A stretch of DNA of 34,552 bases from a bacterium (GTDB lineage Bacteria > UBP15 > UBA6099 > JAJRTR01), in contig JAJRTR010000152.1 of assembly GCA_024278215.1 (NCBI GenBank), positions 1-34,552 on the forward strand, read 5' to 3'. The notes below the pieces were generated by a model, which was not told the origin of the DNA, did no database searches, and worked only from the letters and a program-made list of their open reading frames with translations. The first letter of the stretch is position 1; each line of letters opens with the position of its first letter. Made by a program: the position numbers and the translations under genes. Shown piece after piece: positions 1-34,552 of this stretch.

Positions 1-1253
1 CCCATTTCCAGCGCGGTCTGCCTGCGTATCATTGTGACGCGGTCGAGCAGGTCGCCTTTCTGCTCGGGGTCGACGAGTGGGATGAGTCCGTAGCCGATTT
101 CAAGTTCCATCGTGTCGACATGCAGAAGCGATGTAACTGCCTCGGGACTGGCGTAAGGGGGCACCGGCCCCGGCTCTGCGCCGCCGTCGTCCACTGCCGC
201 CGCCGCTCCTGCCGCCGCGCCGCCCCTGCCGCGTTCCGGTGTGGTGCCGGGCACTACGGGTTTGAGCCCTTTTTTGTCGAATGCGTATCCGAGTCCGCCG
301 ACTATGGCGGTCATTGTAAAGAGTGAGAACATCAGGCTGGCAGAGCCGGAGAATAATGATCCGAGTGTGAAGATGCCCAGGATCATCGCGGCGATGTACA
401 TAGCTCTTTTCTGGCCTACCATCTGTGTGACGATGTCGCCGCTCAGGTTCTCTTCGGAAGCAGCGTTGGTGACCATGATGCCTGTAGCGGTGGACATCAG
501 AAGTGTCGGCAAAGCTGCGGCGAGTCCGTCGCCTATGGTCAGTCTCGTGTATGTCTGGACGGCTTCGGTCCAGTCCATTCCTTTGACGGCCATACCTATT
601 ATCAGACCGCCGCCTATGTTTATCAGAGTTATAATTATTCCCGCGATAGCATCCCGCTGGACAAACCGGCTGGCTCCGTCCATGGCGCCGAAGTAGTCTG
701 CCTCGAGTTCGATTTTACGGCGGCGCGTTCTTGCTTCGTCGTCGGTGATCAGTCCGTTGTTCAGGTCGGCGTCGATGCTCATCTGTTTGCCGGGCATGGC
801 GTCGAGTGTGAATCTCGCGGCGACTTCACCGATGCGCTGCGCGCCGTGGGTGATGACTACAAAGTTGACGATTACGATTATGGAGAATATTATAGCGCCT
901 ACTATGTAGCTGCCGCCTGTGACGAATGTCCCGAATGTGTTTATGACTTCTCCAGCGTTGGCGTTCAGCAGGATGGACCTTGTGGTCGTTATGTTCAGGG
1001 CCAGTCTGAATATGGTCGATATCAGGATCACTGTCGGGAACACCGAGAACTCGAGTGGCTCACTGACGTACATCGTGACAAGTATTGCGAGTATTGATAA
1101 TGTCAAACTGGCGCCGACGAGGAAATTGATCAGCATCGGGGGAACGGGTATGACCATCATCAGGACTATAAGGACAATGGCCATCGGCAGAGCCAGTTCC
1201 GTAAGCTGGGTTACATCACTAAAAAAACTCTTGATGGTATTCAGAAGCTTCAT
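1..1253 (-). CDS. flhA: Flagellar export gate protein FlhA (partial, N-terminal 417 residues)
   Basis: FlhA forms the nonameric inner-membrane export gate of the flagellar type III secretion system and uses the proton motive force to drive export. The frame opens with ATG at 1253 (MKLLNTIKSFF) and stays open to the left edge, so the cytoplasmic substrate-docking domain lies outside the window. Several hydrophobic segments are visible between residues 20 and 135. The FHIPEP signature follows at about residues 140-168 (RIGEVAARF, then LDAMPGKQM and ID.D). More membrane segments follow, and then an Ala/Gly/Pro-rich linker near residues 345-375. The gene follows flhB after 163 AT-rich bases that contain good promoter matches, so it may be transcribed separately as well as by read-through. 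The ribosome site is weak (AAAGGC about 15 bases upstream). Confidence 0.97.
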   Translation of the reverse strand, partial: MKLLNTIKSFFSDVTQLTELALPMAIVLIVLMMVIPVPPMLINFLVGASLTLSILAILVTMYVSEPLEFSVFPTVILISTIFRLALNITTTRSILLNANAGEVINTFGTFVTGGSYIVGAIIFSIIVIVNFVVITHGAQRIGEVAARFTLDAMPGKQMSIDADLNNGLITDDEARTRRRKIELEADYFGAMDGASRFVQRDAIAGIIITLINIGGGLIIGMAVKGMDWTEAVQTYTRLTIGDGLAAALPTLLMSTATGIMVTNAASEENLSGDIVTQMVGQKRAMYIAAMILGIFTLGSLFSGSASLMFSLFTMTAIVGGLGYAFDKKGLKPVVPGTTPERGRGGAAAGAAAAVDDGGAEPGPVPPYASPEAVTSLLHVDTMELEIGYGLIPLVDPEQKGDLLDRVTMIRRQTALEM

Positions 1254-1274
1254 CGTTTGATTTTTTTGCCTTTG

Positions 1275-1337
1275 TTTATGATAAAATCATTCTTTTTGTC
1301 AAATGCTTATTATATTTATAAGTGTTATGTTTGACAA
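1275..1337 (-). promoter_or_regulatory. Tandem sigma-70-type promoters upstream of flhA
   Basis: On the minus strand, TTGTCA (1332-1337) is separated by 17 bases from TATAAT (1309-1314), a near-consensus sigma-70-type promoter. Just downstream, TTGACA (1297-1302) is followed after 16 bases by CATAAA (1275-1280), a possible second promoter. Both lie in the AT-rich gap between flhB and flhA, and no terminator hairpin is visible there. I infer that flhA can be expressed on its own in addition to read-through from flhB. This rests on sequence match only. Confidence 0.6.
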
Positions 1338-1416
1338 GTTTAATATAATTTCCTGTTATTTTACGCTTTTTTGATAATATAAACTATTTTGTTTTATGGC
1401 CTCGTTTGCGACCGGC

Positions 1417-2493
1417 TCAGAGCCCGAAACTCGGTTTTGATTTACTTATGCGATAGATGTATGCAAGAATCTCGGCGACTGCTTTAAACAGTTGCGGCGG
1501 TATGTAGTCGTCGATATCGCACAATTTGAAAAGGGACCGCGCGAGCGGCGGATTCTCCACTATTGGCACATTGTTCTCGCGGGCTATATCTTTTATTTTT
1601 TCTGCTACAACACCACCGCCTTTGGCAACTACTTTTGGGGCGTGCATATCATCCGAATCATACGTCAGCGCTACCGCAAGCTCGATAGGATTCGTGATGA
1701 CGACGTCCGCCTCGGGCACAGATGACATCATTCGCCGCATAGCCATCTCACGCTGTTTCTGCCTGATACGCCTTCTTACCAGAGGGTCGCCTTCTCTCTG
1801 TTTGTACTCGTCTTTTATCTCCTGCTTGCTCATTTTTATGCCTTTTTCAAAGTCGTACTTCTGGTACGCGAAGTCGAGTATCGCAAGCAGCACGAGCACT
1901 ATAGAGACTTTTATCACGAACCATAATGTTATATTGGCGAACAGGGCTGACGCATCACGTATTTCCATTACACTCATCTGGGCAAACTGGGGAAGCAGAT
2001 TTTGAATAGTGGAATACGCAATGTAGCCAACTATGGCAATCTTGGCAATATTTTTAAAAAGTTCTGTAACGGACCTTAGAGAAAAGAGTCTCTTAAAGCC
2101 GGATATAGGATCAATTTTATTGAGTTGTGGCTTTATTGGTTCTGAAGAGAATTGTAAACCTATCTGCAGGAAATTCGAGAGAAACGCTATTAGGAAGAGC
2201 ACCAGCATAATTGGGAAAAGCACCCTAACGCTGAAGAAAAACATGTCTATAAGCAGGAAGGAGACGTTTGTCTCATTGAACGGCATGTGAGAGAAAATCA
2301 GGGGAGACAGCATCCATTGCATGTAGCGCTCGAGATAGACGACCATGTACTTGCCCCACACACCGATCATGCATGTGCCGAGCAAAAGCAGGAATGCCGA
2401 ACTGAACTCCTGGCTTTTTGCCACCTGCCCCTTTTTTCTTGCTTCCTCGCGCCGTCGTGGCGTTGCCGGCTCTGTCTTTTCTTCGTCTGCCAT
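1417..2493 (-). CDS. flhB: Flagellar export switch protein FlhB
   Basis: FlhB is the membrane component of the export gate that switches substrate specificity from rod/hook to filament proteins. Its N-terminus (MADEEKTEPATPRRREEARKKG) is typical of the family. Four hydrophobic segments lie at about residues 32-52, 83-110, 150-165 and 190-210, followed by a charged linker and the cytoplasmic domain. The self-cleavage motif, normally NPTH, reads N268-P269-I270-E271. The scissile Asn-Pro is kept, but the Thr and His that support cleavage in studied homologues are changed. Length is normal at 358 aa. The ribosome site is weak. A 184-bp inverted-repeat element lies 30 bases upstream of the start and separates flhB from fliR. 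Confidence 0.97.
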   Translation of the reverse strand: MADEEKTEPATPRRREEARKKGQVAKSQEFSSAFLLLLGTCMIGVWGKYMVVYLERYMQWMLSPLIFSHMPFNETNVSFLLIDMFFFSVRVLFPIMLVLFLIAFLSNFLQIGLQFSSEPIKPQLNKIDPISGFKRLFSLRSVTELFKNIAKIAIVGYIAYSTIQNLLPQFAQMSVMEIRDASALFANITLWFVIKVSIVLVLLAILDFAYQKYDFEKGIKMSKQEIKDEYKQREGDPLVRRRIRQKQREMAMRRMMSSVPEADVVITNPIELAVALTYDSDDMHAPKVVAKGGGVVAEKIKDIARENNVPIVENPPLARSLFKLCDIDDYIPPQLFKAVAEILAYIYRISKSKPSFGL

Positions 2494-2523
2494 AGACTAC
2501 GGTTTATGACCTGCTTTTCTGTG

Positions 2524-2707
2524 GAGCCACTTGCAAAAGTCTGTTCTGGCGCGGACGGCTGCAATTGCAATTGTCCGCAACAGCGTTGTCGCCGCAAAAT
2601 CGTCCTTGACGTACTATAGGGGTACGCCTGCGGGGATATTACCCCTTCGCCTTGCTTCGATCAGTTTCGTTCGCCCTCGTTAGGAACATGCTTTTGCAAG
2701 CAGGCTC
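2524..2707. repeat. 184-bp MITE-like element with terminal inverted repeats
   Basis: The fliR-flhB gap (2494-2778) carries no convincing gene. Instead, two imperfect inverted repeats of about 23 bases face each other. The left arm at 2524-2546 reads GAGCC, one base, CTTGCAAAAG, two bases, TGTTC. The right arm (2684-2707, reverse complement) reads GAGCC, two bases, CTTGCAAAAG, two bases, TGTTC. Inside are further inverted repeats: AGGGGTA...TACCCCT around 2619-2647, and GCGGAC...GTCCGC around 2553-2580 flanking a TGCAATTGCA palindrome. This looks like a non-autonomous mobile element or a dispersed structured intergenic repeat. I see no second copy and no transposase in the window, and target-site duplications are not clear. 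Confidence 0.6.
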
Positions 2708-2778
2708 TGTGTATTGCCGCAGCATTTCAGCCGGCTGATGTTTTATGTGTATTTCGGGGACTGGCGCTTTAAACCCGG

Positions 2779-3567
2779 TCACCCTCCGCCGGCTGCCATT
2801 TTCATCAACATCACTATATCTCTGAACATCACGTCGTAGTATTGACGCAGGAGATATAAAACATATCCGATCGAGACCAGCATCATGAACAATCCGACAA
2901 AGATTTTCAGTGGCAGCCCGACTATGAATATATTCATCTGGGGCACTGTTCGCGCGAGCACCCCGAGCGATACTGATACAAGCAGCAGGGTGAAAATCAT
3001 CGGCATCCCTATCTTGTAGGCGATGACGTACATTTTCGTAAGCCATGTTGTAACTTCGATCCCCAGCGGTTCCGACACTGTAAATGAGCCGAGCGGCAGT
3101 ATCAGGTAGCTGTCCGCTATGATCCGGATCAGCACATGGTGTCCGTTGATGACAAAGAACAACAGGACGGCGATAATGAACTCGAATTGCCCGAGTATCG
3201 ACACCTGCTGCTCCGACATCGGGTCTACGACGTTGACTATGCCGAACCCTACCTGTATGCCGAATATGCGGCCGGATACCTGCATGGCTGTGAACATCAG
3301 GTTTCCGATAACACCGATCATTATACCCACGAGCGCTTCCCGGGCCATCAATATCCAGAACATGACCATTTCGCCCGGAAGCGGTGGGAACCCCCTGGAT
3401 ACTATAGGGAACATTATTATACTGAGAAGAAAGGCGAATCCTATTTTTGATGTGTTCGGCACTGAACTGCTGCCGATCAGCGGTGAAAATGCTATCATTG
3501 AACCAAGCCGGGACAATACCAGCAGGAAATACTGAAATGTAAGAACGTTTATATCCAGCCAGTTCAT
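2779..3567 (-). CDS. fliR: Flagellar export gate protein FliR
   Basis: FliR is one of the three core membrane proteins (FliP, FliQ, FliR) that form the helical export pore of the flagellar secretion system. The 262-residue product is almost entirely hydrophobic helices with short polar turns. It contains the recognisable segment GRIFGIQVGFGIVNVVDP at about residues 90-110 and ends in a Gly-rich tail. I chose ATG 3567 (MNWLDINVL) because GGA lies six bases upstream. A TTG six bases earlier (3573) is also open. The gene follows fliQ after 15 bases, the usual fliP-fliQ-fliR order. A second long open frame covering the same stretch (2639-3652) has no FliR-like or other recognisable features. Confidence 0.96.
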   Translation of the reverse strand: MNWLDINVLTFQYFLLVLSRLGSMIAFSPLIGSSSVPNTSKIGFAFLLSIIMFPIVSRGFPPLPGEMVMFWILMAREALVGIMIGVIGNLMFTAMQVSGRIFGIQVGFGIVNVVDPMSEQQVSILGQFEFIIAVLLFFVINGHHVLIRIIADSYLILPLGSFTVSEPLGIEVTTWLTKMYVIAYKIGMPMIFTLLLVSVSLGVLARTVPQMNIFIVGLPLKIFVGLFMMLVSIGYVLYLLRQYYDVMFRDIVMLMKMAAGGG

Positions 3568-3582
3568 GGGCAATCCGTGAGG

Positions 3583-3852
3583 TTATCTGACGTAATTCGG
3601 TAGATTCAGCAATAGGTTGCTTGAGAACATAAGCACCTGCTGGAGCATCCAACTGCCGAAAATCACCAGCGCGAACAGTACGGCTGCGATTTTCGGGATG
3701 AACGTCAGTGTCATTTCCTGGATAGATGTCACCGCCTGGAAAATGGCGACCAGAACACCAACTATGAGTCCAAGCCCCAGCATCGGCCCGGCGACGAATA
3801 TCACCAGTCTCATCGCGCCGGCACCCACGTCTATTATCATACCTTCTGTCAT
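3583..3852 (-). CDS. fliQ: Flagellar export gate protein FliQ
   Basis: FliQ contributes helical hairpins to the FliPQR export pore in the inner membrane. The 89-residue length is standard for the family. There are two hydrophobic segments, at about residues 13-40 and 52-75, joined by the family loop (AVTSIQEMTLTFIPK). GGAG lies seven bases before the ATG at 3852. It sits 49 bases after fliP and 15 bases before fliR. Confidence 0.97.
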   Translation of the reverse strand: MTEGMIIDVGAGAMRLVIFVAGPMLGLGLIVGVLVAIFQAVTSIQEMTLTFIPKIAAVLFALVIFGSWMLQQVLMFSSNLLLNLPNYVR

Positions 3853-3901
3853 CTACGGCTCCAGTTGTTAATGACTACCGTCTGTGTTTCTCTGTATCCA
3901 G

Positions 3902-4705
3902 CTACATATTGAAGCTGAGCACGATACCTCTCGCGATCAGTGTCCAACCGTCGATCATGATAAATATCAGAAGCTTGAATGGTAGTGATATCATTATCGG
4001 CGGCAACATCATCATGCCCATCGACATGAGAACACTCGCTACTACCATGTCTATTACAAGGAATGGAATATATATTATGAATCCCATCTCGAAAGCTGAT
4101 TTCAATTCGGATACCAGGAAGGCCGGCATTAGAACATACGTGGGCACTTCGCTTGCGTTTTTCGGCCTTTCCATTCTGGAAATGTTTATGAAAAGGGCGA
4201 GGTCTTTTTCCCTCGTTTGCTTGAACATGAATTTCCTGAGCGGCTTTTCCGCCGCCTTGAATGCTTCGACGTGTGTCAACTCCTGGTTCAGGTATGGCTG
4301 GAGCGCGGTTTCGTTTATTTCTTTGAAGACCGGTGCCATTATGAAAAATGTCAGGAACAGCGCGATGCCCGCCAGCACCTGTGTGGGCGGCATCTGCTGT
4401 GTGCCTATCGCCTGCCTCGTCAGCGACAACACTATGATTATCCTCATGAAGGATGTTGTCATGATTACTATCGACGGGGCCAGTGAAAGTATCGTCAGGA
4501 GGAATATGATCTGTAGCGAAAGAGCAACATCTTGAGGGTTCTGCGCTTCTTGCACTCCGAACCTGATGCTGGGTATAGGCATGCTGCCGGGTTCCGCGCC
4601 CAGCACGGGAATGGCGATCAGCACCAGTACCGGCAGTATCACCGGCAACAGGAGCTTCAGCTTGAATCCCGACCTCGTTATTTTTTCACTCAGGCTTTTT
4701 ATCAT
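3902..4705 (-). CDS. fliP: Flagellar export gate protein FliP
   Basis: FliP is the main subunit of the flagellar export pore, five copies per gate. The 267-residue product begins with a cleavable signal-type segment (about residues 15-36, ending near LGAEP), as in other FliP proteins. The conserved block follows: LTILSLAPSIVIMTTSF, then RIIIVLSLTRQAIGTQQMPP. C-terminal membrane helices include SVLMSMGMMMLPP. The start overlaps the 3' end of fliO by 20 bases, which suggests translational coupling. AAGG lies seven bases upstream of the ATG. Confidence 0.98.
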   Translation of the reverse strand: MIKSLSEKITRSGFKLKLLLPVILPVLVLIAIPVLGAEPGSMPIPSIRFGVQEAQNPQDVALSLQIIFLLTILSLAPSIVIMTTSFMRIIIVLSLTRQAIGTQQMPPTQVLAGIALFLTFFIMAPVFKEINETALQPYLNQELTHVEAFKAAEKPLRKFMFKQTREKDLALFINISRMERPKNASEVPTYVLMPAFLVSELKSAFEMGFIIYIPFLVIDMVVASVLMSMGMMMLPPIMISLPFKLLIFIMIDGWTLIARGIVLSFNM

Positions 4706-5387
4706 CTTCCAGCCTTTTCAGCTTCTCTTTGAGTTTCTCTACAAACGGCACCGGTTGCGCCGGCTCGACACTGCCCGCGTCTATACCTTCGACTGCAGTT
4801 TCGAGTTCTCCCTGGAATCCCACGCTGCCCTTGTCACGCCATTCGCCCAGGATATCACCGGAATCCTTTTCGCTTGTGAGTTCCGTGAGATATACCATTC
4901 CTTTTTCGCTCGATCCGAGCAATATAATCTTGCTGCCGACTGCTACGAGGTGCAGGCTTTTATTTGTGCCCAGGGTCACCACATCAAGAACTTTTATATG
5001 CTTCCCTTTAAGATCATATCGCATTCCGCGCGCATAAAAAAGCTTCATCACATATATAACGCCTATTATGAGCACAACCACAATGATCAGGCTCAGGAGG
5101 ACACGCCATATACTCATCGTTTCCTTTTCGCCTTCTCTGTTCATCGAGAAAGGCATCTCGTAGTCTTCCATCGTTTTGATGTCGTCGGGGACGATGTTGC
5201 CGGTGGAGACCGATTCACTGGTGGAATCTATTGTAGGCGTGGCATAAGCGGTGGTGTTGGATTCGTTTAATTCGGGTGCTTCTATTGCGGAACATGTTGA
5301 AGTCGCGCACAGGAGAACTGCAACAACAAATAATGTGACCGTGAGTGTGTATCCGGCGGGTATTTTTCTGTTTATGTATTCGATCAT
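4686..5387 (-). CDS. fliO: Flagellar protein FliO (FliZ-type)
   Basis: FliO is a membrane accessory protein that helps FliP assemble into the export gate. From ATG 5387 the product has 233 residues. It starts with a signal-peptide-like segment (about residues 12-32, ending near TCSAIEAP) and a Ser/Thr-rich periplasmic stretch. One membrane helix follows (VLLSLIIVVVLIIGVIYVMK, about 100-120), then the short cytoplasmic FliO domain with KVLDVVTLGTNKSLHLVAVG. The frame is open back to ATG 5459, but the extra 24 residues would bury the signal sequence, so I prefer 5387. Neither start has a good ribosome site. The poorly conserved N-terminal half is usual for this family. The 3' end overlaps fliP. 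Confidence 0.88.
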   Translation of the reverse strand: MIEYINRKIPAGYTLTVTLFVVAVLLCATSTCSAIEAPELNESNTTAYATPTIDSTSESVSTGNIVPDDIKTMEDYEMPFSMNREGEKETMSIWRVLLSLIIVVVLIIGVIYVMKLFYARGMRYDLKGKHIKVLDVVTLGTNKSLHLVAVGSKIILLGSSEKGMVYLTELTSEKDSGDILGEWRDKGSVGFQGELETAVEGIDAGSVEPAQPVPFVEKLKEKLKRLEDDKKPE

Positions 5388-5534
5388 GCTGCAATATAAA
5401 CTGTTCAGCGCCGGGTAAAAACACCGGTGCCCGTTTATACGATTATCCACCTCCGACATAAAAAGTTAACCGATAAATTATATCACTTTTTCCAGATACG
5501 TTTAAGGTTGGAGCGAATTATATATTATTTGGAA

Positions 5535-6527
5535 TCACTTTTCCATGATTCTTTGTTTAGGAGTGACAAGTTCCGTGACTCGGACGCCGAACTTGTCGCC
5601 AATCGAGACGACCTGTCCTCGCGCAATGAGCTGGTCGGCGACGGTGATCCTTATGGGCTTGTCCGCCATGGCATCGAGTTCGACTATGGAACCGGCTGAG
5701 AGCCCGAGTATGTTTTCCGCCGGTACTCTGGTTTTCCCGAGTTCGATGATCACTTCCACCGGTATCCCCATCATGACATCGAGGTTTCTTCTGATATTCT
5801 CCGGTGCCGACTGAAATATTTTTTGTTGCGCCGATGTTCTCTGTTTCTTGACTTCGGCCTTCTGTACCTGCGGTATTTTCAGTTGTTCGAGCGGTTTCCT
5901 CGATGCTTTTTTCTTTGGCGGGGCGGGCGTTTGTTTTTCGGTTTTTATTTCTTCTTTTATCACTGTTTCGGGTATGGCCTGCTCGATGAAACTCAGGGGA
6001 AACAGCTGCTCGACCATGCAGTAGCCGAGGGGCCCCGCATCCATGGGGTATTTGATGCGCAGATATTCTTCTATGCCGTTCAGGGCCGGAAGTTCTTTTA
6101 TGTACTGGGCCGGAGCGGCAAGTATTACCAGCGCCACTTCCGACTTGAATCTCCTGCCGAGTGTGCGGCTGAACTTTTCGTTTACCGTGCCCCACACCTG
6201 CCCGCAGGCTTCCTGGAATGCACTTGCGTGAAGGTCGGTGAATTTGTCCGGGACCTGCTGCGAGCCGGGATTTATTATTCTTTCGGGGATCGCTATGCCC
6301 ATCGGCAGCGGCATGAGCAGCAACGACATGCCGGGGACAGGCCCCGCGAAAGAAGTGACCGCTATAACACGCTTGTCGTTATATTCTTTTTCCACCTTCG
6401 TCCCGTCAATTATTTCACAGACGGGTTCTTCGATCTTGAGCGCTATAGTGGCAAGGCTGGATATAGTGGCCTGCCAGGTGTCGGCAAAAGAACTAAAAAG
6501 AGGTTGAATAAAATCAGTGTTTATCAC
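5535..6527 (-). CDS. fliY: Flagellar motor switch protein FliY (CheC-like domain plus FliN/SpoA domain)
   Basis: FliY is a C-ring switch protein that combines a CheC/FliM-like middle domain with a C-terminal FliN (SpoA) domain. Residues 1-180 look like the CheC-like part. Residues 190-245 are a Lys/Pro/Gln-rich linker (TPAPPKKKASRKP). Residues 250-322 form the SpoA fold (IPVEVIIELGKTRV, then GSIVELD and RGQVVSIGDKFGVRV). The CheC phosphatase pattern (S-x3-E-x2-N) appears eroded: SAFQEACG keeps S and E but has Gly for Asn, so CheY-P phosphatase activity is doubtful. The start is GTG 6527. A seven-codon ATG mini-frame (6550-6527, MQADPHK) has its stop overlapping this GTG, possibly coupling initiation. 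A second, stand-alone fliN lies at 31518-31820. Confidence 0.93.
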   Translation of the reverse strand: MINTDFIQPLFSSFADTWQATISSLATIALKIEEPVCEIIDGTKVEKEYNDKRVIAVTSFAGPVPGMSLLLMPLPMGIAIPERIINPGSQQVPDKFTDLHASAFQEACGQVWGTVNEKFSRTLGRRFKSEVALVILAAPAQYIKELPALNGIEEYLRIKYPMDAGPLGYCMVEQLFPLSFIEQAIPETVIKEEIKTEKQTPAPPKKKASRKPLEQLKIPQVQKAEVKKQRTSAQQKIFQSAPENIRRNLDVMMGIPVEVIIELGKTRVPAENILGLSAGSIVELDAMADKPIRITVADQLIARGQVVSIGDKFGVRVTELVTPKQRIMEK

Positions 6528-6557
6528 TTGTGGGGGTCAGCCTGCATGAAAAGCAAC

Positions 6558-6587
6558 TCCCGCCGGGCAAAACAGCGGCGGGCGGGA
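6558..6587 (-). promoter_or_regulatory. GC-rich hairpin at the fliM-fliY junction
   Basis: Just after the fliM stop, TCCCGCC (6581-6587) pairs with GGCGGGA (6558-6564) on the minus strand, a seven-base stem with a 16-base loop. It is followed by GTTGCTTTTC, which is too poor in U for a strong terminator. It could act as a weak attenuator or protect the mRNA end between fliM and fliY. Function is inferred from the structure only. Confidence 0.4.
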
Positions 6588-7676
6588 TCAGTCGTCCCTT
6601 TCATGCACCACTTCCGTAGTTTGCACCGCTATCGACTTGCCGACCTGGCCGGGACGTCCCTTGAATTTCAGTTTGTTGCCGACGTATATGTCGATGTCCT
6701 CGTTGACTTTCTGGTTGAGTTGCAGGACATCGCCTACATTCAGGTTCAGGAAATCCTTCAGGGTAACAACGGAATTTCCAAGTTCGGCTGTCAGGTCGAC
6801 AGTGGTTTTCAGCAATCGCTGTTCGACTTTCATTGCAGAAATGGGTGAGCTTGTGCGCCTGTATGTGGCGAACCACTCCTGGATACTGAGCTTGCTGAGC
6901 ACTCCTTCGAGCATTATGTACGGGACGGCGATGTTCATACGCCCTGTTTTCTCGCCGACCTCTGCTTCGAGGTTGATAAGAATCGTCATTTCTCCAGGAG
7001 GCACGATCTGCACAAAGTAGGGGTTGCTTTCGAGCATCTCCAGTTTCGGTGTCACCGTGATGACGTTTGCCCATGATTCTTTGATGAAGTTGAGAGCATC
7101 GTTGAGAATGCTTTCCATAATGTTGATTTCGATATCTGTGAGTTCGCGCGCTTCTTCCTCTTCTTCGCCTGTGCCGCCCAGTAGCCTGTCCATGAGGGGG
7201 AACCCGATCTGGGGGCTGATGTCCATGACGGCGCTTCCCTCCATGGGAAGCAGAGAGAAGACGGAAATTATTGACGGATTCGAAACGGTGTTGATAAAGT
7301 CTTCGTAGGTGACTTCCTCGACGGAAACGACTTTTATGCGTGTGAGAGTTCTTATTTTCGCGGAAAGCGTGTTGGAGAAAAGCCGCGCGAAAGTCTCGTG
7401 GATCATCTGGATGGTGCGTATCTGGTCCTTGGAGAATTTTGAAGCTCTCGAGAAGTCATAAGACTGAACGTCTTTTGCGCTGTCTGCGGGGATGACTGGA
7501 GAAGCGGCCATGCCGCCGCCCGTATCCGAGTCGCCGCCTGTGCTAAGGTCGTCGAGTCCGGGTATCCCCAGATCGTCAAGGCCACCGCCCAAGTCACCGG
7601 AAGCATCGCCGCCGCCTTCGTCGCCTATCTGGTTAATAAGATCATCTATGGCGTCCTGTGATAAAAAATCACCCAA
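6588..7676 (-). CDS. fliM: Flagellar motor switch protein FliM
   Basis: FliM is the C-ring protein that binds phosphorylated CheY and couples it to FliG. The 362-residue product starts with the conserved CheY-binding peptide DFLSQDAIDDLINQI (residues 3-17). An acidic Gly-rich linker follows (about 18-50), then the middle domain (from YDFSRASKFSKDQIRTIQMIHETFARLF) and the C-terminal SpoA domain (about 285-355). The start is TTG 7676. It is supported by GGGAGG nine bases upstream and by the CheY-binding peptide being encoded right at the start. The next in-frame Met would remove that peptide. fliY follows after a 60-base gap with a hairpin. Confidence 0.97.
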   Translation of the reverse strand: MGDFLSQDAIDDLINQIGDEGGGDASGDLGGGLDDLGIPGLDDLSTGGDSDTGGGMAASPVIPADSAKDVQSYDFSRASKFSKDQIRTIQMIHETFARLFSNTLSAKIRTLTRIKVVSVEEVTYEDFINTVSNPSIISVFSLLPMEGSAVMDISPQIGFPLMDRLLGGTGEEEEEARELTDIEINIMESILNDALNFIKESWANVITVTPKLEMLESNPYFVQIVPPGEMTILINLEAEVGEKTGRMNIAVPYIMLEGVLSKLSIQEWFATYRRTSSPISAMKVEQRLLKTTVDLTAELGNSVVTLKDFLNLNVGDVLQLNQKVNEDIDIYVGNKLKFKGRPGQVGKSIAVQTTEVVHERDD

Positions 7677-7717
7677 AGTACTAGTCCTCCCGTGTAGGGG
7701 CTATTCGCTCGTTATTA

Positions 7718-8371
7718 CTACTGTACAAGGAATTCTGTGAAATATATCTCTTCTACGAATCGGATATTTCTCTCTGCAAAGGCTTTGAGAAGTCCGCCGC
7801 GCATCTGGTCTTTCTTGAGCGCGAAGCTCTGGTCGGGGTTGTCCTCGAAGCCAAGCTCGGAAATATCCATTTCGACGCTGCTCGCCGCCGGCGTTGCTGC
7901 TTCCTCTTTTTCGGCCACGCCGGGGAATATGTCCGAATAACTGTACTGTGACAGGAATTCGTTTGCTACATGCAGCAGGACAGCTTTTTTCTTCGCGAAT
8001 TCATCATCGGTCATGCCCCCGGAAACACATACGGAAATCCCTATACTAAGGTAATGTTGTCCATCCGCCATATTGACAATCAGCGGTTTGTCGGACAGCG
8101 GCATGATCGTCTCGCCGTCGTCGTCGCATTCTTTCAGGGTTGTGAAATCTGCCATCACATCTCTGCCGTACGAGTTCGCTGTCGCTTTCTGTATCTCGTC
8201 GCCAAGAGCATTAGTAGCCTTGTTCAGAGAACCGCTGATCATGAAGAAACCGACGGCAACGACAGCAGCTGTCACTATCGCAATAAGAATCAGATGAACA
8301 ACTGTAAATCCACCACTCGGTTTCTTTTTCGGTGCCGGCGCCTGCTCGGTAAGGATTTCTTCTTCCGCCAT
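7718..8371 (-). CDS. fliL: Flagellar basal-body-associated protein FliL
   Basis: FliL is a single-pass inner-membrane protein that surrounds the stator units and supports torque. The 217-residue product has a short cytoplasmic N-terminus, one membrane helix (VHLILIAIVTAAVVAVGFFM, about 25-44) and a periplasmic FliL domain. The domain has YLSIGISVCVSGG and ends in the characteristic EEIYFTEFLVQ. A strong ribosome site, AAGGAGG, lies nine bases before ATG 8371. The family normally sits after motA-motB, but here flbD directly precedes it and no stator genes are present. Confidence 0.9.
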   Translation of the reverse strand: MAEEEILTEQAPAPKKKPSGGFTVVHLILIAIVTAAVVAVGFFMISGSLNKATNALGDEIQKATANSYGRDVMADFTTLKECDDDGETIMPLSDKPLIVNMADGQHYLSIGISVCVSGGMTDDEFAKKKAVLLHVANEFLSQYSYSDIFPGVAEKEEAATPAASSVEMDISELGFEDNPDQSFALKKDQMRGGLLKAFAERNIRFVEEIYFTEFLVQ

Positions 8372-8445
8372 GTGCTCTTCCTCCTTGAGTGTCAGTGTAT
8401 GTTACATTCTGCATCACAAATATAAAAACAAAAAATCGCTTGCTT

Positions 8446-8649
8446 TTATTCAGATTTTATCCCAAGACCTTCGTTTAATGATCGGCGATATTGTATCACT
8501 TTTTTTACGATTTCGTCAACAGAATCTTTCAATACAAGTTTTTTCCCTGTCGTGAGCGTTATTACCGTGTCCGGTGTCGATTCGATAAATTCTATATAGT
8601 CCGAATTCACGATTATGATTTGATCATTAAGTTTTCGGACTTCGATCAT
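8446..8649 (-). CDS. flbD: FlbD/SwrD family flagellar protein
   Basis: This is a 67-residue member of the small FlbD (SwrD) family found next to flgE in many flagellar operons. In Bacillus subtilis SwrD raises motor power through the stators; the mechanism is not settled. The family pattern is clear: MIEVRKLNDQIIIVNSDYIEFIE at the start, then TPDTVITLTTGKKLVLKDSVDEIV. CGGAGA lies 12 bases upstream of ATG 8649. It is expected directly between flgE and motA. Here a DUF115 gene lies between flgE and flbD, and motA/motB are missing. Confidence 0.93.
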   Translation of the reverse strand: MIEVRKLNDQIIIVNSDYIEFIESTPDTVITLTTGKKLVLKDSVDEIVKKVIQYRRSLNEGLGIKSE

Positions 8650-8816
8650 GTTATAATATTCTCCGAGTGAAGTTTACATTTTTTCCCGCTGAAGGTAAAT
8701 ATCTTTTATAAAAAAAGTGTTTTTCTATAATGTTTTGTATTTCCGGGAACAAACATTTCTTGCCGATGTTTACACTGCACCCTCTTTATTTACTGCCTTT
8801 CCACGGGTTGTTCATC

Positions 8817-9713
8817 CTATGGCCGCAACTTTTTTTCTATTATTGTGTTTATGCTTTTCCTGTATCCCGGAAACCTTTCGAGGTAATCTTTCAAGGGCAT
8901 CTCCCTGATAAGGTCGGAATACATTATACCGCCTTCCGTGGAATTGTATACGCTTAATTTACCACATTTTATGTCTTTGTCAACCTTAAAGAAATCAAGG
9001 AGCCATTCGTAGCCCGCGAGATAGCCCGGCGCGGAGTACACTTTGTTGCCCCAGTGGTCTGTTCCTTCGTACCATCGCGCGCTGGTGTCGGAGGGCTTGT
9101 CCTGGCACAGATCGTTGCCCGTGAAGGTGATGGGGTTGCAGCCTGCTATCTTTGCGCATATAAAGGCGACGTTGCCGACGTTGACCGCGCCGGGTATGGC
9201 TGTGATCCTGTTTCCGGCCTGCTCCGTCATGTTCTGCGCGGCCTCCACGTAGCCTGTGTCGTAGTCGGTGATGTTGTAGAGCACAACATTCTTCCAGGGC
9301 AGGTCGAATACGCTGTGGTCGATATAGGCGGCGGCGATGAGTGTTGTGCGGCGCGTGTCCATCCCGCTGAAGAATGTGGCGACGCGCGGTGACGCGTCGC
9401 CGACTATCGTGAAGTGCGGTACGGTACCCTTTTCGTGGAGCTGTCCGAACGCTCTGTCTGTGCAGAAAAGTGGGTGGCTTTTTCCGGCTTCCGCGAGCAG
9501 ATCGATATTTTTGCTAAGGCTGGGTCCCGCGCCCACGACTATGCCAGGCATGTCCCAGAAAGCGTCCTGTATTGCTTTGACGTCGTAGGCTTTTGCGATT
9601 ATGTCGAAATTGTTCCTGATGTTGGCCAGCCATAAGCCGCGCTGTTTGCGCCCGTCCTGGTGGACGAATGTTTTTCTTATCGCGCTGTCACGCCGCTGTT
9701 GCTTTTCAGTCAT
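8817..9713 (-). CDS. DUF115 / MptE-like (Maf-related) protein
   Basis: The 298-residue protein carries the DUF115 (MptE-like) fold. GIVVGAGPSLSKN lies at residues 57-69, CTDRAFGQL at 84-92, VGDASP at 104-109, and FTGNDLCQD in the second half. In bacteria this domain forms the core of Maf (motility accessory factor) proteins, which transfer nonulosonic acids to flagellin. In archaea a shorter form (MptE) is a pterin pyrophosphokinase. At about 300 residues this is a minimal domain, half the size of typical Maf proteins. Its place as first gene of the second flagellar unit, just after the flgE terminator, suggests flagellin or hook glycosylation, but that is inference. No ribosome site is visible before ATG 9713. 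Confidence 0.8.
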   Translation of the reverse strand: MTEKQQRRDSAIRKTFVHQDGRKQRGLWLANIRNNFDIIAKAYDVKAIQDAFWDMPGIVVGAGPSLSKNIDLLAEAGKSHPLFCTDRAFGQLHEKGTVPHFTIVGDASPRVATFFSGMDTRRTTLIAAAYIDHSVFDLPWKNVVLYNITDYDTGYVEAAQNMTEQAGNRITAIPGAVNVGNVAFICAKIAGCNPITFTGNDLCQDKPSDTSARWYEGTDHWGNKVYSAPGYLAGYEWLLDFFKVDKDIKCGKLSVYNSTEGGIMYSDLIREMPLKDYLERFPGYRKSINTIIEKKLRP

Positions 9714-9793
9714 TTGTTTCTTTTTTTCCTGCCTGTTATATACACCGTTTGTAAAATGTCGACGTGTTTCTGTTGTTCGGCATGAATTTGCAT

Positions 9794-9834
9794 ATTATAC
9801 ATCCTGTATCATGTGCTAAGCAATTTCTACGCCC
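9794..9834 (-). promoter_or_regulatory. Candidate promoter(s) for the DUF115-flbD-fliL unit
   Basis: On the minus strand TTGCTT (9818-9823) and TATAAT (9794-9799) are spaced by 18 bases, a plausible sigma-70-type promoter. The same TTGC (9820-9823) also fits a sigma-54 -12 element, with GGC (9831-9833) in the -24 position and the correct GG-to-GC spacing. The remaining bases of the -24 box match poorly. The site lies between the flgE terminator and the DUF115 start, where a new promoter is expected. Which sigma factor is used cannot be decided here. The rest of 9714-9946 shows nothing recognisable. Confidence 0.45.
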
Positions 9835-9946
9835 TGAACTATTGAGAGACATGCCATTAGGCTCCACGCTCGGTGGATGCCATTTCCGGGTGATTTTTCT
9901 ATAGCCCTCACTCAAGAAGACATAAACGGCTCCGCGCAGAAGAGAT

Positions 9947-9976
9947 AAAAAAAGCCGGCCCGCTGCGGGGCCGGCT
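9947..9976 (-). terminator. Rho-independent terminator after flgE
   Basis: On the minus strand AGCCGGCCC pairs with GGGCCGGCT, a perfect nine-base stem with a six-base loop, and is followed directly by seven T residues. It lies 31 bases past the flgE stop codon. It therefore ends the flgC-to-flgE transcription unit and separates it from the DUF115-flbD-fliL unit. Confidence 0.95.
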
Positions 9977-10007
9977 GAATTATCTCGACGAGACTATCTG
10001 GTGGTTA

Positions 10008-13000
10008 TTAACGTTTAAGGTTGATAACCTCCGTGAGCATCTCGTCAGAAGTGGTGATTATTCTTGAGTTGGCCTGGAATCCGCGTTCTGTGATGATCAT
10101 GTTCGTGAATTCCGAGATTATGTCTACGTTGGACTGTTCGAGAGAACCGCCGACGATGGAGCCCGCGCCGCCTACGAAGGCAGGTACTATGTTCGGAAGG
10201 CCCGTGTTGGCCGAAAGCGAGAACACGTTGCTGCCTTCCTTGTGCAGACCTTCTTCGTTGGGGAACATGGCGAGTCCGAGTTGCGCAATGGGTTTCACTA
10301 CGTTGTTCGAGTAGCGGCCCTCGATGATGCCGTTCTGGTCGACTGCGAATGTCTCGAGTATGCCCATTTCCCAACCGTTCTGCTCGTAGGCGCGGGTTGT
10401 GAAGTCGGATGCATACTGCGTGACGCCGTCGATGGGTACTCCGTGTCCGTCGACATCAAGGTCGATGGAAACATTTTCGGTGGCTTCCGTGCTGTTGCCG
10501 TTGGCTCCGATGGGTGACGGGTCGAACATGATGGGTCCGATGTTGCCCGCGAGTTTGCTGGTGACGATGAGTCCGTTTTCGTCGAACTCGATCTGGCCGT
10601 TGAGCTTGGCGCTGGAGACATCGGAGTCTACGATATCCATGCTGTCGAATGAGAATACGTCCGAGAAAGGAAGTTCGGCTCTCCAGTACCAGCGGTTCTG
10701 GTAGCGGATTTGTTCTGTGAGATCATAGTTGGAGCCGACGTGTGTGAAGACGAACTGGAGAGTGTGAGTGTCGCCGAGTGAGTCATAGACGTCGATCGAG
10801 GTTCTGTATACATCACCCGCCTGGAACCTGGTCGAGGTTTTTGCGGTAGGCTCGGTTGAAGTCGCCTGGTCGTTGATGGTTCCTGGAGTAGAAGCGCTCC
10901 TGTCCGCATTAATGGAAGAGAACATGGTGTTGAAAGCGGTGCGCGCTTTGCCTGCGCCGCCGGCGCTGACTTCCGCGTATTCCTGCGCGAAGTCCGCCCA
11001 TCGGGAGTTCATGATGGTAGCGGGGGGTTCGAGGAGGCGGTCTTCAGTAGTGTAATCGGCGGTGAGGCGGACTGTGCCTGTGAAGCCGGCGTTGCCGGGG
11101 TTGGCGGCACCTGTGCTTGCGCCGAATACAGCATCGGCGGAAGTGCTGTCCCACTTGAGTGAGATCTGGCCTGTTGTGGCGTCGATCGTGTAGTCCACTC
11201 CCTCAACAAGCAGGTTGTTGTCCGCGGTGTCTGTGCGATACGAAAATACCATTGCAGCGTTTGCCGAAGGACTGTTACCGCCTACTGTGTTGAAGTAAAC
11301 TCTCGGAACGCCGAGGTTGCCACTTGCGTCGTTACCGAGTGAAATCAGGTATTCGTTGGCCGCGCCCGTGAAGACTTCTACTTCTCTCCACACTGTGCCG
11401 TCGACGGAGAGTTCGCCCGTATCTTCGATCATTTTCAGATCGCCGCCGTCTGTGTAGCCTTTCCAGTCTGTGAGATCAACATACTGGTAACCATCGGCGT
11501 TGAGTCCGCCGAGTCCGGCCGACCATGTCTGGTCGAGCCGCGAGCGGATGACCTGTGCGTAGAGTTGCGCGGAGCCATTGACGTTGCCGTAATCGAGGTT
11601 GGCCGACGTGGTCTGGTAGTCGAAGTTGGCGATGTGTTCGCGGGTCATCGCGCCGCCGAGACCGCCGTTGATGAGTCCGAGGCGTGTGCCTGTAAGTGTC
11701 GGGTATGTGGACTCGCGGAGCAGGTATCCCTGCCTGATGCCGGAACCGGATACCGCGTTGATTTCGACGTGGATGTCGTTGTAGTCGCGTGATCCTGTTA
11801 CATCATTATTATAGATGTAAAACTTTGCTTCGTCCGTGTTGTACTTGACTGTGGCGTCCATTGTGCCGTTGACGTCGATGGCGTCGAGCGCGTTCTGAAT
11901 GACGGTTTCAAGGTCTCCGATGTCGGTGTCGTTGGATACCTGGTAGTAAAGGTACTTGTCGCCTTCATAGACCGAAGTGCTTTCCGCGCTTAACTGTGTG
12001 AAGTATGTCACGCTTGCTGTCGCGAGCGGGTCCGCGTCTCCGACATTTCCGCTGACATAGATCATGCCCGTGTCCGGGTCTATCGTGAAGAAACCCGCGC
12101 CTCTTGCGGCAAGGTCGTCAGGACTGTCGAATACGCGGGTGAGCGCAGCTAGATTACCACCGAAGGTGAGGTCATAGGCACCACCGTTCTGCGGGTCCAT
12201 GAGGGGCAGGTTCGATTCGGAGATGAGGCTTGTATATCGCCACAGTGTTCCTGTTTTCGCTGCGTCACTGGCATAAACATCCGTTCCTCCGCCTGTGATA
12301 TTCAGTGTGGAAGATGTAGCTGACGTGAGATCAGGCTGTTGGATGTACTGTGTATCGACGTGAATTTCGAGCCAGTCACCTTCGCGGATGCCGAGGTGCT
12401 CGGGGTTGACCTGGTCGTTGTCGTAGAGGTCTACGAGCAGGTCGTTCTTTGTGGCGAACCCTTCGCGGGGGTCAACGCCGTCGGCAATCAGCGAGCGTGA
12501 GCCTTCGTCGAGGTTGCACTTGAGGCCAACCTTGTTTGTCGCTGCCGCTTCGAGTTTTTCGCCGACCTGGAAATCGATGTTGCCGACGGGCCTGGTAGTG
12601 TCGACAGTGAAATCGTGGTCATCTGTAACCTTAATGCGGCTCCAGCCCTGCACGTAGCGGCCGTTGGCGTTGACGAGGCTGCCTTCTTTGTCGAGCGCGA
12701 AAGCGCCGTCACGTGTATAGACAGTGTCGCCGGAGCCGTCTTTGAGCACGAACCAGCCGTTGCCGTCGACGGCTACGTCTGTGAGGCGGCCTGTGGTTTC
12801 GATCTGCCCCTGGTTCATGATGTTTGTCACCGATACGGTGGAAACACCGAGCCCTACCTGTAGTGGGTTTGTGCCGCCGCGACCGCCGCGTGGCGCCGAA
12901 GCGGATTGATATGTGCGGCTCAGCAGGTCCGCGAATGTTGCGCGTCCCTGTTTAAAGCCGTAAGTATTGACATTGGCAATGTTGTTGCCGATTACATCCA

Positions 13001-13055
13001 TGCGCGTCTGGTGATTTTTCAATCCCAGTACGCCGGTGTATAACGACGAATTCAT
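10008..13055 (-). CDS. flgE: Flagellar hook protein FlgE, very large (1015 aa)
   Basis: FlgE polymerises into the hook that joins rod and filament. The N-terminal D0/D1 region (SSLYTGVLGLKNHQTRMDVIG, NNIANVNTYGFK) and the C-terminal helix (ITERGFQANSRIITTSDEML, INLKR) are canonical. Typical FlgE proteins have 350-500 residues. Here about 550 extra residues lie between NLDEG (181-185) and the returning core TSIDVYDSLGDTHTLQF (752-768). The insert is Gly/Thr/Asp-rich, includes two similar modules with TIDxxTGxI near residues 324-332 and 623-631, and is probably exposed on the hook surface. The only cysteine is C180, followed by N181, with K167 13 residues before it. That matches the lysinoalanine cross-link site of spirochaete FlgE (K165/C178/N179 in Treponema denticola). 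GGGAGG stands eight bases before ATG 13055. A terminator follows. Confidence 0.97.
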   Translation of the reverse strand: MNSSLYTGVLGLKNHQTRMDVIGNNIANVNTYGFKQGRATFADLLSRTYQSASAPRGGRGGTNPLQVGLGVSTVSVTNIMNQGQIETTGRLTDVAVDGNGWFVLKDGSGDTVYTRDGAFALDKEGSLVNANGRYVQGWSRIKVTDDHDFTVDTTRPVGNIDFQVGEKLEAAATNKVGLKCNLDEGSRSLIADGVDPREGFATKNDLLVDLYDNDQVNPEHLGIREGDWLEIHVDTQYIQQPDLTSATSSTLNITGGGTDVYASDAAKTGTLWRYTSLISESNLPLMDPQNGGAYDLTFGGNLAALTRVFDSPDDLAARGAGFFTIDPDTGMIYVSGNVGDADPLATASVTYFTQLSAESTSVYEGDKYLYYQVSNDTDIGDLETVIQNALDAIDVNGTMDATVKYNTDEAKFYIYNNDVTGSRDYNDIHVEINAVSGSGIRQGYLLRESTYPTLTGTRLGLINGGLGGAMTREHIANFDYQTTSANLDYGNVNGSAQLYAQVIRSRLDQTWSAGLGGLNADGYQYVDLTDWKGYTDGGDLKMIEDTGELSVDGTVWREVEVFTGAANEYLISLGNDASGNLGVPRVYFNTVGGNSPSANAAMVFSYRTDTADNNLLVEGVDYTIDATTGQISLKWDSTSADAVFGASTGAANPGNAGFTGTVRLTADYTTEDRLLEPPATIMNSRWADFAQEYAEVSAGGAGKARTAFNTMFSSINADRSASTPGTINDQATSTEPTAKTSTRFQAGDVYRTSIDVYDSLGDTHTLQFVFTHVGSNYDLTEQIRYQNRWYWRAELPFSDVFSFDSMDIVDSDVSSAKLNGQIEFDENGLIVTSKLAGNIGPIMFDPSPIGANGNSTEATENVSIDLDVDGHGVPIDGVTQYASDFTTRAYEQNGWEMGILETFAVDQNGIIEGRYSNNVVKPIAQLGLAMFPNEEGLHKEGSNVFSLSANTGLPNIVPAFVGGAGSIVGGSLEQSNVDIISEFTNMIITERGFQANSRIITTSDEMLTEVINLKR

Positions 13056-13368
13056 TGAATCCTCCCTTAAGAACCTTCAAAGATTTTCACATAAGGATGG
13101 ACTAAAGCGTATCGTCTGCCGCGCGCTGCCATAGCCCGCGGGGTTCGAGGCTTTTATCGTTGCCGGCGGGGATGAGTTGAGTTGATCGGCATTCCCATGG
13201 CTGGGGATGAGTCTGTGACCCTAGAGCGCACAAACCGTTCGATGTCCCGTTGCCGGCGCAGTCCCTTACGTGTTGAAGTTAGTGTGTGGCCGCATCTGTC
13301 GATCAGCGGCCGGGGGGCTTCCTCGGAGAGGTCCAGCCCCAATTCCTTTCAAAATAATCTCTTGCTCA
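13056..13368 (-). other. 313-bp gap before flgE with two GC-rich inverted repeats
   Basis: No convincing gene is present. Two hairpins come soon after the upstream gene's stop. On the minus strand GGGGCT (13335-13340) pairs with AGCCCC (13314-13319), with an inner CCTC/GAGG stem. GGCCGC (13306-13311) pairs with GCGGCC (13288-13293). Short direct repeats (CGCCGGCAACG twice, CTCATCCCC twice) follow. No U-tract follows either hairpin, so these look like leader or mRNA-processing structures rather than terminators. I infer that flgE is still read from the upstream operon. A 62-codon TTG frame (13154-13342) is not supported. Confidence 0.4.
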
Positions 13369-13761
13369 TCACGCGATTACCGCGCTGTCAATATTGGTCA
13401 CGACGTTCTCTTTCATGCTGTCCGTATCAATCGCCGTTATCACGGTGCGATTGGACACGCTGACGACGAACGCCATGCCATTCAGGAGAACCAGAGATTC
13501 CTTTGACCCTTTGTCCGAAGCCCTGTCGACCGCGTTGCTCAGGCGCGACATGTCTTCATCGTCCAGCTTTATGTCGCGCTGGGCGAGTCGTTTGCGGGCA
13601 TGTGCCGAGAATTCGACTTTGGACGTTTTCTCATGCAGAATGCGCTGAAATTCGGTCTTGCCGGCTGATACTCGCCTTTGCTGCGCCGGTGCCGCCGGCG
13701 CGCCTAACTGGTCTATACGTTGCGGCTTAGGTACCTGTGGGCCGTACATTTTTGAAACCAT
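13369..13761 (-). CDS. Flagellar operon protein of the TIGR02530 type
   Basis: This 130-residue protein matches the small flagellar operon protein family (TIGR02530) that lies between flgD and flgE in Firmicutes and spirochaetes. Its role is not established. The N-terminus is disordered and Ala/Pro/Gln-rich (1-35). The conserved part follows: FQRILHEKTSKVEFSAHARK, then RLAQRDIKLDDEDMSRL, and a C-terminal segment LLNGMAFVVSVSNRTVITAID. An almost perfect ribosome site, AAGGAGGTGAT, precedes ATG 13761. The position between flgD and flgE is the expected one, which points to hook assembly. Confidence 0.85.
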   Translation of the reverse strand: MVSKMYGPQVPKPQRIDQLGAPAAPAQQRRVSAGKTEFQRILHEKTSKVEFSAHARKRLAQRDIKLDDEDMSRLSNAVDRASDKGSKESLVLLNGMAFVVSVSNRTVITAIDTDSMKENVVTNIDSAVIA

Positions 13762-13807
13762 CTGGTATCACCTCCTTTTGCTTTAGTGTCCATAATCGAA
13801 CCGCCGG

Positions 13808-14416
13808 TTAAGACGGCAATGATACAGCCAGGATGTCGGAGAGGCCGAGTTCTACATCATCATCACCAACTATAAGTTTCGGGAAGCCTGAAGACAGGTC
13901 GACTGTCTTGACGAGTCCGGTAGCCTTGTTGCCGTCGCCGTCCAGGTATGTGACATCTTTACCTATCAGGTATGCGGAGTCGCTGAGAATGGATGCGGTA
14001 CTCAACTGGCCGAGGCCGATAATGTCATCGAGACTGACGGAATGGTCGCCGACCTGAAGGGCCGGCACGCCGTCTTCAACTGTGACGGATTCCACCATGC
14101 CTGTGTACATCTCTCCTTCTGAATCCTGGAACGCGATTGTCTGTCCTACCAGACCGGAGGCCTGTGACAACTGTTGCGCCTGGGCCATAGTCGCGAAACT
14201 TTCGTTGAGGTTTATCATCTCCTCGAGCGAGTTAAACTGCGCGAGTTGTGCGATAAAATCCTCGTTTTTGAGCGGGTCCAGAGGGTCCTGGTTCTTCAGT
14301 TGTTCCACGAGCAGCCTCAGAAATGCGTCTTTGTCGAGATTCGACGAAGATTTCTCTGCCTCCTTTGACTGCAGGGCTTCCAGCGAAAAATCGTTGATAA
14401 TTGAATTTATTCCCAT
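13808..14416 (-). CDS. flgD: Hook-cap protein FlgD
   Basis: FlgD is the scaffold that caps the growing hook and lets FlgE subunits insert. Residues 25-85 carry the conserved N-terminal block: LDKDAFLRLLVEQLKNQDPLD, then NEDFIAQLAQFNSLEEM. The rest does not look like the usual interleaved Tudor/FnIII arrangement. Two similar segments of about 48 residues follow each other: 89-135 (LVGQTIAFQDSEGEMYTGMV, ending VSLDDIIGL) and 150-198 (LIGKDVTYLDGDGNKATGLV, ending LGLSDILAV). This suggests a tandem duplication of one Tudor-like module. GGAG lies seven bases before ATG 14416. Length is near normal at 202 aa. Confidence 0.94.
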   Translation of the reverse strand: MGINSIINDFSLEALQSKEAEKSSSNLDKDAFLRLLVEQLKNQDPLDPLKNEDFIAQLAQFNSLEEMINLNESFATMAQAQQLSQASGLVGQTIAFQDSEGEMYTGMVESVTVEDGVPALQVGDHSVSLDDIIGLGQLSTASILSDSAYLIGKDVTYLDGDGNKATGLVKTVDLSSGFPKLIVGDDDVELGLSDILAVSLPS

Positions 14417-14446
14417 TGTAGTGCTCCTCTCTCCAAATCAAAGCTT

Positions 14447-16558
14447 TCAGGCGAGATAGCTTACACGCGCTTGCGCGTTCAATTCTCCTCCGCTCCTGCC
14501 GTAGGTAAAGCCTTCCGCGCCGATGTAGGCGGGTTCCGCTCCACCGGGTACCGGTTCCATTCCGTTCTCGCCGCCGTAGGAATCCATTCCTATAGCATAT
14601 ACCGGATTGTAGCCGTCGCCCGCAGTATCTTCCGCTCCGTTGTGCGCTTCGTGTCCGTTGCCGCCGGTGTCTACCGTGACCTCGAACTGGCTGACTTTCA
14701 CGCCCTGATCCTGCAGGGACTGTTTTAGCTGGCCCAGGTTACTCTCGATAATCGCTTTCACCTCATGGCTGCTTGCGGTTATCTTGGCGAGCACCGTGTC
14801 CTGTTCCACACGGATTTTCAGGTGCACGTCGCCCAGGTTGCCGGGCTTCAGGAACACTCTGAGTTCGCCGTTCGCACTGCTGAGAGAAGAAAAGGAGATT
14901 CGCTGAACGATCTGGTTCATGACTGATTCATGAACATTTTGCCCTGGGGTCGAGTAACGGGGCTGGGCCGATTGGGATTGGAACAGCCGGCTTACAGTAC
15001 TTTGCGGTTGTCCGTTCCTTCCGAGGAATGCTATTCGCCCGGTACCCTGCTGTGCGTCACCTTTCCCATTGAGGCTGTCGCCGACAGGAGATTCGCTGAA
15101 CACTTTCGCGTTCTTTGTACTCGTCTCCTGCTTTGCCTGATCGGAGAAGTTCTGCAACCAGTCCTGCACGAATGTTGTCGCACTCACTTTTTTGATCAGC
15201 AGACTGTCGAGGCCGTTGTTGTCGCCGCCGCCGCGTCCGTTGAGCAGTGTCTGGAGCCTGTCGAAAAGGTCGCGCCTTTCCGAGCCGCCCTTTACTATCT
15301 GCTTCACCAGTGCTTCGGCTTCCAAGGATTTCATATACTCGTCGGATTGCAGAAACTGCGGGTCCGAGGGTAGCGCCTGGATTCTCGCTTTGGCAACATC
15401 TTCCGCGCCCTGTTCGGGCTTCATCGCCACCGCGAGCCTCAACTTGCCGCTCTGCCGGTCTTTCTGTGAGGCTATCAGACGTGCGAGTTCCTCTTTGCTT
15501 AGTCCCAGAGAATCGAGCAGTTTGAGAAGTTTATCGTCATCACCGTTTTCGATACTCGCCGACAGCGCTTCTATCGAATCGCTGCCGCTTGCGGTCGCGA
15601 GTTGTTCGAGCGGTACGGTCATGACCATATCGGTCTTCTCGAGTTGCATCCGGTCGATATTCACCAGTTGTGCCGACTTCAGGTCTTCCGCCGTGATCTC
15701 CAGGTTCAGCGCAGCCGATTCTCCGTCACCGGATGCCGGTTCGAGAGAAAATCTGATTCCTTCGCCGGTATTATCGCCGTCGCCGCCCTTTACGAGTTCT
15801 GTAAGCGGGATGAGCAGCCCCTGGTCGTCGGTGAGCTTCAGGAGAACTTTCACATCTTTAAGTGCGTCAGAGTCGAGAGCGTTCTGCCCGTTCATCAACA
15901 TACTCAGCATTTTGTACAGTTTGCTGTCCGGGTCCAACTCGATGGTGAGTTGTGCCGGTTGCTCTTCGCCGAATTTTCCGGCGTCTTCCATGCCTGACAG
16001 CATCAGAGCGAGCATCTGCATGATGATTCCGAGCATTTTCTCGTCTGCCGCATCTTCGCCCTTCGCCGCTTCTGCCTCAAGCTTGTCGATCAGCGCTTCG
16101 AGCTTTCTGTTCGCCTCGTCCTGCTTTTGAGCAAACTGCGCTGCCGCTGCGACTTCGCCGTCATTGGTCTTATCATCGACAGCTTCTTTCCTGTCGCTCG
16201 CGCCGCTTTCGGAAGTCTTATGCGATTTGCGGGTCTCATCGGTTCCTTTGCTCTCGCTTGTTTCGGCTCGTTTCCGGTCCGCATCCTTTTCGGATGTGCC
16301 GACCTTCTGCGATTCGGCTTTGTCGCGAGTCCGCTGCGCTCCATCTTTCGGCGCTACGCCCTCGGACTGTTTCGCCCGGTCACTTTGCGCCTTAACCGCT
16401 GAACAATCGTTGCGGCTCGTGCGCTTCATCGCCGAGCTGAAAGCGTCCTTGAAGAGCGAAGAAGTGTTCCCCTGGGGTTCGGCCTTAAGAGAAAACAGGT
16501 CTGTTGTCGCCGCCGTTGTCTTCGACAGCAACCCCATGAGCAAGTCCGTCGCTTGCAT
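14447..16558 (-). CDS. fliK: Flagellar hook-length control protein FliK
   Basis: FliK measures the hook and triggers the FlhB specificity switch. The 703-residue product has the usual layout. The long N-terminal part is low in conservation and rich in Lys, Ser, Glu and Ala (about residues 45-170). The Flg_hook domain lies near residues 555-635, with GELRVFLKPGNLGDVHLKI, then DTVLAKITASSHEVK and LGQLKQSLQDQGVKVSQFEV. A Gly-rich tail follows. It is longer than Salmonella FliK (about 405 aa), which is common in this family. The start at ATG 16558 has a strong AAGGAGGTGAT site, and a second GGAGGTGAT lies about 30 bases further upstream. Confidence 0.93.
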   Translation of the reverse strand: MQATDLLMGLLSKTTAATTDLFSLKAEPQGNTSSLFKDAFSSAMKRTSRNDCSAVKAQSDRAKQSEGVAPKDGAQRTRDKAESQKVGTSEKDADRKRAETSESKGTDETRKSHKTSESGASDRKEAVDDKTNDGEVAAAAQFAQKQDEANRKLEALIDKLEAEAAKGEDAADEKMLGIIMQMLALMLSGMEDAGKFGEEQPAQLTIELDPDSKLYKMLSMLMNGQNALDSDALKDVKVLLKLTDDQGLLIPLTELVKGGDGDNTGEGIRFSLEPASGDGESAALNLEITAEDLKSAQLVNIDRMQLEKTDMVMTVPLEQLATASGSDSIEALSASIENGDDDKLLKLLDSLGLSKEELARLIASQKDRQSGKLRLAVAMKPEQGAEDVAKARIQALPSDPQFLQSDEYMKSLEAEALVKQIVKGGSERRDLFDRLQTLLNGRGGGDNNGLDSLLIKKVSATTFVQDWLQNFSDQAKQETSTKNAKVFSESPVGDSLNGKGDAQQGTGRIAFLGRNGQPQSTVSRLFQSQSAQPRYSTPGQNVHESVMNQIVQRISFSSLSSANGELRVFLKPGNLGDVHLKIRVEQDTVLAKITASSHEVKAIIESNLGQLKQSLQDQGVKVSQFEVTVDTGGNGHEAHNGAEDTAGDGYNPVYAIGMDSYGGENGMEPVPGGAEPAYIGAEGFTYGRSGGELNAQARVSYLA

Positions 16559-17061
16559 CTATATCACCTCCTTCCTATTCAGTTGTTATTTACATCACCT
16601 CCGTGACATACGCTTTGATTATTGGGTTTATTTTCTCTCTAAGAACCACCGAATACTTCGGCAGTCTCTTAATAGCAATATATTATTATTTTCATTCTCC
16701 TTAGCGGCGCCTCTATTGGAATTGAATGCGCCGATATGGTTTTCGCTGTCGACCGGATTCAACATGAGACACAGATAAACGCTATTTCACAGCGTCAGGA
16801 ACTGGAAACAGACAGAAGCCGGTAAAAACGAATATACGCCATTTCGGTATTTGTAGTTGTTCGTTGAAGGGGGGGGTGAGTTGAAGATAGCTACCCCTGC
16901 CACAAACTCCTCCGATTATTTTCTTTCCACACGGTACGGACTAATATTTTTTTGTTTTCCGTCGCCGTTGTTGTAAAAAGACAGCCTGATAACGAGCGTT
17001 ATTATATAACAAAATTCCTTTTTAAAACAGCCTTTTAATAAAAATATTACGACAGCGCGAC
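16559..17061 (-). other. 503-bp gap upstream of fliK: AT-rich leader with palindrome and possible promoter
   Basis: No established gene is present. Reading toward fliK, there is a TATAAT box (17001-17006) with a weak -35 region. A 14-base inverted repeat ATAACG-n2-CGTTAT (16989-17002) overlaps it and looks like an operator. Further down, GGAGG precedes a GTG frame of 38 codons (16787-16903, MAGVAIFNSPPPS...), which contains a run of eight C (eight G on the plus strand, 16869-16876). A small palindrome CCGAA-n3-TTCGG lies near 16649-16661. Two ribosome-site-like stretches come just before fliK. I infer a separate promoter and leader for fliK. Confidence 0.4.
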
Positions 17062-17802
17062 TTATTTGCTCGCCGCTATCATTCTTGTAAGCTCGGCAGA
17101 CTTTGCCGGATCGAATGCGGAAAGGATCTCCGCGACGGTTTTTTCTTTCATTTTACCAAGTATGCTGACCTTCTCGGCATCAGTCATATTATTTAGAATA
17201 TCGACCGAAGTGTCTGCGTCGATCTTTTCAAAAATCTTGCCCACGAGCCTGTAGTTTGATGTTGTGGAGCTACTGCCGGCACCCGCCTTGGCGGATGTGC
17301 CCGCAGGTGCCGCGCGTGTTGCAGCCTGCGCTGCCGGTGCGGCAGTCCGCACTGCCGCACTTGTCTGTACACTCTCATCAAGCCCATACTCGGTAATGTC
17401 TTTCAGGGCCTTTTTTATCTTATCTATGTCGCCCTGCATACTTTCAATCTGCTTTGACACATCATCGAGTTTCTTCAGGTCTCCCTTGATTTCTTTTATG
17501 TCCGTTTCAGCCCTGATGACATTGCTGCGGAGGTCTTTGACGCTTATGACCTTTTCGGGCGAGAGTTGCTCGGCATCTTCGTGCAGCGCTCCTGTGAACA
17601 GGTTGATCACAGGAGTGTCTTTCGTCGCTTGGTACAGCGATTCTTCGGGACCTCTAAGCGCGCCCGACATATGCAGAACCGCCACGACAAGTCCTATCAA
17701 AGCAATGACCAGCAGCGCCCATAACCAGGCGTAACTGCGCGCCGGAACCTCGTAGTATTCCTCAGCCACTGCATTGCCAGTATTCTCACTCCTCTTAGCC
17801 AT
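17062..17802 (-). CDS. MotE/FlbB-like flagellar protein with MgtE-N-type C-terminal domain
   Basis: The 246-residue protein has one N-terminal membrane helix (about 24-46, YAWLWALLVIALIGLVVAVL) and a predicted coiled coil (about 85-135, rich in KxxxD/E heptads). An Ala-rich linker follows (140-180). The C-terminal MotE/MgtE_N-like helical domain (about 185-246) has GKIFEKIDADTSVDILNNM and AEILSAFDPAKSAELTRMI. Proteins of this design (MotE, YlxF, Borrelia FlbB) sit between fliJ and fliK and chaperone or scaffold the stator units; FlbB builds the spirochaete collar. Location and architecture agree here. AAGG lies eight bases before ATG 17802. Confidence 0.8.
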   Translation of the reverse strand: MAKRSENTGNAVAEEYYEVPARSYAWLWALLVIALIGLVVAVLHMSGALRGPEESLYQATKDTPVINLFTGALHEDAEQLSPEKVISVKDLRSNVIRAETDIKEIKGDLKKLDDVSKQIESMQGDIDKIKKALKDITEYGLDESVQTSAAVRTAAPAAQAATRAAPAGTSAKAGAGSSSTTSNYRLVGKIFEKIDADTSVDILNNMTDAEKVSILGKMKEKTVAEILSAFDPAKSAELTRMIAASK

Positions 17803-17846
17803 AAGAGTACCTTCCCATGAATATTATTAACAGATTATTATCCTGC

Positions 17847-18488
17847 TTATCCTTCGCCGGATAATTTATTCATTATCGTCTCGATATACTTCTTTGTTTC
17901 CGCGTAAGGCGGAATGCCTTTGTAGGTTTCCACCGCCTTGGGGCCCGCATTATATGCCGACAGCGCGAGTGACGGATCGCCGCCGAAACGTTCCAGCATG
18001 GACTTCAGGTAGCGCGCGCCTCCGTCTATATTCTCCGCAGGGTCGAAAGGATTTTTTACATTCAGCCCCTTCGCCGTACCGGGCATAAGCTGCATCAGGC
18101 CCATAGCGCCCTTGTGGGATACAGCCGCCGGGTTGTAATTCGATTCCGCGTCGACCACCGCATCCAGTAGTTTCCTGTCGATATGATATTTCGCCGATGC
18201 CTGCTCGATGAGTGTGTTGATCTGCTTCTTGTCGATTTTATCTGTTTTGAATGTGCCCGGCGCGAAAAGCCGTTCGGGAAGTTCGTTTTTTGCCTCGACA
18301 CCCTTCCCTTCGGTTTTGTTCGCGTCCTGCATGTTCTTTTCGAGCTGCGCCTTGAACTCTGGGCTTAATTCCGCCGGCTGTGGAATCTTCGGACCGAATT
18401 TTTTCTGGATATACTCGATCCGTTCCATCATCCTGGCCATGCCCCATTCGGACGGGCTGGTCTTCATTTGAAATATTCCGGACTGCAT
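17847..18488 (-). CDS. Lytic transglycosylase (SLT domain), flagellum-associated
   Basis: The 213-residue protein has a C-terminal SLT (soluble lytic transglycosylase, Slt70-type) domain. The catalytic Glu is in [14 protein letters not shown] (about residue 116), followed by [13 protein letters not shown] and [10 protein letters not shown], and ending [10 protein letters not shown]. The enzyme cleaves peptidoglycan, and dedicated copies open the wall for the growing rod. It lies between fliJ and the MotE-like gene, so a rod-assembly role is likely. FlgJ is not seen in the window. No obvious signal peptide is present. Export through the flagellar apparatus, as for FlgJ, would fit that, but it is inference. 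GAGGGA precedes ATG 18488. Confidence 0.9.
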
Positions 18489-18506
18489 TTGCCGATCCCT
18501 CTATTC

Positions 18507-18983
18507 TTATACTCTGGTCGTCTGCGCGGTCGGGTCAAGCCCCCGCTGCGACCTTATGTATTTTATCGCCGATACTTCGTCAAGTACTTTCTGGTTCTTC
18601 ATTTCCTCTTCGTATCGATATTTTTCAAGCGCTTTCTCCCTTGCGCGCAACATGACTTCTTTCTGTTTTCTCGCCTCGACCAGTTCACCCTGTTTCTCGA
18701 CCATGTCACGCCTTGCCTGCTCGGTGCGCTGGTCCTGCATCTCTATCTGCATTTCTATCACATGTATGTAGGAATGATAGAAAGAGAGTGTCGTCACCGA
18801 GACCTTTTCGACGGCAGTCTCTTCGCGCATCGCCTGGTGATACTGGTTCCTGATCTCCCTTAGTCTTTCGCCCCTCTGTTTGTTCTCAAGATAGATGCGT
18901 TGCTTTTCAGCAAGCTCCATTTTCTTCATGTTTTCAAGGAACTTGCGGTAATCGAGAACAGATTTAAGGCGGAATTTGAACAT
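18507..18983 (-). CDS. fliJ: Flagellar export chaperone FliJ
   Basis: FliJ is the central coiled-coil stalk of the export ATPase and escorts chaperone-substrate complexes. The 158-residue product is almost entirely charged helix. It starts with MFKFRLKSVLDYRKFLENMKK, a hallmark FliJ opening, and continues with long Glu/Lys/Arg/Gln heptads to the C-terminus. The ATG (18983) overlaps the fliI stop codon by one base (TGATG), which indicates translational coupling to the ATPase. Confidence 0.93.
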   Translation of the reverse strand: MFKFRLKSVLDYRKFLENMKKMELAEKQRIYLENKQRGERLREIRNQYHQAMREETAVEKVSVTTLSFYHSYIHVIEMQIEMQDQRTEQARRDMVEKQGELVEARKQKEVMLRAREKALEKYRYEEEMKNQKVLDEVSAIKYIRSQRGLDPTAQTTRV

Positions 18984-20311
18984 CAGTCAGCGAAAATCCC
19001 TTTCAACGCTTTCTGCGCGTCTTCATATTCCACCTTTTCAAACAGGCCCTGCTTTATAAAGGAATTCATCCATTCAATTTTCTGTATCGCATAGTCTATC
19101 TTCGGGTTGCTTTCCTTGACGTAAGCACCGATATTTATAAGGTCTTCGGAATCCTTATATATCGACATCACTTCTCTGAACCTTCGCGCCAGTTGCAAGT
19201 GTTCCTCGCTAGTGACATCCGGCATGACACGGCTTATGCTTTGCAGGACATCGACCGCCGGGTATATATTACGCGCGGCGAGATCGCGCGAAAGGACAAT
19301 GTGCCCGTCGAGAATGGACCGGCATGTGTCCGCCACGGGTTCGTTCATATCGTCGGCCTCGACAAGTATGTTGTACAGGCCGGTGATCGAACCTTTCTTG
19401 GCCATGCTGCTGCGCTCGAGCAGCTTGGGCAACACTGAAAACAGCGAAGGCGTGTAACCCCTTGTCGTGGGCGGTTCGCCTGTCGCAAGCCCGATGTCCC
19501 TCTGTGCGAATGCAAAGCGTGTGATCGAGTCGATCATCAATACCACATCTTTACCTTTATCCCTGAAATACTCCGCAATTGTCGTCGCCAGGTATGCGCC
19601 CTTCTGGCGTATCAGCGGCGACTGGTCGGATGTCGCAACTACAACGACTGATCGCGAGAGGCCCTCTTCGCCCAGGTCGCGTTCCAGGAATTCACGGACC
19701 TCTCTGCCGCGCTCTCCGATAAGCCCTATAACATTCAGGCTGGCTCGCGTGAATCTTGCGATCATTCCCATCGTCGAACTTTTTCCTACGCCGGACCCCG
19801 AGAAAATACCTATCCGCTGTCCTTTGCCGATGGTGAACAATCCGTCTATCGCGCGGATACCCAGTGCCATGGGCTCCGTGATCCTGCGCCTTTCGAGCGG
19901 CTTGGGCGGTGCTGTATGAATCGGCGCGGGCCTCGCGCCGAGAATCGGGCCTTTCCCGTCTATTGGGTTCCCGAGCCCGTCGAGCACCCGTCCCACAAGC
20001 GCGTCGGACACCATCACCGACAGCGGATTGCCCGATGCGTGCACTTCGCAACCGGGGCTGATCCCGTACATGTCTCCGAACGGCATCAGCAACAACTTTT
20101 CGCCCCTGAAGCCCACCACCTCGCAGGGGACTCTCTTGCCGCCCTTGCTCAGATGAATTTCACAATATTCGCCCATCGCGGCATTGGGGCCCTGCGATTC
20201 GATCACGACGCCGATTACATCGGTTACCCGCCCGATCTGCTTGATCAGGTTCAGGCCGCCGATAAGGTTGTTGAAATCGTCTACCCTGTTTGCCGGTTTG
20301 ATGTTCGCCAT
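18983..20311 (-). CDS. fliI: Flagellum-specific ATPase FliI
   Basis: FliI is the hexameric F1-beta-like ATPase at the base of the flagellar export machine. It energises unfolding and release of substrates. The 442-residue length is typical. Walker A is GIFSGSGVGKSS (about 168-179) and Walker B is DVVLMIDS (about 256-263). The family segments RAIDGLFTIGKGQRIGIF, IGERGREVREFLERDLGEEG and GEPPTTRGYTPSLFSVLPKL are intact. The ATG at 20311 follows fliH after 11 bases and has no clear ribosome site, so coupling to fliH is likely. Confidence 0.98.
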   Translation of the reverse strand: MANIKPANRVDDFNNLIGGLNLIKQIGRVTDVIGVVIESQGPNAAMGEYCEIHLSKGGKRVPCEVVGFRGEKLLLMPFGDMYGISPGCEVHASGNPLSVMVSDALVGRVLDGLGNPIDGKGPILGARPAPIHTAPPKPLERRRITEPMALGIRAIDGLFTIGKGQRIGIFSGSGVGKSSTMGMIARFTRASLNVIGLIGERGREVREFLERDLGEEGLSRSVVVVATSDQSPLIRQKGAYLATTIAEYFRDKGKDVVLMIDSITRFAFAQRDIGLATGEPPTTRGYTPSLFSVLPKLLERSSMAKKGSITGLYNILVEADDMNEPVADTCRSILDGHIVLSRDLAARNIYPAVDVLQSISRVMPDVTSEEHLQLARRFREVMSIYKDSEDLINIGAYVKESNPKIDYAIQKIEWMNSFIKQGLFEKVEYEDAQKALKGIFAD

Positions 20312-20322
20312 TATTTTATTTG

Positions 20323-21207
20323 TTACTCTTCGTCTTCGTCGTTACTGTCCATCGCCCTCATGACAGCTGCTTCCACATCCTGGAACTGGCGGTCGATCTG
20401 CGCGTCCACCGTTCCGCTTTCCGTCTGCACTATGCACCCGCCAGCTTCGACCTGCGGCGATGCCTTGAATTTTATCGTTTCGTGGTTGTCAAGAACTCCC
20501 AGCACTTCGCTGCCCGCTTTTTTCAGCACTTCAAGGTCCAGCGGGTTGACGTGCACTACGAATCTCTTTTTGAAACTTACCTGCGCCAGCGCGTTTTTCA
20601 CAACTCCGATTACCGTTCGCGGATCGGTCATTATTTCTTTCTGGAGAACTTTTCGCGCCACTCCCAGCGCCATCTTTGCAATATCTTTCTGCGCGTCGGC
20701 CAGTATCTGCACATGATATGACTTAAGCTGCTCGATTACTTCCTTCACCATATTCACAGAGTCGCGGGTTTCGTCCAGCCCTGTATTTTTGCCTTTACCG
20801 AATCCGTCGTCGTATCCTTTTTTATAGCCGTCTTCCTCACCGGCTTTATATCCGTAGGCATATCCTTCTTTTTTCGCCTGCTCGGCGTCCGCCTCGGCCT
20901 GCGCACCCAGTTGTTCTGCTTCCTGCTGCGCGTTCGCCCTGATCTGTTCGGCATCGCTCGCGGCTTCCTGCGCCACACGTTCCGCATCCGCCCGGGCCTG
21001 GGCCATCAGTCTTTCGGCTTCCCTTTTTATCTCTTCAATATCAATCGCAGGCTCTTCAGGCTGCTGCTCGCCGTCAAGTTCCGATTCAAAGCCGTCATTA
21101 TCCATGTAACGCGCTACGATCCTGCCGTCACTCGGCAGGTGGTCGAACGTCATAGGTATGATAACCGCCTGTTTTTCCTCAATATCTGCGCTTTTAATAA
21201 TTCTCAT
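20323..21207 (-). CDS. fliH: Flagellar export regulator FliH
   Basis: FliH is a dimeric peripheral stator that links FliI to FliN in the C ring. The 294-residue product has a long Ala/Glu/Gln/Arg coiled coil (about 60-115). A run of GxxxG-type repeats (about 117-145, GYAYGYKAGEEDGYKKGYDD) is diagnostic for FliH. The C-terminal domain resembles V/F-ATPase E/delta subunits (from about 160, LADAQKDIAKMALGVARKVL). GGGGAAG lies about eight bases before ATG 21207. The order fliG-fliH-fliI is standard. Confidence 0.93.
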   Translation of the reverse strand: MRIIKSADIEEKQAVIIPMTFDHLPSDGRIVARYMDNDGFESELDGEQQPEEPAIDIEEIKREAERLMAQARADAERVAQEAASDAEQIRANAQQEAEQLGAQAEADAEQAKKEGYAYGYKAGEEDGYKKGYDDGFGKGKNTGLDETRDSVNMVKEVIEQLKSYHVQILADAQKDIAKMALGVARKVLQKEIMTDPRTVIGVVKNALAQVSFKKRFVVHVNPLDLEVLKKAGSEVLGVLDNHETIKFKASPQVEAGGCIVQTESGTVDAQIDRQFQDVEAAVMRAMDSNDEDEE

Positions 21208-21251
21208 CTGGTTTCTTCCCCTGGAGGGTTTGTGTTTCGGTTACCCCCGGC

Positions 21252-22262
21252 TCAAAGCATTTCGCCGCCTTCTGTACGGTAGTCCGCGATTTCGCCGGAT
21301 TCGATCATTCCTCTTATGGTGTTGACTATATGCTGCTGGGCTTCCTCAATTTCACGCAGCCTGACGGGACCCGCGAATTCCATGTCTTCCTTCAACATAT
21401 CCGCGGCTCGCTTCGACATGTTCCCGAAAATCTTCTGCTGCACTTCTTCCTTCATATTCTTGAGCGCTGTGGCGAGTTGTGCACTCTCCACCTGCCGCAA
21501 CACCTGCTGCACGTCGCGGTCTCCGATCTTCACGATGTCCTCGAACACGAACATGCGTTTCTTGATCTCTTCCGCCAGTTCCGGATCCTCTTCGGAGAGT
21601 TTGTCCATAATCTCCGACTCCGTCTTCCTGCCTACTCTGTTGAGTATTTCGACGACGCCTGCGATGCCGCCCGCTTCCGTATATTCCGGCGACAGGACCA
21701 TCGACAGCTTCTTTTCGAGAACTTTTTCCACTTCCTTTATTACTTCGGGACTCGTGCGGTCCATGGTGGCGATGCGTTTCGTGACCGAGACCTGGAGTGT
21801 CGGGTCGTTGAGGCTCTTAAGGATAAATGACGATTGCGCCGACGAGAGGTAAGACAAAATGAGCGCTATAGTCTGCGGGTGCTCGTTGCGTATGAAGTTA
21901 AGGAGCTGGGTGGGGTCCGACTTTCGAGCGAAATCGAACGGCGCGACATCGAGGAAGGTGGACAACCTGTTTATCACGTCCATCGCCTTGCCGGTGCCGA
22001 GTGCGCGTTCGAGTATATCCCTGGCGTAGTCGATGCCGCCTGCAAGTATGTATTCTTTTGCTACCGCGAGATTGTAGAACTCCTCGAGCACGTCCGATTT
22101 CATTTCAGGTGTCAGCTTGTTCATGCCGGCTATTTCAAGGGTGAGCCGCTCGATCTCATTGTCTGAAAGGTGCTTCAATATATTCGACGACACCTCTGGT
22201 CCAAGGGCAACCATCAGCATGGCTGCTTTTGTGAGCCCGCCCTTCTTTTTATCGTCTGCCAT
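21252..22262 (-). CDS. fliG: Flagellar motor switch protein FliG
   Basis: FliG is the torque-generating rotor protein that contacts the stator. The 336-residue length is normal. The N-terminal FliF-binding domain has AAMLMVALGPEVSSNILKHL. The middle domain has the EHPQTIALILSYL motif. The C-terminal torque helix contains FVFEDIVKIGDRDVQQVLRQV, followed by NMSKRAADMLKEDMEFAGPV with the usual charged residues. Nothing is missing. TGGAG lies eight bases before ATG 22262, and fliF is 37 bases upstream. Confidence 0.98.
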   Translation of the reverse strand: MADDKKKGGLTKAAMLMVALGPEVSSNILKHLSDNEIERLTLEIAGMNKLTPEMKSDVLEEFYNLAVAKEYILAGGIDYARDILERALGTGKAMDVINRLSTFLDVAPFDFARKSDPTQLLNFIRNEHPQTIALILSYLSSAQSSFILKSLNDPTLQVSVTKRIATMDRTSPEVIKEVEKVLEKKLSMVLSPEYTEAGGIAGVVEILNRVGRKTESEIMDKLSEEDPELAEEIKKRMFVFEDIVKIGDRDVQQVLRQVESAQLATALKNMKEEVQQKIFGNMSKRAADMLKEDMEFAGPVRLREIEEAQQHIVNTIRGMIESGEIADYRTEGGEML

Positions 22263-22299
22263 ACTTTCGCTCCAGTCTCGTTTTTATCCCGACTTAACT

Positions 22300-23940
22300 T
22301 TATTCTTTGTCGTCGAAGAGCCATGATCTGATAATTAGCGCGGCGCCTTCCGGGTCGTCGTTGATCATCCGCAATACTTCTTCTTTGATCCGTTCCCGCG
22401 TGCGTTGCTCCGCCGTCAGCTCCGGTATCATCACGTCTTCTACAGGTACAGGCTCTTCGAGCGCATCCTCGTCAAACTCGTCTTCCTCCGGCAGTTCTTC
22501 TTTCACTACCGATGCTTTCAACATCATCCAGGAAAGTAGAAATACTACCAGTATCGCCAGTATCGCCAGTATCGCATAGATCAGCTTCCATATTCGTTTC
22601 CATTTTTCCTGCGCCGCCCAGAGCGCCTTCATGGAATCCGGGTTTTTCGTGAACTTGATTCCGATAACGGAGACCTTGTCGCCGCGTTTTTCCGCGTCCA
22701 GGTTCGCTGCCGCTATAACATTGTTCTGTATGTCCCTGATCCTTCTTCTGGTAATGTATGTTACCGGTTCGCCGTCTGCTTCTTCGTAGCTGATGTCCTC
22801 GTTGATCATGACGGCAACGGAGATTCTTCTTATATCACCCTGGTTCTTCTGTTTCTTGTCCAGGCGTTTCGTTATCTCGTAGTTGCGGGTTTCCTCGCTC
22901 CTGTTGTACTCGGCGTTTCCTTCGGCCAGTCCCTTATAGCCGGGGATGTTTGACGTCGTGCCGGGCACGCCGATTTCAGGCACTGTTCCCGTGCCGAGAT
23001 ATTTCTCTTCGATGATCTGCTCACTCCGAGTTATGCCGCTGTCGCCTACGACAGGTTCGTACACCTCGTCTTCCGTCGTATGCACGTCGTAGTCGAGTTC
23101 CGCGGTTACGACGACTACTACATTCTCGTCGCCCAGAACTTTGGCGAGCGCTTTGTAGATTTTCTGCTCGTACATGTCTTCGAGTTGTTTTTTGTGTTTA
23201 AGCTGGAGGTCGCTGAGACGTAGCTTTTCGTCGATTTTGTTTTTATCGTCAAGGTCGGAGAGTATGTCGCCCTTGTCGTCCACCACTGTTACGTTCTTCG
23301 GCTCCAGTCCCTTGATGGAAGCGGCGACGAGGTGGATGATGCCCCTTACCTGTTCCGGTTCCAGGCTGTGCCCTTTTTTGATCTTGATGGCAACCGCCGC
23401 TGTGGAGTCTTCGTCTTTGTCTATAAAAAGGCTGGGTTCAGCCTGCACGATCATGACCCGCGCATTTTCGACGGAATCAATCCCCATGATAGTGCGGCTC
23501 AATTCGCCTTCTATGGCTCGCCGCAGATTTATTTTTTGCTGAAAGTCTGTCGCGCCGAGCTTGGTATTGTCAAAGAGTTCATAACCGACAGTGCCCTTGC
23601 TTGGAAGCCCCTGCCCGGCCATCTCGAGCCGTTTCTCGAGCACCTTGCCACGGGGCACAAGGATGGCTGTGCCGTTTTCCGCCAGCCGGTAATCCACCTT
23701 CTCATCTTTCAACAATGCGACGATTGCCGACGCGTCTTCGCTCTCCAGGCCTGTAAACAACGTGCCGTAGCTGCTGGGCGAACCGCTGCGCAGTATGAGA
23801 AACACGGCGATTGCCATGAGCCCCACAATAAACGCCACGGTACCGCCCATCAGCGCATGTTTCTGTCTTTGTGTGAGACTGGCCCACCGTTCCACGAGGG
23901 TTTCCCTCAGAATTCTCAATCTTTCTTGTAAAGCATCCAT
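22300..23940 (-). CDS. fliF: Flagellar MS-ring protein FliF
   Basis: FliF forms the MS ring in the inner membrane, the base on which rod, C ring and export gate assemble. The 546-residue product has two membrane helices, at about 27-49 and 435-458. Between them are the periplasmic ring-building motifs: TLFTGLESEDASAIVALLKD, GTVGYELFDN, FQQKINLRRAIEGELSRTI and RISVAVMIN. The acidic C-terminal tail (about 470-546) ends in the FliG-binding segment (AALIIRSWLFDDKE). GGGAG lies seven bases before ATG 23940. fliE, normally just upstream, is absent: only 58 bases separate fliF from flgC. Confidence 0.98.
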   Translation of the reverse strand: MDALQERLRILRETLVERWASLTQRQKHALMGGTVAFIVGLMAIAVFLILRSGSPSSYGTLFTGLESEDASAIVALLKDEKVDYRLAENGTAILVPRGKVLEKRLEMAGQGLPSKGTVGYELFDNTKLGATDFQQKINLRRAIEGELSRTIMGIDSVENARVMIVQAEPSLFIDKDEDSTAAVAIKIKKGHSLEPEQVRGIIHLVAASIKGLEPKNVTVVDDKGDILSDLDDKNKIDEKLRLSDLQLKHKKQLEDMYEQKIYKALAKVLGDENVVVVVTAELDYDVHTTEDEVYEPVVGDSGITRSEQIIEEKYLGTGTVPEIGVPGTTSNIPGYKGLAEGNAEYNRSEETRNYEITKRLDKKQKNQGDIRRISVAVMINEDISYEEADGEPVTYITRRRIRDIQNNVIAAANLDAEKRGDKVSVIGIKFTKNPDSMKALWAAQEKWKRIWKLIYAILAILAILVVFLLSWMMLKASVVKEELPEEDEFDEDALEEPVPVEDVMIPELTAEQRTRERIKEEVLRMINDDPEGAALIIRSWLFDDKE

Positions 23941-23998
23941 TCAGTATCTCCCTGGACCTGAATTTTCATTCGCGGAATTCTTTCCGCTCATCGCCCCG

Positions 23999-24445
23999 TC
24001 ACTTTCCAAGTGTCAGGGCTTTCTCGAACATGCTCTTCGACGCGTTGATTGATGTGATATTAGCTTCATAAGCTCGTGAAGCGCTTATCAGGTCCACCAT
24101 TTCCTTTATCACATCGACATTCGGATATGCGACATAACCTTCGTTGTTGGCATCCGGATGGCCGGGTTCATACCTCAGTCTCGGCGGCGACGGGTCCTTC
24201 ATGATTTCGAGAACTTTCACGCCTTCGCCCGCATTTTCCATTTTTGTTTTTATCTTCATGGGCAGAAAGGGGAATTTCCTGAAAGTAACATCAGTCTTTG
24301 AAGCAAAAACCACGAGTTGCCGCTTGAACGGACCGCCTTCAGGTGTCCTTGTGGAATCCACGTTGGCTATATTACCGGCGATGACATCCATTCGCAGCCG
24401 CTGGGCGGTCAGCCCCGATGCGCTCGTGTCGATTGAACTGAACAT
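23999..24445 (-). CDS. flgC: Flagellar proximal rod protein FlgC
   Basis: FlgC is a proximal rod subunit. From ATG 24445 (MFSSIDTSASGLTAQRLRMD) the product has 148 residues. The N-terminal rod signature includes VIAGNIANVDSTRTPEGGPFKRQ. The family segment NNEGYVAYPNVDVIKEMVDL is present near 105-124, and the C-terminal helix ends in SMFEKALTLGK. A GTG four codons upstream (24457) is also open. FlgC proteins normally start close to the FSSIDIS motif, so I chose the ATG. It appears to be the first gene of the operon. flgB, its usual upstream partner, is not present. Confidence 0.96.
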   Translation of the reverse strand: MFSSIDTSASGLTAQRLRMDVIAGNIANVDSTRTPEGGPFKRQLVVFASKTDVTFRKFPFLPMKIKTKMENAGEGVKVLEIMKDPSPPRLRYEPGHPDANNEGYVAYPNVDVIKEMVDLISASRAYEANITSINASKSMFEKALTLGK

Positions 24446-24774
24446 TGCGTGCTTCACTTTGTAGCACCAGCCTCTCTGAATCTAATCACTAAAATGCCGA
24501 TACAGCTTCCACCCTGAAGCCGCCGGTTTTGAAATTGCTGTTTTGCCTGTTGCTTTTGATCCGGATTCGCTGCATTTATCGTGCGTTCTCTTTGCCTCCA
24601 GATTCTACATGCACCCCCAAGCGCTTATAATAAACGCCATCTTTGCAATTTGAGAATCTTGTTGTGCGCACAACTCCCCCGACTTGTTGTCCGGATTCCT
24701 TATAACGAATTTCCTTAATTTATATTAAAACCATTATATGTGTCAATATTAACTGGGCAAAAAGTTATTTTCGG
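24446..24774 (-). other. Long leader region upstream of flgC with a 14-bp palindrome
   Basis: The 329-base gap holds no recognisable gene and is too short for flgB (about 390 bases). It contains the promoter at 24719-24746 and a perfect 14-base palindrome, GTTGTGCGCACAAC (24661-24674), about 40 bases downstream of the expected start site. ACAACAAG occurs twice on the minus strand flanking the palindrome, and TCCGGATTC occurs twice. These could form an operator or a folded leader. The predicted untranslated leader is about 270 bases, unusually long. Confidence 0.5.
24719..24746 (-). promoter_or_regulatory. Sigma-70-type promoter of the flgC-flgE operon
   Basis: On the minus strand a perfect TTGACA (24741-24746) is followed after 16 bases by TATAAA (24719-24724) in AT-rich sequence. 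It lies just past the end of the small gene at 24775-25218 and points toward flgC. No sigma-28 pattern was seen here. A start site near 24712 is inferred. Confidence 0.7.
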
Positions 24775-25218
24775 TCAGCCTTTCCGGTCAAAAAAATGTG
24801 GGGCCTGTTTAGGTTTTTTGACAAATTTATCAAATATCCCTCGCGCTTCACGGAACACTTTCATGCTTTTGCTGTTTCTCTCCATAAACTCTTTTATACC
24901 GTCCATAACAGTTTCCTGCATTGCGTTGAGTTTTTTTACATTTTCCACAAGATCGGCCAGGAGTTCTTCCGTTTGCGCTCTTTCTTCGTCCGGAATCTTT
25001 ACTTTGACATCCCCGCCTTTGATCGGAAGTTCTTCAAAGGCCGTCTTCAATTCCGAAAAACCGGTCATGAAATTTTCAACTCCCTCAAGGAAGTTCTTAT
25101 CATACTTGCCGTTGGCTATTTGTGCTTTGACAGGTTCGGCGATCCGAGAAGTTGCCTGCACTTTTTTCAAACACTCTTGCAACGGTTCTTTTATCGAACC
25201 TTCAGGTAAATTATCCAT
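24775..25218 (-). CDS. Small helical protein of unknown function
   Basis: I do not recognise this 147-residue protein. It is charged and appears largely alpha-helical. It has no signal peptide, membrane segment or cysteine pair for structure (one Cys, near residue 15). Leu/Glu/Lys-rich stretches lie at residues 45-65 and 78-125, and it ends in a basic tail (FVKKPKQAPHFFDRKG). It lies alone between the amidase gene and the flagellar operon promoter, with its own good promoter. Its size and helicity would suit a secretion chaperone of the FlgN/FliT kind, but no family motif supports that. No ribosome site precedes ATG 25218. Confidence 0.6.
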   Translation of the reverse strand: MDNLPEGSIKEPLQECLKKVQATSRIAEPVKAQIANGKYDKNFLEGVENFMTGFSELKTAFEELPIKGGDVKVKIPDEERAQTEELLADLVENVKKLNAMQETVMDGIKEFMERNSKSMKVFREARGIFDKFVKKPKQAPHFFDRKG

Positions 25219-25247
25219 AAGATATTCTATAAAATTTATTTTCGCGA

Positions 25248-25276
25248 ATTATACTTAAAAAAATCAGAAAATTCAA
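25248..25276 (-). promoter_or_regulatory. Sigma-70-type promoter for the small helical protein
   Basis: On the minus strand TTGAAT (25271-25276) and a perfect TATAAT (25248-25253) are spaced by 17 bases, about 30 bases before ATG 25218. The predicted leader is short (about 20 bases) and lacks a Shine-Dalgarno sequence. Confidence 0.7.
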
Positions 25277-25346
25277 TTTATTCATCACTTATTTCAAATT
25301 TTCACCTGATCGTCATCATTTTCTTCATATCAGGATAATAACTTTG

Positions 25347-25380
25347 TTCGGAATAATTAATATCCGAAACGTATTATTCC
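25347..25380. repeat. Interleaved inverted repeats downstream of the amidase gene
   Basis: Two overlapping inverted repeats share sequence. TTCGGA (25347-25352) pairs with TCCGAA (25363-25368), and GGAATAAT (25350-25357) pairs with ATTATTCC (25373-25380). Another ATTATTCC overlaps the amidase stop codon (about 25405-25412). The arms compete, so only one hairpin can form at a time. No U-tract follows, so this is not a clear terminator. It may be an operator or an mRNA 3'-end structure. Confidence 0.4.
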
Positions 25381-25407
25381 CTTACGACTGAGATTCCGTG
25401 AATGATA

Positions 25408-27012
25408 TTATTCCGTAATGTTGCCGACAGCGCTTCTCACCAGTCCGCCCACCGGCCCTGCATTAGTTTCGTTGACAACTTCGTGCGTCAGTCCCATTTC
25501 GTTGGCCGGGAGAATATCCTCGATGTTCGGGATATTCATAGAGTCCGCCGTCCGCCGCACGCCCCTGCCGGAGACATCTTCGCCCGCCCGGCTGCCCGCG
25601 AGCAGCACGTTGCCGCTTGCTACGTATTCATACTGGAATGGTTGGTCGGGCAGGTGTGCCACCATTTCCGGCGACAGCTCGAGTGCCGCAAGCTGTTCGC
25701 CGCGACCGCCGAAATACTCCTCGAGTCCGTTGTACAGGCCGCGCGCCGCGTTTTCCCGGAACGTGTCGTCTGTCAGCAGTTCGATCTCGTCGGGGTGTGT
25801 CATGAATCCAATCTCGACAAGTGTGGCTCTCATGCGCGTGTGGGTCAGCACAACATATTTCCTGTCATATATGCCCCAGTCGCCTGTCGCAAGTGTTGCG
25901 GACAGCGCGTTTTTCATTATGCCTGCCAGTTTTTTACCGCCGGACTTATAGTGAAACGTCTGTATTCCGCGTATGTATTGTTTGTATTGATGCTTGGCGA
26001 GCGCGTTCGCGTGTATGCTGAGAAAGACTTTTGCGTGTTTGCGATTCGCCAGTTTAGCCCTGTCCTCGAGCGGCACGAATACATCCCTGTCGCGCGTCAT
26101 GATAACATTCGCGCCCGCCTTTTTCAGCAGCTCACGCAGCCTCAGTCCGACATTTAGAACGATCTCCTTCTCGTCGGGATAGCCGGCGACCTGCGCGCCA
26201 GGGTCTTTGCCGCCGTGGCCGGGGTCGATGCAGACTGTTTTTTTGTAGAGCGACGCCTGAAAAACCGATACGATTATTTTTTTGCCGCCATCTCGTTTTT
26301 CAACTTCGATTTTCGCAGGCAGCGCCGTGTCCACAACCATTCTTGTCACGTAAGGATCGCTTTTGAAACGCGACACACGCACCCGCTCGGCGAGTCCTTC
26401 TTCTATCTTGTAGACCATGCTGCTCTTGCGCGGCACATAATCTTTAAAGTCGAGAACGAACCGCGGCGGGTCGATGACCTGTTCCTTTGTGAACTCGGCT
26501 GCCGCGCCGAGCGGAATGACTATCTCCACTCTGTCTTTCAGTTTTTTTATCATAAGGTCCGGAAACTGTTTCGAAACCAGCGGTTCCGTAACTTCCACCG
26601 TTCCGGCTTTTTCATCCAGGACAACATTCGGCTCGATATTTGTTTTCAGGTCGAAGACGATGCGGACGATATCCGGATTGCGGCTGTTCTGGGCGAGCCT
26701 GATCCTGCGTATGCCTCGTGTGTCGGTTTCGATAGACTTTTTGCCGCCGACGAGCAGAGCGCCGGTCACATCGACGACAAGGCGGCGTGGATGGTCGACA
26801 TAGAATGAATTCATTGCGGCGGGTCCGCGAAAATCAAAACGGGCCGACACCCTACCGCCAGTTGTGGAAACGGAAATTGCCGCGTGAACACCGCCCGCCG
26901 CGGATGAACTCCGGGGACACACTGCAACCGCCGCAATAAAAACAGCAGCAGCTACAAGCGCCCGCAAAAGTAAAGATCGGGGTAAAAACGTGTGGTTGTT
27001 GTTGCAGAACAT
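25408..27012 (-). CDS. amiC: N-acetylmuramoyl-L-alanine amidase with AMIN domains
   Basis: This zinc amidase cleaves the amide bond between N-acetylmuramic acid and the stem peptide of peptidoglycan and usually acts at the division site. From ATG 27012 the product has 534 residues. A signal peptide (about 9-40) is followed by two AMIN-like beta domains (about 45-145 and 170-250). The Amidase_3 domain begins at CIDPGHGGKDPGA. Likely zinc ligands are His266, Glu283 and His334 (SIHANA), with catalytic Glu400 in TLVEIGF. A tail of about 100 residues follows. The frame is open to 27069, but that would put the start inside the tmRNA gene. ATG 27012 lies 17 bases past the tmRNA 3' end. Confidence 0.92.
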   Translation of the reverse strand: MFCNNNHTFLPRSLLLRALVAAAVFIAAVAVCPRSSSAAGGVHAAISVSTTGGRVSARFDFRGPAAMNSFYVDHPRRLVVDVTGALLVGGKKSIETDTRGIRRIRLAQNSRNPDIVRIVFDLKTNIEPNVVLDEKAGTVEVTEPLVSKQFPDLMIKKLKDRVEIVIPLGAAAEFTKEQVIDPPRFVLDFKDYVPRKSSMVYKIEEGLAERVRVSRFKSDPYVTRMVVDTALPAKIEVEKRDGGKKIIVSVFQASLYKKTVCIDPGHGGKDPGAQVAGYPDEKEIVLNVGLRLRELLKKAGANVIMTRDRDVFVPLEDRAKLANRKHAKVFLSIHANALAKHQYKQYIRGIQTFHYKSGGKKLAGIMKNALSATLATGDWGIYDRKYVVLTHTRMRATLVEIGFMTHPDEIELLTDDTFRENAARGLYNGLEEYFGGRGEQLAALELSPEMVAHLPDQPFQYEYVASGNVLLAGSRAGEDVSGRGVRRTADSMNIPNIEDILPANEMGLTHEVVNETNAGPVGGLVRSAVGNITE

Positions 27013-27029
27013 ATATCCCGGGGGCAGAA

Positions 27030-27376
27030 TGGAGGCGGCGGGAATTGAACCCGCGTCCGAAGAATCCAATAAAACAGCTTCTACAGCTTAGTTCGCGTTT
27101 TGAATGTTTCGGTCCACGGAACCCCCGCGAACAGGGTTTCCGCTTGCCCTATCCCGGTTTGTCTTTCGCTTCCCTACCGGGCATTGGGAAACGGCATCCG
27201 ACCTAACGGCGCCTATCCGGAATCGGTCGGTATAGACCGGTAGACGTCACTGCATCAAGCAGCGAGTGCTAATTCGTTGTTCGCACTTAACTTGGGTACC
27301 GCCGTTTTACGAGTCTGCGGAGAACTCGGCTGCCACTGAATCATTGTAGAAACCCCGTCGAGCCCTGAACGCCCCC
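27030..27376 (-). ncRNA. ssrA: Transfer-messenger RNA (tmRNA), tag ANNELALAA
   Basis: tmRNA rescues stalled ribosomes together with SmpB. The 347-base gene has a seven-pair acceptor stem, GGGGGCG at 27370-27376 with CGCCTCC at 27031-27037, containing one G-U pair. The 5' domain is canonical (GGGCTCGACGGGGTTTC), as is the T arm (GCGGGTTCAATTCCCGC). The tag frame runs from GCG at 27284 to TGA at 27255 and reads Ala-Asn-Asn-Glu-Leu-Ala-Leu-Ala-Ala. The discriminator A is at 27030, and CCA is not encoded. It follows smpB by 17 bases, and the amidase start codon is 17 bases downstream with no terminator between. Confidence 0.98.
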
Positions 27377-27381
27377 CTTTC

Positions 27382-27410
27382 ATTATATGTATTTCATCCC
27401 CCCGAAATAT
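27382..27410 (-). promoter_or_regulatory. Probable tmRNA promoter inside the smpB 3' end
   Basis: A perfect TATAAT (27382-27387, minus strand) lies five bases before the mature tmRNA 5' end at 27376, close to the proper distance for a start site. The -35 region, inside the last smpB codons, is weak (ATATTT at about 27405-27410). The box sits just past the smpB stop codon. Confidence 0.55.
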
Positions 27411-27891
27411 TTATGTTCCGAGACCGCCTTTTCATTTCTCTGCCGGCCTCAAGTTTTGCCTGTCTATTGATAATGTCCTGTTTATGGTCATATTTTTTCT
27501 TACTTCTCGCAAGTCCTATCTCGACCTTCGCCCTGTTATTCTTAATGTACATACTCAGGGGCAGTATCGTCAACCCTTTTTTCTGAACTCTGTTGTCGAT
27601 CGACTTGATTTCGCGCTTGTGCAACAACAGTTTGCGTTCCCGCAATGGGTCGTGATTGTACAGATTACCGCTCTGTTTGTATTTCGCGATATGTGCGCCT
27701 ATCAGGAAAACTTCCCCGTCGCGCACTCGCACATAGCCGTCCTTGAGCCTCACTCCGCCTTTACGGGCAGACTTGATTTCCGATCCCGTCAGGACAATGC
27801 CGGCTTCATATCTATCGAGTATCTCGAAATCGAAGAACGCTTTCTTGTTCCGGTCGATACGTATAATGTCGCTTTTATCTTTCTTCGCCAT
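27394..27891 (-). CDS. smpB: SsrA-binding protein SmpB
   Basis: SmpB binds tmRNA and delivers it to stalled ribosomes for trans-translation. The 165-residue length is typical. The family motifs are present: FFDFEILDRYEAGIVLTGSE, IKSARKGGVRLKDGYVRV, LLHKREIKSI and GLTILPLSMYI. The basic C-terminal tail that enters the mRNA channel also appears (DIINRQAKLEAGREMKRRSR). AAGGG lies about six bases before ATG 27891. ssrA follows directly, a common pairing. Confidence 0.98.
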   Translation of the reverse strand: MAKKDKSDIIRIDRNKKAFFDFEILDRYEAGIVLTGSEIKSARKGGVRLKDGYVRVRDGEVFLIGAHIAKYKQSGNLYNHDPLRERKLLLHKREIKSIDNRVQKKGLTILPLSMYIKNNRAKVEIGLARSKKKYDHKQDIINRQAKLEAGREMKRRSRNINISGG

Positions 27892-27932
27892 GCGAACCCT
27901 TCAAGGCCTCCCTCAATACGATGGAATAGAAA

Positions 27933-29246
27933 TTACAGAATTTTCTTATGTGTAAATTTCCTCGCGTGCGGTCCCGTGTAGTCGTCAACAATCTGGCCCG
28001 TGCCCGACAACCTGTAATTGTAAATGATCAGCCCCTCGACCCCCACCGGGCCACGTGCATGTGTCTTATTCGTGCTTATCCCTATCTCCGCGCCCTTGCC
28101 GATCCGGAAGCCGTCGGAAAAACGTGTCGACGCGTTATGAAACACGCAGGCCGAGTCCACAGCGCTGAGAAACACCTTCGCGCGCGTCTTCTGTCTTGTC
28201 ACTATCGCGTCCGTATGTTTCGAGCCATAAGTGTTGATGTGCTCTATCGCTTCCTGCATACTTTCGACGATTTTTATCGAGATTATCATGTCGAGATATT
28301 CCGTGGACCAGTCTTCTTTTTTCGCCGCTTTAAGCCCTTTGATTATTTTTCTTGTTTTGGGGCATCCGCGCATCTCGACACCCGAATCACCAAACCAGCG
28401 TGCCATTTCCGGCAGGAACTTTTCAGCAACAGCCGCGTGCACGAGCAACGTTTCCGCCGCGTTGCAGGCTGCCGGATATTGTGTTTTCGAGTCGTGCGCG
28501 ATGCCTACCGCCTGGTTGATCGCGGCGGCTTTGTCCACATATACATGGCATATACCATCGGAGTGCCCCAGCACGGGGATGCGCGTGTTGTCCTGAATAT
28601 ACTTCACAAACGCATTGCTGCCGCGCGGCACGAGCAGATCTATGTAATCGTCGAGTTGCAGAATCCGGTTCACTTCCTCACGGGTTTCGATAAGCTGAAT
28701 CCAGCCGTCCGGGATGCCGCCCGCCTCTTTCGCCGCTTTTTCTATGATGCCTGTAATAACTTCGTTCGAGCGTCTCGCCTCGGTGCCGCCTTTGAGAATG
28801 ACCGCGTTGCCCGACTTGAGACAGAGCGAAGAAATCTGCGGCACCGCGTCGGGCCGCGCCTCGAACACCGCTCCGATCACACCTATCGGGCATGTCACCT
28901 GCTCGATGACAAGGTCTTTGTCCATTTCAACTTTGCTCAATATTTTCCCGACAGGATCGGGCAGTTTCGCTACGCTGACTACCCCTTCGGCCATGCCGCC
29001 GATCTTGTTGTCATCTACAATCAAGCGGTCGAGAAGGGCTTTTGTCATGCGGCCTGCTTTTACTTCTTTTTGCGCTTCAGCAACATCAGCCTCGTTCGCT
29101 TTCAGTATTTTTTCAGAGTTCGTGACAAGCGCTTCGGCAATTTTTTTAAGCGCGGTCCGCTTGCGGCTGTTCTTCACGCCCGCAAGCAGCAGCGCGGCCC
29201 GGCGCGCCTCTTTCGCCTTGCTTTCCACTGTTTTCTTTCTTGCCAT
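27933..29246 (-). CDS. proA: Gamma-glutamyl phosphate reductase ProA
   Basis: ProA reduces glutamyl 5-phosphate to glutamate semialdehyde with NADPH, the second step of proline synthesis. From ATG 29246 (MARKKTVESKAKEARRA) the product has 437 residues, near the family norm. The catalytic Cys lies in YPAACNAAETLLVH. Other conserved blocks are CPIGVIGAVFEARPDAVPQI, KGGTEARRSN and DAIVTRQ. The frame is open a further 15 codons to a TTG (29291), but GGGGAG 11 bases before the ATG makes 29246 more likely. proB lies just upstream. Confidence 0.97.
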   Translation of the reverse strand: MARKKTVESKAKEARRAALLLAGVKNSRKRTALKKIAEALVTNSEKILKANEADVAEAQKEVKAGRMTKALLDRLIVDDNKIGGMAEGVVSVAKLPDPVGKILSKVEMDKDLVIEQVTCPIGVIGAVFEARPDAVPQISSLCLKSGNAVILKGGTEARRSNEVITGIIEKAAKEAGGIPDGWIQLIETREEVNRILQLDDYIDLLVPRGSNAFVKYIQDNTRIPVLGHSDGICHVYVDKAAAINQAVGIAHDSKTQYPAACNAAETLLVHAAVAEKFLPEMARWFGDSGVEMRGCPKTRKIIKGLKAAKKEDWSTEYLDMIISIKIVESMQEAIEHINTYGSKHTDAIVTRQKTRAKVFLSAVDSACVFHNASTRFSDGFRIGKGAEIGISTNKTHARGPVGVEGLIIYNYRLSGTGQIVDDYTGPHARKFTHKKIL

Positions 29247-29343
29247 CTCCGCATCAACTCCCCGTGTCTCTTTTTTTATCTCTCTCGACAATCAGCAACC
29301 GAATAATATTGTGTGTTATCGAAAACCCGTAAAAATGCAAAGT

Positions 29344-30453
29344 TCAAAGCAGGGCGAGATCGTCGCGATGGACGACTTCGTCGGCTATTTTAAAACTAAG
29401 TATCTTTTCGATTTCGCCGGAGTGCCTGCCCATGATGTGTTCGATCTCGAGGGAAGAATAGTTGGTCAGGCCGTGCGCGACAGCCTGGCCCGCTTCCTCG
29501 CATATCTCGACACACGCGCCGTGCTCGAAATTCTTCTCCACCGCCACGATTCCACTCGCCAGCAGGCTTTTCCCTTTTTCGACCAGCGCGTCGCGCGCGC
29601 CGCTGTTAATAATTATACGACCTTCAGGTTTGCATCCGAAAGCAAGCCATTTCTTTTTGCTGTTCAGCGATGTCTCGTGCGGTACGAATAGCGTTCCTAT
29701 CTTTTCGCCGCCGGTGATTCGTTCGACGACACACGGTTCACGGCCCAGCGCGATGACCATGGGAATACCCGATTCCATCGCGGCCCGCGCTGCTTCGATC
29801 TTTGTCGCCATGCCGCCGAAACCGCCTCCGCGCTTCGGGCCGCCCGCAACTTCGACTATCCCGGGTGTTATCTCTTTCACTTCGGCATACATGGCCGCGT
29901 TGCCGTCGAGGCGCGGGTCTCCGTGATACAGGCCTTCAACATCTGAAAGCAGTATAAGCAGGTCGGCGTCTACGAGTATCGCCGCTGTTGCGCTCAGAGT
30001 GTCGTTGTCGCCGAATTTTATTTCTTCGAAAGCCACCGTGTCGTTTTCATTTATTATCGGGACGGCGCGATGAGCGAGCAGGATGCGCAGAGTGTTGCGG
30101 GCGTTGAGATATTTTTTGCGCATATTCATGATGTCGGGAGTGAGCAGAACCTGCGCGGTGACGATGCCGTGCCGCGCGAAAAGCTCGGTGTATTGCGCGA
30201 TAAGCAGTCCCTGTCCGACAGCGGCGGCGGCCTGTTGCTGATTGATGCTCATGCGCTCGCGCGACAGGTCCAGAAGCGGCGCACCCGTCCTGATGGCACC
30301 GGAGGAAACGAGCGCGATCTCGTGTCCGCGCCCATGCAGGCGCGCGAGACCGGCGACGAAGTCCGCGAGGAACTCCGCGTCTACGGCACCGTCTCCGCCG
30401 GAGAGCACCCGGCTCCCTATTTTCACTATTATACGTTTTGTGTTTGTTTCCAT
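29344..30453 (-). CDS. proB: Glutamate 5-kinase ProB with PUA domain
   Basis: ProB phosphorylates glutamate, the first and feedback-inhibited step of proline synthesis. The 369-residue length includes the amino-acid kinase domain and a C-terminal PUA domain (from about 278, KKWLAFGCKPEGRIIIN). Kinase motifs are VKIGSRVLS, ALVSSGAI, NQQQAAAAVGQGLL, INENDTVAFEEI, LLSDVEGLY and GGFGGMATKIEAA. The ATG (30453) shares one base with the obgE stop (TAATG), so the two are translationally coupled. proA follows after 97 bases. Confidence 0.97.
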   Translation of the reverse strand: METNTKRIIVKIGSRVLSGGDGAVDAEFLADFVAGLARLHGRGHEIALVSSGAIRTGAPLLDLSRERMSINQQQAAAAVGQGLLIAQYTELFARHGIVTAQVLLTPDIMNMRKKYLNARNTLRILLAHRAVPIINENDTVAFEEIKFGDNDTLSATAAILVDADLLILLSDVEGLYHGDPRLDGNAAMYAEVKEITPGIVEVAGGPKRGGGFGGMATKIEAARAAMESGIPMVIALGREPCVVERITGGEKIGTLFVPHETSLNSKKKWLAFGCKPEGRIIINSGARDALVEKGKSLLASGIVAVEKNFEHGACVEICEEAGQAVAHGLTNYSSLEIEHIMGRHSGEIEKILSFKIADEVVHRDDLALL

Positions 30454-31466
30454 TATTTCGACGCGCTTCCTTCTTCTTCAGTCCGGGCAGTCAGCACTTC
30501 GAGTTCGGCGATCAGTTCATCTATTCCTTCACCGGTGTCGGCGGATACTCGTATCACCGTATCGCATTTTTCTATAAACATATTTATCTGTTCCACGTGG
30601 GCTTCGTCCAGCAAGTCGATTTTATTTATCACGGCGAGTTCGCGTTTCCGTGAAAAGTCGGGATCGAACTCCGACACTTCCCGCCGAAGTATCCCGAGTT
30701 GATCGGAAAGGGAAACGCCCTCATGTTCGAAAGGGTCGAGCAGATAGAGGATAACGCGGGTTCTGTTCAGGTGAATCAGGAAGTAATTTCCGACGCCCCT
30801 GCCTTCCGACGAGCCTTTAATGATGGCCGGCAGATCGAGAATCTTAACGGAAGTGTATGGATTTATAATCAGCACGCCAAGATGGGGAGATAGGGTAGTG
30901 AAGGGGTAATGGCCGATTTTAGTTTTTGATCTTGTGAGCCTGGAAACGAGCGCGGATTTGCCTGAGCCGGGGAAGCCGAGCAGGGCAACGTCGGCGGGGA
31001 TGCTGAAGACGAGTTCGAGCAACCGCTCTTCGCCGGGTTCGCCGGGCTCGAATTCACGCGGCGTGCGGTTTTGGGGTGTTGCGAAGTGGCAATTGCCACG
31101 TCCGCCGGCACCGCCGGCCGCGACCATAATCTTATCGCCGGGTTCGATAATTTCGCCAATGAGTGTTCCGGTTTCCTGGTCGTATACTGAAGTTCCCGGC
31201 GGCACATCAATGAACACGTCGTCGCCGTGGCGACCGTGTTTTTTCGCGCCCGCGCCCTGTCGGCCCGCGCCGCCTTTATAGAGAGCTTTGTTTCTGATTT
31301 GTTCGAGTGAAGGGAGTTTTTCTTTGAACCTGATGAAGACGTTCCCGCCGCGCCCGCCGTCGCCGCCGTCGGGGCCGCCCCGTGGAATAAATTTCTCGCG
31401 GCGGAAACTGATGCAGCCGTCTCCGCCCCTGCCCGACCTGACTTTTATCGCCACGCGATCACGCAT
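30453..31466 (-). CDS. obgE: Obg-family GTPase with an altered G3 motif
   Basis: Obg is an essential GTPase that binds the large ribosomal subunit and couples growth to nutrient state. Residues 1-158 form the Gly-rich Obg fold (GGDGGRGGNVF, GAGRQGAGAKKHGRHG). The G domain follows: G1 GFPGSGKS (164-171), switch I HYPFTTLSPHLGV (186-198), G4 NKID (281-284) and G5 SAD (308-310). G3, normally DxPG, reads D211-L-P-A214, with Ala encoded by GCC. The protein ends after the G domain at 337 aa, without a C-terminal OCT domain, as in many bacteria. It is coupled to proB by a one-base overlap. Confidence 0.95.
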   Translation of the reverse strand: MRDRVAIKVRSGRGGDGCISFRREKFIPRGGPDGGDGGRGGNVFIRFKEKLPSLEQIRNKALYKGGAGRQGAGAKKHGRHGDDVFIDVPPGTSVYDQETGTLIGEIIEPGDKIMVAAGGAGGRGNCHFATPQNRTPREFEPGEPGEERLLELVFSIPADVALLGFPGSGKSALVSRLTRSKTKIGHYPFTTLSPHLGVLIINPYTSVKILDLPAIIKGSSEGRGVGNYFLIHLNRTRVILYLLDPFEHEGVSLSDQLGILRREVSEFDPDFSRKRELAVINKIDLLDEAHVEQINMFIEKCDTVIRVSADTGEGIDELIAELEVLTARTEEEGSASK

Positions 31467-31517
31467 AATTACTCACCTGACTTTGCGATATGACGCACGG
31501 CGAAATGGTCTGTCTGT

Positions 31518-31820
31518 TTATTTGTCTACGATCATCTCGTCGACCAGGCCGGCCTTTACCGCTTCAGGTATCGAACCGACGATGTCTGTAACCCTGAGGG
31601 CGAACTTCCCATCGATGACCATGACCTCGCCTCGCGCGACGATTTTTTTGTTGACAAGGAAATCGATCCTGTCGCCCGTGTTGGTTTCGAGTTCAATTAT
31701 CGAGCCCGGTTTCAGTTCAAGGATGTCCTTGAACATTCTCATCGTCCGGCCAAGTTCCACCGAGACATTCATATCAACATCTTTGATTATGTCCAGCTTT
31801 TCCGATGTTCTCTCAGTCAA
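31518..31820 (-). CDS. fliN: Stand-alone flagellar switch protein FliN
   Basis: FliN forms the bottom of the flagellar C ring and docks the FliH-FliI export complex. The 100-residue protein is essentially one SpoA (FliMN_C) domain at about 16-88: VDMNVSVELGRTMRMFKDIL, ELKPGSIIELE, VNKKIVARGEVMVIDGKFAL and RVTDIV. A short extra tail follows. The start is TTG 31820, supported by GGAGGT six bases upstream. It lies between rpsA and obgE, well apart from the main flagellar genes, and is a second FliN-type protein besides FliY (5535-6527). Confidence 0.92.
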   Translation of the reverse strand: MTERTSEKLDIIKDVDMNVSVELGRTMRMFKDILELKPGSIIELETNTGDRIDFLVNKKIVARGEVMVIDGKFALRVTDIVGSIPEAVKAGLVDEMIVDK

Positions 31821-31994
31821 AAAGCCACCTCCGAAGTTGTATCGGACCAGTTTTTCCGGCTGGAGTACTTTCGTATTCCATCCTTGAATAAGTTAACATA
31901 TCCGCCGCTTACGCGCAAGTGAAGTTTCATAATATGGATAGTATTCTGAATATCCGCCGGCTGAAAACTGTGCATCAACTGAAAAAACCGGCGA

Positions 31995-33176
31995 TTATTT
32001 TTCCTGCTCGTCCAGAGCGCCGTCGAGCGCGTCGCCGATTGTGAACGAACTCTTGCCGTCGTCTATATACTGCTTCATTTCCTTCGGCACATTCGCCGCG
32101 AGCGCCGCGACCAGGCCGAGTTTGATCCTCTTGTTTTCCTGATCTATATTAAGGATTTTCACCTTGATCTCTTCGCCGACATTCAGTTTTGCACGGTTGC
32201 CGCTCATCGAAGCCTGTATCTCACTTATGTGGAGCAGTCCTTCGAAATCCTTGTTCAGCCTGATAAAAGCGCCGAACTTCACAACCTTGGAAACTGTTCC
32301 TTTTATAACTTCATCTATAGAGAAAGTCTGTGTTATCGAATTCCAGGGGTCTTCTGTGGCTTCCTTGAGACTGAGTGATATTTTCTTTGCTTCTTCATCG
32401 ACGTTTAGCACTTTGACATTGATGACGTCGCCACAGGAAAGCACCTGCGAAGGATGCCCGACGCGGTTCCACGCGAGTTCGGATATGTGCACGAGCCCCT
32501 CGACACCGCCTACATCGACAAACGCGCCGAAGTTTGTGAGCCGGGTAACTTTCCCCTCGATGATGGAGTCGATTTCGATGTTTGCGAAGAATTCGGACTC
32601 CTTCTCGGCGAGTTCACGCTTGCGAAGTTCGCGGTGGGAAACGACAATGTTTTCGCTGTCAGGATTTATCTCGATGATGACGACTCGCAGCGGTTTGTCC
32701 TTGAGTTCGGCGTCGAAGTCGTTGACCTGCAGGCCAAGATGAGAACCCGGCAGGAAAGCATGGCGCGATACACCGACGTCAAGTCGATATCCGCCCTTGA
32801 CCTGCTGCTTGACGATGCCCTCGATGGGCTCCTTTTCTTCGTGCTGCCGTATGAGTTCTTCCCAGCGTCTTCTGTCGAGAACACTCTCGTAAGACAGATA
32901 TATGTCTTCGCCCGCTATGCGGTCGACCATTACCTCGACTTCGTCGTCGAGCTTATAGCCAACTTCGCCTTCGGGGCTATCTTTGAACTCCTCGACCGGG
33001 ATGCGGCCTTCGGACTTGAATCCCGTGCTGACATAAACATATTCATCATCAACCTTGGAAACTCTGCCGAGGATGATGTCTCCAACCGCCAGGTTGAAGG
33101 GCATCGCCATCGCCGTAGTCAGGGGCGTGCCGAAAAACTCATCTTCTATCTTGCCTTTGTTGCCGTCGTCTGCCAT
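31995..33176 (-). CDS. rpsA: Ribosomal protein S1-like RNA-binding protein, four S1 domains
   Basis: S1 proteins bind mRNA and help the 30S subunit start translation. The 393-residue product has four S1 domains, at about 31-99, 116-182, 203-272 and 288-356. The third and fourth are the most canonical (LTNFGAFVDVGGVEGLVHIS, VVKFGAFIRLNKDFEGLLHIS). Proteobacterial S1 has six domains, so this is the shorter form seen in many Gram-positives and other phyla. AGGAGG lies nine bases before ATG 33176. A promoter is visible upstream. The 174 bases after its stop, up to fliN, hold only weak promoter-like sequence and a repeated ATATCCGCC. Confidence 0.93.
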   Translation of the reverse strand: MADDGNKGKIEDEFFGTPLTTAMAMPFNLAVGDIILGRVSKVDDEYVYVSTGFKSEGRIPVEEFKDSPEGEVGYKLDDEVEVMVDRIAGEDIYLSYESVLDRRRWEELIRQHEEKEPIEGIVKQQVKGGYRLDVGVSRHAFLPGSHLGLQVNDFDAELKDKPLRVVIIEINPDSENIVVSHRELRKRELAEKESEFFANIEIDSIIEGKVTRLTNFGAFVDVGGVEGLVHISELAWNRVGHPSQVLSCGDVINVKVLNVDEEAKKISLSLKEATEDPWNSITQTFSIDEVIKGTVSKVVKFGAFIRLNKDFEGLLHISEIQASMSGNRAKLNVGEEIKVKILNIDQENKRIKLGLVAALAANVPKEMKQYIDDGKSSFTIGDALDGALDEQEK

Positions 33177-33226
33177 TACTAAAAACCTCCTGGAACGCCA
33201 CGCGGCGCCCTTTTTTCAATCCCGCA

Positions 33227-33255
33227 ATTCTACATTAAAGATATTAAAAAAACAA
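33227..33255 (-). promoter_or_regulatory. Sigma-70-type promoter of rpsA
   Basis: On the minus strand TTGTTT (33250-33255) is followed after 17 bases by TAGAAT (33227-33232). The likely start is near 33220. The leader includes CGCC-GCGT-GGCG, a small hairpin about 25 bases before ATG 33176. Confidence 0.65.
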
Positions 33256-33342
33256 TCTTATTTTTTAAGTATTTTTTTTTGCGCCGCAATTACCACGCGC
33301 ATACTGTTCGAATACCGTTATTGCACACCATCAGCCGGGCGC

Positions 33343-34552
33343 TCAGAAAGCGACAAGGTCCACCGTATTGATATGCTTGTATTTCTTTATCTCCTCGAGC
33401 AATTTTTCCGGCACCTCGTCGTCTACGTTTATCACCATGAGCGCCTCGCCGCGAACAGTCTCCCGGCCCACCTGCATGCCCGCGATATTGATGTCGTTGT
33501 TGCCGAGCACCGTGCCGACTTTGCCGATGACGCCCGGCTGGTCCTTGTGCATCGAGAGCACACAGAGCCCTTCCGGCGCGAGGTCGAACGTGTAGCCGTC
33601 GATATTCACTATGCGCGGCTCGCCCGTTACCGAAAGCGTGCCCGCCACCGTGTGTTTCGACTTGCCGGTGCGCACTTCCGCCACGATCAGGTCGATAAAG
33701 CGCGTGCGGCGGTCCACACTCGATTCCGTTATCTCGACACCGCGTTCCTTCAACAGTATCGGCGCGTTCACTATGTTGACTTCTTCAAATCTTGTTTTCA
33801 GCAGCCCGATAAGGAAATTTCTCGTTACCAGACCGGTCTCCATCGTGGAAATTCCGCCTTCATACTTTATGGTGATCGAAGAGATAGAACCTTTCATAAT
33901 CGCCGCGTGCAGGATGCCGATCTTATTGGCCAGCTTGAAAAACGGCTGATGCGATTCAAGTATCTCCGCGCTGATAGAAGGCATGTTTACGGCCGACGCC
34001 GGGAACTTGCCGTCGAAGAATTCGAGCACCTGACCCGCGACGTCCGTCGCGACATTCAACTGCGCTTCCACGGTAGACGCGCCGAGGTGCGGCGTGAGTA
34101 CAACATTGGGATTCGACAGTAGCGCGCTGTCTTCGGGCGGCGGTTCGGTTTCGTAGACATCGAGCGCGGCGCCGGCCACTTTGCCTTTTTCGAGCGCGGC
34201 CAGAAGCGCTTCTTCATCAATGACACCGCCACGCGAGCAGTTGACGATCCGCACTCCTTTTTTCATCTTTGCAAACTGCGGCGCGGCTATAAGGTGATGT
34301 GTCCTCGGCGACTTGGGTACGTGTATTGTTATGTAATCGGATTTCTTCAGTAGCGCGTTCATCGAGACGAGCGACGCGCCGCACCGGGCCGCTTCTTCTT
34401 CGCTGACTACCGGGTCGTATACAAGCACTTTCATACCGATGCCCGCGGCGTCTTTGCAGACGAGTTTGCCGATTTTACCCGCACCGATAACGCCGAGCGT
34501 TTTTCCGGCAAGCTGTGTGCCCACAAATTTTTTGCGGTCCCAGCGCCCTTCG
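33343..34552 (-). CDS. serA: D-3-phosphoglycerate dehydrogenase SerA (partial, N-terminus outside window)
   Basis: SerA oxidises 3-phosphoglycerate to 3-phosphohydroxypyruvate, the first step of serine synthesis. The frame is open to the right edge: GRWDRKKFVGTQL precedes the first in-window start-like codon, so the N-terminal part lies outside. The NAD-binding motif GKTLGVIGAGKIG is present, with catalytic Arg in NCSRGGVIDEEAL, Glu in YETEPPPED and His in LTPHLGAST. Then come the intervening domain and a C-terminal ACT domain (last 75 residues, VLSMHKDQPGVIGKVGTVLG) for serine feedback. It is the long three-domain type. The 166 bases to rpsA contain the rpsA promoter. Confidence 0.97.
   Translation of the reverse strand, partial: EGRWDRKKFVGTQLAGKTLGVIGAGKIGKLVCKDAAGIGMKVLVYDPVVSEEEAARCGASLVSMNALLKKSDYITIHVPKSPRTHHLIAAPQFAKMKKGVRIVNCSRGGVIDEEALLAALEKGKVAGAALDVYETEPPPEDSALLSNPNVVLTPHLGASTVEAQLNVATDVAGQVLEFFDGKFPASAVNMPSISAEILESHQPFFKLANKIGILHAAIMKGSISSITIKYEGGISTMETGLVTRNFLIGLLKTRFEEVNIVNAPILLKERGVEITESSVDRRTRFIDLIVAEVRTGKSKHTVAGTLSVTGEPRIVNIDGYTFDLAPEGLCVLSMHKDQPGVIGKVGTVLGNNDINIAGMQVGRETVRGEALMVINVDDEVPEKLLEEIKKYKHINTVDLVAF

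Follow-up and report, generated by a model that had tools for sequence, protein, structure and literature searches.

Hook proteins (FlgE) of spirochaetes are covalently joined by lysinoalanine (Lal). In Treponema denticola, the thiol of Cys178 is eliminated as H2S from the assembled subunit, and Lys165 of a neighboring subunit adds to the resulting dehydroalanine at the D1-D2' interface (PMC9254593, PMC10691653). A 2023 survey by Lynch et al. retrieved FlgE from all bacteria but analyzed only those of spirochaetes; it considered Lal a spirochaete adaptation tied to unusual cell structure and motility, and proposed that spirochaete-specific antimicrobials be directed against the bond (PMC10691653). 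Our own literature search, in which subscription journals were thinly covered, found no Lal hooks outside spirochaetes. The DNA analyzed here (the window, 34,552 bp) comes from a genome assigned to the candidate phylum UBP15, and encodes a FlgE that raises the question of whether the same bond could form in the hooks of a non-spirochaete.

A hook protein with lysine and cysteine at the Lal positions of T. denticola

The gene in question was identified as flgE by several independent matches. Flg_bb_rod, FlgE/F/G D1, FlgE_D2, and Flg_bbr_C were all found above the Pfam cut-off, which gives the D0/D1/D2 core of a FlgE orthologue. In addition, the product of 10008-13055 is matched by the NCBIfam FlgE models, and its best PDB matches by both phmmer and Foldseek are FlgE structures. 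The gene and the codons considered below are as follows.

10008..13055, minus strand: flgE, hook protein of 1015 aa with a single Cys (ORF, Pfam, NCBIfam, and PDB matches)
12555..12557, minus strand: K167 codon (AAA), equivalent to T. denticola Lys165, in D1, predicted Lal nucleophile (phmmer against 6ndx; cross-phylum alignment)
12516..12518, minus strand: C180 codon (TGC), equivalent to Cys178, at the D1-D2 border, predicted dehydroalanine precursor (phmmer against 6ndx; cross-phylum alignment)
12513..12515, minus strand: N181 codon (AAC), equivalent to Asn179, near-universal in FlgE (166/169 FlgEs)
10398..10400, minus strand: T886 codon, equivalent to T. denticola Thr334 (6ndx alignment; C-terminal alignment)
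10395..10397, minus strand: T887 codon, equivalent to Thr335 (13/13 FlgEs with Lys plus Cys/Ser versus 7/53 others)
10392..10394, minus strand: R888 codon, equivalent to Lys336, a conservative change (6ndx and C-terminal alignments)

As the original prediction had stated, C180 is the only Cys among the 1015 residues, N181 follows it directly, and K167 lies 13 residues before it; the segment to which it had pointed, 12513-12557, runs exactly from N181 to K167. Its assignment of these residues to the Lal positions of T. denticola also held. Chain B of 6ndx, a T. denticola FlgE structure solved as a Lal-linked dimer, aligns ungapped with the window protein, pairing K167 with Lys165 and C180 with the mutated Cys178Ala (phmmer; Cys178Ala is chain position 88, and the resulting offset of 90 was counted by hand from the alignment). 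The two orthologues (PDB 6ndx and 6ndt for T. denticola) therefore share the aligned Lys and Cys, and their 13-residue spacing. Equivalents of Asn179 and Thr334 are likewise present in the window FlgE, and in most of the sampled spirochaete FlgEs the Lal Cys is the sole Cys, as it is here. The differences are one of length, 456-463 aa in spirochaetes versus 1015 aa in the window, and one at Lys336, which is Arg888 in the window FlgE. Thr334 and Lys336 are the two additional residues highlighted in the alignment of Lynch et al. (PMC10691653). Because the Lys336 position varies among spirochaetes as well, with Arg in rows L056 and L098, we did not count Lys336 as defining for a Lal FlgE. The Asn181/NLD context, which had been offered earlier as further support, proved to be a general feature of FlgE. 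Asn181 occurs in 166 of 169 FlgEs whether or not Cys180 is present, and being near-universal it carries no information on the bond.

The host genome is placed outside Spirochaetota

Placement of the genome by its ribosomal proteins had been suggested as a check on the original prediction. In a tree of 17 such proteins from 41 genomes, Spirochaetota formed one clade (support 99-100), and UBP15, a phylum represented by seven genomes of a single order, was placed elsewhere, next to G252/G116/G022 and G125. Over the first 210 residues, the named FlgEs nearest to that of the window (79-83%) belong to bacterium ADurb.Bin236, bacterium UBP15_UBA6099, and three MAGs, and UBP15_UBA6099 stands among the candidate phyla in the NCBI listing. 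The sheath protein FlaA was found in none of the seven UBP15 genomes, whereas every spirochaete searched has 3-4 copies. The ribosomal tree, the missing FlaA, and the host's membership in a small phylum of its own thus rule out that the organism is a spirochaete.

Six of the seven UBP15 genomes contain strong matches to FlgH (E 1e-47 to 1e-51) and FlgI (~1e-125), whereas FlgH matches in spirochaetes are weak or absent. The presence of canonical FlgH and FlgI suggests that external rather than periplasmic flagella are the likelier case in UBP15. In the FlgH of the window genome (G000 contig C51, ~1790-2305, locus L195), a lipobox Cys was not found, although the N-terminus is signal-like. The FlgH of E. 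coli is a lipoprotein; here the L-ring may be anchored differently and the outer ring may be non-classical, and for this reason the external position of UBP15 flagella is something that we infer.

The FlgE tree agrees with this placement. The UBP15 proteins (support 100) join those of G252/G116/G022 (83, SH-aLRT), apart from the clade that unites the Spirochaetota (95). Since these FlgE neighbors are also the ribosomal neighbors of UBP15, vertical descent fits better than recent transfer, and UBP15 appears to have retained the Lys-Cys pair along with its FlgE lineage. A recent acquisition of the gene from spirochaetes is unsupported by the FlgE tree.

Distribution of the Lys-Cys pair across phyla

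The K-x12-C-N arrangement is present in all seven UBP15 genomes; in one of them, G001, a contig opens with this Lys as its first complete codon. We then turned to a cross-phylum sample of 290 genomes, about two per phylum as read from the kinship table of the sample, which was reduced to 86 FlgE lineages with UBP15 counted as one. Lys167 together with Cys180 was found in UBP15, G142/G279, G264, G228, G125, G140, and G161, and Lys167 together with Ser180 in G023, G170, G252, G116, G022, G213, G090, and G199. No other Cys-type lineage falls within the phyla of G140 and G161, taken whole (8 and 39 genomes, respectively), and G142, G228, and G125 are set apart from each other by the ribosomal tree. 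On the basis of these separate phyla and the ribosomal tree, at least six phylum-level lineages besides UBP15, or at least seven in total, have the Cys form outside Spirochaetota.

One of the Cys-type genomes, G264, was identified as Thermanaerovibrio acidaminovorans (Synergistota), a species reported to move by lateral flagella (PMC3035242). Within Synergistota, Lys-Cys-Asn occurs in 31 of 33 aligned sequences (29/31 once the window and a second copy of the query are set aside); in the other two, Lys and Cys have been lost jointly. Some Synergistota genomes have more than one FlgE copy (L259 in G336, L260 in G355), and two adjacent copies in G336 are both Lys-Cys-Asn. The phylum of G161 contains a subgroup (L304, L306, L308, L309, L311, L312) with Gly at position 180, in which position 167 is Arg or Gln in five of the six sequences and Lys in one; the subgroup is a natural loss control within a Cys-type phylum.

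Based upon these sequences, Lys-Cys reinforcement of hooks is probably widespread outside spirochaetes. The original prediction had held that the chemistry would be more widespread if the organism were not a spirochaete, and it is this branch that applies, for a predicted bond, with support from the ribosomal tree and the wider sampling of FlgE.

K-x12-S-N pattern matches in selenomonads (L042, L091, L102) were rejected as misregistered, given that the residue before the conserved Asn is itself Asn and that the Lys is shifted by one position. Most Selenomonadales FlgEs (L037, L042, L076, L078, L079, L084, L086, L089, L091, L093, L094, L096, L097, L100, L102) do have a conserved Cys, at residue 95 in D1, which is far from the Lal site.

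Positions 167 and 180 are coupled

Among the 86 lineages, 535 residue/column associations with Cys/Ser180 were compared, and that of Lys167 was the strongest (16/20 versus 9/66, p = 6e-8); the next-strongest reached p = 1e-4, and the association with Lys167 was recovered at p = 2e-4 in each half of the sample. Counted over 169 FlgEs, Lys167 accompanies all 68 Cys180 residues, 17 of 22 Ser, 10 of 54 Gly, and none of the 25 others. Ser180 considered alone is also coupled to Lys167 (8/12, p = 3e-4), and so behaves in part like Cys180. The coupling extends to the C-terminal part of the protein, where Thr335 (T887) is present in 13/13 FlgEs with Lys plus Cys/Ser versus 7/53 others, and Thr334 (T886) in 11/13 versus 16/53. 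A second Cys is missing from 20 of 21 Cys-type FlgE rows.

Shared ancestry was taken into account with a Pagel test, for which the FlgE tree was built without columns 167 and 180, and 60 other column traits served as controls. The likelihood ratio was 51.4 for Cys/Ser with Lys and 45.1 for Cys with Lys, compared with a maximum of 18.4 and a median of 4.8 among the 60 controls. An independent-pairs test confined to supported branches was never contrary and was too small for significance. Given the conservation in 7/7 UBP15 genomes and the coupling across phyla, the match at K167 and C180 exceeds chance. The Cys/Ser state requires 12-14 parsimony changes on poorly resolved trees, which would fit either an ancestral state with many losses or several origins.

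A putative lysinoalanine bond and its alternatives

We consider it probable that C180 and K167 together form a self-catalyzed inter-subunit Lal cross-link that was inherited with the FlgE lineage. After assembly of the hook, C180 at the D1-D2 border would lose H2S to give dehydroalanine, to which the amine of K167 in D1 of the neighboring subunit would add, so that the hook subunits would become covalently joined and the hook presumably stiffer. The pair would have been retained in UBP15 and in several other phyla, where flagella are probably external, with no recent acquisition from spirochaetes. The same Lal reaction is the best explanation because the same residues occupy the same places, because positions 167 and 180 are coupled, and because Cys and Ser exchange with one another. 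Such an exchange has a precedent, since both residues interchange within Spirochaetota and both forms cross-link, as with the Ser that forms Lal in Leptospira (PMC10691653). The Leptospira FlgE (Ser179, with several lysines) offers a dehydroalanine precursor at the same position, with Lys166 as its partner; the precursor is Ser there versus Cys in the window, and the Ser form also occurs in the relatives G252, G116, and G022. We counted the retention of Thr334 as T886 and the tracking of the pair by T887 for the Lal reading, and Arg888 in place of Lys336, the FlgH without a lipobox, the SH-aLRT support of only 83, the low power of the independent-pairs test on supported branches, and the poor structure model outside D1 against it.

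Co-variation shows only that two positions depend on each other, and the same pattern might arise if a conserved hydrogen bond or packing between K167 and C180 or S180 at the D1-D2' interface stabilized the hook with no covalent linkage, the Lal bond having evolved from this contact in spirochaetes alone. Such a contact would tolerate Ser, and the Lys167 kept in 10 of 54 Gly180 rows implies some use for the lysine without Cys or Ser. We nevertheless regard it as unlikely, since Cys and Ser are the dehydroalanine precursors, which interchange and cross-link in Spirochaetota (PMC10691653), and since other Cys are nearly absent from Cys-type FlgEs, as might be expected if an unreactive Cys in an exported protein is costly. 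A different covalent linkage might form instead, either a Lys-Cys bond such as an N-O-S bridge, with which the single Cys of each subunit and the neighboring Lys are formally compatible, or a disulfide between the C180 residues of two subunits; however, neither would tolerate the replacement of Cys by Ser with the Lys retained, and a disulfide would leave the strict coupling to Lys167 unexplained, which makes these linkages very improbable.

Least probable, in our judgment, is that the match reflects chance or functionless shared ancestry, or that the flagellar genes were recently taken up from a spirochaete. The best-scoring named FlgE records after those of UBP15 are indeed mostly spirochaetal, but the coupling lies far above that seen for any of the 60 control columns in this tree, the UBP15 FlgE groups with the ribosomal neighbors of UBP15 and not with the FlgEs of Spirochaetota, whose clade has a support of 95, and the genomes have canonical FlgH and FlgI and no FlaA.

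The Lal bond of the window FlgE is thus a prediction from sequence, in a phylum with canonical FlgH/FlgI and without the FlaA of spirochaetes, and would represent known chemistry in an unexpected place. On balance, we favor the broader view that Lal-welded hooks are not a spirochaete invention, but an old and repeatedly lost trait of several phyla whose flagella are of the ordinary external type, cultured Synergistota such as T. acidaminovorans among them, and that the standing account, in which the bond adapts hooks to a periplasmic flagellum, is wrong or incomplete. If so, periplasmic location does not explain the Lal bond, the claim of a spirochaete-specific target is weakened, and the chemistry becomes open to study in culturable non-spirochaetes. 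The co-evolution also provides a sequence rule, Lys167 plus Cys/Ser180, that predicts SDS-resistant hooks.

Size of the hook protein and its gene neighborhood

Three further features of the window concern the size of the protein and its neighbors.

10938..12437, minus strand: FlgE residues 207-706, an insert of ~500 aa that separates D1 from the annotated D2 (Pfam and PDB sequence searches, see below)
13808..14416, minus strand: flgD, hook cap/hook assembly protein (NCBIfam)
14447..16558, minus strand: fliK, hook-length control protein, 703 aa (PF02120)

The original prediction had called the hook unusual in its size even if the organism were a spirochaete, and this did not stand: FlgEs of at least 1000 aa occur in several other phyla (1000-1050 aa in the cross-phylum sample), and judged by these lengths the size of FlgE alone is not remarkable. 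The UBP15 relatives have a similar total length (980-1010 aa). When residues 207-706 were searched against Pfam and PDB sequences, no Pfam match and no meaningful PDB match was found. The AlphaFold model of the 1015-aa protein has a mean pLDDT of 49 and is good only in D1, with block means of ~70-90 for residues 81-170 and ~891-970. A Foldseek search with this model returned Campylobacter jejuni FlgE first, and 6ndx and 6ndt further down. The C. jejuni protein (851 aa; PDB 5jxl, 5az4) also has large extra domains, of which D3 and D4 are credited with a stiffer hook (reviewed in PMC9254593). In contrast to the window FlgE, its aligned chain has Asn at the position of C180, which makes a Lal bond impossible, and the window insert has no sequence match. 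The 500-aa insert could alter the packing of subunits, and we counted this against the Lal reading.

The window is a minus-strand flagellar block with fliF, fliG, fliH, fliI, fliJ, a transglycosylase gene, fliK, flgD, a gene for a TIGR02530 protein, flgE, an MptE-like gene, fliL, fliM, fliN/fliY, fliO, and fliP. The MptE-like (PF01973) protein, encoded directly downstream of flgE (8817-9713, minus strand), has a weak match to the flagellin-modification protein PseD, and MptE-like/PseD-type proteins have been linked to flagellin glycosylation. The transglycosylase SLT gene (17847-18488, minus strand) lies between fliJ and an MgtE_N-type gene, and its product probably opens the cell wall during assembly of the rod.
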